Below, one piece after another: positions 1 to 54,065 of a stretch of 54,065 nt of DNA. Below the pieces are notes generated by a model, which was not told the DNA's origin, did not search any database, and was given only the letters and a program-made list of their open reading frames with translations. The stretch comes from an uncultured Ruminococcus sp. (lineage in GTDB: Bacteria; Bacillota; Clostridia; Oscillospirales; Acutalibacteraceae), in the NCBI GenBank assembly GCA_902765855.1, contig CACXBF010000014.1:1-54065 (forward strand), in the 5' to 3' direction. The position numbers and the translations under genes were made by a program. The stretch's first letter is position 1. Every line of letters starts with the position of its first letter.

Positions 1-141
1 GTCGTAGCGATTTTTGCAAATCTTATCAGCCTTAGCTGCCAGCTTATTCATCTTCTTTTCGAGCTTTGCTGTCTTTCTTTTGGCAGATTTAGCTTTTCTT
101 TTGGCACTGACATTTTTACAGAAGTATTTAAACTTGCTCAT
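1..141 (-). CDS. Lysine-rich small protein, C-terminus outside window
   Basis: An ATG at 141 is preceded by a good ribosome site (GAGGAAGTG, spacing about 6). The frame stays open for 47 codons to the window edge. The visible protein is extremely rich in Lys, Ala and Ser, with a repeated AKRK/SAKRK-type pattern, which suggests a nucleic-acid-binding or merely very basic peptide. It follows the excisionase-like gene by 13 bases, so it belongs to the same leftward early operon of element 1. No family is recognised. Confidence 0.55.
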   Translation of the reverse strand, partial: MSKFKYFCKNVSAKRKAKSAKRKTAKLEKKMNKLAAKADKICKNRYD

Positions 142-154
142 TTTTATCACTTCC

Positions 155-397
155 TCAATATATAGTCCTAATTTCACCATATTTTTTGTTAAGTGCTTTC
201 TGTTGTTGTGCTTCGCCACTGTAAAATTTTAGTATGCTTTCAATACTGACAACAACCTTGTTACCTATCTTCACACTTGGGATAAATCCTTGTTTTATAC
301 CTGCACGGATACCGTGCATAGATATTTCGGTTTCTGGGTCTTGCTTTTTAATCTCGGCATAAGCAGAGTTGATAGTTCTAAATTTTTGAAATTCCAT
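155..397 (-). CDS. Small excisionase/HTH-type DNA-binding protein
   Basis: This is an 80-residue protein with a strong ribosome site (GTGAGGGAAAA). Residues 25-60 (ISMHGIRAGIKQGFIPSVKI then GNKVVVSIESILKFYSG) have the helix-turn-wing pattern of excisionase/MerR-like DNA-binding proteins, including the IKQGxIPSVKIGNKxxV stretch. It lies 10 bases after the ORF6N antirepressor gene in a leftward operon. Its likely role is directing excision or early regulation of the element. That role is inferred from family and position. Confidence 0.6.
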   Translation of the reverse strand: MEFQKFRTINSAYAEIKKQDPETEISMHGIRAGIKQGFIPSVKIGNKVVVSIESILKFYSGEAQQQKALNKKYGEIRTIY

Positions 398-407
398 ATT
401 TTTTCCC

Positions 408-1181
408 TCACTTCTTTAGTTTTTCAAGTATTTCTCTGATTTTTGCCTTACCACGCTCATTATAGCGAAAACTTGGAACTTCTTTAGAACTATAACGGCT
501 TTTATCCATTACAGTTATGCCGTATTCGTCTGTTTTAAGTCCGTGAGCATTAGCAATTTTTCCAACTTTAGCCGCCGTAATACCGAGAGCATTTCCAACT
601 TCTGTTGCGGAGTATGTCTTTTCGACCTCTGGAAGATACTCGCCCAGGTTAGCATTTATAATACTTTCTGTTGCCTTTATACCAAGTGTTTCAACAGCTA
701 CTGGCGATAGTTTTTGAAGTTCAGGTTTACCCATAAGAAGTTTAAGCATACGGTATTGAGCATTAAGTAACATAGCCCTTGAGCGTTCCTGCTGAATCTG
801 AATTTTTAATGCGTCATCAGCTTTACTCTTTTCAACCTTGAAGTAAGAATTGACAAGCTGTCGTTGTACATCCCAAGCAAGGTCATCTGTAAAGGACTTC
901 ACAAGCATTAGGTATCCGCTCTCGGTGACTACTGTCATTGTTTTGCCTGCATTCTTGCCTGCTCCGAACTGCGTACGAATTTCGTTCGTAGTTAATTGAA
1001 CAATGAAATAATCTTCGCCTTCAACAAGATGTTGCTTGTTGGTATTGAAGTTTCTGCGAGCCGTTCCCTCAGGTCTGCCGTGGCACTGGTCGATTTCTTT
1101 GAGAGTAACCACTCTCTTACCTCGATACTCCTTGACGGAAATATCAGTGTTGTTGATTGTTATTGTTTTCAATTCGTTCAT
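408..1181 (-). CDS. Phage antirepressor-type protein with ORF6N domain
   Basis: The protein has 257 residues. Residues about 5-100 match the ORF6N domain of phage regulatory proteins (VTLKEIDQCHGRPEGTARRN, then FVEGEDYF-like and the TESGYLMLVKSFTDDLAW segment). A charged linker follows, then a C-terminal DNA-binding-like region (YSATEVGNALGITAAKVGKI, residues about 190-250) typical of antirepressors. The start at 1181 has AGAAAGGAC about 9 bases upstream. Such proteins counteract the CI-type repressor or act on DNA during induction. It is probably co-transcribed with the upstream Cro-like gene, which stops 16 bases before it. Confidence 0.8.
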   Translation of the reverse strand: MNELKTITINNTDISVKEYRGKRVVTLKEIDQCHGRPEGTARRNFNTNKQHLVEGEDYFIVQLTTNEIRTQFGAGKNAGKTMTVVTESGYLMLVKSFTDDLAWDVQRQLVNSYFKVEKSKADDALKIQIQQERSRAMLLNAQYRMLKLLMGKPELQKLSPVAVETLGIKATESIINANLGEYLPEVEKTYSATEVGNALGITAAKVGKIANAHGLKTDEYGITVMDKSRYSSKEVPSFRYNERGKAKIREILEKLKK

Positions 1182-1197
1182 TTATCATTGTCCTTTC

Positions 1198-1389
1198 TCA
1201 CGCTGTTAAATCTGCCAAATCACAGTCAAGAACTTTTGCAAGCTCACAGCCAAGCGGAACAGTTAATGTTTTTGTGCCACGCTCAATTTGGTTAATCATC
1301 GACTGTGTAACATTTACGGCATCGGCGAGTTCTTTTTGCGTGTAGTTTTTGCTTTCACGCAGACGCTTGATGTTTTCTCCTATGCTCAT
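1198..1389 (-). CDS. Cro-like XRE-family transcriptional regulator
   Basis: This 63-residue protein is almost entirely an XRE helix-turn-helix (IGENIKRLRESKNYTQKEL, then ADAVNVTQSMINQIERGTKT). The start at 1389 is chosen because AAGGAGGTGG lies 6 bases upstream; a longer reading frame to 1434 lacks a better site. It is the third gene of the leftward operon after the divergent control region, the position of Cro in lambdoid-type switches. The preceding 29-codon ORF overlaps its start codon (ATGA), so the two are probably translationally coupled. Confidence 0.75.
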   Translation of the reverse strand: MSIGENIKRLRESKNYTQKELADAVNVTQSMINQIERGTKTLTVPLGCELAKVLDCDLADLTA

Positions 1390-1475
1390 TTTTTCCACCT
1401 CCTTATAATCAGGAAAATTATCGCAATATCGCATATAATAATTGCAATATCAAGAATGGTATTAACAACTTCCAT
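1386..1475 (-). CDS. 29-residue membrane micropeptide
   Basis: Starting at 1475 behind AGGAGGTCAGAAGT, this short frame encodes a very hydrophobic segment (ILDIAIIICDIAIIFLII) followed by a basic end (RRWKK), i.e. one membrane span with a positive-inside tail. Its stop overlaps the start of the Cro-like gene (ATGA), and the ribosome site of that gene lies inside it. No homologue is recognised. It may be a real micropeptide, or a leader whose translation opens the Cro start; the ribosome site supports translation either way. Confidence 0.5.
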   Translation of the reverse strand: MEVVNTILDIAIIICDIAIIFLIIRRWKK

Positions 1476-1504
1476 ACTTCTGACCTCCTGTTCTAAGATA
1501 TATG

Positions 1505-1534
1505 TTGACAACAACTAAGGCTTTTTGATATAAT
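1505..1534 (+). promoter_or_regulatory. Sigma-A-like promoter opposing the early operon
   Basis: TTGACA (1505-1510) and TATAAT (1529-1534) are separated by 18 bases on the plus strand, antisense to the leftward genes. A GC-rich hairpin (AAGGGGAG at 1541-1548 with CTCCCCTT at 1555-1562) begins where transcription would start. No plus-strand gene follows until the repressor at 1889. Confidence 0.35.
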
Positions 1535-1575
1535 CCTACTAAGGGGAGTTCCTGCTCCCCTTTTCGGATTTTACC

Positions 1576-1707
1576 TTATCTAAACCATTCTTTGAGTAAA
1601 TCAACGATTGATTTTATAAGGTTTAGGATTGCGGTTATGAGAAGGACTTTTTGCAAAGTGTTTGGCTTCTCATTTCCGCTTTTTTTATACCTTTTGCCCT
1701 TAGCCAT
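1576..1707 (-). CDS. 43-residue basic protein, first gene of the leftward early operon
   Basis: The ATG at 1707 has AAGGAGGTTG 6 bases upstream, one of the strongest ribosome sites in the region. The product starts with a basic run (MAKGKRYKKSGNEKP) and ends in an amphipathic or hydrophobic helix (LQKVLLITAILNLIKSIVDL). It is the first ORF downstream of the operator-controlled leftward promoter of element 1. Function is unknown; small basic first genes of this kind are common in temperate phages. Confidence 0.55.
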   Translation of the reverse strand: MAKGKRYKKSGNEKPNTLQKVLLITAILNLIKSIVDLLKEWFR

Positions 1708-1774
1708 TGTTTCAACCTCCTTGTATTTTTTAGTTATTCGTGTTATGATTTACTTAACGATTAACTGTAGTTAT

Positions 1775-1803
1775 ATTATAATCTACAAAAAAGTAGAAAT
1801 CAA
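1775..1803 (-). promoter_or_regulatory. Leftward (lytic) promoter of element 1
   Basis: On the minus strand the -35 TTGATT (1798-1803) and -10 TATAAT (1775-1780) are 17 bases apart. The operator TCTAC-N6-GTAGA fills the spacer exactly, so a bound repressor would block polymerase. It drives the 43-residue, micropeptide, Cro-like and antirepressor genes. Confidence 0.6.
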
Positions 1804-1869
1804 GTGTTTTTCTTAAAAAAAGTAGATTTTTACCATTTGCACAAAAATATTTCTACTTATTTGTAGAAA
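1782..1869. promoter_or_regulatory. Three repressor operators, TCTAC-N6-GTAGA
   Basis: A perfect site lies at 1782-1797 and an extended perfect one (TTTCTAC-N6-GTAGAAA) at 1850-1869. An imperfect one (TCTTA-N6-GTAGA) lies at 1811-1826. All share the same six-base gap, as expected for a dimeric XRE repressor. They sit between the divergent genes 1576-1707 and 1889-2275. Confidence 0.6.
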
Positions 1870-1888
1870 ATGTAAAGGAGGTATCTTT

Positions 1889-2275
1889 ATGTTATTTTGG
1901 GAAAGGTTTTACGATTTGTGTATAAAAAATAATACAAAACCAAATACCGTATGTAATTTGTTAGGGTTATCAACAGCAACAGCTACTCACTGGAAAAACG
2001 GTACTGTTCCAAAAGCGGACGCAGTTTTAGCAATATCTGACCATTTCGGAGTATCCACAGACTACCTCCTCGGCAGAGCCGAAAAACAACAAGAAGAACA
2101 ACAAATCACCCCCACCGAAAACGATGAGGGTGATAGAAACAAACAGCGTTTATTACGCAACTATGATGATATGAATGAATCTGCACAAGAACATATAGCA
2201 AATTATTCGGATTTTATGGTTAGCAATGAAACTAATCTAAAAAGTGATATTCAAAATAATAAAATGAAAGCATAA
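1889..2275 (+). CDS. CI-like XRE-family repressor of element 1
   Basis: This 128-residue protein has an N-terminal XRE helix-turn-helix (residues about 5-65, ending GVSTDYLLGRAEKQ) and a short acidic, Gln-rich C-terminus, without a LexA-type peptidase domain. The ribosome site AAAGGAGG is 7 bases before the ATG. It diverges from the early operon across a region with three matching operators, so it is the probable maintenance repressor. Repressors without a cleavage domain are usually relieved by an ImmA/IrrE peptidase; the matching gene just downstream is only a fragment. Confidence 0.75.
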   Translation: MLFWERFYDLCIKNNTKPNTVCNLLGLSTATATHWKNGTVPKADAVLAISDHFGVSTDYLLGRAEKQQEEQQITPTENDEGDRNKQRLLRNYDDMNESAQEHIANYSDFMVSNETNLKSDIQNNKMKA

Positions 2276-2280
2276 AAAAA

Positions 2281-2409
2281 CGCTCAGAGCGTATGCAAGT
2301 ACTCGAAGCAAGAAACAAGTATTATCTTCATCCGCTTGAACGACAGGTGAAGCAACAATTTGAGCAGTTTATAGAAGATTACAGTTTTAAAATAAATGAT
2401 ACCGAATAA
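2281..2409 (+). pseudogene. 3' remnant of an ImmA/IrrE peptidase gene
   Basis: The frame reads RMQVLEARNKYYLHPLERQV and then KQQFEQFIEDY before a stop at 2407. It aligns closely with the C-terminus of the intact ImmA at 6484-7065 (RMKVLEKRNKYYLNPLELQV, then EQKFDIFIKEY). The catalytic HExxH part and any start are missing. It lies directly between the repressor and the integrase, where the complete gene sits in element 2, so it is a deletion remnant and not a gene. Confidence 0.75.
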
Positions 2410-2438
2410 AGCAAATATATAAAAGGACGGTGGCAGTA

Positions 2439-3815
2439 ATGGCAACCATAGCTAAAAGAGGAAACAGTTATAAAATTACGGTATCACTAGGATATGATTT
2501 AAACGGAAAACAGATTCGTAAAACTATGACTTGGAAGCCTGAAAGCGGAATGACTGCAAGGCAGATTGAAAAAGAAATCAACAGACAAGCAACACTCTTT
2601 GAGGAAAAATGCCGTAAAGGTCAAATACTGGATGATAGAATTAAATTTTCTGACTTTGTAGAAATATGGCAAAAAGATTATGCTGATAAACAGCTCCGCG
2701 ATAAAACTAATCAAAGAAATAAGCAAGCACTCGAAAGAATACTTGTCGCTCTCGGTCATTTACAAATAGGTAAAATACAACCACATCATTTAAATGAATT
2801 TTATAATAACCTTGCTGAAAGTGGTATCAGACGAGATACAAAATATAAATGCATTATTGACCTAAAAGAAATTATCAAAGCCAAAGGCTATACAGTAGCT
2901 TACGTTTCCCAACTTTCAAATGTTGCACTAAGTACATTCAGTAGTATTTTTAAGGGTAAAAATACTACAAAGAAATGTGCTGAACAAATATGTTCAACTC
3001 TTGAATACGATTTGAGAGAACTTTTTGAGCCTGTTGACTTTGAAAAACCGCTCTCTAACAATACAATATTGTGTTACCACAGAATTATATCTTCTATTCT
3101 TGGTGAAGCTGTAAAGCAAGGCATATTGCTTTCAAACCCCTGTTCAAGAGTGAGAACACCAAAAATCAAGCACAAAGAAGCCGAATATCTTGAAGAAAAT
3201 GATGTTATAAGGCTCTTGCAAAGCCTCGAGAAAGAACCTTTACAGTATCGTGCTTTAATTACCTTGCTATTGTATAGCGGTATGCGTAGAGGTGAAGCTC
3301 TTGGGCTTACTTGGAAAGATATAAATTTTAAAGATAACCTTATAGATATAAATAAAAGTTCACTCTATGTGTCGGGAAAAGGTATATTTGATGATGAAAC
3401 AAAGAATGAAAGTTCAAAGCGTGTTATTAAAGTTCCTCAATCGGTTATAGATAGCTTAAAACAATTACAGATAGAGCAGTTTCACAAAAGGCAAATGCTG
3501 ACAGACGAAGACTGGCAAGACTGTGACAAAGTGTTCAAAGCGTCCAATGGTTCTCCACTTCACCCTGATACACTTTCAAGTTGGTTCAAGCGTTTTCTAA
3601 AACGACATAATTTGCCAAATTGTCATATACATACATTAAGACACACCAACGCAAGCCTACTTATAGCACAAGGTATTAATGTTCGCACAGTATCAAATCG
3701 ACTTGGACACGCACAAACAAGCACCACAGAAAACATTTACAGTCACGCTATAAAAACGGCTGACGAGAAAGCAGCAGAAACCCTTGAAGAAATTCTCACA
3801 CAGAAAAAAGCATAG
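2439..3815 (+). CDS. int: Tyrosine recombinase (phage/ICE integrase) with inserted HTH segment
   Basis: This is a 458-residue site-specific recombinase. It has an N-terminal arm-binding region (residues 1-60), a core-binding domain, and a C-terminal catalytic domain with Arg283 (SGMRRGEALGL), His398-x-x-Arg401 (HTLRHT), His423 (LGH) and nucleophile Tyr434 (ENIYSHA). The ATG at 2439 is preferred over a GTG at 2430 because AGGACGG is 8 bases upstream. Residues about 136-197 form an XRE-like helix-turn-helix (VAYVSQLSNVALSTFSSIFK) inserted in the core-binding domain. A strong terminator and four direct repeats follow, then the tRNA-Thr fragment. The gene appears intact. Confidence 0.9.
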   Translation: MATIAKRGNSYKITVSLGYDLNGKQIRKTMTWKPESGMTARQIEKEINRQATLFEEKCRKGQILDDRIKFSDFVEIWQKDYADKQLRDKTNQRNKQALERILVALGHLQIGKIQPHHLNEFYNNLAESGIRRDTKYKCIIDLKEIIKAKGYTVAYVSQLSNVALSTFSSIFKGKNTTKKCAEQICSTLEYDLRELFEPVDFEKPLSNNTILCYHRIISSILGEAVKQGILLSNPCSRVRTPKIKHKEAEYLEENDVIRLLQSLEKEPLQYRALITLLLYSGMRRGEALGLTWKDINFKDNLIDINKSSLYVSGKGIFDDETKNESSKRVIKVPQSVIDSLKQLQIEQFHKRQMLTDEDWQDCDKVFKASNGSPLHPDTLSSWFKRFLKRHNLPNCHIHTLRHTNASLLIAQGINVRTVSNRLGHAQTSTTENIYSHAIKTADEKAAETLEEILTQKKA

Positions 3816-3823
3816 TAAAAAAA

Positions 3824-3850
3824 AAGCCTACAATATCAAATTGTAGGCTT
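3824..3850 (+). terminator. Integrase terminator
   Basis: The 10-bp stem AAGCCTACAA / TTGTAGGCTT with a 7-base loop is followed by AATTTTT, 9 bases after the integrase stop. Confidence 0.8.
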
Positions 3851-3857
3851 AATTTTT

Positions 3858-3901
3858 GGTGTTTATTTGGTGTTTATTTGGTGTTTATTTGGTGTTTATT
3901 T
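3858..3901 (+). repeat. Four tandem 11-bp repeats, likely integrase arm sites
   Basis: GGTGTTTATTT occurs four times head to tail without mismatch. It lies between the integrase terminator and the tRNA-derived core site. Direct repeats in this position are typically bound by the N-terminal domain of tyrosine integrases. The role is inferred from position. Confidence 0.6.
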
Positions 3902-4016
3902 TTATGAAATGACATAAAAATCTATCACAGCCTATAATCTAAAAATAGCTTATTTATGCGGTTTTTCAGCATTTTACAGAGAGCAACAAAAAGCTATGTT
4001 TTACTATTTTTATACA

Positions 4017-4061
4017 TTCGTAATGAGCAGGTCACAGGTTCAAGTCCTGCCACAAGCTCCA
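4017..4061 (+). other. Attachment-site candidate: 3' half of tRNA-Thr (anticodon CGT)
   Basis: The sequence runs from an anticodon loop (TTCGTAA, anticodon CGT at 4019-4021) through the 3' anticodon stem and variable loop (TGAGCAGGTC). It continues with a T-arm containing TTCAAGT, and ends in CCA at 4059-4061. The upstream D-arm and 5' acceptor strand are absent. Integration into an anticodon loop leaves exactly such a 3' half at one end, with the intact tRNA at the other end outside the window. Confidence 0.7.
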
Positions 4062-4066
4062 GATTT

Positions 4067-4093
4067 TCCCCTTGAACACTGCGTTCGAGGGGA
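4067..4093 (+). terminator. Terminator of the original tRNA-Thr gene
   Basis: The stem TCCCCTTGAAC / GTTCGAGGGGA (one wobble pair) is followed by a long T-rich tract, 6 bases after the tRNA CCA end. It marks chromosomal or older-element DNA to the right of the attachment site. Confidence 0.75.
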
Positions 4094-4327
4094 TTTTTAT
4101 TTTATTTAGAATTTTTTGTCCTTTATTTAGTCAAAAATTCATTTTCAATTCTATGAAATACTGATAATTATCAAACAAATAAAAGAGCTATATCCGCACT
4201 AAAATGATATAACTCCCTTGTGCATATAAAAAGTATATCAAAAAGTACGAATACAACCCTTGGTGGTTTTATTCCGTTTTAATTTTATGTTTGCTTAAAT
4301 TCACTCAAATTAATAGCCTATTCCCTG

Positions 4328-4444
4328 TTAATAAAAGATTTCATTCGTTCCGTAGATTATCGAATTTTTAACGATAACCTTATAGCCTGTCTTAATCGAG
4401 TCAATTTCTTCGCTTAACTTCGTTTTTGTATAAATCAGCTTTCC
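4328..4444 (-). other. Open 38-codon extension directly after the lysozyme amber stop
   Basis: The lysozyme frame ends in TAG at 4445-4447 and continues without interruption for 38 codons (GKLIYTKTKLSEEIDSIKTG onward) to TAA at 4328. There is no start codon or ribosome site of its own. It may be the former C-terminus of the lysozyme cut off by an amber mutation, a readthrough segment, or chance. No domain is recognised. Confidence 0.35.
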
Positions 4445-5044
4445 CTAATTTAAGTATGAATCATAATCTTTGTATATGTAATTAAGGTCAACATCTCCTA
4501 AAATGCCGGAAATTCTGCCATTGTCGGAATATTGCCAGATTGTGCAATTAATAGTTGGCAATGATGTTCCAAAGTGAGATAGCCATAAATCATACTTTCC
4601 TGTCAGTATGTCTTTGTGTAGGTAATCACTAAGCCAAATTGTATTGCAATAGAGCATAGGCGTGTAGCCAGCGGATTTTATCTTTTCGCAAAAAGCTATG
4701 ACGATATTTGTAAGAGCATCCTTGCTGAGATGAGTTTGGGAGCTATCCTCAATGTCGAAAGCGACAGGCAAATCGAGCTTGTGTCCTTTGATGATTTTAA
4801 GGCAGAAATCCGCCTCGAATTTTGCCTCAGCGACAGATTGAGCGTAGCTATAATGATAAACGCCACACTTAATTCCTGCACCGAGAGCATTTTTTATATT
4901 TTTCTGAAATTTATTATCCGCTTGATTTGGATTTTCAACTCCAAAACCTGAACGGAGCATAGCATATCTTATTTCCGAATTATAGACTTTTTTCCAGTTT
5001 ATGTTGCCGTTCCAAGTACTGACATCAATAAGCTTCTCTCTCAT
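4445..5044 (-). CDS. Phage endolysin, GH25 lysozyme (muramidase)
   Basis: This 199-residue protein comprises one GH25 catalytic domain that cuts the MurNAc-GlcNAc bond in peptidoglycan. The family acids are visible at Asp7 (LIDVSTWNG) and Asp97/Glu99 (AFDIED), with the C-terminal IWQYSDNG and DVDLNYI strands. There is no signal peptide, so export would need a holin, as for phage endolysins. Its start overlaps the stop of the preceding 57-codon ORF (ATGA). There is no separate cell-wall-binding domain; an amber stop ends the frame and an open extension follows. Confidence 0.85.
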   Translation of the reverse strand: MREKLIDVSTWNGNINWKKVYNSEIRYAMLRSGFGVENPNQADNKFQKNIKNALGAGIKCGVYHYSYAQSVAEAKFEADFCLKIIKGHKLDLPVAFDIEDSSQTHLSKDALTNIVIAFCEKIKSAGYTPMLYCNTIWLSDYLHKDILTGKYDLWLSHFGTSLPTINCTIWQYSDNGRISGILGDVDLNYIYKDYDSYLN

Positions 5045-5214
5045 TGCAAATACCCCATTTTCTTATAATATTCCTGCTCTGCGATTACTTCTTCTACTTT
5101 TACGCTGTCTACTTCGTCATCAGTAATACAGAGCTTTTTCTTGAGTTTCTTTCTGTCTGTTTCAGGATTATAGGCAAGCGCCTTAATCAACTGCCTTTTC
5201 GTTGCGTCCGTCAT
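5041..5214 (-). CDS. 57-residue phage lysis/tail-region protein
   Basis: The ATG at 5214 has GAGGTGA 5 bases upstream. The product is charged (MTDATKRQLIKALAYNPETD, then RKKLKKKL, ending in EYYKKMGYLQ). Its start overlaps the stop of the 79-residue ORF (TGATG), and its stop overlaps the lysozyme start. This coupling is typical of phage tail-to-lysis gene strings. The C-terminal EQEYYKKMGYL resembles the short XkdX-type proteins found before phage lysis genes, but that match is weak. Confidence 0.65.
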   Translation of the reverse strand: MTDATKRQLIKALAYNPETDRKKLKKKLCITDDEVDSVKVEEVIAEQEYYKKMGYLQ

Positions 5215-5453
5215 CAGTATTCACCTCGATTGTTATAATATTTTTTTCCAGACGGCAAGAATTGCAAAAAATACGGTTCTTGCAATTCGGCTTTAAGCTC
5301 TGTACGACCGTCACTTGAATTAACATAAGCCTTGCGATTTGGCAAACCGAAAACAGTTTCTGTACCGTTATCCTCGATAAGTACACGCTGAGTTTTAACG
5401 GATACGCTTTTTGCTATAAAATTATCTATTGTAATAACATTCTTAATTTCCAT
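5214..5453 (-). CDS. 79-residue phage protein of unknown function
   Basis: The start at 5453 follows GGAGATTTTATT. The protein looks like a small beta-rich domain (NVITIDNFIAKSVSVKTQRV, later NRKAYVNSSDGRTELKAELQ). It is coupled to the next gene by a TGATG overlap and sits in the tail-end/lysis string upstream of the endolysin. No family is recognised; neighbours suggest a tail-tip or virion accessory protein. Confidence 0.55.
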   Translation of the reverse strand: MEIKNVITIDNFIAKSVSVKTQRVLIEDNGTETVFGLPNRKAYVNSSDGRTELKAELQEPYFLQFLPSGKKYYNNRGEY

Positions 5454-5468
5454 AATAAAATCTCCAAA

Positions 5469-5564
5469 TTAAACTAAATATGTGCCTTTGATTATGATTG
5501 ATTTACCGGCAAGAGCATTTTGCGATGAAATCTTTATGCAGGTTCCTGTACTGCTATTGCTTAC
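5469..5564 (-). pseudogene. C-terminal stub of a phage structural protein
   Basis: The frame reads VSNSSTGTCIKISSQNALAG and then KSIIIKGTYLV before TAA at 5469, just upstream of the 79-residue gene. It has no start codon, and upstream sequence changes abruptly to the flank of the Cro-like gene. This is what the junction of an internal deletion would look like: the last residues of a tail or host-contact protein are left. The identification is tentative. Confidence 0.4.
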
Positions 5565-5603
5565 TTTTCAATCTCCATAAAACTATGTAACCTACATTTT
5601 CGC

Positions 5604-5810
5604 TCAATTTGTCTGCAAATTTTTAAAAAGATACTCAAGCCTCATTGCAGGAAAAAGGCTATCTCTGATTTTTACCGCTTCTACTATTGAAAATTCTGTT
5701 TCACCAGCAATTTTACTTCGTGCCGTACACTCCGTAAAACCGCCAACATTCGCAAGGTCTATCGGATTATATCCATATCTTGCCATTTCTGCACTAAGAT
5801 TATTTAGCAT
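5604..5810 (-). CDS. Cro-like small DNA-binding protein of element 2
   Basis: This 68-residue protein starts behind AAAGGGG (spacing 6). Residues 10-45 have helix-turn-helix spacing (MARYGYNPIDLANVGGFTEC, then TARSKIAGETEFSI) similar to short phage regulators of the XRE/Cro type. It diverges from the repressor at 5999 across three operators and is the first leftward gene, the classic Cro position. The DNA-binding assignment is moderate; the genetic position is clear. Confidence 0.6.
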   Translation of the reverse strand: MLNNLSAEMARYGYNPIDLANVGGFTECTARSKIAGETEFSIVEAVKIRDSLFPAMRLEYLFKNLQTN

Positions 5811-5843
5811 TTTTATCCCCTTTCGACAAAATAATTATTGCAA

Positions 5844-5936
5844 GTTTCCATATCTTGCAATCTATTTTTGATTATATCTCCTTTTTTGGAGATTGTCAAG
5901 CAAATTCAAAAAATATATTTCCATATTTGGAAATAT
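5844..5936. promoter_or_regulatory. Three repressor operators of element 2, TYTCC-N6-GGARA type
   Basis: ATCTCC-N6-GGAGAT lies at 5876-5893 and ATATTTCC-N6-GGAAATAT at 5915-5936, both perfect inverted repeats. A weaker GTTTCC-N6-TGCAAT lies at 5844-5861. The six-base gap equals that of element 1 but the half-sites differ. Confidence 0.6.
5871..5899 (-). promoter_or_regulatory. Leftward (lytic) promoter of element 2
   Basis: Minus-strand TTGACA (5894-5899) and TATAAT (5871-5876) are 17 bases apart, and the 5876-5893 operator fills the spacer. It drives the Cro-like gene. Confidence 0.7.
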
Positions 5937-5941
5937 CGTTA

Positions 5942-5970
5942 TTGCATTTATCTAAAATATGTTATATAAT
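5942..5970 (+). promoter_or_regulatory. Repressor promoter of element 2
   Basis: TTGCAT (5942-5947) and TATAAT (5965-5970) with 17-base spacing lie ahead of the repressor start. The best operator (5915-5936) ends 5 bases upstream of the -35, a position suited to autoregulation. Confidence 0.6.
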
Positions 5971-5998
5971 ATAAGCAAATAATAAAGGGGTGACTTCT

Positions 5999-6433
5999 AT
6001 GTGGTTAGAAAACTTGAAAAAAATGAAAGAAAACAGCGGTAAATCTACCGCAGAAATTTCTGCCGCTACCGGCATACCAAAAAGCACACTCGATAAAACT
6101 TTTACAGGCATCATAAAAGAACCACCAATGTCAACCATGTTTACGCTTGTACATTATTTTGGATATACTGTAGATGACCTGACGGGCGATAAAGAAATGC
6201 TCTCCGGCGAAGAAAAACGCCTATTAGAAATATATCGCAAGCTTGATACTTCAGGAAAAGAATTTATCACTGGAGTAATCGAACACGAATACACACGCTC
6301 TACATCTCAAAATTCAAATATCGTTCCTATAAGCATAGCCTCGAGAAGCTTCAACGATAAATACAAACCTGAAATATCTGAAGATAACATAAACGACTAC
6401 ATAAATGCGCCAGAAAATGATATGGATATGTAA
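5999..6433 (+). CDS. CI-like XRE-family repressor of element 2
   Basis: The 144-residue protein has an N-terminal XRE helix-turn-helix (residues about 3-62: NLKKMKENSGKSTAEISAAT, GIPKSTLDKTF) and a linker ending LTGDKEMLSGEEKRL. The C-terminal tail has no peptidase. The ATG at 5999 is preferred over GTG at 5990 because AAAGGGG precedes it with suitable spacing. It diverges from the Cro-like gene and is followed 50 bases on by an ImmA-type peptidase, its probable antagonist. It differs in sequence from the element 1 repressor, matching the different operators. Confidence 0.8.
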   Translation: MWLENLKKMKENSGKSTAEISAATGIPKSTLDKTFTGIIKEPPMSTMFTLVHYFGYTVDDLTGDKEMLSGEEKRLLEIYRKLDTSGKEFITGVIEHEYTRSTSQNSNIVPISIASRSFNDKYKPEISEDNINDYINAPENDMDM

Positions 6434-6483
6434 TATAAATAAAAACTGCTTCAAAGAATATACTATTTCTTGAGGTGGTATAA

Positions 6484-7065
6484 ATGGCATCATATAGCTT
6501 ATATGGCAAATATAAAAATGTCAGAGATAGTTCATGGCAGTCGCTTATAGATTTTAATGTTATGAAATTACCAGTATCAGTAAATGAAATAACCAGACAA
6601 TTAGGCATTAAGGTTATTAGAAATAGTCAGATTCATAAGCTTAGGAATAATCAGCGTGGCTTCACAGCCTATGACGGAAATAACTGGTACATAGTCTTTG
6701 ATGATACCGAACCCATTCAGGAATGCCGTTTCACAGTAGCGCACGAGCTTGGTCACATTCTGCTTGGTCATATGTTAGTGAATGATATTAAATACAGAAC
6801 ATTTGAAAAGCGTGATAAAGAAGAACAAGAGGCAGATATGTTTGCAACACGCTTGCTCGCCCCAGCCTGCGTTTTGCACGAATTACACGCAACAACCGCC
6901 GAACAAATAGCCGAGATATGCAATATATCAATCTCCGCCGCAACCACTCGTGCCAAACGAATGAAAGTCTTAGAAAAAAGGAACAAATATTACCTTAATC
7001 CACTCGAATTACAAGTAGAACAAAAGTTTGACATCTTTATAAAAGAGTATCTCTCCAATAAATAA
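6484..7065 (+). CDS. immA: ImmA/IrrE-family metallopeptidase
   Basis: The protein has 193 residues and a zinc-peptidase motif His87-Glu88-x-x-His91 (VAHELGHILLGH). A downstream EQEADMFATRLLAP segment supplies the expected third acidic ligand. In ICEBs1 and related phages, ImmA cleaves the partner XRE repressor and triggers induction. Here it lies just after such a repressor. The ribosome site TGAGGTGG precedes ATG 6484. The C-terminus matches the fragment left in element 1. All motif residues are present, so it could be active, in principle also against the neighbour element's repressor. Confidence 0.85.
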   Translation: MASYSLYGKYKNVRDSSWQSLIDFNVMKLPVSVNEITRQLGIKVIRNSQIHKLRNNQRGFTAYDGNNWYIVFDDTEPIQECRFTVAHELGHILLGHMLVNDIKYRTFEKRDKEEQEADMFATRLLAPACVLHELHATTAEQIAEICNISISAATTRAKRMKVLEKRNKYYLNPLELQVEQKFDIFIKEYLSNK

Positions 7066-7382
7066 TTTTATGTAAATTCAATAGAAATTAAAAGTTTCAC
7101 TTAAGCTCTTTCAAAGTTATTACGAACTAATAATTATCATACAACTCATGTTAATTTGAAAATTTATAAAAACTCTGATTCATAATAAAAAGAAAGTGAG
7201 ATAGGCAATATAAAATCAAAAGACATCAGATATGCAATCGAGGATTTCACATTATATTTATAAGAATAATCCCTACTTCACTTGAAATAAATATATCTGA
7301 GTTACTATAAGAATAAAAAATTGCTCCCACCGATTTTACTTCTTAGAGTAATTTTTCCAACAATCAAAGGATAGTTAAAGCA
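7066..7382. other. AT-rich gap without recognised gene
   Basis: No coding frame, RNA or repeat is supported here. It lies between immA and the integrase remnant, and probably represents decayed phage DNA. Confidence 0.4.
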
Positions 7383-7590
7383 ATAGCAAGTATTGAAAAA
7401 CGAGGAAAATTCTATAATTTTGTAGTTTCACTCGGCTGTGATATGAATGGCAAATAAATAAAAGAAACTACAATTTGAAAACCAGACCACGCTATAACCA
7501 CAAAACAAATAGAAAAAATTTAATCGACAAACAATTCTTTTTGATGAAAAATATAGTAAAGGTCAGATACTCGATAATAAGAAATATTCG
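7383..7590 (+). pseudogene. Integrase remnant (N-terminal end, multiple stops)
   Basis: Reading from 7383 gives ASIEKRGKFYNFVVSLGCDM then NGK, close to the start of the intact integrase (ATIAKRGNSYKITVSLGYDL, NGK). Several stops follow. After a frame change, RQTILFDEKYSKGQILDNKK matches RQATLFEEKCRKGQILDDRI. The start codon has become ATA with an AAAGG site still upstream. The catalytic domain is absent. It is the dead integrase of element 2. Confidence 0.8.
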
Positions 7591-7643
7591 CCAAAACCTG
7601 TTCTATAAAGAAAACAAGATTTTTAATATATTATTCCAAAATA

Positions 7644-7687
7644 AAAGCTCCAACCGTATATTTACAGTTGGAGCTTTATTTAATTGC
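7644..7687 (-). terminator. Terminator of the surface-protein gene
   Basis: The stem AAAGCTCCAAC / GTTGGAGCTTT is followed on the minus strand by a T-rich tract, immediately after the stop at 7693. Confidence 0.75.
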
Positions 7688-7692
7688 CTATA

Positions 7693-10341
7693 TTATTTTG
7701 TTTTAGAATTTTTTGCTTTCTTTGTAATAAAAATTACAGCAGTTGCAGAAGCAGCCATAAGTGCAGCTATAATAGCAATATTTGAATTATCTCCGGTACT
7801 TACTGTATTATTCTTGCCTGGATTTGATTCATTACTACTATTTGAGCTTGTTGTATTTGATGATTCAACAAAAGGTATTTCGCTGCTTTCCTCTGAGGAT
7901 TCAGGTTTACTCTCTTGTGAAGACTCATGTGAGCTTTCCTGTGCAGGTTCAGATGGTTCTGAGCTGCTTTCTTGTGAAGACTCTTGTGAGCTTTCCTGTG
8001 AAGGTTCAGATGGCTCTGAGCTGCTTTCTTGTGAAGATTCAGATGGTTCCGGAGGAGTTACTGTATTAGCTCTTCTCCAAAGCTGTGTGCCATAGAACGG
8101 ATTAGCTGTACCAATTACAAGATAATCTGTTGTCTTTGCAAAAATTCTCAAGCCGTGATTATAACGGTCACCAAAACCATTTGTAGTAACAGCGTTTACA
8201 TCTACCGTACCATCATCATTTTGTGTAATCTCATAAAGGTCAAAACCTGCCTCTGAAGTTGCAAGATATTGTAGAGATTCAGCAAAAGCTTCAAGATTGT
8301 CAAGTGTTGCATAGCTGAGAATCATTTCATAAAGCTTTTTAAGGTTATCACTCAAGTTATTATACATATTTTTGTAATACTCAAGCAATTCCTTATATTC
8401 TTTGATAAAATCTTCAATATTTGTAGAATCAATCAAATCTTTGATATTATCAAGAGCTTCGTTAAGCTCCATAAGCTTATCTATGATTTTCTGTGGAAGC
8501 ATACCCTTAATAATCGAACCATCAAGTAACCCTTTAACTAATTCTTTAATCTGCTCGTCTGTCAATTCGATAGATTCAGCAGAACCAACATTATCAAATG
8601 CAAACATTGCTGCGAAAGAATTTCCTGCACGAAGGTTAGCTTTCTTAATGGCAACATCAACCATCTTTTCAGCAGTCTTTTCATTCATAACAGAATTGTT
8701 AGAACTTTGTAGTAAATACGCAGACTTTTGTTTATCTCCCATAAGAAGTTCTATTAAAACACGAATATAATTAATCTGGGATTTCCATTCTTCTTCGCTC
8801 ATATTGAGAATATCGCCATTTGTAAACTGTGCGATAGGCTCAAGAAGCGTTGTAGTATCCATTGTACTTACATAAAGCTTATTCTCATAAACAGTTGTCT
8901 GCCATGTATACTGGCTCATATGTGTGTTATAGCCAGAACCAAGACCTGAAATGCCGCCTTTTGGGAAGCGTTTTGTTGGGTCGCCAACTACCATTTCTAC
9001 ATTTTCGTCCTTATCCATACGATAAAGATTTATAGATTGTTCAAGGTTAGTTGCCTGTGTTCTGAAGTCTTTTCTCAAAGCAAATCCTTGTAAAGCACTT
9101 GAAACATCGTTATAGTCGCCGATATAGAGATAATCTCCATATACTTCAAGAGTACAAGCACCGCAGCTTACACGCTCTTCGTCAAGACCAAAAGGATATT
9201 TTGCACCGTCTTTTTCGTCGCCTGCAAGAACTGTCCATGTCCAAGAATCCTTGTCGGTAACTTCGCCGTTGCATTCGCCTCTTATAATAGCAAATGTTTT
9301 GAGCGTACCTGTTTCAGGGTTTTTGCTTTCAGCTGTACCTGTGCAAACAACAACATAAAGCTTATTATTGAACTCAATAACCTGATAGATACCGCCACCA
9401 CCGTTTACATCAGAACGGTGATATGCCGGATAGTTGAACAAATCATCCATTGTTGCGATAACCTTAAATGAATCCTGTCCCTTGGTTGGGTCGTTAGATG
9501 CACAAAGGAAAACACCTTCTGTATCAAGGCAACCTGCAATTAGGCTATCCTTATACTGTGCAATAGCACGAGTAGATGTGAAAACATTATCATTAACAAG
9601 TTTATGATAACCTTCCATATCTACACAATTATAAATGCAAGTAAGCTTATCATTATTTTCTGGGTCAATCTCATAGATACAAGGAAGACCATTCTGAACA
9701 GCTATAGCTGTTGCAATTTCTTGAGGTGTCATAATCTTTGTATCAACAACCATACCAACGAAATAAAGCTTACCATTCATTTCTATAGCACTTCTAAATG
9801 TTGGAATAAGACCATTAACATCTCTTGACATAAGAAGCTTTGTTTCGCCTGTCTTAACATTAAATTTAAGAAGAACGCCACCTGCATACTTACCGTCAGG
9901 CTCTCCTAAATAGAGATTGCCATTATACATAACATTCATCATAGCCTTAGCTATCTCAGGGTCTAAACCACCAAGCATACCCTTAGAAAGTATAGCTGAT
10001 ACGCCAAGACCACCATACATAGTGTTGATATAAACCCAATCTCCGTATGTAGCAGAAGCGTAGCTATAAGATTGACCTCTGTCACCTTCGCCCGAGGATT
10101 GTCCATCAACATACTCTGTTACACTACCATTGCCAATGTAATCAACGATACCATCAGCGCTCTCAACGGGAGAGTCTGGATGAGAAATTTTCTCAAATGT
10201 GTAATTGCCGTTAGTATAAGTATACTTTGGGTTAATTTCGCTTGCCGCAAACGCCGGAGATACGGTTTGCACAAGCATCGCTGCACAAACAGCTGTGCTT
10301 AATGCAGCTGCGAGAATCCTTTTAGAACCTCGTTTTAACAT
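7693..10341 (-). CDS. Large cell-surface protein with Ser/Glu/Pro-rich stalk and C-terminal anchor
   Basis: The 882-residue protein has a Sec signal peptide (residues 1-33, AVCAAMLVQTVSPAFAA). A roughly 460-residue region follows of repeated strand motifs such as NGKLYFVGMV, GNLYLGEPDG and ENKLYVSTMD, suggesting a beta-propeller fold. Next comes a helical region (about 510-700) and a stalk of SSQESS/SEPSEP repeats (about 765-830). The end is VSTGDNSNIAIIAALMAASA plus a basic tail (KKAKNSKTK). The last part looks like a sorting signal with a TG core but no LPXTG, or a plain membrane anchor. It is monocistronic. The ligand or function is not recognisable. Confidence 0.75.
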   Translation of the reverse strand: MLKRGSKRILAAALSTAVCAAMLVQTVSPAFAASEINPKYTYTNGNYTFEKISHPDSPVESADGIVDYIGNGSVTEYVDGQSSGEGDRGQSYSYASATYGDWVYINTMYGGLGVSAILSKGMLGGLDPEIAKAMMNVMYNGNLYLGEPDGKYAGGVLLKFNVKTGETKLLMSRDVNGLIPTFRSAIEMNGKLYFVGMVVDTKIMTPQEIATAIAVQNGLPCIYEIDPENNDKLTCIYNCVDMEGYHKLVNDNVFTSTRAIAQYKDSLIAGCLDTEGVFLCASNDPTKGQDSFKVIATMDDLFNYPAYHRSDVNGGGGIYQVIEFNNKLYVVVCTGTAESKNPETGTLKTFAIIRGECNGEVTDKDSWTWTVLAGDEKDGAKYPFGLDEERVSCGACTLEVYGDYLYIGDYNDVSSALQGFALRKDFRTQATNLEQSINLYRMDKDENVEMVVGDPTKRFPKGGISGLGSGYNTHMSQYTWQTTVYENKLYVSTMDTTTLLEPIAQFTNGDILNMSEEEWKSQINYIRVLIELLMGDKQKSAYLLQSSNNSVMNEKTAEKMVDVAIKKANLRAGNSFAAMFAFDNVGSAESIELTDEQIKELVKGLLDGSIIKGMLPQKIIDKLMELNEALDNIKDLIDSTNIEDFIKEYKELLEYYKNMYNNLSDNLKKLYEMILSYATLDNLEAFAESLQYLATSEAGFDLYEITQNDDGTVDVNAVTTNGFGDRYNHGLRIFAKTTDYLVIGTANPFYGTQLWRRANTVTPPEPSESSQESSSEPSEPSQESSQESSQESSSEPSEPAQESSHESSQESKPESSEESSEIPFVESSNTTSSNSSNESNPGKNNTVSTGDNSNIAIIAALMAASATAVIFITKKAKNSKTK

Positions 10342-10591
10342 TTTATCAATCCTTTCTTAATGATATTTTCAATACTATTAGCACAACATAGCAAGAATAT
10401 CATTTGATATGTGTATTATATCATTAGTACACTTTATTGTCAATATATTTCTAAAATTGTAAAATTTATACAAACTATTTTATATATAAAAAATTTTAAG
10501 TAATTAAGTTATATATTAAATAATTTTATATAACATAATTATTTATAACTAACCCCATTTGATTTTTTTATTTTATTTATCAAAATAAAAA
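10342..10591. other. AT-rich intergenic region
   Basis: It holds the promoter of the surface-protein gene and no coding sequence. Confidence 0.5.
10415..10443 (-). promoter_or_regulatory. Promoter of the surface-protein gene
   Basis: Minus-strand TTGACA (10438-10443) and TATAAT (10415-10420) are 17 bases apart, a full consensus sigma-A promoter about 75 bases before the start codon. Confidence 0.75.
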
Positions 10592-10629
10592 ATTCCCAGC
10601 AAATTTTTAAAAAAATTCATGCTGAGAAT
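10592..10629 (-). terminator. Terminator of the GH3 hexosaminidase gene
   Basis: ATTCCCAGCA pairs with TGCTGAGAAT (one mismatch), followed on the minus strand by TTTTTATTTT. Confidence 0.65.
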
Positions 10630-10642
10630 CTTTATTAATTAT

Positions 10643-11935
10643 TTATTGAAATTTAGCCGTTTTGGAATTAAGCTCATCTACATCAGGCATTTCAACACTT
10701 TCAGAAGTTACATTATAATCTTCTTTAAGCTTTAATATTCGCCTCACAGATTCGTTTATTCTTTCCTCTGTAATATCGCCATTTTTAACAGCTTCTTTTA
10801 TAGCCGTAAATGCTTGTTTTACATTATCTTCTCCAAAACATATTGAAAGAATATCGCAACCGGCATTTATCGATAAAACCGCTGCGTCACCAAAAGAATA
10901 ACTTTCGCTTATTGCCCCCATAGTAAGGTCATCAGTTATTACAACTCCTTCAAAACCCATTTCGTCACGAAGTAAATCTGTAATAATATTCTTTGACATA
11001 CTTGCAGGATATTTTTCATCTAATTCCGTACACAAAATATGTGCCGCCATTATCATAGGAACACCATTTTCTATAGCACTCTTAAATGGCAAAAGCTCGC
11101 TTTGCCAAAGTTCTTCTTTTGTTTTTGTAACAAGTGGAAGCCCATAGTGCGAATCTGTTTCAGTATCACCGTGTCCGGGAAAATGCTTTGCAACCGGAAT
11201 TGCTCCCGATGCTTTTAAGCCAAGCATATCTGCAATACCATATTTACATACATCATCAGAAGTTTTTCCATATGCTCTGTTTCCGATAACCGTATTATCA
11301 GGATTGCTCCATATATCAAGTACAGGCGAAAAACCTGTATGAAGTCCAAAGGAAGTAATCTGTGTTCCTATCTGATAACCTGCATTATAGCAATATTCAG
11401 TATCTTCCGAGCCTGCAATAGTTAATGCTGCCGGCATACTCAAAACATCATCTGGTAATCTTGTAACAAGACCGCCCTCCTCGTCCATACCTATGATATA
11501 CGGTATATCTCCTGCGGTTGATTTTATAGAATTAGTAAAATTAACAAGCTGTTCTGCACTTGTAATATTCTTGCCAAAAAGAATGACTGTTCCAAACTTA
11601 TATTCCTCTGCAAATTCTTTGAAATCATCATCAACTTCTGTTCCATCTATTCCAACCATTAACATTTGTCCTATCTTTTCATCAAGGCTCATTTTAGAAA
11701 TTTTCTCAGAAATTTCATCAGTTTCTTTATTTGAGCTTTCAACTAAAGAACTTTCCTGTCTTGAAGCAAGACTTTCTTCAGCTTTTGAGCTTTGAGAACT
11801 TTCAATAGAAACATTATCTAAAGAACTTTCTTTTGAAGATTCGACACTTTGAGTGTCATTCCCAGAACAAGCAGAAAATGCACTCAATAAAATCATTACA
11901 GCCAATAAGGCTGATATTGTTTTTAATTTTTTCAT
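10643..11935 (-). CDS. nagZ: Lipoprotein GH3 beta-N-acetylhexosaminidase (NagZ-like)
   Basis: The protein has 430 residues. A lipoprotein signal ends at Cys23 (FSACSG), followed by a Ser/Glu-rich linker (25-70), placing the enzyme on the outer face of the membrane. The GH3 barrel shows the NagZ-type His-Asp loop KHFPGHGDTETDSHYGLP (250-267) and the nucleophile strand VVITDDLTMG (Asp335/336). Such enzymes remove N-acetylglucosamine from muropeptides during wall turnover. It appears monocistronic. The linker resembles the stalk of the neighbouring surface protein in composition. Confidence 0.85.
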   Translation of the reverse strand: MKKLKTISALLAVMILLSAFSACSGNDTQSVESSKESSLDNVSIESSQSSKAEESLASRQESSLVESSNKETDEISEKISKMSLDEKIGQMLMVGIDGTEVDDDFKEFAEEYKFGTVILFGKNITSAEQLVNFTNSIKSTAGDIPYIIGMDEEGGLVTRLPDDVLSMPAALTIAGSEDTEYCYNAGYQIGTQITSFGLHTGFSPVLDIWSNPDNTVIGNRAYGKTSDDVCKYGIADMLGLKASGAIPVAKHFPGHGDTETDSHYGLPLVTKTKEELWQSELLPFKSAIENGVPMIMAAHILCTELDEKYPASMSKNIITDLLRDEMGFEGVVITDDLTMGAISESYSFGDAAVLSINAGCDILSICFGEDNVKQAFTAIKEAVKNGDITEERINESVRRILKLKEDYNVTSESVEMPDVDELNSKTAKFQ

Positions 11936-11990
11936 TTTAAATTTCTCCTAATTTTTAATAATTTAAAGTTTATTAACTCGGTTAAAGAAA

Positions 11991-12161
11991 TTACCGACCC
12001 TTAAAAAGGTTCGAGCAAAACTTTTAATTGTTTTAGATAAGTTCATCAGCTAATCGGTAGTTCATTGGGAATTTCATTATCCGCGATAAAAAACTTCCCA
12101 TACCCACTACGAGCGAGACTTGTCGAGCGATTTCGCGTCTTGGGTGCGGCGGCTCGCCGCC
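11991..12161. repeat. Interspersed structured repeat, copy A
   Basis: About 155 bases starting AAAACTTTTAATTG and ending GGCGGCTCGCCGCC are roughly four-fifths identical to part of 38783-39087. Shared blocks include AAAACTTCCCATAC, GCGTCTTGG and GCGGCGGCTCGCCGCC. It contains inverted repeats (TTGGGAA/TTCCCA; GGCGG-CTCG-CCGCC). It lies in the 279-base gap between divergent nagZ and asnB, which holds no gene. Confidence 0.75.
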
Positions 12162-12214
12162 CATAAGCAATATTTTTTGAAATATGCATATACTGTATTT
12201 AAAGGAGTGATTTT

Positions 12215-14053
12215 ATGTGTGGTATCGCAGGTTGGTTCGATAAAACTAATACATTAAACGAGCATAAACATATTATCGACAATATGAGTTTAAGTCTTAA
12301 AAATCGTGGTCCTGATGAAGACGGAATCTTTATGAGAAAAAATCTTTGTCTTATTCATAGAAGACTTAGCATTATAGATATAGAAAGCGGCAAACAACCT
12401 ATGACAAAAGCCTATAAAGGCAGAATTTGTACTATCGTATATAATGGCGAAATTTACAACTCGCCCGAAATTATGAGTGAACTTCGCTCAAAGGGTTTCA
12501 GCTTTTTCGGTCATAGCGATACCGAAGTTGTACTCACTGCATATCTTTGTTGGGGAACTAAATGTGTAGAAAAACTTAATGGCATCTTTGCTTTTGCCGT
12601 CTGGGACGATGATGAACAAAGGCTTTTTCTCGCTCGTGACAGAATCGGTGTAAAACCACTTTTCTATTATAAATACGAAAACGGTTTTCTCTTTGCCTCT
12701 GAAATAAAGACCTTGCTCAAAAATCCTATTGTTGAACCAAAAATTGACGAACAGGGCTTATATGAAGTTTTTCTGCTTGGTCCTGCAAGAACATCAGGCT
12801 TTGGCGTTATAAAAGGCATAAAGGAACTTTTGCCCGGTGAATGTGCAACCTATAACGGAAAGGAAATTCGTAAACAGAAATATTTCACGCTAAGAGCCTA
12901 TGAACATAGAGATAACGAAAAGCAAACCATTGAGCATATTCGTGAACTCATTACAGATTCTATTGAACGACAGTTAGTATCCGATGTTCCGCTCTGCACA
13001 TTTCTTTCCGGTGGACTTGATTCAAGCATAATTTCCTATGTTGCATCAAACTATTATCGAAAAAACAGGCTTGGCACACTCACAACTTATTCTGTCGACT
13101 ACAAAGATAATGAAAAATACTTCCAGAAAAGTCTTTTTCAGCCGACGCCTGACAGCGACTTTATAGACCTAATTTCTACTGCAATAGGTTCCGAACACAG
13201 AAATATTCTCATTGATAATTCTGAGCTTTTTGATGCGCTTTATGCTTCAACTCTTGCAAGAGATTTGCCGGGTATGACAGATGTTGATTCCTCACTGCTT
13301 CTTTTCTGCAAAGCAGTTAAAAAGGATTTCAAGGTCGCACTTTCTGGTGAATGTGCAGACGAGATTTTCGGTGGCTATCCTTGGTATCATAACAAAGATA
13401 TATTATTTGAAGATACCTTCCCTTGGTCACGCTCACTCGATATAAGACATTCAATTCTCAAAAACGGCTTGCTTAAAAATGGGGACGAATATGTTCGTGA
13501 AAGATATCTTACCACTTGTCAAAGCGCTGAAAAGCTTGATGGTGAAAGCAATCTTGATCGCCGTATGCGTGAGATGTTCAAGCTAAATCTTGATTGGTTT
13601 ATGCAAACACTTCTCGACCGTAAAGACCGAATGTCGATGTATTCAGGATTAGAAGTAAGAGTACCATTCTGTGATTATCGAATTGTTGAGTATGCTTATA
13701 ATATGCCTTGGGAGTTAAAGAGCCTTAATGGCAGAGAGAAAGGCATTGTGCGAAAAGCTTTTGAGGGTTTATTGCCTGATGAAATAGTCTGGCGAAAGAA
13801 AAGCCCTTATCCAAAGACTCATAATCCACTTTACTTTAAACTTGCCGTTTCCGCTGTAAGAAAGGTTCTGAATGACAAAAGCTCTCCACTTTACGACATT
13901 ATAGATAAAAATGCCGTAGAAAATATTATCGAAAATCCTGAAAGTATTACCTCTCCTTGGTATGGTCAACTTATGAAAGCACCACAAATTTTAAGCTATA
14001 TCATTCAGACGGACTTTTGGCTGAGAACTTATAATATCCAGATAGAAATATAA
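12215..14053 (+). CDS. asnB: Asparagine synthetase, glutamine-hydrolysing
   Basis: The 612-residue protein converts aspartate, ATP and glutamine to asparagine. The N-terminal class II glutamine amidotransferase domain starts MCGIAGWFD (nucleophile Cys2 after Met removal) and contains the RHR-type LIHRRLSIID and NGEIYN motifs. The C-terminal synthetase domain has the pyrophosphate loop FLSGGLDSSI (about residue 265) and the ECADEIFGGYPW segment. AAAGGAGTG precedes the start. It converges with the MATE gene, the stops being only 6 bases apart. The length is normal for bacterial AsnB. Confidence 0.93.
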   Translation: MCGIAGWFDKTNTLNEHKHIIDNMSLSLKNRGPDEDGIFMRKNLCLIHRRLSIIDIESGKQPMTKAYKGRICTIVYNGEIYNSPEIMSELRSKGFSFFGHSDTEVVLTAYLCWGTKCVEKLNGIFAFAVWDDDEQRLFLARDRIGVKPLFYYKYENGFLFASEIKTLLKNPIVEPKIDEQGLYEVFLLGPARTSGFGVIKGIKELLPGECATYNGKEIRKQKYFTLRAYEHRDNEKQTIEHIRELITDSIERQLVSDVPLCTFLSGGLDSSIISYVASNYYRKNRLGTLTTYSVDYKDNEKYFQKSLFQPTPDSDFIDLISTAIGSEHRNILIDNSELFDALYASTLARDLPGMTDVDSSLLLFCKAVKKDFKVALSGECADEIFGGYPWYHNKDILFEDTFPWSRSLDIRHSILKNGLLKNGDEYVRERYLTTCQSAEKLDGESNLDRRMREMFKLNLDWFMQTLLDRKDRMSMYSGLEVRVPFCDYRIVEYAYNMPWELKSLNGREKGIVRKAFEGLLPDEIVWRKKSPYPKTHNPLYFKLAVSAVRKVLNDKSSPLYDIIDKNAVENIIENPESITSPWYGQLMKAPQILSYIIQTDFWLRTYNIQIEI

Positions 14054-14059
14054 AAATTT

Positions 14060-15397
14060 TCAGGCTGTTTTTAGTTGCAGCGATTTCATTCGTTTTTTAT
14101 AGAGTATTAAACCTATTCCGCCTGAGATAAATTCCGAAACAGGAAAGGCTATCCATGTGTAATTCAAGCCGATAAGCGAAAATAACCAGAATGTTGGAAT
14201 CAAGCATAATATCTGTCTTGTTATTGATAGCAGCATACTTGTTTTGCCATCTCCTATCGCCTGAAAAAATATCGGCATCATAAGCGAAAAAACTGCAAAA
14301 ATAAAGCTTGTTCCTATAATAGGAAATGCTATTGAACCTATCGAATGAACTTCTTGACTATCTGAAAACAAATTTATCATTTCTCTTGGGAAAAATAAAA
14401 ATGCTACCATTCCAACAATCATAAAAATCGCCGATATTACGAAGGAATCAGTCATAATTCGCTTACAGCGTAAATATTCCTTTCTTGCAAAATTAAAGCT
14501 TATAACCGGAACTATACAAGTTTGCAAACCAAAAAGCGGTATAAAGAAAAAGCTCTGCATCTTATAATATAAGCCTAAAACTGTAACTGCTGAATCAGAA
14601 AATCCTGCAAGAATTATATTCAAAGCGAGTATATAAACTGTATATAAAAGCTGCATAATAATTGATGAATAACCATAATAGAATATTCTCTTTATGTAGT
14701 GTTTCATTTCTCTTAGTTTTGGCGGTTTATAATAGCCTTTAACTCCTGTAATAATTGCAGCGAGTATCTGACCGCATACAGTTGCATATGCCGCTCCGGC
14801 AACACCCATTTCGGGTATAGGGCCAAGTCCGAAAATCAAAATCGGGTCTAAAACTATATTTGTCAAAGCACCTGCAATCTGTGCTATCATTGGTAAACGC
14901 ATATTACCCTGTGATTGATGAACCTTTGTCCAGTTTCCTTCTAAAAATGCACCTATGCTCCCTATGCAAACTATATTTCCATAAGTCACCGCATCTGTTA
15001 TCGCCTGATCTGATGTAGCCGAGGTCATAACATATGGCCGCATAATTGAAACCGAAATAATCGCAAAAATTGCCCATATCGTAAACTCAATAACCGTGCC
15101 TGTTCCTGCGGCATTATAGGCGTCCTTTGATTTATCCTGAGCAAATTTTCTTGCCATATAGGTATTAACACCAACACCGGTTCCAACGGCTAAAGCTATT
15201 ATAATAAGCTGCATTGGATATATAACCGTCAAGGCTGTGAGTGCATCTTCGGAATATTTTCCCACAAAAAAGCTATCAACAATATTGTATAGCGCCTGTA
15301 TAAGCTGTGCAAGCATTACGGGCGGAGCTAATTTAAGAAGTATTTTTCCGATTTTTTCGGTACCAAAAAAAGCACTTTCAGAAAGCTCCTTTTTCAT
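14060..15397 (-). CDS. MATE-family multidrug/cation antiporter
   Basis: This is a 445-residue polytopic membrane protein with about 12 predicted spans in two halves. It carries the MATE N-terminal signature (PVMLAQLIQALYNIVDSFFV, GVGVNTYMARK). Such proteins export organic cations or drugs using Na+ or H+. The start has GAGGAGGT 6 bases upstream, inside the end of the marR gene, so translation is coupled. Pairing with a MarR repressor and a large palindrome at the promoter suggests induction by a ligand, possibly an exported compound. The substrate cannot be told from sequence. Confidence 0.88.
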   Translation of the reverse strand: MKKELSESAFFGTEKIGKILLKLAPPVMLAQLIQALYNIVDSFFVGKYSEDALTALTVIYPMQLIIIALAVGTGVGVNTYMARKFAQDKSKDAYNAAGTGTVIEFTIWAIFAIISVSIMRPYVMTSATSDQAITDAVTYGNIVCIGSIGAFLEGNWTKVHQSQGNMRLPMIAQIAGALTNIVLDPILIFGLGPIPEMGVAGAAYATVCGQILAAIITGVKGYYKPPKLREMKHYIKRIFYYGYSSIIMQLLYTVYILALNIILAGFSDSAVTVLGLYYKMQSFFFIPLFGLQTCIVPVISFNFARKEYLRCKRIMTDSFVISAIFMIVGMVAFLFFPREMINLFSDSQEVHSIGSIAFPIIGTSFIFAVFSLMMPIFFQAIGDGKTSMLLSITRQILCLIPTFWLFSLIGLNYTWIAFPVSEFISGGIGLILYKKRMKSLQLKTA

Positions 15398-15399
15398 AT

Positions 15400-15843
15400 T
15401 TATACCTCCTCATTCAAAGACAAACCCAGTGCATTATCAAATTCTAAAACTAATTTTGTCATAGTAGATATTTTATTTTCACTAATAGATTCAACCGTCT
15501 TTTCCTCTAATTTATTTAGCGAATTTAAAAGTGGCTCTGCATAAAGCTTTCCCTTTTCTGTCAAAACAAAAGCTTTTTCTCTGCCTCTACTATAATCTGA
15601 ACTAAGTTCAAGAAGCTCGTTAGAACGCATTAATGAAATGGTATGATTTATAGTCTGTCTTGGAATCATATAACTATCACAAATCTGCTTTTGTGTACAA
15701 AAACCAAATTCACGCAAGGTATAAAGCACAAGCATTTCGTTATAGCTGATATTATGTTTTTTCGACCATTCAGAATATGCCCCTCTGCATTTTATCATTG
15801 CTCGGTTAAGCTCATTAAACAGTTTTAAAGTTTGACTATCCAT
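15400..15843 (-). CDS. MarR-family transcriptional regulator
   Basis: The 147-residue protein has the MarR winged helix: helices at about 30-90 (LREFGFCTQKQICDSYMIPR, QTINHTISLM) followed by a wing with SRGREKAFVLTEKGK (about 100-115). It is the first gene of a two-gene operon with the MATE transporter. A 32-bp perfect palindrome lies just downstream of its -10 box, so autorepression is likely. The start at 15843 follows AAGAGAG. Confidence 0.88.
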   Translation of the reverse strand: MDSQTLKLFNELNRAMIKCRGAYSEWSKKHNISYNEMLVLYTLREFGFCTQKQICDSYMIPRQTINHTISLMRSNELLELSSDYSRGREKAFVLTEKGKLYAEPLLNSLNKLEEKTVESISENKISTMTKLVLEFDNALGLSLNEEV

Positions 15844-15864
15844 ATACTACTCTCTTTCAAGTGA

Positions 15865-15896
15865 AAAGCTATAATCCCATATGGGATTATAGCTTT
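15865..15896. promoter_or_regulatory. 32-bp perfect palindrome, probable MarR operator
   Basis: The left half AAAGCTATAATCCCAT is followed by its exact reverse complement. It abuts the -10 box of the marR promoter and would cover the transcription start, 22 bases before the start codon. Confidence 0.75.
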
Positions 15897-15925
15897 ATTA
15901 TATGTATAATTTATCTATAAGTCAA
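15897..15925 (-). promoter_or_regulatory. Promoter of the marR-MATE operon
   Basis: Minus-strand TTGACT (15920-15925) and TATAAT (15897-15902) are 17 bases apart, directly upstream of the palindrome. Confidence 0.8.
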
Positions 15926-16152
15926 GATTGCTCAAAATTTTTTTGGATTTTTATGCGTTTTAAAAATCACATTAACTTAATAATTTTTATTTTATAAATC
16001 TCTAAAATCATTTTTTTGAACAAAGTTTACCAGAAAATGCACTTTTCTTACCAGTTTATAGAAATTTAGATTTTTTATGATATAATGTAATAAAATAGTT
16101 TGTAGACTTTTGGAGCTATAATACTATTAAAAATTTCATCAGTTTTTACCTA

Positions 16153-16197
16153 AAAATGTATCGGGCCGAATAGCGGAAGTTCAGCCCGATACATTTT
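16153..16197 (-). terminator. Terminator of the recJ-relA-dtd-hydrolase run
   Basis: The 14-bp stem AAAATGTATCGGGC / GCCCGATACATTTT has T-rich flanks and lies just past the hydrolase stop at 16219. It could work in both directions. The 230 bases between it and marR hold nothing else recognised beyond the marR promoter. Confidence 0.8.
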
Positions 16198-16218
16198 ATT
16201 TTTTATCCATATTTAATT

Positions 16219-16845
16219 TTAAACATTCATCATACAAGGATTTGTTTTCCTCTCATGCTCAAGCATAGTTGCAGGACCATGACCACAATAAACCTTATAA
16301 TCACCAGTAAGATTTCTTAGTCTTTTCAATGATTGCAAAATTTCATTATAGCTGCCTGTCGGAAAATCAGTTCTTCCCATAGAACCAGTCATAAGAGTAT
16401 CACCGGTAAAAAGTATATCATCAATCATATAGCAACAGCTTCCAGCCGTATGACCGGGAGTATGAATAACTTTAATCCTATTTTCACCAAATGGAATTTC
16501 TTCTTCATCATTTACAATAATATCCGCATCAAAAGGTTGAATCTTCAAGCCACCCATAAACGAAGAAAGATTCAAGCCGGAATTATGCAGAAATTTTTCT
16601 TCACCATTATAAATAACAATTTTTGCACCGGTTTTCTGACGAAGCTCATCAGCATAACCTATATGGTCGAAATGTCCATGAGTCAGCAAAATATATTTAA
16701 CTTGTCCCTCGGCAAAATCATCTATTCGTTTATTAAGCTCTTTTGATGGTGCAGCTGGGTCAACTATGAGTCCCAAACCAATATCATCAGTTAAAACATA
16801 ACAATTTGTAGGCATAATACCGACTGCAAAAGTTTCAACATTCAT
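16219..16845 (-). CDS. Metallo-beta-lactamase-fold hydrolase (glyoxalase II-like)
   Basis: The 208-residue protein has the zinc motif THGHFDHIG (about residues 55-63). It also has the downstream ligands HTPGHTAGSCC (about 130), FTGDTLMTGSMGRTD (about 147) and a late His in YCGHGPAT (about 190). This is the small YcbL/GloB-type subgroup of thioester or related hydrolases; the substrate is uncertain. AAGGAGG lies 7 bases before the start, overlapping the end of dtd. It is last in the recJ-relA-dtd run. Confidence 0.85.
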   Translation of the reverse strand: MNVETFAVGIMPTNCYVLTDDIGLGLIVDPAAPSKELNKRIDDFAEGQVKYILLTHGHFDHIGYADELRQKTGAKIVIYNGEEKFLHNSGLNLSSFMGGLKIQPFDADIIVNDEEEIPFGENRIKVIHTPGHTAGSCCYMIDDILFTGDTLMTGSMGRTDFPTGSYNEILQSLKRLRNLTGDYKVYCGHGPATMLEHERKTNPCMMNV

Positions 16846-16857
16846 CAGAAAACCTCC

Positions 16858-17316
16858 TTAATGCTTTGCAAGTTCTTTTGAGTCTATCACAAGCGTTACA
16901 GGACCATCGTTCAAAAGCTGTACTTTCATATCAGCACCGAAAACTCCCTTTTCTACCTTTTTGACGCCATTTTCATGCAAACATTCACAAAAATATTCAT
17001 AAAGCGGATTTGCAATATCAGGCATAGCTGCATTTGTAAAATTTGGGCGTCTGCCCTTTCTTGCGTCTGCACAAAGCGTAAAATTAGATATAACAAGTGC
17101 TGAACCGTCAATATCCAAAAGTGAAAGATTCATTTTGTCGTTTTCATCTGTGAATATTCTAAGTCCTGCAATTTTTGCAGCAAGAGTTTTTGCCTCGGAT
17201 TCATCGTCACCATTTTCTACTCCGAGAAGTATAAGAAATCCGCTCTCGATACTTCCCTTAACATCGCCATCAACAGTGACAGAAGCATTGGTTACTCTTT
17301 GAATTACAGCTTTCAA
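16858..17316 (-). CDS. dtd: D-aminoacyl-tRNA deacylase
   Basis: The 152-residue enzyme hydrolyses D-amino acids (for example D-Tyr) from tRNA. The family motifs [17 protein letters not shown] (usual form SQFTL) and [10 protein letters not shown] (the GPVT active-site loop) are present. The start codon is TTG at 17316, with GGAGTG 7 bases upstream and no better ATG; MKAVIQRV is the standard N-terminus. It lies between relA and the hydrolase, the order commonly seen in clostridia and bacilli. Confidence 0.92.
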
Positions 17317-17339
17317 TTATTTCACTCCAATATATTTTT

Positions 17340-19724
17340 TTAAACTCTGCCAATAGACGAAACACCTTTTATAGTATTAAGCCTTGAAATTATGCTCTTT
17401 AGGTGGTCTATACTGTTAATAGTTATAGTCACCTCTATAATTGCCATTCCGTCCTTAGCCTCTCTTGAGGAAAGACTGTGAATGAATATATGCAGACTCG
17501 AAAGCTGATTAGCAACATCAGCAAGAAGTCCTGTTCTATCAACAGCAATAATCTGTAAAGTAGTCTGGAAGCTTTCTCTGACATCTCCTGCCCATTTTAC
17601 TTTAACCCAACGCTGCGGCTCAGGTGCGTTCTTTATATCCTTCGGAACATTTGTACAAGACTTTTTATGTATAGAAACGCCGTAGCCCCTTGTGATAAAG
17701 CCGATAATATCATCGCCCGGAAGTGGATTACAGCACTTTGAGAATTTGACAAGACAATCATCAATTCCGCTAACGATAACACCGTTACTTACTTTCTTCT
17801 TGGCAACCTCTGTAATTTGAGGCATATCAGGTTTATCGTGTTTTTCATAATGCTTAACATATTCTTCCTTGATTCTCGGCATAATTCTCCAAAGCTGGAT
17901 ACCGCCATACCCGATTGAAGCATAGAAATCATCAAGATTTTTGCAATTTTGACGCTTTATAATCTCGAAAAGGAAATGTTCAAGTTCATCAGACGGAATA
18001 TCAATATTAAGTCTTCTAAGCTCTGCGTCAAGCTGTGCTTTACCCTCAATAATATTCTCTTCTCGCTTTTCCTTTTTAAACCAAGAACGAATCTTACTCT
18101 TTGCCTCGCTTGTGCGTACAATATTAAGCCAATCTCTTTTTGGACAACCATTTTCCTTAGTAGTAATAATTTCTACGATTTCGCCATTCTTAACCTTATA
18201 ATCAATCGGTACAATTCGCTTATCAACTTTTGCACCAATCATTCTGTTACCAACCTCAGTATGAATGGCATAAGCAACATCGATTACCGTTGCGCCAGTT
18301 GGAAGGCTGATAATATCGCCCTTTGGAGTAAATACAAAAACTTCCTCAGGAACTAAATCCATCTTAATTGTACGAACAATATCGGTGGCGTCATCATCAC
18401 TCTGATTTTCAAGCATTTTGCGAATCCAAGCAAGCCTATCATCAAGAGAATCATTCTTACCGGAAATACCGAGCTTATATTTCCAGTGTGCTGCGATACC
18501 ATATTCGGCAGTATAATGCATCTCCCATGTTCTTATCTGAATCTCAAACGGAATGCCGTCCTTACCGATAACAGTAGTATGCAATGATTGATACATATTT
18601 GGCTTAGGAGTGGAAATATAGTCCTTAAATCTATTAGGAAGCGGAGTAAACAAGTCATGAACTACACCGAGAACATTATAGCAATCGATAACAGTATCAA
18701 CTATAACTCTAACAGCAAAAATATCATAAATCTGGTCCATATTTTTGCCCTTCATAAAGGTTTTACGATATATTCCATGAATACTCTTAACTCTGCCCTC
18801 AATATAAACATTCGGAATATCGGGGTCAAGACGCTCGTGGAGCATCTTGATTGTATCCTGAATAAACTGCTTTCTATCTTCTTTCTTGAGGGCAATAGCG
18901 TCCTCAATCTCACGATAGCCAACAGGGTCAAGGTAGCGTATGGATAAATCCTCCATCTCTTCCTTGATAGCACGAATACCAAGTCTATGTGCTATAGGAG
19001 CATAAACCTCCATATTTTCAAGAGCCTTATCACGCCTATGCTGTTCCTTCATACATTCGATTGTACGCATATTATGAAGTCTGTCAGCAAGCTTTATGAT
19101 AATAACACGAATATCCTTTGCCATAGCCATAAGCATTTTACGAATATTCTCTGCCTGCTGTACTTCTCTCGAAGAATATGGGATTTTACCGAGCTTTGTA
19201 ACACCATCAATAAGTTCAGCTATTTCATCGCCAAATTCTTTACGGATTTCATCAAGGGTAACTGGTGTATCCTCTACAACATCGTGTAAAAGTGCAGCGG
19301 CAACGGATTCGTTATCCATACCAAGCTGTACGAGAATATATGCCACAGAAACCGGGTGGAAAATATAGGGTATACCGGAAGAGCGTCTTTGATGGCCATG
19401 CTCTTTCAGTGCAACGCGATATGCCTTATTGATTAAATCCATATCATAAACATGGTCACTTTGATTTATAAGCTCCACAAGGTCGTTGAAATCCTTATAA
19501 AATTCTAAATCTTTACTTACAATTCCGCAATTTTCCTTTGTAATATCAGCAGGAACCTCCTCTGCGATTATAGCAAGCTCAGATTTCTTTTCGGAATTCT
19601 CCTTAGATTCAGGCTCTGATTTTTGCTCAGAATTTTCATTAGGTTTTGGTTCAGGATTTTGTTCGGATTTACACTCAGACTCGTCGCCTTTAGTTTCCGT
19701 AATATTTTTTTTCTTATCTTCCAT
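17340..19724 (-). CDS. relA: Bifunctional (p)ppGpp synthetase/hydrolase, RelA/SpoT family
   Basis: About 794 residues. The HD hydrolase domain (FHPVSVAYILVQLG, LLHDVVEDT, about 120-260) is followed by the synthetase domain (DRLHNM, then YDIFAVRVI and YQSLHTTV, about 300-430). A TGS domain follows (EVFVFTPKGDIISLPTGATV, about 465-525), then a zinc-finger/CC region (KFSKCCNPLPGDDI, about 650) and a C-terminal ACT domain (about 720-795). HD residues are retained, so both activities are likely. The N-terminus carries an unusual acidic/Lys-rich extension of about 50 residues with repeated EQK/EPKSE units. ATG 19724 fits AAGGAG spacing and overlaps the recJ end. Confidence 0.92.
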   Translation of the reverse strand: MEDKKKNITETKGDESECKSEQNPEPKPNENSEQKSEPESKENSEKKSELAIIAEEVPADITKENCGIVSKDLEFYKDFNDLVELINQSDHVYDMDLINKAYRVALKEHGHQRRSSGIPYIFHPVSVAYILVQLGMDNESVAAALLHDVVEDTPVTLDEIRKEFGDEIAELIDGVTKLGKIPYSSREVQQAENIRKMLMAMAKDIRVIIIKLADRLHNMRTIECMKEQHRRDKALENMEVYAPIAHRLGIRAIKEEMEDLSIRYLDPVGYREIEDAIALKKEDRKQFIQDTIKMLHERLDPDIPNVYIEGRVKSIHGIYRKTFMKGKNMDQIYDIFAVRVIVDTVIDCYNVLGVVHDLFTPLPNRFKDYISTPKPNMYQSLHTTVIGKDGIPFEIQIRTWEMHYTAEYGIAAHWKYKLGISGKNDSLDDRLAWIRKMLENQSDDDATDIVRTIKMDLVPEEVFVFTPKGDIISLPTGATVIDVAYAIHTEVGNRMIGAKVDKRIVPIDYKVKNGEIVEIITTKENGCPKRDWLNIVRTSEAKSKIRSWFKKEKREENIIEGKAQLDAELRRLNIDIPSDELEHFLFEIIKRQNCKNLDDFYASIGYGGIQLWRIMPRIKEEYVKHYEKHDKPDMPQITEVAKKKVSNGVIVSGIDDCLVKFSKCCNPLPGDDIIGFITRGYGVSIHKKSCTNVPKDIKNAPEPQRWVKVKWAGDVRESFQTTLQIIAVDRTGLLADVANQLSSLHIFIHSLSSREAKDGMAIIEVTITINSIDHLKSIISRLNTIKGVSSIGRV

Positions 19725-21759
19725 AACCAGCACACTCCTTCATTTTTCTAAGCAGCTTAGAGGCATTTATATCTACCTTACCGCTGACATTATTTATTGT
19801 TATATAATAAACTCCACCATTAGAGTTCATTGTTATAAGATATAATTCTTTCATTATATCAAGAATCAACAGCAGTTTAAAAAGGCTTATTTTCATATTA
19901 AGTCTGTGCATTAAAATTTCCGGCAAATAAGCATTATCCTTAGACGCTCTTATATATCTATAAACAACAGCAAATTCTTCTCTTGTTGGAATATTATCTG
20001 CAAGAAATGTTTTATCAAGAGTTTCACCCCTCAAAAACGCCTCGTAATTTCTTTGCTCAAGAAGCAAAGCCTTATTATCATTTTCAGAAAGCTTTATTTC
20101 ACGAGTAATAATTGAAACTGTTTCCTGCCCCATATAGACATTTTCGTCAAGAGTAACGGCGACATCTATTATATCGCCCTCCTTATAATAAAACTCATCA
20201 AGAGTTGTAGAAAACTTTAATACACTTATTCTTGCTTTTCCACGACTCAGTGAAAGTCTTAGATGCTTACCTCCACCCATTTCTGTAATTTTATCAAACC
20301 TCATATCACAAAGTGCAAATACGGGCTTGGCATTTCCAAAACCAAAAGGTTCAAGTAAGGCAATTTGCTTTGCCGCCGAAACTGAAATAGCTTCAGGTTT
20401 CAACTTACATTCAATATTAACCGAGGGAATTGCTTCTTCACAGGTCTTGGCATATTCGTTTATTCTTCGTCTAAATTCAGAGATATTTTCTTTTTCTATG
20501 CTAAATCCAACTGCCATCGGGTGACCACCATATTTTGTCAGCAAATCTCCACATTCAAAAATAGCGTCGCACAGCGAAAATCCTTTGATACTTCTACCCG
20601 AACCGCGAGATTCTCCATTTTCGGTAGAAATTATTATAACCGGCTTTCCTATTCGTTCTGTCATTCTCGCCGAGGCAATTCCTATAACTCCGTGATGCCA
20701 ATTTTCTCCATCAACTACAACGACTCTATCAAGAAGATATTCAGGGTGTTCAGCGATAATATTATCTATATCATTAGAAATATTTGTTTCTATATCTTTG
20801 CGTTGATTATTTTCTTCGCAAAGTTTTTCTGCAAGCTGTTCTGCTTCGTCTGGGTCTTCGGTAAGCAAAAGCTTTAATGCAGATTCTGCTGTACTCATTC
20901 TGCCCGCGGCATTTATTCTCGGTGCAACTGAAAATGCAACTGTTCCTGCGGAAAGCTTATCTACATTTATCCCCGCCTTTTCAAACAATGCTGATAAACC
21001 AATTCTTTCAGAAACTGCAAGAGAATTTAAACCATATTTTATTATAATTCTATTTTCACCATCAACAGGAACTAAATCTGCGATTGTTCCTAAGGCGGCT
21101 AAATCCGAGTAATTTTCAAGTGCTGTGAAGAAATCTCCGCCCTCGAGAGCGGCAACGAGTTTAAGTGCTATTCCTGCTCCGCAATACATTTTATATGGCG
21201 ACCCGCAATCGGCTCTATGCGGGTCTACTACTGCAACAGCTTTAGGAAGAACATCAAGTGGTCTGTGGTGGTCTGTTATGATTGTATCTATTCCAAGAGA
21301 ACTTGCATAATCTACTTCGTCAACGGCGACTATACCATTATCAACAGTGATTATTAAGCTTACTCCTTGATTTTTGAGTTTTGTTATTGCATTTTTATTA
21401 AGGCCATAGCCATCACCCTCACGAGTAGGAATATAATACATCACATTAGCAAAAACAGATTCAAGATATGAAAAAAGAATAGCTGTAGCTGTAACGCCAT
21501 CACAATCATAATCGCCATATACGCATATTTTTTCATAAGAAAGAACAGCTTTTTTTATTCTTTCACACGCAATATCCATATCCTTAATAAGCATAGGGTC
21601 AGAAAGTTCTGCATCATTAGAAAGAAAAACTCCTGTTTTTTCTACTGTATCAATTCCTCTTGAGGAAAGCAGCATTGCCAAAAACGGCGGGATACCGCTT
21701 TGTTTTGCAAGCTCTTTAGCCTTGAGCTTATCATTTTCTGTAATAATCCAATCTTTCAT
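19714..21759 (-). CDS. recJ: Single-stranded-DNA exonuclease RecJ
   Basis: The roughly 681-residue protein is a 5'-3' exonuclease acting on single-stranded DNA in recombination and mismatch repair. The DHH-family motifs are present: DYDCDGVTATAIL (about 80), VDNGI, and TDHHRP (about 160). The DHHA1 region (RINAAGRMSTA, SGRSIKGFSLCDAI, KYGGHPMAVGF) and OB-like domain follow. About 110 extra C-terminal residues (from EAFLRGETLDK) resemble the extended Firmicutes RecJ. ATG 21759 (a GTG precedes it by one codon) has only a modest GGCGGTG site. relA overlaps its 3' end. Confidence 0.92.
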   Translation of the reverse strand: MKDWIITENDKLKAKELAKQSGIPPFLAMLLSSRGIDTVEKTGVFLSNDAELSDPMLIKDMDIACERIKKAVLSYEKICVYGDYDCDGVTATAILFSYLESVFANVMYYIPTREGDGYGLNKNAITKLKNQGVSLIITVDNGIVAVDEVDYASSLGIDTIITDHHRPLDVLPKAVAVVDPHRADCGSPYKMYCGAGIALKLVAALEGGDFFTALENYSDLAALGTIADLVPVDGENRIIIKYGLNSLAVSERIGLSALFEKAGINVDKLSAGTVAFSVAPRINAAGRMSTAESALKLLLTEDPDEAEQLAEKLCEENNQRKDIETNISNDIDNIIAEHPEYLLDRVVVVDGENWHHGVIGIASARMTERIGKPVIIISTENGESRGSGRSIKGFSLCDAIFECGDLLTKYGGHPMAVGFSIEKENISEFRRRINEYAKTCEEAIPSVNIECKLKPEAISVSAAKQIALLEPFGFGNAKPVFALCDMRFDKITEMGGGKHLRLSLSRGKARISVLKFSTTLDEFYYKEGDIIDVAVTLDENVYMGQETVSIITREIKLSENDNKALLLEQRNYEAFLRGETLDKTFLADNIPTREEFAVVYRYIRASKDNAYLPEILMHRLNMKISLFKLLLILDIMKELYLITMNSNGGVYYITINNVSGKVDINASKLLRKMKECAGYGR

Positions 21760-22062
21760 CACTGCACCGCCACAAAACCCTTTAAATATAAACTCTTTCC
21801 TAATTTTTTATAATATATGATTTTACCATTTTTCTAGATTTTTTTCAATATTTTATACCAAAAAGAATTTCATCGTAAATAGCAAAATCACCACTTATCT
21901 AACGCACTTTTCTAAGACCTAAAACTTTAAGTGTCTTTTTGGAAAATCTATTCACTAAATATAGTATTCGCCCGTTGTGTCAATAATCTTACCTTTTTGT
22001 AGTGATTTTCAGACAATCAAAAGCATAAACATATATAAGAACAAACAGCGAGGTGGCTTATT

Positions 22063-22344
22063 ATGAAAAAAAAGAAAAATGATGAATTAAAGCCTCGCTT
22101 ATTCGGTGGGTTTGGGCTTCCATATGGAATTGTCAAAAGCTCTGTACATATAGAAATAAACAGCAATCGTGAGGCTATTATTGACGGCAGCAGCGGCATA
22201 CTTGAATATAACGAATGTTGCATAAAAGTCAGCACAGGCAAAATGATTGTTGCCTTTAAGGGGCGGGGGCTTTTTATTCGCTGTATGTCGGATTCTTCTA
22301 TGGTCATTGAAGGCTATATAAGCTCTGTCGAGTATGTCAGATAA
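22063..22344 (+). CDS. yqfC: Sporulation protein YqfC (YabP family)
   Basis: The 93-residue YabP/YqfC-family protein has the conserved order LPYGIVKSSVHIEINSNREA, GSSGILEYNECCIKV and ALKGRGL-like AFKGRGLFIR. In Bacillus the gene is under mother-cell sigma-E control and required for efficient sporulation. A ribosome site GAGGTGG precedes the start. It is followed 15 bases later by yqfD, the usual pairing. The 300 bases upstream contain no other gene; no convincing sigma-E promoter was assigned. Confidence 0.88.
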   Translation: MKKKKNDELKPRLFGGFGLPYGIVKSSVHIEINSNREAIIDGSSGILEYNECCIKVSTGKMIVAFKGRGLFIRCMSDSSMVIEGYISSVEYVR

Positions 22345-22358
22345 AAGGGGAAATTTTC

Positions 22359-23579
22359 TTGATACTTAGATTTTTAAGATGGTTTTCCGGCTATGCAAAA
22401 TTTAATGCCAAAGGTAAATTTCCGGAACGCCTACTAAATATGACTATGAAAAATGGTATACGGCTTTGGGGGATGCGTTCCGATAGTAATTCTCTTACAG
22501 CTTATGTTTTCGCAAGAGAATATAAACTTCTGCGACCCTTTGCAAAACGCTGCGAGCTTACCTTGAAATGTACAAAAAAAGGCGGTTTGCCATTTATAAT
22601 ATCTCAATATAAAATCAGAATTGGTCTGCTTATCGGTGCGATACTTTATATTGCAATTTCAATCATACTTTCGAGCTTTATCTGGAATATAAATATCAAT
22701 ACAAGTGGAAGTATCAACGAATATGAACTAAGAGAAGAATTGCGTTCTCTTGGACTTTATGAAGGTGCTAAAATTTCGGATATAAACATTCAAGATATAG
22801 AACAACAAACGACTATGGATATGGATAATATTGCTTGGATTTCTATAAATATAACCGGAACTCTTGTAAATATAGAACTTAGTCCGAGAGTTGACAAAAA
22901 AGCTCCAACAGACAAAACACCATCAAATATTATAGCAAGCTCAGATGGAGTTATAACCGGTATTGAAGCCGGTGAAGGCAAGCCCTCTGTTAAAATCGGA
23001 GAAGCTGTTGTCAAGGGGCAAATGCTGGTAAGCGGAATTTTGGAATATGATGTAGGAGGATTTAAGCTCAAACATTCCGACGCAAAAATCTATGCACAAA
23101 CCAAGAAAACCCTTTCAGTAAGTGTTCCGCTTAAAGAAACTATTCTTAAAAAGAGTGATTTCAATACATATAAAAAAAGTCTTTCTCTACTCTGGTGTAG
23201 TTTTCCGATAAGCATTTATGGAACACCAGACGGCTATATTTCTACTCAGGTAAAAAATGAAAATATTGAACTTTTCGGCACCCAGTTGCCTATTAAAGTT
23301 ACAACAGAAAATTATAATATATATGAGAATATGGAAGTTAAACGCACAGAAAAGCAGGCTCGCACTCTTGCCGAAAAACAACTTTCTGTTCTTGAAACTT
23401 TCGACTTGAATAATGCAAAATCCTATACAAAAAAGTATACACAAAAAATTTCTAAAGGAAACCTTATTCTCACAGGAACATATACCTGCATCGAAGATAT
23501 TGCTATACAGCAAGAAATAAAAATAGACGGTTCAATCACCCAAGGAAATGGTAATGAACCGTCAAAAGAAGAAAACTGA
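22359..23579 (+). CDS. yqfD: Sporulation protein YqfD
   Basis: The 406-residue protein has one membrane span near residues 88-110 (IGLLIGAILYIAISIILSSF) and a long extracytoplasmic or intermembrane part. The family pattern is visible: FSGYAKFNAKGKFPERLLNM at the N-terminus and EYELREELRSLGLYEGAKIS, DMDNIAWISINITGTLV in the POTRA-like region. YqfD supports engulfment-stage sporulation. The start codon is TTG at 22359 with AAAGGGG upstream; MILRFLRWF is the usual N-terminus. It forms an operon with yqfC. Confidence 0.88.
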   Translation: MILRFLRWFSGYAKFNAKGKFPERLLNMTMKNGIRLWGMRSDSNSLTAYVFAREYKLLRPFAKRCELTLKCTKKGGLPFIISQYKIRIGLLIGAILYIAISIILSSFIWNININTSGSINEYELREELRSLGLYEGAKISDINIQDIEQQTTMDMDNIAWISINITGTLVNIELSPRVDKKAPTDKTPSNIIASSDGVITGIEAGEGKPSVKIGEAVVKGQMLVSGILEYDVGGFKLKHSDAKIYAQTKKTLSVSVPLKETILKKSDFNTYKKSLSLLWCSFPISIYGTPDGYISTQVKNENIELFGTQLPIKVTTENYNIYENMEVKRTEKQARTLAEKQLSVLETFDLNNAKSYTKKYTQKISKGNLILTGTYTCIEDIAIQQEIKIDGSITQGNGNEPSKEEN

Positions 23580-23596
23580 TATTTTTCTATATTAAA

Positions 23597-23635
23597 TCAG
23601 ACGGATAAAAGCTTAAATAGCCTTTATCCGTCTGA
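23597..23635. terminator. Shared bidirectional terminator between yqfD and the fusion gene
   Basis: A 13-bp perfect stem TCAGACGGATAAA / TTTATCCGTCTGA lies between the convergent genes, with T-rich flanks on both strands. Confidence 0.85.
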
Positions 23636-23672
23636 AATTTTATTATAAGTATATTATTCTAAATAAACACTA

Positions 23673-26420
23673 TCAGCAGAATACTTCAAAGAAAATAGGT
23701 TGATTTACATCTGATGTAAAAATACTCAAACCTTCTTCAAATTCTTCCTTGTTTCTTGCAGAAATATAATTAAAGCCAACAGAGTTTACCCAACCCTTTG
23801 CAGATGTTTCATGTGCATGAGTAATAGCATTACTCTGGTGATGCTTAAGCAAGTTTGTACCAAAGTTATTGCAAAGCATGATTCTTATATTGCCACGAAG
23901 ATTTTTATCCCAAATAGCATTCATATCATAGAAGAAGCTAAGGTCACTGATAATAAGGAAGCAAAGCTCTTTACTTACTTCCGCATGACCCATAAATGTT
24001 GAAGCCGAACCATCGATACCATTTGTACCCATATTGCAGAATACATTTACTGTTGGATTTATTTCAAATCTATTAGCAAACATTATTGTACAACCGATAG
24101 CAAGGTGAAGAACCGAATTATCAGGAATCTTAGAGATAAGTTTATCAACAGCATAAAGCTGTGAATATTTTTCTGTATGTTCAGAAGGAAGTGCTTTCTG
24201 AGCATTTCTCCATGCTTCTTCATACTCACCATTATTATGGCTATCGCCTGCAAGCTCAACAAATTTATCAAAGAAATACTTCTGTGAGCATTCAAAAATT
24301 CTTGTAAGTCTACGATAAGTATCAGCAACTAAACCATCTTCAGCAACTCTCCAATGACCAAGAGCTCTTCTTTGTGCTCTTAATCTCGGAAGAATTGGGT
24401 CGTTAAGAGAGCGTCTTCCGCCAACAGTAATAACAATATCTGCCCAAAGTTCATCATTAAACTTTGCATTATCGTAGTGGCGAAGTATAGGTGTAGACAA
24501 AATAGTGTGCTTTCCATGATAGTTAGAAATAGCGTCTGTAATAATAACGCAGTTAAACTTTTCTGCAAATGCTTCAACAGAACGCTTTTCTTCCTCTGAA
24601 AGTGGATGATTCTGAGAATAGACAATGAGAACTCTTCTCATAGCTTTAAGTCTATCAACTCTTGCCTGCCATACACTATCATCATCAGCAGTAGTAATTC
24701 TTTCAATAGTTCTGAATCTTTTATCAAGCTTCAAAACTCTTGGGTCCGGCTTATAACGCTCGATGCTTGCAATCGGAACATTGATATGAACAGGGCCTTT
24801 ACCATGGTGATTAACTTCAAGCAAAGCCTCACAAATTTTTCTTCTGGATTCCCAATCGCCAATATGACCAGCAGTTACAGGAAGTGAAACACTCTTTTTA
24901 ACAACTCCTGCATATATATCTGTCTGAGGAATTGTCTGGTCTTCATTCTGACCTAATACGCAAGGATATCTGTCGGCTGTAATAACAACAAGCGGAACAT
25001 TCTGATAATATGCTTCTGTAACTGATGTAAGATAGTTAGACGCAGCCGTACCGGATGTGCAGCACATTGCAACCGTCTGATTAAGTTTTAACGCCAAGCC
25101 CATAGCAAAGAATCCGGCACTTCTCTCATCAATAACACTGTATGTCTTAAAATATGGGTCAGCCTCAAAAAGTCTTACAAGATTGAGATTTCGAGAACCT
25201 GATGACAAAACAATATGTTTAATGTGATATTGCTTAATCAAAGTTACAAGCATTTTACATCTTGCAAAATCTTGTGAAACTTCTGGAAGAGGCTTCAATA
25301 ATTTAGAAATATCCTCGTCTTCTTTCACAACCTTTTTAGCTTCAAGTGCATCTTTAAGCCATTTAAGACTTCTTTCTTTCTCTTTTGCCATAATTTCATC
25401 AATAGCATTATAATCAATAGGCTCTAAAAGAGAATCGTCTGTCATAATTCTGCTTACATCTGTAACAAGTCTTTCTCTAAAATTAAAGAGCTTTGCAAGA
25501 GAATTAAAGCGTGAGAAACCTCTTCTCTTATTTGTAATCGGTATGAAATTCTTCTTGAAAATCATAGCAAAGCTTGCACCGTGGCAAGAATCTGTTACAA
25601 CAAACTGTGCATTGCTCAGATAATAGAGCCAATCTTCAACCTGAAGATTTTCAATGCAGTTATCCATATCCATTTTTTCTTTGTTTTTATCAAAAAGCCA
25701 GAATAAACCGTCAAGAAGATTGATAACCTTGATACCGCCAAGCTTTTCTGAAATATGAAGCAAAGCCTGTTTCTTTTCAGGAGTAGGGTCAAGAATATAT
25801 GCAGCAATAAAAGGTTCAGTTTCACGATGTGTAGATTTCTCTGCAAGCGGCTTATAAACAGTATCAGGGTCGACAAGGAAAACAGGGTCTAAAACCTGAG
25901 TTGAATCAACACCATAAATATCCTTACAAATTTTTACACCATCATCTTCACGCAAGGAAATTGCATCAAAACGCTTCATATATGAAGAAATTATTCTTCT
26001 TTCATCATCCGGTGCAAAGTCTATAGAATGTCCGAAAGATGTTGCATAAGCAATCTTTTTCTTGCTTGCGTCTGCAAAACTAAGATAGAATAATTTATCG
26101 AAATTTTTGCTTATACCATAATTCCAAAGCTGGTCAGAACCAAGAACAAATGTATCGCACATATCGTTCAGCTTATAAAACTCATCCTTCTTCAAAGATG
26201 GACTTATATCATAATGCTCCTCAGCAAATCTTCTGGAATGAGTCATCTTATGTTCAACATCAGACTGTTGTGAACCTGTCAGCATTTTATCTATCATCAA
26301 TACTGAATATCCAAGAGATTTAATAACATTGTTCAAAGCGTAATAAGTCATTATACTACCATAGTTACAACCTGTCCATACGCCTAATATACCAACATCA
26401 TATTTTTTTTCTTTTTCCAT
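23673..26420 (-). CDS. Polysaccharide pyruvyltransferase-MenD-like (ThDP enzyme) fusion
   Basis: The 915-residue protein has two domains. Residues about 5-365 are a polysaccharide pyruvyltransferase domain (GILGVWTGCNYGSIMTYYAL; FVLGSDQLWN; VVTDSCHGASFAMIF), which normally adds pyruvate ketals from PEP to glycans. Residues about 375-915 are MenD-like (SSGSRNLNL; VIDERSAGFFAMGLAL with the ThDP glutamate; TSGTAASNYLTSVTEA; ITADRYP; GTNGIDGSAST; SDLSFFYDMNA; LCNNFGTNLL). MenD substrate-binding spots differ: SNRGASGIDG is CNMGTNGIDG, and GANQ is GQNEDQ. So ThDP chemistry is likely but the substrate may not be isochorismate. No other men gene is present. It is monocistronic. Confidence 0.8.
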   Translation of the reverse strand: MEKEKKYDVGILGVWTGCNYGSIMTYYALNNVIKSLGYSVLMIDKMLTGSQQSDVEHKMTHSRRFAEEHYDISPSLKKDEFYKLNDMCDTFVLGSDQLWNYGISKNFDKLFYLSFADASKKKIAYATSFGHSIDFAPDDERRIISSYMKRFDAISLREDDGVKICKDIYGVDSTQVLDPVFLVDPDTVYKPLAEKSTHRETEPFIAAYILDPTPEKKQALLHISEKLGGIKVINLLDGLFWLFDKNKEKMDMDNCIENLQVEDWLYYLSNAQFVVTDSCHGASFAMIFKKNFIPITNKRRGFSRFNSLAKLFNFRERLVTDVSRIMTDDSLLEPIDYNAIDEIMAKEKERSLKWLKDALEAKKVVKEDEDISKLLKPLPEVSQDFARCKMLVTLIKQYHIKHIVLSSGSRNLNLVRLFEADPYFKTYSVIDERSAGFFAMGLALKLNQTVAMCCTSGTAASNYLTSVTEAYYQNVPLVVITADRYPCVLGQNEDQTIPQTDIYAGVVKKSVSLPVTAGHIGDWESRRKICEALLEVNHHGKGPVHINVPIASIERYKPDPRVLKLDKRFRTIERITTADDDSVWQARVDRLKAMRRVLIVYSQNHPLSEEEKRSVEAFAEKFNCVIITDAISNYHGKHTILSTPILRHYDNAKFNDELWADIVITVGGRRSLNDPILPRLRAQRRALGHWRVAEDGLVADTYRRLTRIFECSQKYFFDKFVELAGDSHNNGEYEEAWRNAQKALPSEHTEKYSQLYAVDKLISKIPDNSVLHLAIGCTIMFANRFEINPTVNVFCNMGTNGIDGSASTFMGHAEVSKELCFLIISDLSFFYDMNAIWDKNLRGNIRIMLCNNFGTNLLKHHQSNAITHAHETSAKGWVNSVGFNYISARNKEEFEEGLSIFTSDVNQPIFFEVFC

Positions 26421-26434
26421 ATTTCTACTCCTTT

Positions 26435-26467
26435 AAATATCACGAGTTAATAAATATCAAGAGTTAA
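26435..26467. repeat. 16-bp direct repeats in the leader of the fusion gene
   Basis: AAATATCACGAGTTAA (26435-26450) and AAATATCAAGAGTTAA (26452-26467) lie 17 bases apart between the promoter and the start codon, ending next to the ribosome site. They could be a regulator site. Confidence 0.5.
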
Positions 26468-26481
26468 CATAAATCCATATT

Positions 26482-26510
26482 ATTATAACAAAATTATTCA
26501 AAAAATGCAA
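26482..26510 (-). promoter_or_regulatory. Promoter of the fusion gene
   Basis: Minus-strand TTGCAT (26505-26510) and TATAAT (26482-26487) are separated by 17 bases. Confidence 0.65.
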
Positions 26511-26561
26511 GAACTAAATAATATTGTTAAAAATATATAATTTTTTAATATGTGCAAAATT

Positions 26562-27008
26562 TTAAATTTCTTCACCGTTTTCTATCTTTTCAATAAGAGC
26601 AAGTCTGTTGATATGTCTGTCACCCTCAAATTCAGTATGAAGGAATATATCAGCAAGCTTAACGGCCATTTCGCTGTCGATAACACGACCACCCATACAA
26701 AGGATATTTGCATCGTTGTGTCTTCTTGTCATCTCTGCACAAAATTCGTTTGTGCAAACAGCAGCTCTTATTCCCTTAACTTTATTTGCCGCAATAGAAA
26801 TTCCTATTCCTGTTCCGCAGCAAAGTATACCAAGTTCACATTCCTTTGCGGCAACAGCCTTAGCAACCGGATAAGCATATCTTGGATAATCGACAGAATC
26901 TGTGCTGTATGTGCCGAAATCTTTATATTCAATACCATTTTCCTCAAGATATTTTTTTACTGCCTCTTTAATTTCGTAACCGCCGTGGTCTGCTCCAAGT
27001 GCTATCAT
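26562..27008 (-). CDS. rpiB: Ribose-5-phosphate isomerase B
   Basis: The 148-residue RpiB/LacAB-family protein starts MIALGADHGGYEIKEAV and has the family motifs LGILCCGTGIGISIAANK (catalytic Cys of the TGxG loop) and CTNEFCAEMTRRHNDANIL. It interconverts ribose-5-phosphate and ribulose-5-phosphate. The start at 27008 is chosen because GGAGG lies 8 bases upstream; a longer frame adds MEVNK containing that site. It follows tsaB by 31 bases. Confidence 0.9.
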   Translation of the reverse strand: MIALGADHGGYEIKEAVKKYLEENGIEYKDFGTYSTDSVDYPRYAYPVAKAVAAKECELGILCCGTGIGISIAANKVKGIRAAVCTNEFCAEMTRRHNDANILCMGGRVIDSEMAVKLADIFLHTEFEGDRHINRLALIEKIENGEEI

Positions 27009-27039
27009 TTTATTAACCTCCATTATTAAATATATGATT

Positions 27040-27750
27040 TTATTTTGAACTGTTTTTCAATCTTGCGTTTAATTCTCTTTCTGCCTGTGGTAATCTCAAA
27101 TAAAGAGGTACAAGCTCATCAGATGAAATTGTTTCCCCGTTTTGAGCCTTTTGATAAGCGACAGCTGCCGTTCCGTAGGCTCTTTGATATCTGAGATTTT
27201 GTGGCGCAATTTTTATATATTCAATTTGCTTCATATTTTCAAAGCAAATGTTTGCACCATCACCGACAAGCATTATTTCACCATCGCTGAAATTCATAAG
27301 TTCAGATTCAAGCTCTGCTATTGATAATGCCCTATCCTCACATATACGGCTTATCTTTCCGTTATCCGCCATAAAAAGTGCGTTATAAACCTGTGAACAT
27401 CTTGCGTCCATAACTGCACAAATCAAGCCGTTGAAAATTTCGAAATTCTGCGCCATAGCTTCAAGCGTTGAAACTGATACACAAGGCTTTCCTAAAGCCA
27501 TAGCCATTCCCTTTACGCACGAAACTCCGATTCTTACTCCGGTAAATGAACCAGGACCTGCATCAACCGCAAAAATATCAACGTCTTTAATATCAGTTTT
27601 AGTAAATTCAAGAAGCTTTTCTGCAAGAAGCATAAGCGTCTGACTATGTGTAAGGCTTGTATTCATATAAAACTCGCCTTTTAAAAAGCCGTCCTCATAT
27701 AGTGCCACAGATGCAGGTGACGCTGAAGAATCAAATGCTAAAATAATCAT
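27040..27750 (-). CDS. tsaB: tRNA t6A biosynthesis protein TsaB
   Basis: The 236-residue protein of the ASKHA fold (FDSSASPASVALYEDG; GPGSFTGVRIGVSCVKGMA) is the scaffold partner of TsaD in the threonylcarbamoyl-adenosine (t6A) modification of tRNA. Its start overlaps the tsaE stop (ATGA). A tsaE-tsaB pair is standard in Firmicutes; tsaD is not in this window. Confidence 0.9.
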   Translation of the reverse strand: MIILAFDSSASPASVALYEDGFLKGEFYMNTSLTHSQTLMLLAEKLLEFTKTDIKDVDIFAVDAGPGSFTGVRIGVSCVKGMAMALGKPCVSVSTLEAMAQNFEIFNGLICAVMDARCSQVYNALFMADNGKISRICEDRALSIAELESELMNFSDGEIMLVGDGANICFENMKQIEYIKIAPQNLRYQRAYGTAAVAYQKAQNGETISSDELVPLYLRLPQAERELNARLKNSSK

Positions 27751-28175
27751 TCTATGTCCACCCCGCTTATTGTAATCTCTCTTTCATTTTCTGAAAGCGG
27801 CTTAATAGTAATTCTGATTGCATCATTCGGAAGTACGCCCTCGATATTTTCGCTCCATTCAATAACCAAAATACCGTTACCAATATAATCAAAAAAGCCC
27901 GTTGAATATAAATCGTCATATGTTGTAACACGATACATATCGAAGTGAAAAATTGGAAATTTCCCCTCATACTCGTGAACCAAGGCAAAAGTCGGGCTTG
28001 AAACTCCATCCTCAAAACCAAGTCCCTCAGATAAGCCTCTTGTAAAAGCTGTTTTTCCTGCACCGAGTCCGCCAAAAAGTGCTATAACCTCAGTGCCTTT
28101 CAGTTTTTTTGCAAGCTTTTTTCCTATGTTTTCGGTTTCATTTGCCGAAGATGATATAAATTTAACCAAATCCAA
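27747..28175 (-). CDS. tsaE: tRNA t6A biosynthesis ATPase TsaE
   Basis: The 142-residue ATPase has the Walker A GGLGAGKTAFTRGLSEGLG (about 35-53), the SPTFALVHEY strand and VIEWSEN near 105, all typical of TsaE (YjeE). It regenerates the TsaB-TsaD complex. The start is probably TTG at 28175 (or a second TTG two codons later), with AGGAG upstream; there is no suitable ATG. It lies 12 bases after fhs. Confidence 0.9.
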   Translation of the reverse strand: MDLVKFISSSANETENIGKKLAKKLKGTEVIALFGGLGAGKTAFTRGLSEGLGFEDGVSSPTFALVHEYEGKFPIFHFDMYRVTTYDDLYSTGFFDYIGNGILVIEWSENIEGVLPNDAIRITIKPLSENEREITISGVDIE

Positions 28176-28186
28176 ACAACTCCTAA

Positions 28187-29854
28187 TCAGAACAAGCCCG
28201 AAATCTTACCGTTGTCGTCAACATCAATCCTGTTTGCAGCAGGAACTTTTGGAAGTCCAGGCATAGTCATAATATCGCCTGTATAAATAACAACAAAACC
28301 GGCACCATTAGAAATTCTTACATCAGAAACAGTAATTACAAAACCCTCAGGTCTGCCGAGAAGTGCTGGGTTATCAGAAAGTGAATACTGTGTCTTTGCA
28401 ACGCATATTGGCATATCGTCCTTATATAGCTTTTCAACCTCTGCAAGTGCTTTTTTAGCCTTGGGTGTGAATACTACGCCTGATGCACCGTAGATATTCT
28501 TTGCTATGGCTTCAAGCTTTTCTGTGATTGTAAGACCGTTCTCATAGATATGCTTGAAATCAGATGGCTTTTCCGTTGCTTCGCAAACTTTCTTTGCAAG
28601 CTCAAGTCCGCCATCTGCACCCTTTGCAAATACTTCTGCGAGTGAGAAATCTGCACCGTTATCCTTGCAGTAATTTTCAACAAAGTTAAGCTCTGCTTCT
28701 GTGTCGGATTCAAAACGGTTAATTGCTACAACAACAGGTACACCGAATTTCTTCATATTTTCAATGTGCTTTCCGAGGTTTGCGATACCCTTTTTAAGAG
28801 CATCAAGATTTTCTGTTTTAAGTTCTGTCTTTGGAACACCACCGTTATATTTTAAAGCACGAACAGTAGCTACAAGAACAACCGCATTCGGCTTCAAACC
28901 AGCAAGGCGGCACTTAATATCGAAAAATTTTTCAGCACCCAAATCAGAGCCGAATCCAGCCTCAGTAATGCAGTAATCACCGAGCTTTAATGCGAGCTTT
29001 GTTGCACGAACAGAGTTACAGCCATGAGCAATATTAGCGAATGGACCGCCGTGCATAATTGCAGGCGTACCATCAATAGTCTGTACAAGATTTGGTTTAA
29101 TTGCATCCTTGAGAAGTGCCGTCATAGCACCGTTAGCGTGAATATCCTTTGCGAAAACCGGCTTTCCGTCATATGAATATGCAATAAGTATATTTCCAAG
29201 ACGCTCTTTGAGGTCGCTTATAGAACTTGCAAGACAGAGAATAGCCATAACTTCACTTGCAACAGTAATAATAAAACCGTCCTCACGAGGTACGCCGTTT
29301 ACCTTTCCGCCAAGACCGGCAACAATGTTTCTAAGCTCTCTGTCGTTCATATCGAGGCAACGCTTAACGAGAATTCTCTTAACATCAATACCAAGTTCAT
29401 TACCTTGCTGAATGTGGTTATCGAGCATAGCACAGAGAAGATTATTAGCAGCTGTGATTGCGTGCATATCGCCTGTAAAGTGCAGGTTGATGTCCTCCAT
29501 TGGAAGGACCTGTGAATATCCACCGCCTGCTGCACCGCCCTTAATGCCGAAAACAGGGCCGAGCGACGGCTCACGCAAAGCAATAACCGTCTTCTTTCCA
29601 AGCTTATTCATAGCTTGTCCAAGACCTGTTGTAACAGTTGTTTTACCCTCTCCTGCCGGAGTTGGGTTAATTGCTGTAACAAGAACAAGCTTACCATCTG
29701 GTTTAGACTCAAGCTTTTTAAAAAGTTCCTCAGAAAGTTTTGCCTTATACTTACCGTAAAATTCAAGTTCATCTTCGGTAATTCCTACATCCGCAGCAAC
29801 ATCTTTGATAGGTCTGAGTTTGGTCTGCTGTGCAATTTCAATATCAGTTAGCAT
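28187..29854 (-). CDS. fhs: Formate-tetrahydrofolate ligase
   Basis: The 555-residue enzyme activates formate onto tetrahydrofolate using ATP, feeding one-carbon metabolism. The family signatures are present: the P-loop-like [18 protein letters not shown] (about 65-82), [18 protein letters not shown], and the C-terminal [17 protein letters not shown]. The length matches the family. It is first in the run fhs-tsaE-tsaB-rpiB, driven by a consensus promoter at 29896-29924. Confidence 0.95.
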
Positions 29855-29895
29855 TATTATTTTCCCTCTCTTAAAGAAAATTTTTCAATAAATTG

Positions 29896-29924
29896 ATTAT
29901 AGCATATTTCGTGAATTCTAACAA
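29896..29924 (-). promoter_or_regulatory. Promoter of fhs
   Basis: Minus-strand TTGTTA (29919-29924) and TATAAT (29896-29901) are 17 bases apart, about 40 bases before the fhs start. Confidence 0.65.
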
Positions 29925-29978
29925 GCGTTTTACTTATTTAGTTTATACCTTGCATAAAATATGGCAAAATAATACAAA

Positions 29979-30011
29979 AAGAGGAGAATCCATGGTATGA
30001 ATTCTCCTCTT
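29979..30011 (-). terminator. Terminator of rpsB-tsf
   Basis: The 11-bp stem AAGAGGAGAAT / ATTCTCCTCTT is followed on the minus strand by TTTTTGTATTATTTT, 29 bases past the tsf stop. Confidence 0.85.
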
Positions 30012-30039
30012 TATATAGAGCCTTTCGGCTAAAATTCAA

Positions 30040-30960
30040 TTATTTAGAAGATTCTGCGAGCTGCTTAGCAACCTCATCAGCAAGGTTATCGCTTCTCTTC
30101 TCAAGGCCTTCGCCCTTCTCAAAGCGAACGAAACCAAGAATCTTAATGCTGCCGCCGAGGTCCTTAGCAACCTTAGCTGTGTACTGCTCAACAGTCATCT
30201 TGTTATCCTTAACAAAAGCCTGATTTACGAGGCAGTTTTCCTCATAGTACTTACCAATCTTACCAAGAACAATCTTCTGAGCGATAGCCTCTGGCTTACC
30301 CTCATTGATAACCTGCTCTGTCATGATAGCCTTCTCATGCTCAATAACCTCGTCAGGTACATCGGACTTCTGGAGGTATGATGGGTTAACAGCAGCAATC
30401 TGCATAGCAATGTCCTTGCCATATTCAGCAAAGCCGTCCTTACCAGCAACATCTGTCTCAAAGTTAACCATAACACCAATCTTACCGCCTGCGTGGATAT
30501 AAGTTGCAACAGCACCCTCATAACGAGCAAAACGACGAATCTTGATATTCTCGCCGATTGTAAGAACCTTCTCTTGGAGAAGTTCAGCAACTGTCATATC
30601 AGAACCAGCAGCCTTTTCTGCGAGAAGAGCGTCAACATCAGCAGGGTTCTTCTCGATGATTGTATCAGCAACTGTCTTAACAAAGCTCATGAAGTCATCG
30701 TTCTTAGCAACGAAGTCTGTCTCGGAGTTGATTTCAACAACAACACCAACAGTAGCGTCTGCATTTGTAGCTGCATAAGCTACGCCTTCAGCTGCGATTC
30801 TTGAAGCTTTCTTAGCCTGCTTTGCAAGGCCCTGCTCTCTAAGAATATCAATAGCAGCGTCCATATTGCCATCAGCCTGTGTAAGAGCCTTCTTGCAGTC
30901 CATCATACCACAGCCTGTTTTTTCTCTAAGAGTTTTTACATCTTGTGCTGTAAATGCCAT
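30040..30960 (-). CDS. tsf: Elongation factor Ts
   Basis: The 306-residue protein is the nucleotide exchange factor for EF-Tu. It begins with the UBA-like domain TAQDVKTLREKTGCGMMDCK and contains the EINSETDFVAKND core motif. It follows rpsB with a hairpin between them, the conserved rpsB-tsf order. GGAGGAAAATTATT precedes the start. Confidence 0.96.
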   Translation of the reverse strand: MAFTAQDVKTLREKTGCGMMDCKKALTQADGNMDAAIDILREQGLAKQAKKASRIAAEGVAYAATNADATVGVVVEINSETDFVAKNDDFMSFVKTVADTIIEKNPADVDALLAEKAAGSDMTVAELLQEKVLTIGENIKIRRFARYEGAVATYIHAGGKIGVMVNFETDVAGKDGFAEYGKDIAMQIAAVNPSYLQKSDVPDEVIEHEKAIMTEQVINEGKPEAIAQKIVLGKIGKYYEENCLVNQAFVKDNKMTVEQYTAKVAKDLGGSIKILGFVRFEKGEGLEKRSDNLADEVAKQLAESSK

Positions 30961-30999
30961 AATAATTTTCCTCCATTTTGTAAATTTTCATTATCTTGA

Positions 31000-31030
31000 A
31001 AAATACCCACGAGCATAGCGTGGGTATTTT
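31000..31030 (-). terminator. Hairpin between rpsB and tsf (attenuator-like)
   Basis: The 12-bp stem AAAATACCCACG / CGTGGGTATTTT with a 7-base loop ends in TATTTTTC on the minus strand. It resembles a weak terminator that would lower tsf relative to rpsB, or a processing site. Confidence 0.5.
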
Positions 31031-31047
31031 AATTTTATATTATTGAA

Positions 31048-31782
31048 TTACTCTGCTGCTTCTTCAGCTTCGTCTGCTTCAGCAGCTGCTGCACCCATTC
31101 TGCCCTCGTTGCCTTCGATAATAGCGTTAGCAATAGCAGAAGAAATGAGCTTAACTGCACGAATAGCATCGTCGTTACCAGGGATAACATAATCAACTTC
31201 ATCAGGGTCGCAGTTTGTATCAACGATAGCAACTATCGGAATACCAAGCTTCTTAGCTTCTGCAACAGCGATTCTTTCCTTGCGTGGGTCGATGATGAAG
31301 AGAGCGCCAGGGATTTCCTTCATATCCTTGATACCGCCGAGGAACTTCTCGAGCTTTTCAATCTCAAGGTTGAGCTTAACAACTTCCTTCTTTGGGAGAA
31401 GGTCGAATGTTCCGTCTTCTTCCATTGCACGGAGCTGCTTAAGTCTTTCAATTCTTGTACGGATTGTTGTGAAGTTTGTGAGCATACCTCCGAGCCATCT
31501 TGCGTTAACATAGTAAGCACCTGCACGCTCTGCCTCTTCCTTAACGGAATCCTGAGCCTGCTTCTTTGTGCCTACGAAGAGAACTGACTTGCCCTCTACG
31601 GAAAGGTCACGAACGAAGTTATAAGCTTCCTCAAGCTTCTTAACTGTTTTCTGGAGATCGATAATATAGATACCGTTTCTCTCTGTGAAGATATACTTAG
31701 CCATCTTCGGGTTCCATCTTCTTGTCTGGTGACCGAAATGTACACCTGCTTCAAGAAGCTGTTTCATAGATACTACTGACAT
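31048..31782 (-). CDS. rpsB: 30S ribosomal protein S2
   Basis: The 244-residue protein has the S2 signatures [36 protein letters not shown] and [20 protein letters not shown]. It ends in an acidic, Ala/Glu-rich tail. AAAAGGAGG precedes the start. It is first in the rpsB-tsf operon behind a possible structured leader. Confidence 0.97.
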
Positions 31783-31812
31783 TGTTTTGTCCTCCTTTTG
31801 GTTTTAAACCTC

Positions 31813-31877
31813 CGCAGAATCATATATGACAAACATTTCGGAATGAAATGCACCGAAGCCATATAAAAGAGCCTGCG
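31813..31877 (-). promoter_or_regulatory. Structured rpsB leader RNA, possible autoregulatory site
   Basis: In the transcript CGCAG (31877-31873) can pair with CTGCG (31817-31813) right before the ribosome-site region. It encloses an ATAT-rich helix and an inner hairpin CATTTC-N5-GAAATG. Ribosomal protein operons often have such binding sites in the leader. Pairing was judged by eye. Confidence 0.35.
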
Positions 31878-31893
31878 TGTGTTTTGCTCAAAT

Positions 31894-31922
31894 ATTTTAA
31901 CACATATTTTCAGATAATGCAA
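31894..31922 (-). promoter_or_regulatory. Promoter of rpsB-tsf
   Basis: Minus-strand TTGCAT (31917-31922) and TAAAAT (31894-31899) are separated by 17 bases. Confidence 0.6.
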
Positions 31923-32003
31923 GTCTTTTTTGAAAATTTATCATAATAGCCTTACAATGAGCACAAAGTTTATATAATTTCAAAAATTATATACTTAAAA
32001 TTG

Positions 32004-32285
32004 CTATTTAAAAAATGGCAATTTCATTCTTTTTTTCTTATATGGACGCTGAACATTAGTGACGATTATAGTATCTTCACCTATAAGTTCTATGCTATTC
32101 CACTGTATAACAATATCCTCTTCTCTGCCGAAAAGTCCGAAACATTTTGGTCTGCCAAAGATTATGATTGCTACAAGCTTAGCATTTTTTGTGTCTATTT
32201 CAACATCATCAACACAGCCAAGTCTGCACCCGTCCTTGCCGTTTATAACTTCTTTACATCTAAGGTCGGTTATTCTGCAAGTCAT
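32004..32285 (-). CDS. YlmC/YmxH-family PRC-barrel protein
   Basis: The 93-residue protein starts MTCRITDLRCKEVINGKDGC and continues LGCVDDVEIDTKNAKL, the pattern of the small PRC-barrel YlmC/YmxH proteins found in spore-forming Firmicutes. Its exact function is unknown. The start at 32285 follows AGGAGGAG; the longer frame (32321) has no comparable site. It is separate from rpsB and from hemL. Confidence 0.8.
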   Translation of the reverse strand: MTCRITDLRCKEVINGKDGCRLGCVDDVEIDTKNAKLVAIIIFGRPKCFGLFGREEDIVIQWNSIELIGEDTIIVTNVQRPYKKKRMKLPFFK

Positions 32286-32363
32286 ATTGCTCCTCCTATG
32301 CAAAAAGCTATGAACCTCCATTATCCATTATATGCAGTTTAGCGGTGGATATATAACAATCAG

Positions 32364-33629
32364 TTATTTAGCATATCCCTCTATAATTTGACAGGTTTTT
32401 TCTATATCTTTATCAGTATGAGCTATTGAAACAAACATTGCTTCAAACTGTGATGGTGCAGTGTATATACCATTACTTTGCAAGTAATTGAAATAATCAG
32501 CATATTTTTTCGTATCTGCCGATTTTGCAGTTTCATAATCCGTCACAGGCTTATTTGTAAAGAATGCGGTCATTATTGAACCTGCACGATTCACATTAAG
32601 GCCTGCTTTACGCATAGCCGATTCTATCTTTGCAGATTTCTTCTCAAGCTCTGGATAAATAGTATTCTGATTTTCCTCAAGAATTTTAAGTGTGGCAAGA
32701 CCTGCGCTTACGGCAACGGGATTTCCTGAAAGAGTTCCGGCCTGATATACCGAACCAAGTGGCGAAATACATTCCATAATTTCACGCTTTCCGCCATATG
32801 CAGCTAAAGGCATACCTCCGCCAACTATTTTTCCTAAGGTTGTCATATCAGGACAAACACCATAATATTTTTGAGCACCACCAATACTTAAACGGAAACC
32901 TGTTATTACCTCATCAAAAATCAACAATGCACCATATTTTTCAGTAATATCTCTGAGGAATTGCAAGAAACCATTTTTAGGCGGAACTACACCCATATTC
33001 GCAGCACAAGGTTCAACTATAACACAGGCTATATCCTTACCATATTTATCAAAAAGCTTTTCTACTGATTCAACGCTGTTATATTTAGCAAGAAGTGTAG
33101 TTTCTGTATAGCCTTTTGGAACGCCTGAACTATCAGGAATAGAATTTGTCAACAAACCAGAACCCGCACGAACCAACAAACCATCAGAATGTCCATGATA
33201 ACAGCCTTCAAATTTTACAATAAAATCTCTTTTAGTATAACCTCTTGCCGCTCTCACAGCACTCATAACTGCTTCTGTTCCGGAATTTACAAGTCTGAGC
33301 ATTTCCATAGACGGAAAATTTCTCTTTATAACCCTTGCAAGCTCGATTTCTCCACTATGGCAAGCACCAAATGTCAAGCCCTTTTTGCAAGTATCTATTA
33401 CAGCGTTTATAACTTCGGGGTGAGTATGTCCAAGAATATTTGGTCCCCATGAGCATACGTAGTCGATGTATTCGTTTCCGTCAACATCATAAATTTTGTC
33501 ACCCTTTGCGTGGTCTATAAAAACAGGATTTTTGCCGACAGATTTCCATGCACGAACAGGACTGTTTACTCCGCCCGGCATAAAATCAAGTGCCTGTTCA
33601 TAAAGTTTTTCAGATTTCGTTGTATTCAT
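32364..33629 (-). CDS. hemL: Glutamate-1-semialdehyde 2,1-aminomutase
   Basis: The 421-residue PLP enzyme makes 5-aminolevulinate from glutamate-1-semialdehyde. Visible features are MPGGVNSPVRAW (N-terminal), the cofactor region VNSGTEAVMSAVRAARG, IFDEVITGFR, and the PLP lysine in TLGKIVGGGMPLAAYGG (about residue 263). AGGAG precedes the start. It is last in the hem operon, 12 bases after hemB. Confidence 0.95.
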   Translation of the reverse strand: MNTTKSEKLYEQALDFMPGGVNSPVRAWKSVGKNPVFIDHAKGDKIYDVDGNEYIDYVCSWGPNILGHTHPEVINAVIDTCKKGLTFGACHSGEIELARVIKRNFPSMEMLRLVNSGTEAVMSAVRAARGYTKRDFIVKFEGCYHGHSDGLLVRAGSGLLTNSIPDSSGVPKGYTETTLLAKYNSVESVEKLFDKYGKDIACVIVEPCAANMGVVPPKNGFLQFLRDITEKYGALLIFDEVITGFRLSIGGAQKYYGVCPDMTTLGKIVGGGMPLAAYGGKREIMECISPLGSVYQAGTLSGNPVAVSAGLATLKILEENQNTIYPELEKKSAKIESAMRKAGLNVNRAGSIMTAFFTNKPVTDYETAKSADTKKYADYFNYLQSNGIYTAPSQFEAMFVSIAHTDKDIEKTCQIIEGYAK

Positions 33630-33641
33630 AATTTATACTCC

Positions 33642-34613
33642 TTATCTGTAAAATTCATCAATCCACTTTGCAACATCAAGTGCGTGATATGTGATAATAA
33701 TATCCGCTCCCGCTCTCTTAATAGCAATCATATTTTCGCTTACAATTTTCTTTTCGTCTATCCAGCCATTCTGAGCGGCAGCTTTAACCATAGCATATTC
33801 ACCACTGACATTATAAGCAACAAGTGGCAAATCAAATTTTTCTCTTGCTGATTTAATTATATCTAAGTATGCAAGTGCAGGCTTGACCATAACCATATCA
33901 GCACCCTCAGATATATCGTCTGCAATTTCACGAAGAGCTTCTCTGCCATTTGCATAATCCATTTGATAAGTTTTTCTGTCACCAAATTCGGGAGCAGATT
34001 CTGCGGCATCTCTGAATGGTGAGTAATAAGCTGACGCAAATTTAGCGCTATATGAAAGTATCGGAGTATCAATAAAACCATTCTCATCAAGAACATTTCT
34101 TATTGCTGAAACTCTGCCGTCCATCATATCTGAAGGAGCTATAATATCAGCACCGGCTTTCGCAAGACTTACAGCCATCTTTGAAAGCAAGGGAAGTGTT
34201 TCATCATTGAGAATTTTTTCTCCGCAAACAACTCCGCAATGTCCATGAGAAGTATATTCGCAAAGGCATACATCGGCAATTATAATAAGTGATGGATAAT
34301 TTTTCTTTATATATCTTACTGCTTGTTGTGTGATACCATTATCGTTATATGCTTCTGTCGCATATTCGTCCTTATGCTTTGGAACACCGAAAATTAAAAT
34401 TCCCGAAATGCCACTCTTTTCAACTTCATTAAGAATTTCGTCTATTCTATCTAGTGAATATTGATAGATATTCGGCATAGATTCTACGGGATTTTTTATA
34501 TTTTCTCCCTCAACAACAAACATCGGATATATCAAATCACTTTTGCTTATTCTTGTTTCTCTTACCATGCTGCGTAGATTTTCGCTTGCTCTTAATCTTC
34601 TAAATCTTTTCAT
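33642..34613 (-). CDS. hemB: Delta-aminolevulinic acid dehydratase (porphobilinogen synthase)
   Basis: The 323-residue enzyme condenses two aminolevulinates to porphobilinogen. It carries the zinc cysteine cluster DVCLCEYTSHGHCG (about 115-128). The two Schiff-base lysines are in SYSAKFASAY (about 195) and MVMVKPALAYLD (about 248). The start at 34613 follows GAGGAG; MKRFRRLRASENLR is the usual N-terminus. It overlaps the end of the cobA-hemD gene. Confidence 0.95.
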   Translation of the reverse strand: MKRFRRLRASENLRSMVRETRISKSDLIYPMFVVEGENIKNPVESMPNIYQYSLDRIDEILNEVEKSGISGILIFGVPKHKDEYATEAYNDNGITQQAVRYIKKNYPSLIIIADVCLCEYTSHGHCGVVCGEKILNDETLPLLSKMAVSLAKAGADIIAPSDMMDGRVSAIRNVLDENGFIDTPILSYSAKFASAYYSPFRDAAESAPEFGDRKTYQMDYANGREALREIADDISEGADMVMVKPALAYLDIIKSAREKFDLPLVAYNVSGEYAMVKAAAQNGWIDEKKIVSENMIAIKRAGADIIITYHALDVAKWIDEFYR

Positions 34614-36093
34614 TGCTGTTCTCCTCAACTATTTTAAGAATTGTATCCGTTATACCTTCAACAGTCTTTGTCTTTGAAATATTAAATCCGCTCACGCCGT
34701 GTTTAATTAAGGTTTCAGCGGTTATTTCACCAATACAGACTATTTTGGTCTTTGGTGAAATTGTAAAACCGCCCTCATAGAAAGCGTCAACTCCCGATGA
34801 ACTCGCAAAAGCAATAAAATCAGTATCAATCGTCTTATCAGCCTCTGTTTTATAATCAAGCTGAACGCCATAGGTTTTTATATCATCATACTGAATATTA
34901 TTTTTATCAAGAATTTCTGTAAGAAGTAAAGAACCCTTTTCCGCTCTTAAAATAAGAAGTCTTTCATCACTATGAACCTTTTTTGCGAGAAGTTCTCCAA
35001 GAGCCTCTGATGTAAAATCATTTGGGATAAGCTCTGCAAAAATGCCGTATTTTTCAAGTACAGAAGCTGTTCCCATACCAATAACCGCAAATTTAATATT
35101 TATAAGCTTTCTTATATCTATCTTTAATGCTTTGAGTTTATTAAGGAAGATTTCTGCTCCATTCATACTTGTAAGAACGATATAGCTATATTTGTCTATA
35201 TCATTAAGAGCCTTATCAAATTTCGGATTGTTTCTATATTCGATAATATTGAGATGATTCATATGGTTAATATCTGCACCATAGGCAGAAAGCTGTTTTG
35301 AAAGCTTTGAAGAAAGTCTTTGAGTTCCTGTTACTGTAACAGAAATATCTTTTAAAGGCTTTTTAATAGTCGGTGAAAAATCATATTCCACAGTTTTTCC
35401 GACAGCTATAACAACAGGAGGTTTAATTTCGTTTTCCTCCGCTACCTTACAAATAGTTCTGAGTGTAGCCCTGACAGTCTGATTTTTCGCATATGCTCCG
35501 TTAGAAATAATTGCAATAGGAGTATTTTCCGACATACCATTTTCTATAAGACTATGCACTATTTGTGGAAGATTTCTAAGTCCCATAAGAAATACAAGTG
35601 TCCCTCCACATTCGGCATAGGCTTTCATATTTTCAGGTAGAATATCCTCCGCTGTATGTCCGGTAATAACATGAAAGCTTCTGCTTGTAAGTCTGTGCGT
35701 AACAGGTATTCCGGCAAGCGCCGGCACTGCAATAGCTGATGAAATTCCCGGAACTATATCAAAGGGAATGTCACCTTCTTTGAGTGCGATTATCTCCTCT
35801 CCACCTCTGCCGAAAACGAAAGGGTCGCCGCCTTTAAGCCTGACAACTGTTTTATTTTCACGAGCCTTTTCAATCAAAAGACTGTTTATAGTTTCCTGAG
35901 TTTCACTATGTGCCCCAGAACGCTTTCCAACACAAATTTTTTCTGCATTTTCAGCATATTCAAGAAGTTCCTTATCAACAAGACTGTCATATATAAGCAC
36001 ATCGCATTTTTGGATAAGATCCAAACCACGAAGCGTAATCAAATCATAGTCTCCACAGCCTGCACCAACAAGATATACTCTGCCCTTATTCAT
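34600..36093 (-). CDS. cobA-hemD: Uroporphyrinogen-III C-methyltransferase/uroporphyrinogen-III synthase fusion
   Basis: The 497-residue bifunctional protein has an N-terminal SUMT (CobA) domain (VYLVGAGCGDYDLITLRGLD; RLKGGDPFVFGRGGEE; VVPGISSA; ITGHTAED; FLMGLRNL; about 1-245). It makes precorrin-2 from uroporphyrinogen III. The C-terminal HemD domain (about 250-497, with IVLTSMNGAEIF and FIAFASSSGVDAF) closes and inverts the tetrapyrrole ring. The fusion is common in clostridia. Its start overlaps the hemC stop (ATGA). With the downstream-acting dehydrogenase it commits flux to siroheme or cobalamin. Confidence 0.93.
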   Translation of the reverse strand: MNKGRVYLVGAGCGDYDLITLRGLDLIQKCDVLIYDSLVDKELLEYAENAEKICVGKRSGAHSETQETINSLLIEKARENKTVVRLKGGDPFVFGRGGEEIIALKEGDIPFDIVPGISSAIAVPALAGIPVTHRLTSRSFHVITGHTAEDILPENMKAYAECGGTLVFLMGLRNLPQIVHSLIENGMSENTPIAIISNGAYAKNQTVRATLRTICKVAEENEIKPPVVIAVGKTVEYDFSPTIKKPLKDISVTVTGTQRLSSKLSKQLSAYGADINHMNHLNIIEYRNNPKFDKALNDIDKYSYIVLTSMNGAEIFLNKLKALKIDIRKLINIKFAVIGMGTASVLEKYGIFAELIPNDFTSEALGELLAKKVHSDERLLILRAEKGSLLLTEILDKNNIQYDDIKTYGVQLDYKTEADKTIDTDFIAFASSSGVDAFYEGGFTISPKTKIVCIGEITAETLIKHGVSGFNISKTKTVEGITDTILKIVEENSNEKI

Positions 36094-36956
36094 AGCTTTT
36101 TCGTCAACTCCTTTGCAAGCTCAAATCTTTCTGATATATCTGCACTTTTGGATAAAATGTTGCAATCCTCACCCGAAACATAGAGTGTAATTTTATCACC
36201 GTTTATCTCGGAATATGCACCCAAAGGCATACCGCAATCTGCATTTAAAATCTGTGGAACGGCTCTTTCAAGCTGAAATGAATAAAAAGTTTCCTGATGA
36301 TTTACAAGACTAATATAGCTTTTAAGTCTTTCATCATTTTTACGGCTTTCTACGGCAATTATGCCTTGACAAGGCGACGGCAAAAACTCGTTATAATCAA
36401 ATGGTATAACTGTATATTCTTTACTATTATAAATTCCAAGTCTTTCAAGACCTGCCGCCGCAAGAATTAAAGCGTCATATTCACCATTTATAAGTTTACG
36501 CAATCTGGTATCAACATTACCTCGTATATCCTTAACTGTAACTAAAGGATATAGCCTATGCAAAAAACTTTTTCTGCGTATACTTCCCGTGCCAACAATA
36601 AAGTCGCTGCTATTTTTTATTGGTAAATCATTTCTTGTAACTAAAACATCTTTATAATTTCCTCTTTCAAGTACGGCAGATATTTCCAAACCCTCCGCAA
36701 GCTCTAAGGGCAAATCCTTTGCACTATGGACAGCAAGGTCTATTTCACCAGAAAGCAATGCCGATTCAAGCTCTGAAATAAATACACCCTTTCCTCCAAA
36801 GGACGCAAGTGATTTATCAAGCACTTTATCACCCTTTGTGGATATATGAACTGTTGCTATTTCTATATCATTACAGACAGATTTCAGCTTTGCTATAAAC
36901 ATTTCTGTCTGTGCAAGTGCAAGCTTACTTTTTCTCGTTCCGATTTTAATTTTCAT
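36090..36956 (-). CDS. hemC: Hydroxymethylbilane synthase (porphobilinogen deaminase)
   Basis: The 288-residue enzyme polymerises four porphobilinogens. It starts KIKIGTRKSKLALAQTEMF, has HSAKDLPLELAEG (catalytic Asp about residue 80), FIVGTGSIRRKSFL, and the dipyrromethane cofactor cysteine in NADCGMPLGAY (about 240). It is about 20 residues shorter than many homologues at the C-terminus. Its start overlaps the end of the precorrin-2 dehydrogenase gene. Confidence 0.94.
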   Translation of the reverse strand: MKIKIGTRKSKLALAQTEMFIAKLKSVCNDIEIATVHISTKGDKVLDKSLASFGGKGVFISELESALLSGEIDLAVHSAKDLPLELAEGLEISAVLERGNYKDVLVTRNDLPIKNSSDFIVGTGSIRRKSFLHRLYPLVTVKDIRGNVDTRLRKLINGEYDALILAAAGLERLGIYNSKEYTVIPFDYNEFLPSPCQGIIAVESRKNDERLKSYISLVNHQETFYSFQLERAVPQILNADCGMPLGAYSEINGDKITLYVSGEDCNILSKSADISERFELAKELTKKL

Positions 36957-37560
36957 TATTAGCTTCCTCTATCAATTTTGACACAAGGTTGTCATTTATT
37001 TCATCTCTTGAAAGGCACAATGCAAGCAATCTCTCAAAAACTATTTTTCTGTCAGCTTCATTTCTGACTTCAGATTTTATATGCTTTCTATATTTAAAAA
37101 GTGTTTCGGTAATATCGGCATTATCACCATCAAGCAATTCCTCAAGTCTTTCACGAATATATTTTGCATAAACAGGACTTTTTCCCGAACTTGTTATTCC
37201 TGCCGTAATTCCGTTTTTATTAACCAACGCCGGAAAAATAAATCCGCATTTATCCTTATCATCAACGGTATTGACAAGGATATTCTTTTCACTGCAAAGC
37301 TTGAAAATATGTCCGTTTACACCCTCATCGTCAGTAGCACTTATCGCACAAAATATATTGTCAAGGTCGCTGTCTATAAATTTTCTTTCTATAACGGCAA
37401 CATCAAGCTTTCTGATTTCTTCACATATAAAAGGTGCGATAACGGTTATCTTAGGTTCAAATGACAAAAGCTTTTCGACCTTACGCAAGGCAACCTTTCC
37501 ACCGCCTACAACAAGAATTTTCCTGTCTTTTATGTCTATATAGAACGGGAAATAAGCCAT
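36946..37560 (-). CDS. Precorrin-2 dehydrogenase (CysG N-terminal/Met8-like)
   Basis: The 204-residue NAD-binding protein (YFPFYIDIKDRKILVVGGGK, VALRKVEKLL) oxidises precorrin-2 to sirohydrochlorin and in many members inserts iron to give siroheme. The ATDDEGVN stretch carries the conserved Asp-region. The start overlaps the hemA stop (TAATG). Together with cobA-hemD it gives a complete route from uroporphyrinogen III to siroheme, consistent with the sulfate transporter upstream. Confidence 0.9.
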   Translation of the reverse strand: MAYFPFYIDIKDRKILVVGGGKVALRKVEKLLSFEPKITVIAPFICEEIRKLDVAVIERKFIDSDLDNIFCAISATDDEGVNGHIFKLCSEKNILVNTVDDKDKCGFIFPALVNKNGITAGITSSGKSPVYAKYIRERLEELLDGDNADITETLFKYRKHIKSEVRNEADRKIVFERLLALCLSRDEINDNLVSKLIEEANNEN

Positions 37561-38693
37561 TATTCCACACCTCCAAAAGTTTTATATACATTCAGAATCT
37601 TTTCAAATTCTTCTGCGGATAACTCCTCTCTCAGTTTATATAAAAGCTCCTCAAAGGATTTTTCTTTCAGTTTCAGCTTTACTGCATCTATATATGGCAG
37701 AAAGCTATGAAACAATATATCCTTTTTGAGAACCTCAATTTCTTCTTCAATAATTTTCTTAGCTTCATCAACGCTGCTTAGCTTGAGAGAATTATTTTCC
37801 TTAGCAAGGGTTTTGAAGTAGTCCACATCAACAAGCCTGATACCCGATATTTTCTCAATTTCTCTGTCTATATCAGGCGGAACAGCCAAATCTATAAAAA
37901 GTCTGTTCTTATTTTCTTTAAGGCATTTCTGCAAATCATAATATGTTATTGTATAATGCGGACTTGAAGTCGCACTTATAAGGCAATCTACCTTATTGAT
38001 ATATTCATATCTATTGTTATATTCCACCGTAGAAACATCATTTATATATGTAAAATCATTATTATGATTTCTTAGCGTGGTTATAATGCTTATATTTTTA
38101 TGCGAAACAAGATTTTTAACAAGGCTTGTGCCAATCTTACCTGTTGCACCTATCACCATAACGCTTACATTTTCGCCAAGTCTTGCGACCTCATTTGCGG
38201 CAAGCGTTGCCATAGATACAGATGTTTTAGAAAGAACTGTTTCTGTTTTAATGCGTTTAGCACAAGCAATAGCCGCCTGAAAAACTGTATTCAATTCATA
38301 GCCAGTAGTTTTATATTTCTGAGCAAAAGCATATGCTCTTTTAACCTGACCAAGAATTTCGTCCTCGCCTATAACCATAGAATCAATACCGCTTGCAACA
38401 TTATATAGATGAGAAATGGCCCTATCTTCATAGAAAAGAAATATCTGCTTTGACAATCTTGAAACTTCAAAGCCTGAATATTCTGCCAAGGTATTTTTAG
38501 CAAAGTTTATTGCATTTTCATTTCCTACAAAATATAATTCCATACGATTACAAGTGCAAACTATAAGACACTCATTTATAAAGTCAGAATTTATAAGGCA
38601 ATTCAGCAAAGATTTTTGAGTATCTTCTGAAAAAGCAAATTGTTTTCTTATTTCCAAATCTGAATTTTTATGGTTAATACTTATACAATACAT
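37560..38693 (-). CDS. hemA: Glutamyl-tRNA reductase
   Basis: The 377-residue enzyme reduces glutamyl-tRNA to glutamate-1-semialdehyde. It shows SINHKNSDLEIRKQFAF at the N-terminus, the catalytic cysteine in VCTCNRMELYFV (about 48), EDEILGQVKRAY, and the NADPH fold VMVIGATGKIGTSLV (about 175). The start at 38693 (MYCISINHKN) fits the family; a longer frame to 38741 would run through the terminator-like hairpin. The ribosome site is weak. It is first of six co-directional hem/siroheme genes. Confidence 0.93.
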   Translation of the reverse strand: MYCISINHKNSDLEIRKQFAFSEDTQKSLLNCLINSDFINECLIVCTCNRMELYFVGNENAINFAKNTLAEYSGFEVSRLSKQIFLFYEDRAISHLYNVASGIDSMVIGEDEILGQVKRAYAFAQKYKTTGYELNTVFQAAIACAKRIKTETVLSKTSVSMATLAANEVARLGENVSVMVIGATGKIGTSLVKNLVSHKNISIITTLRNHNNDFTYINDVSTVEYNNRYEYINKVDCLISATSSPHYTITYYDLQKCLKENKNRLFIDLAVPPDIDREIEKISGIRLVDVDYFKTLAKENNSLKLSSVDEAKKIIEEEIEVLKKDILFHSFLPYIDAVKLKLKEKSFEELLYKLREELSAEEFEKILNVYKTFGGVE

Positions 38694-38721
38694 AATTTTA
38701 TCTATCAACACCTTAAAAAAC

Positions 38722-38772
38722 GTCCCTGCGGCATAAAACAACGCACAAGCATTATTTTAATACCACAGGGAC
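38722..38772 (-). terminator. Terminator upstream of hemA, overlapping its promoter
   Basis: GTCCCTGTGG pairs with CCGCAGGGAC (minus strand), followed by GTTTTTT. It probably ends read-through from the sulfate transporter operon. The 5' arm lies within the hemA promoter spacer, so transcripts started there cannot form it. Confidence 0.6.
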
Positions 38773-38782
38773 TCAATGTCAA
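38754..38782 (-). promoter_or_regulatory. Promoter of the hem operon
   Basis: Minus-strand TTGACA (38777-38782) and TAAAAT (38754-38759) are separated by 17 bases. The -35 abuts the end of the repeat copy B. Confidence 0.6.
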
Positions 38783-39087
38783 CGCCGGCGAGCCGCCGGT
38801 GCCAAGACGCGGAATCGGTTTTGCAAGCAAAACCTCGACATTTATAAAAGAAGATGATTACCGCGGATGAAGTAACTACCGTAGCCGAATTGGCTTCGCC
38901 ATTCGGCTCTACCGATTAGTTAACATACTTATTTAATAGAACGAAACTTTTAATTGTCTTAGAAAAGTTGACTAACTCATCGGTAGTCCATTGGGAATTT
39001 TATTACCCGCGGTAAAAAACTTCCCATACTCACTACAAGTGAGGCTTGCCGAGCGATCACGCGTCTTGGTTGCGGCGGCTCGCCGCC
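38783..39087. repeat. Interspersed structured repeat, copy B (inverted pair)
   Basis: A 305-bp unit has inverted ends: GGCGAGCCGCCG-N3-CCAAGACGCG at the left, and CGCGTCTTGG with GCGGCGGCTCGCCGCC at the right. Inner inverted segments are CTACCGATTAGTTA and TAACTCATCGGTAG. The right half matches copy A at 11991-12161. No coding frame is supported. It fills the gap between cysA and the hemA promoter. Confidence 0.75.
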
Positions 39088-39126
39088 TTGAGCAAAACTG
39101 TTATCTGTCCTAAGGAAGTCTTTAAA

Positions 39127-40185
39127 CTAAATAATGAATGAATCCTCATTAATAGCCTCATTATCGAGTATGTATACCGAATTGCCCTTTGTAACGAATA
39201 TCTTATATACAAACACATCGACTTTTTCGCCTACTGTTACCTCTGCTTCGTTAAGCGTTCTTTTGGCAGTAAGCTTTGTACCGTTTACAGCTATTGTAAG
39301 CTCTGTATTATCGCCTCTGAAAGCTACTCTCTCAACTACTCCCTCAGCCGCAGAACTCTTATATTTTTGGTTTTCGTTCTTTTTAGTAACATCTAAAAAT
39401 TCAGGTCTGATTATAGCCTTATCTGCACCGTCAATTTCCTTAAATGTACTGAATTTGCTGTAATCATCAACAAACGAAGCTTGTCCAAAAAATGATGCTG
39501 TAAAAGCTGTCTGTGGCTTTTGATATATTTCTATCGGAGAACCTTTTTGCTCGATTTTACCATGATTAGTTATGATAATCTCATCAGCAACCTCTATTGC
39601 CTCGTCTTGGTCGTGAGTTACGAATATGCTTGTAACGCCAAGCTTTTCTATCATTTCTTTCAACCAACTTCTTAGTTCTTGTCTGACCTTTGCATCAATA
39701 GCCGCAAAAGGTTCATCAAGAAGTAAAAGTTGTGGATTCGGTGCTAAAGCTCTTGCAAAAGCTACTCTCTGTCTTTGACCACCGGAAAGCTGGCTCGGAT
39801 ACCTCTTGCCTAAGCCCTCAAGACCGATAAGCTTTATAAGTTCGTTTACTCTTTCTTTTATGTATTTTTTATCAGCTTTTTGAACTTTAAGTCCGAAAGC
39901 GATATTATCATAAACTGTCATATAGCGAAAAAGCGCGTAATTTTGAAAGACAAAACCTATCCCACGCTTACTTGCAGGAATATTATTGACAACCTTACCG
40001 TCAATGATTATTTCTCCACTATCAGGATTTTCAAGACCTGCAATCATTCTTAATATAGTTGTCTTTCCGCTGCCGCTCGGACCTAAAAGACCTATTAACT
40101 TTCCTTTTTCAATTCCGAAATTAACATTATCAGACGCCTTAAAATCGCCGAAGGTTTTATTTATATTTTTCAGTTCAACATACAT
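39127..40185 (-). CDS. cysA: Sulfate/thiosulfate ABC transporter ATP-binding protein
   Basis: The 352-residue ATPase has Walker A GPSGSGKTT, the signature LSGGQRQRVAFARALAP, Walker B LLLLDEPFAAID, and the His loop FVTHDQDEA. A C-terminal TOBE-like domain follows (about 240-340). CysA energises sulfate import. The ATG follows the cysW stop directly. It is the last gene of the sbp-cysT-cysW-cysA operon. Confidence 0.9.
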   Translation of the reverse strand: MYVELKNINKTFGDFKASDNVNFGIEKGKLIGLLGPSGSGKTTILRMIAGLENPDSGEIIIDGKVVNNIPASKRGIGFVFQNYALFRYMTVYDNIAFGLKVQKADKKYIKERVNELIKLIGLEGLGKRYPSQLSGGQRQRVAFARALAPNPQLLLLDEPFAAIDAKVRQELRSWLKEMIEKLGVTSIFVTHDQDEAIEVADEIIITNHGKIEQKGSPIEIYQKPQTAFTASFFGQASFVDDYSKFSTFKEIDGADKAIIRPEFLDVTKKNENQKYKSSAAEGVVERVAFRGDNTELTIAVNGTKLTAKRTLNEAEVTVGEKVDVFVYKIFVTKGNSVYILDNEAINEDSFII

Positions 40186-41007
40186 TTATATATCCTTCTT
40201 TCCTTTATATTCAACCACACTTCTTATTATCAATATAGCAATCGCCATAATGACAAGGATTGAGGATACTGCAAAAGCAGGAACATACTGAAATTCATTA
40301 AAGAGAATTTCCACATGAAGTGGAAGTGTATTTGTTTTTCCTCTTAGATGACCAGATAATACAGAAACCGCTCCGAATTCTCCCATAGCTCTTGCGGCAC
40401 ACAAAATAATACCATAAAGGAAAGCCCATTTTATATGTGGAAAAGTTATTCTGCGGAAAATTGTAAAACCATTTGCACCCATAAGTGCCGCAGCTTCTTC
40501 TTCGTCTGTTCCTTGAGCCTCAAGAACAGGTATAAGTTCTCTTGATATAAACGGAAATGTAACAAAAACTGTTGCAAGAACTACACCGGGAACAGCATAA
40601 ACTATGCTTACATCAGCTTGTTGTAAAAGTGGATAAAGTATGCTCTGTCTGCCAAATGTAAGTATAAAAATCAAACCAGCGATAACAGGAGATACTGTAA
40701 CCGGCAAATCTATAAGAGTGGTAAGAACTTTTTTGCCCTTAAATCTAAATTTTGTTATAGCCCAAGCCGCAAATACTCCGAATATTGTATTTACAGCTAC
40801 TGCGATAAGAGTTGCTTCAAGAGTAAGGATAGTTGCTTTTACGGTATATTCATCTGTAATGGCTTTAACATAAACCTCCCAACCTTGTTTAAAAGCCTCT
40901 GAAAAAACTGTTATAAGGGGCAATATAAGCATTACAAAAAGAAATAATATACTTATTCCGATAAGTACACCCTTGACTATTTTCGAGCCCAATTTATTTT
41001 CGTGCAT
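40186..41007 (-). CDS. cysW: Sulfate ABC transporter permease CysW
   Basis: The 273-residue inner-membrane protein has six predicted spans and the permease EAA loop around ISRELIPVLEAQGTDEEEAA, ALMGANGFTIF. CysW-type motifs include ARAMGEFGAVSVLSGHLRGK and TNTLPLHVEILFNE. It pairs with CysT as the transmembrane channel for sulfate. It is 4 bases after cysT. Confidence 0.92.
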   Translation of the reverse strand: MHENKLGSKIVKGVLIGISILFLFVMLILPLITVFSEAFKQGWEVYVKAITDEYTVKATILTLEATLIAVAVNTIFGVFAAWAITKFRFKGKKVLTTLIDLPVTVSPVIAGLIFILTFGRQSILYPLLQQADVSIVYAVPGVVLATVFVTFPFISRELIPVLEAQGTDEEEAAALMGANGFTIFRRITFPHIKWAFLYGIILCAARAMGEFGAVSVLSGHLRGKTNTLPLHVEILFNEFQYVPAFAVSSILVIMAIAILIIRSVVEYKGKKDI

Positions 41008-41011
41008 TATA

Positions 41012-41842
41012 TTAACCCCCTTTCAGAATCTTTGTATTTCTTGCCTGAATAAGATTTATTACAAATAACAGCAAGAATGATACTGCAAGCATTACAAGTG
41101 CTATTGCTGTTGCACTTTTATAGTCGAACTCCTGAAGTTCTGACATTATTATAAGCGGTGTAATTTCTGTTTCATAAGGCTTGTTTCCTGCTATAAAAAC
41201 TACACTGCCATATTCGCCAAGGCATCTGCCGAAAGCAAGTCCAAAACCTGTAAAAACTGCTGGTCTTATTTCAGGAAAGATTATTTTCCAAAATATTCTT
41301 GTTCTGCTCGCACCAAGCACTCCTGCGGCTTCTTCGTATGATGAATCAAGCTTTTCAAGTATCGGCTGAACTGAACGAACTACAAAAGGTATACCTATGA
41401 AAATAAGAGCAATCGTAATGCCAACCTGTGTATAAGCAATTTTAATTCCGAACTTATCGAAAAAGCTTCCTATCAAGCCATTATCTGTTGTAAGCGATGT
41501 AAGAGCCATACCGGCAACCGCTGTCGGAAGTGCAAAAGGAAGTTCTATCATACCGTCTATAATTTTCTTTCCCGGAAACTGATACCTTACAAGTACCCAC
41601 GCTATAATAACTCCCATAACAGCGTTTATAAGAGAGGCTATAAAAGCTGTTATAAAGCTTACTTTAAAGCTTGCAAGAACACGCTCACGAGTTATAGTCT
41701 GAATAAAATCGCTAAAATCCATTTGAGCTGTATATATTACGAGTGACGCAAGCGGTATCAAAACCACAAGACTTAGTATAGAAAGCGTTACGCCCATAGA
41801 CAATCCAAACAATGGGATTACTCTTTTTTTCGCTTTTTTCAT
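41012..41842 (-). CDS. cysT: Sulfate ABC transporter permease CysT
   Basis: The 276-residue inner-membrane protein has six spans and the EAA loop VRSVQPILEKLDSSYEEAAG. The CysT signature includes LPFALPTAVAGMAL and GRCLGEYGSVVFIAGN. It is the partner of CysW. It follows sbp by 9 bases. Confidence 0.92.
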   Translation of the reverse strand: MKKAKKRVIPLFGLSMGVTLSILSLVVLIPLASLVIYTAQMDFSDFIQTITRERVLASFKVSFITAFIASLINAVMGVIIAWVLVRYQFPGKKIIDGMIELPFALPTAVAGMALTSLTTDNGLIGSFFDKFGIKIAYTQVGITIALIFIGIPFVVRSVQPILEKLDSSYEEAAGVLGASRTRIFWKIIFPEIRPAVFTGFGLAFGRCLGEYGSVVFIAGNKPYETEITPLIIMSELQEFDYKSATAIALVMLAVSFLLLFVINLIQARNTKILKGG

Positions 41843-41851
41843 TATTACACC

Positions 41852-42880
41852 TTATTTTTCATAAATTTGGTCGAAAACTCCGCCGTCTGCAAAGTGTTTT
41901 TCCTGAACCTTATCCCAACCACCGAAATCTTTAATAGTAACAAGATTAAGATTGAGGTCGAAAACATCTGAATATTGCTTTAAGATTTTTTCATTCGATG
42001 GACGGTAATAATTTTCTGCGGCAATCTTCTGTGCTTCGTCCGAATAGAGATAACTGAGATATTCAGTAGCGACCTCTCTTGTTCCTCGCTTATCAACAAC
42101 TTCATCAACAACTGCAACTGACGGCTGTGCAAGAATACTTACGCTTGGTGTAACTATTTCATAATCATCAGGATAATCTCTTTTTGAAAGGAACGCTTCA
42201 TTCTCCCAAGCGATAAGAACATCTCCCTGACCATTTTCTACAAAGGTTGTTGTAGCACCTCTTGCACCTGAATCAAGCACAAGAACATTTTTATATAGCT
42301 TTTTGATGAAGTCCTTAATCTTTGTTTCATCACCGTTATAAGCCTTATCAGCATAAGCCCAGGCTGCAAGATAATTCCATCTTGCACCACCTGATGTCTT
42401 CGGATTTGGTGTAATAACTCCAACGCCGTCTTTTACCAGGTCGCTCCAGTCTTTGATGTTCTTTGGATTACCCTTTCTGACAAGGAAAACTATTGTTGAA
42501 GTATATGGTGAACTATCGTTATCAAAATTATCTACCCAACCATCTTTAATCAAGCCGGCGTTTTGAATAGCCTTGACATCATATTCAAGTGCAAGTGTTA
42601 CAACATCTGCCTCAAGTCCGTTTGCAACCTGTAACGCTTGCTTGCCCGAACCACCATGTGATTGAGTAACCTCAACATTTTGTCCCTTTTTTTCTTTCCA
42701 ATGCTTTGCAAAAATTTCGTTATAAGCTTGATAAAGCTCTCTTGTCGGGTCATATGAAACATTTGTAATTGTTACCTTTCCCGAATTTTCTGATTCTGAT
42801 GAAGAACTTGAACCGCAGCCTGAAAAAGCTGTTATAGTCAATGTTGCTGCCAATATTATACTTAAAACTCTTTTTTTCAT
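41852..42880 (-). CDS. sbp: Sulfate-binding lipoprotein
   Basis: The 342-residue extracellular solute-binding protein has a lipoprotein signal ending FSGC21 and a Ser-rich linker. Family blocks are present: [38 protein letters not shown] and [16 protein letters not shown]. It delivers sulfate to CysTW. It is first in the operon behind a long leader with two Cys-codon ORFs and an attenuator. Confidence 0.93.
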
Positions 42881-42904
42881 TTTAAATCTCTTCTTTCTAA
42901 AATT

Positions 42905-43000
42905 TCATTTATTCAAAGTGCTTATATTGAGTATAAATTGACAACATCGACTATCTCTTAATTCAAAATTTCTTATAGGTCTTATAAATATCTTCTTCAT
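42905..43000 (-). CDS. Leader ORF 2 of the sulfate operon, with a Cys-Cys pair
   Basis: The 31-codon frame starts behind CAGGAGG (7-base spacing), a better ribosome site than that of sbp. It begins MKKIFIRPIRNFELRDSR and continues with two adjacent Cys codons (19-20). It stops 24 bases before the sbp start. A short Arg-rich peptide with a Cys pair upstream of sulfur genes suggests sensing of charged tRNA-Cys, here perhaps at the level of sbp translation. Confidence 0.55.
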   Translation of the reverse strand: MKKIFIRPIRNFELRDSRCCQFILNISTLNK

Positions 43001-43066
43001 CTCATAACCTCCTGAAATTTAAAGTTTATACCAACAGAGGAATTACTCTGTCAACACATAAAATAA

Positions 43067-43091
43067 CCGAGAAAGCACCATGCTCCCTCGG
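43067..43091 (-). terminator. Attenuator hairpin in the sbp leader
   Basis: CCGAGGGAGCA pairs with TGCTTTCTCGG (11 bp, two wobbles) around a 3-base loop, then TTATTTTATG. A competing pairing exists: codons 16-18 of leader ORF 1 (ATGTTCCCT, 43133-43125) are complementary over 9 bp to AGGGAGCAT (43088-43080) in the 5' arm and loop. Confidence 0.6.
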
Positions 43092-43109
43092 CTGATTGTT
43101 ATAAAACAA

Positions 43110-43178
43110 TCAACACTGCCTCATAGGGAACATATCACTAAGCATAACCTTATGGCACATACAATTTATAATTTTCAT
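43110..43178 (-). CDS. Leader peptide ORF 1 of the sulfate operon, Cys/Met-rich
   Basis: The 22-codon frame starts behind AAAGGGG (8-base spacing), about 80 bases after a consensus promoter. It has Cys at codons 6, 8 and 22 and Met at 1, 7, 12, 16 and 19 (it begins MKIINCMCHKVMLSDM). The last Cys codon directly precedes the stop, where a small hairpin starts (TGATTGTT/AACAATCA, 43093-43112). The terminator follows within 20 bases. This is the layout of an amino-acid attenuator. Confidence 0.65.
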   Translation of the reverse strand: MKIINCMCHKVMLSDMFPMRQC

Positions 43179-43266
43179 TTTATATTCCCCTTTCGATAGT
43201 GAATTTTATTGTAAGAAAGTTCTTAAAATATAAAGCATATAATTTCAATAGGTTTTGTATGCGTTA

Positions 43267-43295
43267 ATAATAACACTCTAAGCTAAATTTGTCAA
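43267..43295 (-). promoter_or_regulatory. Promoter of the sulfate transporter operon
   Basis: Minus-strand TTGACA (43290-43295) and TATTAT (43267-43272) are 17 bases apart. The predicted leader is about 380 bases long. Confidence 0.75.
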
Positions 43296-43403
43296 TGCAA
43301 TTTTTGCTATTTTTTTGAAATTCAGAAATTTGCTAAAGATTAACCAATTATAAAATTGAATCATATGATTTTTAGGCATATTTTCACAATATTAAACAAA
43401 AAA

Positions 43404-43435
43404 ATAGACAGTACCATAAAAACAGTACTGTCTAT
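43404..43435 (-). terminator. Terminator of the arginine cluster
   Basis: The 11-bp perfect stem ATAGACAGTAC / GTACTGTCTAT is followed on the minus strand by TTTTTTGTTT, 23 bases past the argF stop. Confidence 0.85.
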
Positions 43436-43457
43436 CAAAATATTTTCAAATAAATTT

Positions 43458-44369
43458 TTATTTATCTGTAAGGCACTTTACGATAACTGCCTTCTGTGCG
43501 TGAAGTCTGTTCTCTGCCTCGTCAAAGATTTCAGCGGCATGAGCTTCAAATACATCAGCAGAAATTTCCTCGCCTCTGTGTGCTGGCAAGCAGTGTTGTA
43601 CAATAGCGTCAGGCTTTGCATAGCTCATAAGTTCCTCATCAATGCAGTAGCCTGCGAATGCCTTCTTGCGTTTCTCAGCTTCGCCCTCTTGTCCCATAGA
43701 TGCCCATACATCTGTGATAACAACATCTGCACCGACAACAGCCTTATTAGGCTCTCTTACCATCTCGAATTTATCACCAAAGCCCTTTGCAAACTCAAGT
43801 ACAAGTGGGTCAGGCTCATAGCCCTCAGGGCAAGCTACTGAAATAGACATTTCCATCTTCAAAGCACCGACAATAAGTGAATTCATCATATTATTGCCGT
43901 CACCGATAAATGCCATTTTCTGTCCTGCAAGTTTGCCCTTATACTCACGAATAGTCATAAGGTCAGCAAGAATTTGACAAGGGTGGCAGAAGTCTGTCAA
44001 GCCGTTGATTATAGGAATAGAGCCGTACTTTGCAAGGTCCTCAACCTCAGACTGCTTGAATGTACGAATCATAATACCGTCAAGATAGCGTGAAAGTACC
44101 CTTGCTGTATCCTGAACAGGTTCACCTCTGCCAATCTGCATATCATGTGCAGAAAGGAAGATTGGAAGTCCGCCGAGCTGATACATACCAACTTCAAAAG
44201 ATACTCTTGTTCTTGTAGAAGCCTTTTCAAAAATAAGACCGAGAGTCTTACCCTCAAGATACTTATGTTCGATACCATGCTTTTGCTCATATTTAAGCTG
44301 GTCTGCAAGATTAAGAATTTCACAGATTTCCTCATGAGAGAGGTCGAGCATTTTTAAAAGATGTTTCAT
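43458..44369 (-). CDS. argF: Ornithine carbamoyltransferase
   Basis: The 303-residue enzyme makes citrulline from ornithine and carbamoyl phosphate. It shows the carbamoyl-phosphate motif EKASTRTRVSFEVGMYQLGG (about 48-67), DFCHPCQILADLMTI (about 125), and the ornithine-binding HCLPAHRGEEI (about 264). It is last in the argC-J-B-D-F run. Confidence 0.95.
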   Translation of the reverse strand: MKHLLKMLDLSHEEICEILNLADQLKYEQKHGIEHKYLEGKTLGLIFEKASTRTRVSFEVGMYQLGGLPIFLSAHDMQIGRGEPVQDTARVLSRYLDGIMIRTFKQSEVEDLAKYGSIPIINGLTDFCHPCQILADLMTIREYKGKLAGQKMAFIGDGNNMMNSLIVGALKMEMSISVACPEGYEPDPLVLEFAKGFGDKFEMVREPNKAVVGADVVITDVWASMGQEGEAEKRKKAFAGYCIDEELMSYAKPDAIVQHCLPAHRGEEISADVFEAHAAEIFDEAENRLHAQKAVIVKCLTDK

Positions 44370-44408
44370 TGGATTTGCCTCCTTATATAGCGTTTAAAAT
44401 TATTTCAA

Positions 44409-45587
44409 TTATACTTCTGAAAGAACCTCATTCAGAATTGCCAAACCTTTGTCGATTTCCTCGTAGCTGATATTAAGCGGTGGAAGAAGTCTGAGAAGTG
44501 TCTTTGCGGTAAGAATGAGCAAGCCCTTTTCAACACAGCGGTTTGCAAGGACCTTAGCTTCACCCTTTTCGAGAACTATGCCTATCATCATACCAAGTCC
44601 ACGAACCTCTTTGACATTCGGCATTGAACTAAGCTTCTCTTTGATATAAGCGCCCTTTTGGGATACTTCCTTCAAAAATTCTTTTGTAGTAACTCTGCTG
44701 AGAACCTCCAGAGAAGCCGCACAAGCAACAGGATTTCCGCCAAAGGTTGTGCCATGAGTACCGGCACTGAGAACGCCGGAAAGCTTTTCACTGCATATGC
44801 AAGCACCAAATGGAAGTCCTCCTCCAAGTCCCTTAGCAGTTGTTATTATGTCAGGAGTTACACCATATTGCTCATAGCAATAGAATGTTCCTGTTCTTGC
44901 AACGCCTGTCTGAACTTCATCAATCATAAGCAAAATATCATTATCACGACAGATTTTTGCTGTCTCCCAAACGAAAGGCTTTTGCAATGGATTAACTCCG
45001 CCCTCGCCTTGAATAAGCTCTATAAAAACTGCACAGACAGTATCGTCAATAAGATTACGCAAGCTTTCTATATTATTTGCCTCGGCGTATTCAAAGCCCT
45101 CAGTAAATGGGAAAAAATAATTATGGAAAACATCTTGTCCGGTTGCGGCAAGAGTTGTAACAGTTCTTCCGTGGAAAGAATTTACAAGAGTAATAATCTT
45201 GTTGCGTTTACCGCTGTATTTTTCAAAGGCATATTTTCTCGCAACCTTAATTGCACATTCGTTAGCCTCTGCACCCGAATTACAGAAAAATACTTTAGAT
45301 AAGCCTGTAAGCTCAACAAGCTTTTTAGCTACTTCAACCTGAAGCGGATTGTAGTAAAGATTAGACATATGCTGGATCTTTCCTGCCTGTTCAGAAATAG
45401 CCTTAACAAGTCCTTCATCACTATATCCGAGGCAGTTTACACCTATTCCGCTTGTGAAATCTATATATTCCTTGCCCTCAACATCTTTTGCGACAGCACC
45501 CTTACCTTCTGCCAAAGCTACCGGAAATCTTCCGTAGGTTGGCATAAGATATTCTGCTTCTTCTTTTTTAATTTCTTCAAAGGTCAT
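44409..45587 (-). CDS. argD: Acetylornithine aminotransferase
   Basis: The 392-residue class III PLP aminotransferase converts N-acetylglutamate semialdehyde to N-acetylornithine. It shows FTSGIGVNCLGY, FCNSGAEANECAIKVAR, MIDEVQTGVARTG, and the PLP lysine in DIITTAKGLGGGLPFGA (about residue 245). It lies 34 bases after argB. Confidence 0.94.
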   Translation of the reverse strand: MTFEEIKKEEAEYLMPTYGRFPVALAEGKGAVAKDVEGKEYIDFTSGIGVNCLGYSDEGLVKAISEQAGKIQHMSNLYYNPLQVEVAKKLVELTGLSKVFFCNSGAEANECAIKVARKYAFEKYSGKRNKIITLVNSFHGRTVTTLAATGQDVFHNYFFPFTEGFEYAEANNIESLRNLIDDTVCAVFIELIQGEGGVNPLQKPFVWETAKICRDNDILLMIDEVQTGVARTGTFYCYEQYGVTPDIITTAKGLGGGLPFGACICSEKLSGVLSAGTHGTTFGGNPVACAASLEVLSRVTTKEFLKEVSQKGAYIKEKLSSMPNVKEVRGLGMMIGIVLEKGEAKVLANRCVEKGLLILTAKTLLRLLPPLNISYEEIDKGLAILNEVLSEV

Positions 45588-45621
45588 TTACATTACCTCC
45601 TCTTTCACCCAAAAGATGAAA

Positions 45622-46482
45622 TCAATAAAACATTGTTCCTATACCCTCATCAGAGAAAAGCTCTATAAGAATTGAATGAGCAATTCTTCCGTCAATAATA
45701 TGAGCTCGTTTAACTCCTCTTCTCACAGCCTCTACACAGCAATCTATCTTCGGAATCATGCCACCCGAAATAATGCCCTCACGCTTTAATGACGGAACAT
45801 CGCTGACATTTACAACAGGAATAAGAGTTTCTTCGTCGTCCTTATCACGCAAAAGTCCACGAATATCTGTCATAAGAATGAGTTTTGCTGCACCAAGCTT
45901 TGCCGCAATCTGAGCAGCTGCGAGGTCAGCATTGATATTAAATACATCTCCGTTATAACCGCCCGCAACTGTTGCAAGGATAGGTATATAGCCATTATGT
46001 ATGGTATCCTCGATAACCTCTGTATTAACCTCTGTGATTTCGCCGACATAGCCTAAATCTTCAGAAGCTATAAGCTTTTCAGCCATCAACATTCTGCCGT
46101 CAAGACCACAAAGTCCCATAGCCTTACCGCCATGCTGTTCAAGAAGCTGTACAAGGCTCTTATTAACCTTACCTGCAAGAACCATTTGCACAATATCTAT
46201 GGTTTCTTTATCTGTTACACGCAAACCATTTGCAAATCTGCTTTCCTTGCCGGTTTTCTTGAGCATTTCGCTGATTTCAGGACCACCGCCGTGAACCAAA
46301 ACAACATTAACTCCAACAAGCTGCATAAGAACTATATCACTCATAACAGCGTCTTTGAGTTCAGGTGTTACCATAGCGTTTCCGCCGTATTTTACAACAA
46401 TGGTCTGTCCCGAATATTTCTGAATATATGGCAAAGCCTGTATTAAAACTTGGGCTCTGTCTGCATTTGAAATTTTATACAT
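45622..46482 (-). CDS. argB: Acetylglutamate kinase
   Basis: The 286-residue kinase phosphorylates N-acetylglutamate. It has the Gly-rich VVKYGGNAM (about 28), VLVHGGGPEIS, and NINADLAAAQIAAKLGAAKL. The N-terminal helix plus a hexamer-type sequence suggests the arginine-inhibited form, but this is inference. Confidence 0.95.
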   Translation of the reverse strand: MYKISNADRAQVLIQALPYIQKYSGQTIVVKYGGNAMVTPELKDAVMSDIVLMQLVGVNVVLVHGGGPEISEMLKKTGKESRFANGLRVTDKETIDIVQMVLAGKVNKSLVQLLEQHGGKAMGLCGLDGRMLMAEKLIASEDLGYVGEITEVNTEVIEDTIHNGYIPILATVAGGYNGDVFNINADLAAAQIAAKLGAAKLILMTDIRGLLRDKDDEETLIPVVNVSDVPSLKREGIISGGMIPKIDCCVEAVRRGVKRAHIIDGRIAHSILIELFSDEGIGTMFY

Positions 46483-46497
46483 ATTTCCGCAACCTCT

Positions 46498-47718
46498 TTA
46501 GCTTCTGTAATCGCCGTTAATTTTAACATATTCATATGTCAAATCACAGCCGTATGCTTCAGCAACACCGTTGCCGTCATTAAGTTCAACAACAATGTCA
46601 ATCTCGTCCTCTGTGAGAACTGTCTTTGCAAGTTCCTCAGAGAAGTCTATGCCTGCACCATTCTTGCAAACATCAACCTTACCAGCCTTTGATGCAAAGC
46701 TGACATCAACCTTGTTAATATCAACATCACAGCCTGAATAGCCGATAGCACAAAGAACTCTGCCCCAGTTTGCATCTGAACCAAACATAGCCGCTTTTAA
46801 AAGACTTGAACAAACAACGCTCTTTGCAACGCCTTTTGCATCTTTTTCAGTCTTTGCACCGCTTACCTTGCAAACAAGAAGCTTAGAAGCACCCTCGCCG
46901 TCCTTAGCCATTTCTTTAGAAAGCTTTCTGCAAAGCATTGTAAGAGCCTCAACAAAAATGTTGTAATCCTCATTCTGCTCTGTAATTTCAGCATTTCCTG
47001 CAAGACCCGAAGCCATAACAGCAAGTGTGTCGTTTGTTGATGTATCGCCATCAACACTTACCATATTAAAGGACTTATCAGCAACAGTCTTTACGGCAAT
47101 TTTAAGCATATCAGAAGAAATTGCAGCATCTGTAGTTATAAAGCAAAGCATTGTTGCCATATTAGGGTGAATCATACCGCTGCCCTTTGCTATACCGCCG
47201 ATATAAACTGTCTTTCCGCCAATTTCAGTCTCGACAGCGTATTCCTTCTTAACGAGGTCAGTTGTCATAATAGCTTCAGCAGCATTTGTCGCACCTTCTT
47301 TAGAAAGTGCAGAAACAAGCTCAGAAATAGAATTAGCAATAGGCTCAATCGGAAGCTTTTGTCCGATAACACCTGTTGAACCTACGATGACATCTTTTGC
47401 ATTAATATTAAGAGCCTTTGCAACCAAAGCACAAGTTTTCTCAGCAACCTCTACACCGTCAGAATTACAAGTATTTGCGTTTCCGCTATTACAGATAACT
47501 GCCTGAGCAGTACCGTTTTCAAGGTTAGCTCTTGTTACAAGGATAGGGGCACTCTTTACAAGGTTAGTTGTATAAATTGCGGCAGCTGCACAAGGCTTTT
47601 CACAATAGATAAGAGCAAGGTCACGCTTATTCTTATTCTTTCTTATACCACAATGTACACCAGAAGCCACAAAGCCCTTAGGAGCTGTTACAGAACCGTC
47701 GACAAACTTAATTGACAT
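46498..47718 (-). CDS. argJ: Bifunctional glutamate N-acetyltransferase/ornithine acetyltransferase
   Basis: The 406-residue enzyme transfers acetyl from acetylornithine to glutamate, giving a cyclic pathway. The self-cleavage site is in KGSGMIHPNMATMLCFIT (Thr nucleophile, about residue 190), with the oxyanion pair in IVGSTGVIGQKL. With ArgJ present no separate argE is needed, in keeping with its absence here. Confidence 0.95.
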   Translation of the reverse strand: MSIKFVDGSVTAPKGFVASGVHCGIRKNKNKRDLALIYCEKPCAAAAIYTTNLVKSAPILVTRANLENGTAQAVICNSGNANTCNSDGVEVAEKTCALVAKALNINAKDVIVGSTGVIGQKLPIEPIANSISELVSALSKEGATNAAEAIMTTDLVKKEYAVETEIGGKTVYIGGIAKGSGMIHPNMATMLCFITTDAAISSDMLKIAVKTVADKSFNMVSVDGDTSTNDTLAVMASGLAGNAEITEQNEDYNIFVEALTMLCRKLSKEMAKDGEGASKLLVCKVSGAKTEKDAKGVAKSVVCSSLLKAAMFGSDANWGRVLCAIGYSGCDVDINKVDVSFASKAGKVDVCKNGAGIDFSEELAKTVLTEDEIDIVVELNDGNGVAEAYGCDLTYEYVKINGDYRS

Positions 47719-47755
47719 TTTTCATCATCCCTTAAAAAATCAATGTATTTATAGC

Positions 47756-48793
47756 TTAGAATGCAGGAGGAACTATTACAAGTCCTGTCTTTTCGTCCAA
47801 GCCAAAAATTATGTTCATATTCTGAATTGCCTGACCAGCCGCACCCTTAACCATATTATCTATGGCTGAGGTAACTATGAGAGTATTTGTGCGTGAATCA
47901 ATATGAATTGAAATATCGCAGAAATTAGAATACTTTATGTTATGAATATCAGCATAAGCGCCGTCAGGAAGAACTCTTACAAAGTATTCGTCCTTATAGA
48001 AGTCTTCATATGCCTTGCGGATTTGCTCCTTTGTTACACCCTCATTAATACGAGAATAGCAAGTGGAAAGTATTCCTCTGTTTACAGGAAGAAGATGAGG
48101 TACAAAAGTAATTGTAACCTTTTCACCTGAAAGCTTAGATAAAGTTTGCTCAATCTCAGGAGTATGTCTGTGAGCACCAGCCTTATATGCGTGGAAACCC
48201 TCGTTGAGTTCAGGATAGTGATTAGCCTGTGAAAGACCTCTGCCAGCACCGGTTACACCGGATTTTGAATCTATTATAATTCCTGCTGTTGAAACCAGCT
48301 TATTTACAATCGCAGGAGCAAGTGCAAGCGGAGCACCTGTTGTATAGCAACCAGGGTTAGCAATAATTTTGCTGTCCTTAACATTATCTCTGAAAAGTTC
48401 AGGTATACAGTAAACGGCTTTTTTATGAAGTTCCTTATCAAGGAATTCACCGTTGTACCATTCCTTGTATTCGTCCTCGCTCTCAAGACGGAAATCCGCT
48501 CCGAGGTCAATAAAAGCCTTTCCAGCTTTATCGCAAGTTGCTGCAAGCTCTTGTGAAAGTCCGTGTGGAAGTGCTGCAAAAATAACATCAGATTTTTCTA
48601 CAACTTCATCTGCATTTTTGCATTCCATATCGCATAAGCATCTGTATGATGGATAAACCTCAGAAAGCTTCTTTCCCTCAAAGCTAACAGAGCTTATTGC
48701 GGAAATTTCCACATTCGGGTGTGTTGTCAAAAGGCGTACAAGTTCTGCACCAGCATAGCCTGTCGCACCGATAATTCCTGCCTTTATTTTCAT
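47756..48793 (-). CDS. argC: N-acetyl-gamma-glutamyl-phosphate reductase
   Basis: The 345-residue enzyme carries the NADP loop KAGIIGATGYAGAELVRLL, the catalytic cysteine in IIANPGCYTTG (about 149), and VTGAGRGLSQANHYPE. The start at 48793 follows AGGGGAT with good spacing; a TTG two codons upstream is less likely. It follows the unknown acidic ORF by 21 bases. Confidence 0.95.
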   Translation of the reverse strand: MKIKAGIIGATGYAGAELVRLLTTHPNVEISAISSVSFEGKKLSEVYPSYRCLCDMECKNADEVVEKSDVIFAALPHGLSQELAATCDKAGKAFIDLGADFRLESEDEYKEWYNGEFLDKELHKKAVYCIPELFRDNVKDSKIIANPGCYTTGAPLALAPAIVNKLVSTAGIIIDSKSGVTGAGRGLSQANHYPELNEGFHAYKAGAHRHTPEIEQTLSKLSGEKVTITFVPHLLPVNRGILSTCYSRINEGVTKEQIRKAYEDFYKDEYFVRVLPDGAYADIHNIKYSNFCDISIHIDSRTNTLIVTSAIDNMVKGAAGQAIQNMNIIFGLDEKTGLVIVPPAF

Positions 48794-48814
48794 TATCAAT
48801 ATCCCCTATTAAAC

Positions 48815-49174
48815 TTAAAATTCCATAAATGCGATATTATCAAAATAGTAATTAACTGCATCTATAAGCTGTTCAACTGTCAAATCGCTTCTTTGACCAA
48901 GTGAATTTACGATTACATCTTGAAGCGCCTCGCAGGTTGTGACGCACTTCATCTGATGCTTAACAGCATATTCAGGAAGAATTTCTTCTCCTGTTTCGTC
49001 GTCATAATCAGGATAGTCAAAAATATAGCATTCAGTATTTGGCTCAAGCTTTTCCTCAACAGTGTATATGCACCAGTCATCATCTTCAATAAGCTTTTCA
49101 TTGCCAAATTCAAGGTATATATCTTTCATCTCTTCAATAATATCCTTAAATGAACGGCTTTTCTCTTTAATCAT
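48815..49174 (-). CDS. Acidic protein of unknown function between argH and argC
   Basis: The 119-residue acidic protein starts at 49174 behind GGAGGAAATTTT (a longer frame begins inside argH). It shows helices at both ends (SFKDIIEEMKDIYLEFGNEK; DLTVEQLIDAVNYYFDNIAF) and a central CYIFDYPDYDDETGEEILPE block. No signal or membrane segment is seen. It is embedded in the arginine cluster with short gaps on each side (22 and 21 bases), so it is co-expressed. It resembles small domain-of-unknown-function proteins or immunity-type acidic proteins; no function is claimed. Confidence 0.7.
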   Translation of the reverse strand: MIKEKSRSFKDIIEEMKDIYLEFGNEKLIEDDDWCIYTVEEKLEPNTECYIFDYPDYDDETGEEILPEYAVKHQMKCVTTCEALQDVIVNSLGQRSDLTVEQLIDAVNYYFDNIAFMEF

Positions 49175-49196
49175 AAAATTTCCTCCGCAAAAACAA

Positions 49197-50567
49197 TCAA
49201 GCAATTATTTCTCTTACACGCTTAACCTGAGCCTTTACATTTTCAGGAGCAGGACCGCCAAGAACCTTTCTGCCGTTTACGCAGTTTTCAAGAGAAATTG
49301 CATCATAAACGCCATCATCAAAGGTATCACAAATTTTCTTGTATTCCTCGATAGGAAGAGTTTCAAGTGTTAAGCCCTTTTCTATGCAAAGAGCAACGAG
49401 TGTACCGGTTGCCTTATACGCATCGCGGAATGGAAGTCCTTTTTTAACAAGATAATCGGCACAATCTGTTGCATTTATAAAACCGTGTGCAGCAGCCTTA
49501 CGCATATTTTCCGGAATAGTTTTCATTGTTTCTATCATCGGAGTAAAAGCTGTAAGGCACATCTTAACTGTATCAACAGCATCAAATATAGACTCTTTAT
49601 CTTCCTGCATATCCTTGTTATAAGCAAGTGCAATACCCTTCATAACTGTAAGCAAGGTCATAAGGTCGCCGAAAACTCTTCCTGATTTTCCACGAACAAG
49701 CTCTGCTATATCAGGGTTTTTCTTCTGTGGCATAATGCTTGAACCTGTTGAAAATGCGTCATCAAGCTCAACAAATTTAAATTCCCAACTGCACCACATA
49801 ATAATCTCCTCAGAGAAACGAGAGAGATGAACCATTATAATAGAAAGCGCAGATGCAAGCTCCATGCAAAAATCTCTGTCAGATACACCGTCAAGGCTGT
49901 TTTGAGAAATTCTGTCAAAGCCAAGTAAACGAGCTGTTATAGTTCTGTCTATCGGATATGTAGTAGTAGCTAAAGCACCGCTTCCGAGTGGCATTTCGTC
50001 CATACGACCATAAGCCGACTCAAGCCTGCTAATATCTCGGAGAAGCATTTCTGCATAAGCCATAAGATGATGTCCGAAAGTAATCGGCTGTGCTCTCTGA
50101 AGATGAGTATATCCAGGCATAACAACGGACGCATTTTCTTCTGCCTTATCGCAAATAACCTTTACAAGCTCTTTTACCATAGAAACCAAGTTTTTAGTTT
50201 CCTTTTTGAGATAAAGTCTTATATCAACAGCAACCTGGTCATTTCTGCTTCTTGCTGTATGAAGTCTTTTACCTGTACTGCCCAATCTTTCAGTAAGTTC
50301 ACCCTCAATAAAGGTATGAATATCTTCCGCATTAGGGTCAATCTCAAGCTTGCCGCTTTCTATGTCAGCAAGGATTCCCTTTAAGCCCTCAATAATGAGT
50401 TCGGATTCTTTTTTATCAATTATTCCGACCTCACCAATCATCTCAGCGTGGGCAATACTACCCTCTATATCCTCTTTATACATTCTGCTATCGAATGAAA
50501 TTGATGAATTAAAGTCATTTGTTTTTTTATCTATTTCTTTAGAAAAGCGTCCTGCCCATAGCTTCAT
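49197..50567 (-). CDS. argH: Argininosuccinate lyase
   Basis: The 456-residue enzyme splits argininosuccinate to arginine and fumarate. It has KLWAGRFSKEIDKKTNDFNS at the start, the HTARSRNDQVAVDIRLY loop, GYTHLQRAQPITFGHHL, and the fumarase-family signature GSSIMPQKKNPDIAELVRGK (about 280). The ATG at 50567 follows AAGGAG; upstream codons of the longer frame contain that site. Confidence 0.95.
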   Translation of the reverse strand: MKLWAGRFSKEIDKKTNDFNSSISFDSRMYKEDIEGSIAHAEMIGEVGIIDKKESELIIEGLKGILADIESGKLEIDPNAEDIHTFIEGELTERLGSTGKRLHTARSRNDQVAVDIRLYLKKETKNLVSMVKELVKVICDKAEENASVVMPGYTHLQRAQPITFGHHLMAYAEMLLRDISRLESAYGRMDEMPLGSGALATTTYPIDRTITARLLGFDRISQNSLDGVSDRDFCMELASALSIIMVHLSRFSEEIIMWCSWEFKFVELDDAFSTGSSIMPQKKNPDIAELVRGKSGRVFGDLMTLLTVMKGIALAYNKDMQEDKESIFDAVDTVKMCLTAFTPMIETMKTIPENMRKAAAHGFINATDCADYLVKKGLPFRDAYKATGTLVALCIEKGLTLETLPIEEYKKICDTFDDGVYDAISLENCVNGRKVLGGPAPENVKAQVKRVREIIA

Positions 50568-50602
50568 ATCATATTCTCCTTGATTTATATAAAATAACAT
50601 TC

Positions 50603-50643
50603 GGGCGAATACCGCATTTTATCCCAAAATACGGTACACGCCC
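50603..50643 (-). terminator. Hairpin between argG and argH
   Basis: A long imperfect stem (GGGCG ... CGCCC outer, ACCG/CGGT and ATTTT/AAAAT inner) lies in the 175-base gap. The T-tract after it is weak, so it may be a partial terminator or a processing site and not a full stop. Confidence 0.45.
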
Positions 50644-50742
50644 AAACAGAAAATTTATTTTGCGACGGATTTCCGCATAAAATCTATGCTCTTATCGAAT
50701 AAATTATTGCTTAAAATATTCGTAATAAATCAGCCACCCGCA

Positions 50743-51966
50743 TTATTTATCGTAACGGAAGCCTTTCTTGCCCTGAACCTTGATTGGAAGTCCGAAGAGG
50801 TTGATGAAGCCTGCGCTATCCTTCTGGTCATAAACTTCATCTTCATCAAATGTTGCAATATCCTCATCATAGAGTGAATATGGAGATGTAACACCTGCAT
50901 CAATGATGTTGCCCTTATAAAGCTTAAGCTTAACATCGCCTGTTACCTGCTCTTGTGTTGAATCAACAAAAGCTGAAAGAGCCTTTCTGAGCGGTGTATA
51001 CCACTGACCAAAGTAAACAAGCTCTGCAAAACGAAGTGCAACATTCTGCTTGTAGTGATATGTATCTCTGTCAAGAGTAAGCTCCTCAAGCTTGTTGTGT
51101 GCGTGGTAAAGGATTGTTCCACCCGGAGTCTCATAAACACCACGGGACTTCATACCAACAAGTCTGTTCTCAACGAGGTCAACGATACCGATACCGTTTG
51201 CGCCGCCGAGCTCGTTAAGCTTCTTAACAAGCTCAACAGAACCCATCTCTACGCCGTCGATAGCTGTAGGAATACCCTTTTCAAAGTGAATTGTTACATA
51301 GGTTGGCTTATCAGGAGCCTGCTCCGGAGAAACTCCAAGTTCAAGGAAGCCTTCCTTATTATACATTGGCTCATTTGCAGGATTCTCGAGGTCAAGACCT
51401 TCGTGAGAAATGTGCCAAATGTTTCTATCCTTAGAATAGTTTGTTTCTCTTGTGATTTTAAGAGGAATGTTGTGTGCCTCAGCATAGTCGATTTCCTCAT
51501 CACGAGATTTAAGGTCCCACTCTCTCCAAGGAGCGATAATCTTCATATCAGGAGCGAAAGCCTTAATAGCGAGTTCAAAACGAACCTGGTCATTACCCTT
51601 ACCTGTGCAGCCATGGCAAATAGCGTCTGCACCCTCTGCAAGAGCGATTTCTACAATTCTCTTTGCAATGATAGGACGAGCGAATGATGTACCGAGGAGG
51701 TACTTATTTTCATAAACTGCACCGGCCTTAACTGTTGGGAAAACATAGTCCTCAATAAATTCCTTATTAAGGTCCTCAATATAAAGCTTAGAAGCACCTG
51801 TCTTCTTAGCTTTTTCCTCAAGACCCTCAAGCTCTGTTGCTTGTCCGACATCACCGGAAACAGCGATAACTTCGCAGTTATCATAGTTTTCCTTAAGCCA
51901 AGGAATAATGATAGAAGTATCAAGACCTCCTGAATATGCCAAAACTACCTTCTTTATATCTCCCAT
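50743..51966 (-). CDS. argG: Argininosuccinate synthase
   Basis: The 407-residue enzyme joins citrulline and aspartate using ATP. It shows the P-loop [18 protein letters not shown] (about 7-24), [17 protein letters not shown], and [25 protein letters not shown] precedes the start. It is first in the arginine gene series and has its own promoter. Confidence 0.96.
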
Positions 51967-52490
51967 TTTATGTAACCTCCAAAATTATATTTGCACTATT
52001 TAGTGCGAAAGCCTTGTGGCTTTAGAACTTTGATAAGTATATTATACACTCTTTATGCAAAAAAGCAAGCCTTTTATTGCATATTTATTCGGGATTTTTA
52101 AAATTTTTTCCCTGTTTTAATTTAAAAGCAATATTTTACACAAAAATACCACTTATAAAAAGCCTTGTAAAATTTATATTTAAGTTGATTTCTTAGATAA
52201 AAAGCCCATAATAAGGCTTTAAATCCATATATTACTCTAAATTAAATACAAATTTTTCCAATAAGCAATCCAAACTAATTTCGGTCAGAAATTTATCTCT
52301 TTTTGCAGAAATATTCATATTATACAGCAATACCGCCCAGCGAAAAAAGCCATATAATGAGCTTTTAAGGGATTTTTTAGCATTATATAGTTATGCAAGT
52401 TTATACATAAAATCCATTTCAAAATTATCTCATAATAAACTTTCACCGAAACAAAAATAACCTGCCTTTTCAGACAGACTATCGTTTTAA
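51967..52490. other. Intergenic region with argG promoter, otherwise empty
   Basis: The part near argG holds the promoter and a possible arginine-repressor box (CGAATAAATATGCA on the minus strand, 52078-52091). The remainder to the small peptide gene is AT-rich, with no coding frame or RNA recognised. Confidence 0.4.
52041..52068 (-). promoter_or_regulatory. Promoter of argG
   Basis: Minus-strand TTGCTT (52063-52068) and TATAAT (52041-52046) have a 16-base spacer. An ARG-box-like sequence lies 10 bases upstream. Confidence 0.5.
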
Positions 52491-52709
52491 TTATAATTTA
52501 TTTTCATCATTAGATTTATCGTCAGTAAAAGTGTCCCCTGCTGCCGCAACATATTCAAGACTATCCATATCAAGCTCCACTGCATCCGATGAATTCGGGA
52601 ACTGAATAACATTGTTCTTTTTGCCAAAAAGTCTTGCTCTGAGCTTTTCTTTTAAATCTGTTTCCTTAGAAAAATCAGCCATTTTAATTTTTTCTTCAAA
52701 GCTTTTCAT
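52491..52709 (-). CDS. 72-residue peptide downstream of the ECF sigma factor
   Basis: The start at 52709 follows ATGGAG. The N-terminal half is charged and helical (MKSFEEKIKMADFSKETDLK, EKLRARLFGKKNNVIQFPN). It is followed by ELDMDSLEYVAAAGDTFTDD and a very acidic/polar end. The DSLEYVAAAG segment recalls leader-peptide ends of ribosomally made natural products (LxxVxGG type), but the tail lacks Cys and only one Thr pair is present. It lies 104 bases after the sigma gene on the same strand. An alternative is a small regulator of the sigma factor. Confidence 0.55.
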   Translation of the reverse strand: MKSFEEKIKMADFSKETDLKEKLRARLFGKKNNVIQFPNSSDAVELDMDSLEYVAAAGDTFTDDKSNDENKL

Positions 52710-52812
52710 AATTAAAACTCCATTTCTATATTATTCGCATTTGATTTTTATACTTTTCATTAATATATACGAAAAAGCCTTTAAAAATCCACGCACTATT
52801 CAAAAAATATTT

Positions 52813-53334
52813 TTACAAGAAGTCACTCAGCGATTTTCCCTCTTCAAGTTTACGGCATTTCTGTAAAAGTCTACGAAGTCTTTCACTAACAGCTTTTGGT
52901 GCTATACCAAGTTTTTCAGCAATATCTCCATTTTTCATTTCCATAAAATATCTCATCGTAAGAAGTTCACGCTCTTGAGGTGAAAGTTGCTTCAGAATCA
53001 TACTTACCTCTTGGTTTATATCATCATCAAACATTTCATAGCTGTCTTCTGTTGGTATTTCCACAGCTTCGTCAATAGAAACGCCCTGCTTTCTTGCATT
53101 ACTGCGATATCTATCTGTAACCATATTTTTTGCAATAGTTGCAAGCCAAGTTTTTACAGAGGCTTTTTCCTCATCAAAGCGGTCATAATTCTCCATAGCC
53201 TTTATAAAAACCTCGCTGACAATATCTTCAGCACTCTCTTTATGTGGAAGCATCATATAAACAAGATTATATATGTAAGAAAATTGTTCTTCATACACTT
53301 GCTCAAATGACGGCTTACTTCTTTTTTTAAACAT
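52813..53334 (-). CDS. ECF-type RNA polymerase sigma factor
   Basis: The 173-residue sigma-70-family protein contains only region 2 (EEQFSYIYNLVYMMLPHKES, AEDIVSEVFIKAM, TWLATIAKNMVTDRYR; about 13-90) and region 4 (LSPQERELLTMRYFMEMKNG, DIAEKLGIAPKAVSERLRR; about 118-165). No standard zinc-type anti-sigma factor follows. ATG 53334 fits AGGAAGTGG spacing. The promoter at 53376-53404 is housekeeping-like, so it is at least partly expressed without its own sigma. Confidence 0.88.
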   Translation of the reverse strand: MFKKRSKPSFEQVYEEQFSYIYNLVYMMLPHKESAEDIVSEVFIKAMENYDRFDEEKASVKTWLATIAKNMVTDRYRSNARKQGVSIDEAVEIPTEDSYEMFDDDINQEVSMILKQLSPQERELLTMRYFMEMKNGDIAEKLGIAPKAVSERLRRLLQKCRKLEEGKSLSDFL

Positions 53335-53375
53335 ATATACCACTTCCTACGCTTACACTTTACTTATCAATTAAT

Positions 53376-53404
53376 ATTATATTAAAGCTATTTGTCACAG
53401 TCAA
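53376..53404 (-). promoter_or_regulatory. Promoter of the ECF sigma gene
   Basis: Minus-strand TTGACT (53399-53404) and TATAAT (53376-53381) are 17 bases apart. Confidence 0.7.
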
Positions 53405-53583
53405 GGCATTATATCTAAAACATTCCATAAGAATTTTTTAATATAATGAAGTCTAAATTTCTCAAAAAAGTTCATTTCAACAATATACCTTGATCTTCGC
53501 AATATCTACTACGATTCTCACTGCTTGCAAATCATCTAAAAATCATAGTTGTTCTTCCTCAAGTTTGATAGTTTCTTCAAGCT

Positions 53584-53918
53584 AAAAACACATCAAGTTC
53601 TAAACTTTCTGAAAGTTCAAAAAACGCAAAAACTCTAAATCCTAAAATCTTCAAAAAATTCTGAATCTTTTGATTCACCTAAAACATATATTATACAGTT
53701 TGATTCTAACCAAGTAACAGAATATAATTGGACATATCTGTTGATAAGCAAGGCATTATTAAAAAACAAAAATGAATACCTTTCTGATAACTTTTTCTAA
53801 GAACAAGCAAGCGTTGACGGTAAGCAAAACTATACAAAGAAAGAGACGCCACTATCGTGTTTAAGATTCTATAATTAATAATAAAACTGAAACCTCAATA
53901 AAAACTGTAAAACTATAG
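53584..53918 (+). pseudogene. Decayed chagasin-like (I42 family) secreted protein gene
   Basis: Split over frames, the translation reads NTSSSKLSESSKNAKTLNP, then SSKNSESFDSPKTYIIQFDS and NQVTEYNWTYLLISK. Later come EQASVDGKQNYTKKE, DATIVFKI and NNKTETSIKTVKL, ending at TAG 53918. A Ser-rich linker followed by an NPTTGYxW-like strand and a GxATIxF strand is the layout of chagasin-type cysteine-protease inhibitors attached to a lipoprotein. Several stops and frame changes make it non-functional. The assignment is by eye. Confidence 0.45.
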
Positions 53919-53974
53919 CAACATTAATGTCCGTTCAATAAATTCTAATATAAAAAGGCTATACCAAAATGATA

Positions 53975-54065
53975 TGTACCCTCTTTGCTGGACAAAACCA
54001 GTAAGGAGGGTTATTTTTATGCGTTATAGTTATGAGTACAAAAGAAATGCCGTAGAATTATATCG
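53975..54065 (+). mobile_element. Left end of an IS3-family (IS150-like) insertion sequence
   Basis: The terminal sequence TGTACCCTCTTTGCTGGACA resembles the ends of the IS150 subgroup of IS3. It is followed 25 bases later by the start of a transposase gene with a strong ribosome site. The rest lies outside the window. Confidence 0.65.
54019..54065 (+). CDS. Transposase OrfA N-terminus, IS3 family (partial)
   Basis: Sixteen residues begin MRYSYEYKRNAVELYR, typical of the helix-turn-helix start of IS3-family OrfA. AAGGAGGG lies 8 bases upstream of ATG 54019. It is truncated only by the window edge. Confidence 0.7.
   Translation, partial: MRYSYEYKRNAVELY

Follow-up and report, generated by a model that had tools for sequence, protein, structure and literature searches.

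The locus considered here raises the question of how the expression of a clostridial sulfate transporter might be adjusted to the supply of cysteine. It is located in a stretch of 54,065 nucleotides (the window), which is contig C14 of the 2.39 Mb genome of an uncultured Ruminococcus sp. The minus-strand operon starts with sbp (41852..42880), encoding the binding protein of a sulfate ABC transporter (NF008022, 5.2e-144; TIGR00971, 2.7e-132), followed by two permease genes and one ATPase gene of the same transporter (39127..41842, minus strand; BPD_transp_1, BPD_transp_1, ABC_tran plus TOBE_2), which, by their order, we take to be cysT, cysW and cysA. A preliminary description of the sbp leader had reported a promoter, a short cysteine-containing reading frame and a terminator-like hairpin, which were proposed to act as a trp-type switch. 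The sequence observation is real, and the leader additionally contains a second frame (uORF2), a second promoter-like sequence (P2) and a hairpin (H1) that the description had omitted. The order of elements is P1, a degenerate CCTA dyad, uORF1, the stop-codon hairpin H1, the terminator-like hairpin, P2, uORF2 and sbp. We give about even chances to the reading that this is a compound cysteine-responsive leader, in which a young trp-like attenuator would stand before an older CGA-Cys leader peptide.

Promoter P1 (43267..43295, minus strand) reads TTGACA-17-TATTAT with a TG before the second hexamer and reaches a consensus score of 11/12, in line with the promoter claimed before. It is the best of nine promoter-like sites found in a scan of 2.5 kb; since 7.4 such sites are expected from shuffled sequences, most of these matches carry little meaning. 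A further terminator-like hairpin is located upstream of P1, after the arg gene (43403-43436, minus strand). Between P1 and uORF1 lies AACCTATTGAAATTATATG (43236..43254, minus strand), a candidate operator read by eye as a degenerate copy of a CCTAc..gTAGG dyad; this dyad, which we presumptively label 'CymR-like', sits between the promoter and a short cysteine-containing frame (Cys frame) in many relatives, again as judged by eye. The possible second promoter P2 (43025..43054, minus strand; TTGACA-18-TATAAA) was likewise read by eye and is not listed by the scan, whose rule requires a final T in the second hexamer. It overlaps the inverted repeat ACAGAG/CTCTGT and is positioned between the terminator-like hairpin and uORF2, so that transcription from P2 may bypass the hairpin.

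The first frame, uORF1 (MKIINCMCHKVMLSDMFPMRQC; 43110..43178, minus strand), consists of 22 codons with Cys at positions 6, 8 and 22 and five Met, and a Shine-Dalgarno-like AAAGGGG is found 8 nt before its ATG, as had been described. At the Cys rate of coding sequences in the window, the chance of at least three Cys in 21 codons is p ~0.004; it rises to p 0.024 at the base composition of the leader, and the Cys count of uORF1 alone is therefore weak evidence. The same leader was found in one further genome, G001, which has a 95% identical sbp and shares an identical leader sequence with Pseudoruminococcus massiliensis (L010). Comparison with G001 revealed three substitutions in the 69 nt of uORF1, namely two amino-acid changes and a change of TGA to TAA, and third positions are changed at 0/23 sites in uORF1 versus 64/343 in sbp. 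Because the two species differ by two amino-acid changes without any silent change, the coding status of uORF1 stays putative. Neither uORF1 and uORF2 nor the frames of three relatives matched any Pfam or NCBIfam family. Cys22 adjoins the stop codon, and a ribosome stalled there would sit where the terminator forms, a position that runs against the classical attenuation scheme.

Folding places the 8-bp hairpin H1 (43093..43112, minus strand) at the end of uORF1, with the stop codon at its beginning. It is followed by the terminator-like hairpin (43065..43093, minus strand), which has 11 to 13 pairs under different rules, a predicted energy of -17.9 kcal/mol and the U-rich tail ATTTTATG, and which thus agrees with the hairpin of the preliminary description; a strict rule yields 10 terminator-like entries (9 places) on both strands of the window, this one among them. 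According to sequence and fold, the putative antiterminator is built from ATGTTCCCT (43125..43133, minus strand), which corresponds to codons 16-18 of uORF1, and AGGGAGCAT (43080..43088, minus strand) in the 5' arm and loop of the terminator. Their duplex comprises 9 bp including one G-U pair, as reported earlier, and is equalled in 22 of 2000 shuffles of the uORF1 frame. The region of H1 and the terminator hairpin folds with -25.4 kcal/mol compared to -9.0 (sd 2.5) for shuffled sequences (z -6.5), and the antiterminator form with -21.8 kcal/mol compared to -9.8 (sd 2.2; z -5.4); none of 200 shuffles folded as well as the hairpin pair or the antiterminator form.

Attenuators of the trp and his type combine a leader peptide, a terminator and a competing antiterminator. 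An intrinsic terminator downstream of the frame is recognizable in the sbp leader by sequence and fold, and a mutually exclusive antiterminator formed by codons past the control codons is recognizable by fold. The sbp leader is unlike these attenuators in having one Cys beside the stop codon and a second Cys frame downstream, and in being known from two genomes only. When the RNA ends at the terminator loop and a ribosome occupies codon 6 or 8, the antiterminator fold is predicted (-22.7 or -21.8 kcal/mol) with H1 nested within it; with a ribosome at the uORF1 stop, the antiterminator form is lost and the terminator alone folds, as had been anticipated. In the complete RNA at equilibrium, however, the terminator is favoured even if the ribosome is stalled at Cys6 or Cys8 (pair probability 0.925-0.999 in the two species). 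With this preference present in every ribosome state at equilibrium, only a kinetic switch would work, which the folding results would allow without proving it. A ribosome short of cysteinyl-tRNA would pause at Cys6 or Cys8, whereupon codons 16-18 would pair with the 5' arm of the terminator in the emerging RNA and transcription would go on; with ample cysteine, the ribosome would reach the stop codon, mask codons 17-18 and open H1, and the terminator would form. The proposed trp-type switch thus holds in that two exclusive folds exist, and is called into question by the equilibrium preference, the misplaced Cys22 and the possible bypass from P2. Its function is plausible.

Comparison with related genomes, which had been suggested as a check, gives a divided picture. 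G001 keeps every Cys codon of uORF1 and both pairings; its stop-codon change is matched across H1 (G-C to A-U, a compensatory change), a G-U pair of the terminator has become A-U, and the one remaining change of the hairpin region, the fourth, falls in the loop. The covariation support therefore amounts to one double change in two genomes; taken together, the compensatory change in H1, the G-U to A-U change and the unchanged third positions favour a constraint at the RNA level. On the other hand, a search of 200 family genomes with a 160-nt query for uORF1 plus terminator gave matches in 31, which cover the full length only in our genome and G001; the other matches listed span 19-38 bases. Most of the other 198 of the 200 family genomes probably lack such an sbp, as only 8 of 60 relatives gave a match at all. 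The third genus member examined, G002 (L003), lacks the module and has a different single frame. The preliminary description had named homologous leaders without the two pairings as evidence against its model, and this is the pattern found: of the 35 sbp leaders with a Cys frame, 33 lack the module, including a terminator-like hairpin located between promoter and frame, and only those of our genome and G001 have it, with the location relative to the promoter assessed by eye. The trp-like attenuator thus looks like a lineage-specific addition.

Transcripts that read through the terminator would next meet uORF2 (MKKIFIRPIRNFELRDSRCCQFILNISTLNK; 42905..43000, minus strand), which has a perfect AGGAGG 7 nt before its ATG, ends 24 nt before sbp and contains the recurrent codon motif CGA-TGT-TGT (Arg18-Cys19-Cys20; 42941..42949, minus strand). 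This frame would belong to an older kind of leader peptide with Arg(CGA)-Cys, found before sbp, and in some cases before cysK, in Oscillospirales and their relatives. For comparison, 86 sbp leaders were collected (46 from 51 contig-search loci; our own, L002 and L003; 11 from 394 genomes of the order; 26 of 27 from 391 genomes of the class), of which 81 remained after removal of 5 duplicates. Weak sbp matches (L004-L009) and loci without a start or upstream DNA (L034, L054, L056, L059, L060, L098) were left out, and two doubtful rows were retained (L057, with an uncertain start, and L024, with a Cys distant from the stop). An automatic rule requiring a frame led by a Shine-Dalgarno (SD) sequence with Arg-Cys, Arg-x-Cys or Cys-Cys close to its end selected 28 of the 81 leaders, compared to a mean of 2.5 (maximum 6 in 60 rounds) for shuffled leaders and 0/81 for the antisense strand. 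By hand, a Cys frame was recognized in 35 of the 81 distinct leaders, including the window and L024, and not in the other 46; some of the sbp and cysK rows share ancestry, and the counts are therefore not independent events. The share differs between sources (8/12 in the order sample with our genome included, 2/26 in the class sample and 27/46 in the contig-search set, before duplicate removal).

The frames fall into types such as RANFRFGRC, NWRNGRMC..GGISYC, GG..RC and LSSLRMRCC, and the closest of these to uORF2 of the window (..DSRCCQ) appears to be the RANFRFGRC type. In two groups, pN is well below pS (pS/pN of 0.53/0.18 for the 10 leaders and 12 codons of group A, and 0.48/0.17 for 6 of the 7 leaders and 36 codons of group B, with L097 omitted for its length), and these frames are therefore under coding selection. 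The exact peptide pattern of group A was not found in the 394 order genomes; the genomes of this group evidently lie outside that sample. On these comparisons, it is the CGA-Cys leader peptide, and not the uORF1 module, that is more widely shared; frames of the uORF2 kind are also better support than uORF1 for cysteine as the signal.

Codon choice in front of Cys is strongly biased. When all SD-led frames are taken without selection by hand, 27 of 81 sbp leaders have Arg directly before Cys, at 29 places in total, and CGA is used at 19 of these; the corresponding numbers for cysK leaders are 16 places in 16 of 110, with CGA at 13. As a background, the sbp genes of the 35 loci use CGA for 11 of 319 Arg codons and the genes of the window for 26 of 514. 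The sequence CGA-TGT-TG occurs in 12 of 110 cysK leaders, our own included; the three Arg-Cys cases without CGA use CGT and have longer frames, and 94 of the 110 leaders have no Arg-Cys frame. In these 12 leaders, the codon after CGA-TGT begins with TG, being the TGA stop in seven and the TGC Cys codon in five. The cysK leader of our genome (L099, contig C18) encodes MNKMLYIDFRCCRI with CGA-TGT-TGC; the frame follows promoter-like and dyad-like sequence, ends 57 nt upstream of cysK and is nearly identical to that of G001 (L256, MLYIDFRCCRV). Under the automatic rule, 10 of 71 cysK leaders were selected versus 2.3 in shuffled sequences (maximum 7) and 3/71 on the antisense strand, a weaker excess than for sbp. 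In five leaders (L107, L110, L119, L143, L209), the stop codon of the Cys frame ends at a distance of exactly 60 nt from the start of cysK.

A search of 297 genomes for an SD sequence, ATG and CGATGTTGA gave 63 distinct places, 12 of them in frame with an ATG; five of the 12 precede cysK (L107, L110, L119, L209 and, according to its translation, L206), and the places in L207 and L208 fall within longer frames on reading. L206 and L209 stem from the motif search only and are outside the 13 of 16 counted above. The pattern read backward gave 9 places in the same 297 genomes, which is not a matched control, as genes begin with SD and ATG. Our own genome contains three places with the pattern, one of which is the cysK leader, versus four with the backward pattern, and the search revealed no further member there. 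The cysK start of L206 (~447-561) could not be placed in frame, possibly owing to an assembly error or a truncated gene. Both the sbp and the cysK leader carry a frame in our genome and in 3 of 29 genomes (L002, L014, L018), so that the two often do not co-occur; the other cysK copies examined (39 in all, from 28 genomes with a match) have no CGA-TGT-TG frame, and L246 has CGA-TGC-TGA 209 nt upstream.

The tRNA-Arg(ICG) reads CGA, and CGA-CGA pairs are inhibitory in yeast, according to two reports (PMC3711424, PMC6301793). We consider it possible, with more doubt than confidence, that CGA-UGU acts as a codon-pair sensor of cysteine, in which the rare, inosine-read CGA in the P site would slow the next step and sharpen the response of the Cys codon, and that this sensor is portable before sbp or cysK in Oscillospirales and relatives. 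A single Cys codon after CGA would thereby become a sharp gauge of cysteinyl-tRNA. Before cysK, the element would typically take the form CGATGTTG, ending in Arg-Cys-stop or Arg-Cys-Cys, and depending on the lineage its partner would be pairing of the ribosome site or a terminator switch, the latter a recent addition in Pseudoruminococcus.

How the older leader peptides would act was approached by folding the sbp ribosome site. In five of the 35 leaders with a Cys frame (L011, L027, L028, L052, L058), this site is less open than in all 40 shuffles, and the stretch right after the Cys codon pairs with it; in these few relatives, pausing at Cys would place the ribosome over the pairing stretch and thereby uncover the ribosome site, a form of translational attenuation. 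Rank 4 or better was reached by 9 of 35 leaders (~4 expected), the leaders of group B are on the open side, and the mean openness of the 35 leaders (0.48 versus 0.51 in shuffles) gives no general shift. Sequestration was not established as a general mechanism, as 30 of 35 leaders stay below the bar, the mean is unshifted and the 11 cysK leaders folded gave no clear signal. The sbp ribosome site of the window, at rank 16 of 40, is not sequestered, and the pairing after Cys is absent there. The Cys codons themselves can pair with a downstream arm near the sbp ribosome site in L064, L065 and L066 (AUGUUGU/AUGACAU, AUGUCGC/GCGACAU and AUGUUGC/GCAACAU); by eye, these pairings look like covariation, with the anti-ribosome-site stretch inside the frame.

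Comparable systems have been found or predicted in other bacteria. Canestrari reportedly described in 2020 mycobacterial polycysteine short ORFs upstream of cysteine-metabolism genes, in which paused ribosomes uncover the next ribosome site. Those frames are leaderless and contain runs of Cys, whereas the clostridial ones are SD-led, and CGA is often followed there by just one or two Cys; in the window, a terminator module is added. Cys frames before cysteine-metabolism genes are shared by both (35/81 sbp leaders, our own cysK leader and 12/110 cysK leaders), but the window has no sequestered downstream ribosome site. Cys leader peptides without an obvious terminator were also predicted before cys and cbs genes of Mycobacterium, P. 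acnes and B. longum (PMC1262725); they resemble the present frames in having Cys codons near the stop and differ in belonging to Actinobacteria and having runs of Cys codons. The uORFC-8-2 motif before cysS of Rhodobacterales, for which ribosome-mediated attenuation was predicted (PMC8632094), likewise includes a uORF with tandem Cys codons, a stem and an intrinsic terminator; it belongs to another phylum and another gene, the part of the report available to us names no CGA motif, and, unlike there, the terminator of the window follows uORF1 and not the CGA-Cys-Cys frame uORF2. In C. perfringens, cysK, cysP1 and cysP2 are preceded by a cysteine T-box that leads to premature termination on cysteine supply (PMC2940859). 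As with the sbp leader, clostridial cysteine genes are concerned, including cysK; in the T-box, uncharged tRNA binds the RNA directly. T-boxes and other known RNAs were rejected for the present leaders, as neither the window nor 20 loci gave an Rfam match; at E up to 1, the region 42800-43450 gave two unrelated Rfam families only, far below their gathering scores. The preliminary description knew of no clostridial case for a sulfate operon, and the papers listed by a literature search, which mostly did not cover subscription papers, also include no clostridial case of a Cys leader peptide upstream of cysK or of sulfate genes. Known or predicted examples of Cys leader peptides come from Actinobacteria and Rhodobacterales; what is new here is the setting and the codon twist.

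Three other explanations have to be weighed against the compound leader. The hairpin could be a plain terminator at which a short transcript from P1 stops, with sbp transcribed from P2 and any cysteine control exerted by uORF2 alone. The P2-like TTGACAGAGTA..TATAAA does resemble the L058 promoter (TTGACAGAGTA..TATAAT), which directly precedes the Cys frame of that locus, and the 33 leaders mentioned above manage without a terminator between promoter and Cys frame; yet the -10 hexamer of P2 lacks the final T, no CCTA dyad follows P2 whereas one follows P1, and a plain terminator has no need of a 9-bp competing pairing or of conserved Cys codons, so that we regard this explanation as unlikely. 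Alternatively, the small frames might be incidental and control might be exerted solely by a repressor of the Rrf2/CymR type at the CCTA dyad, which is visible in many leaders, and three Rrf2 matches above the cut-off exist in the genome. This appears very unlikely to us, given that sbp Cys frames are far above the shuffled and antisense controls and that CGA is strongly favoured before Cys; moreover, control by a repressor and by a Cys frame can coexist.

The remaining explanation concerns what is sensed. TnaC is a nascent-chain sensor for Trp, and peptides of the uORF2 type could in the same way sense cysteine, or some other sulfur metabolite, through the nascent chain and not through codon starvation. 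Many members have a single Cys before the stop, a body such as RANFRFGRC is conserved and pN is well below pS, all of which would fit; the bodies of the cysK leader peptides, however, differ by genome, yet CGA-TGT-TG(A/C) is found in 12 of 16 Arg-Cys leaders, which points to the codons and not to the peptide, and we consider a nascent-chain sensor quite unlikely. Weighing these explanations, we return to the compound leader, at which translating ribosomes probably sense cysteine; the direction would be the one outlined above.

If this reading is true, clostridia, which are known for cysteine T-boxes, would also control cysteine genes via translating ribosomes. The idea of a codon sensor can be tested by one synonymous change in the CGA-TGT motif. 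The sbp leader further suggests a route by which a leader may gain a transcription attenuator. Since frames as short as these matched no curated family here, control by Cys leader peptides may be under-reported in gut Clostridia.
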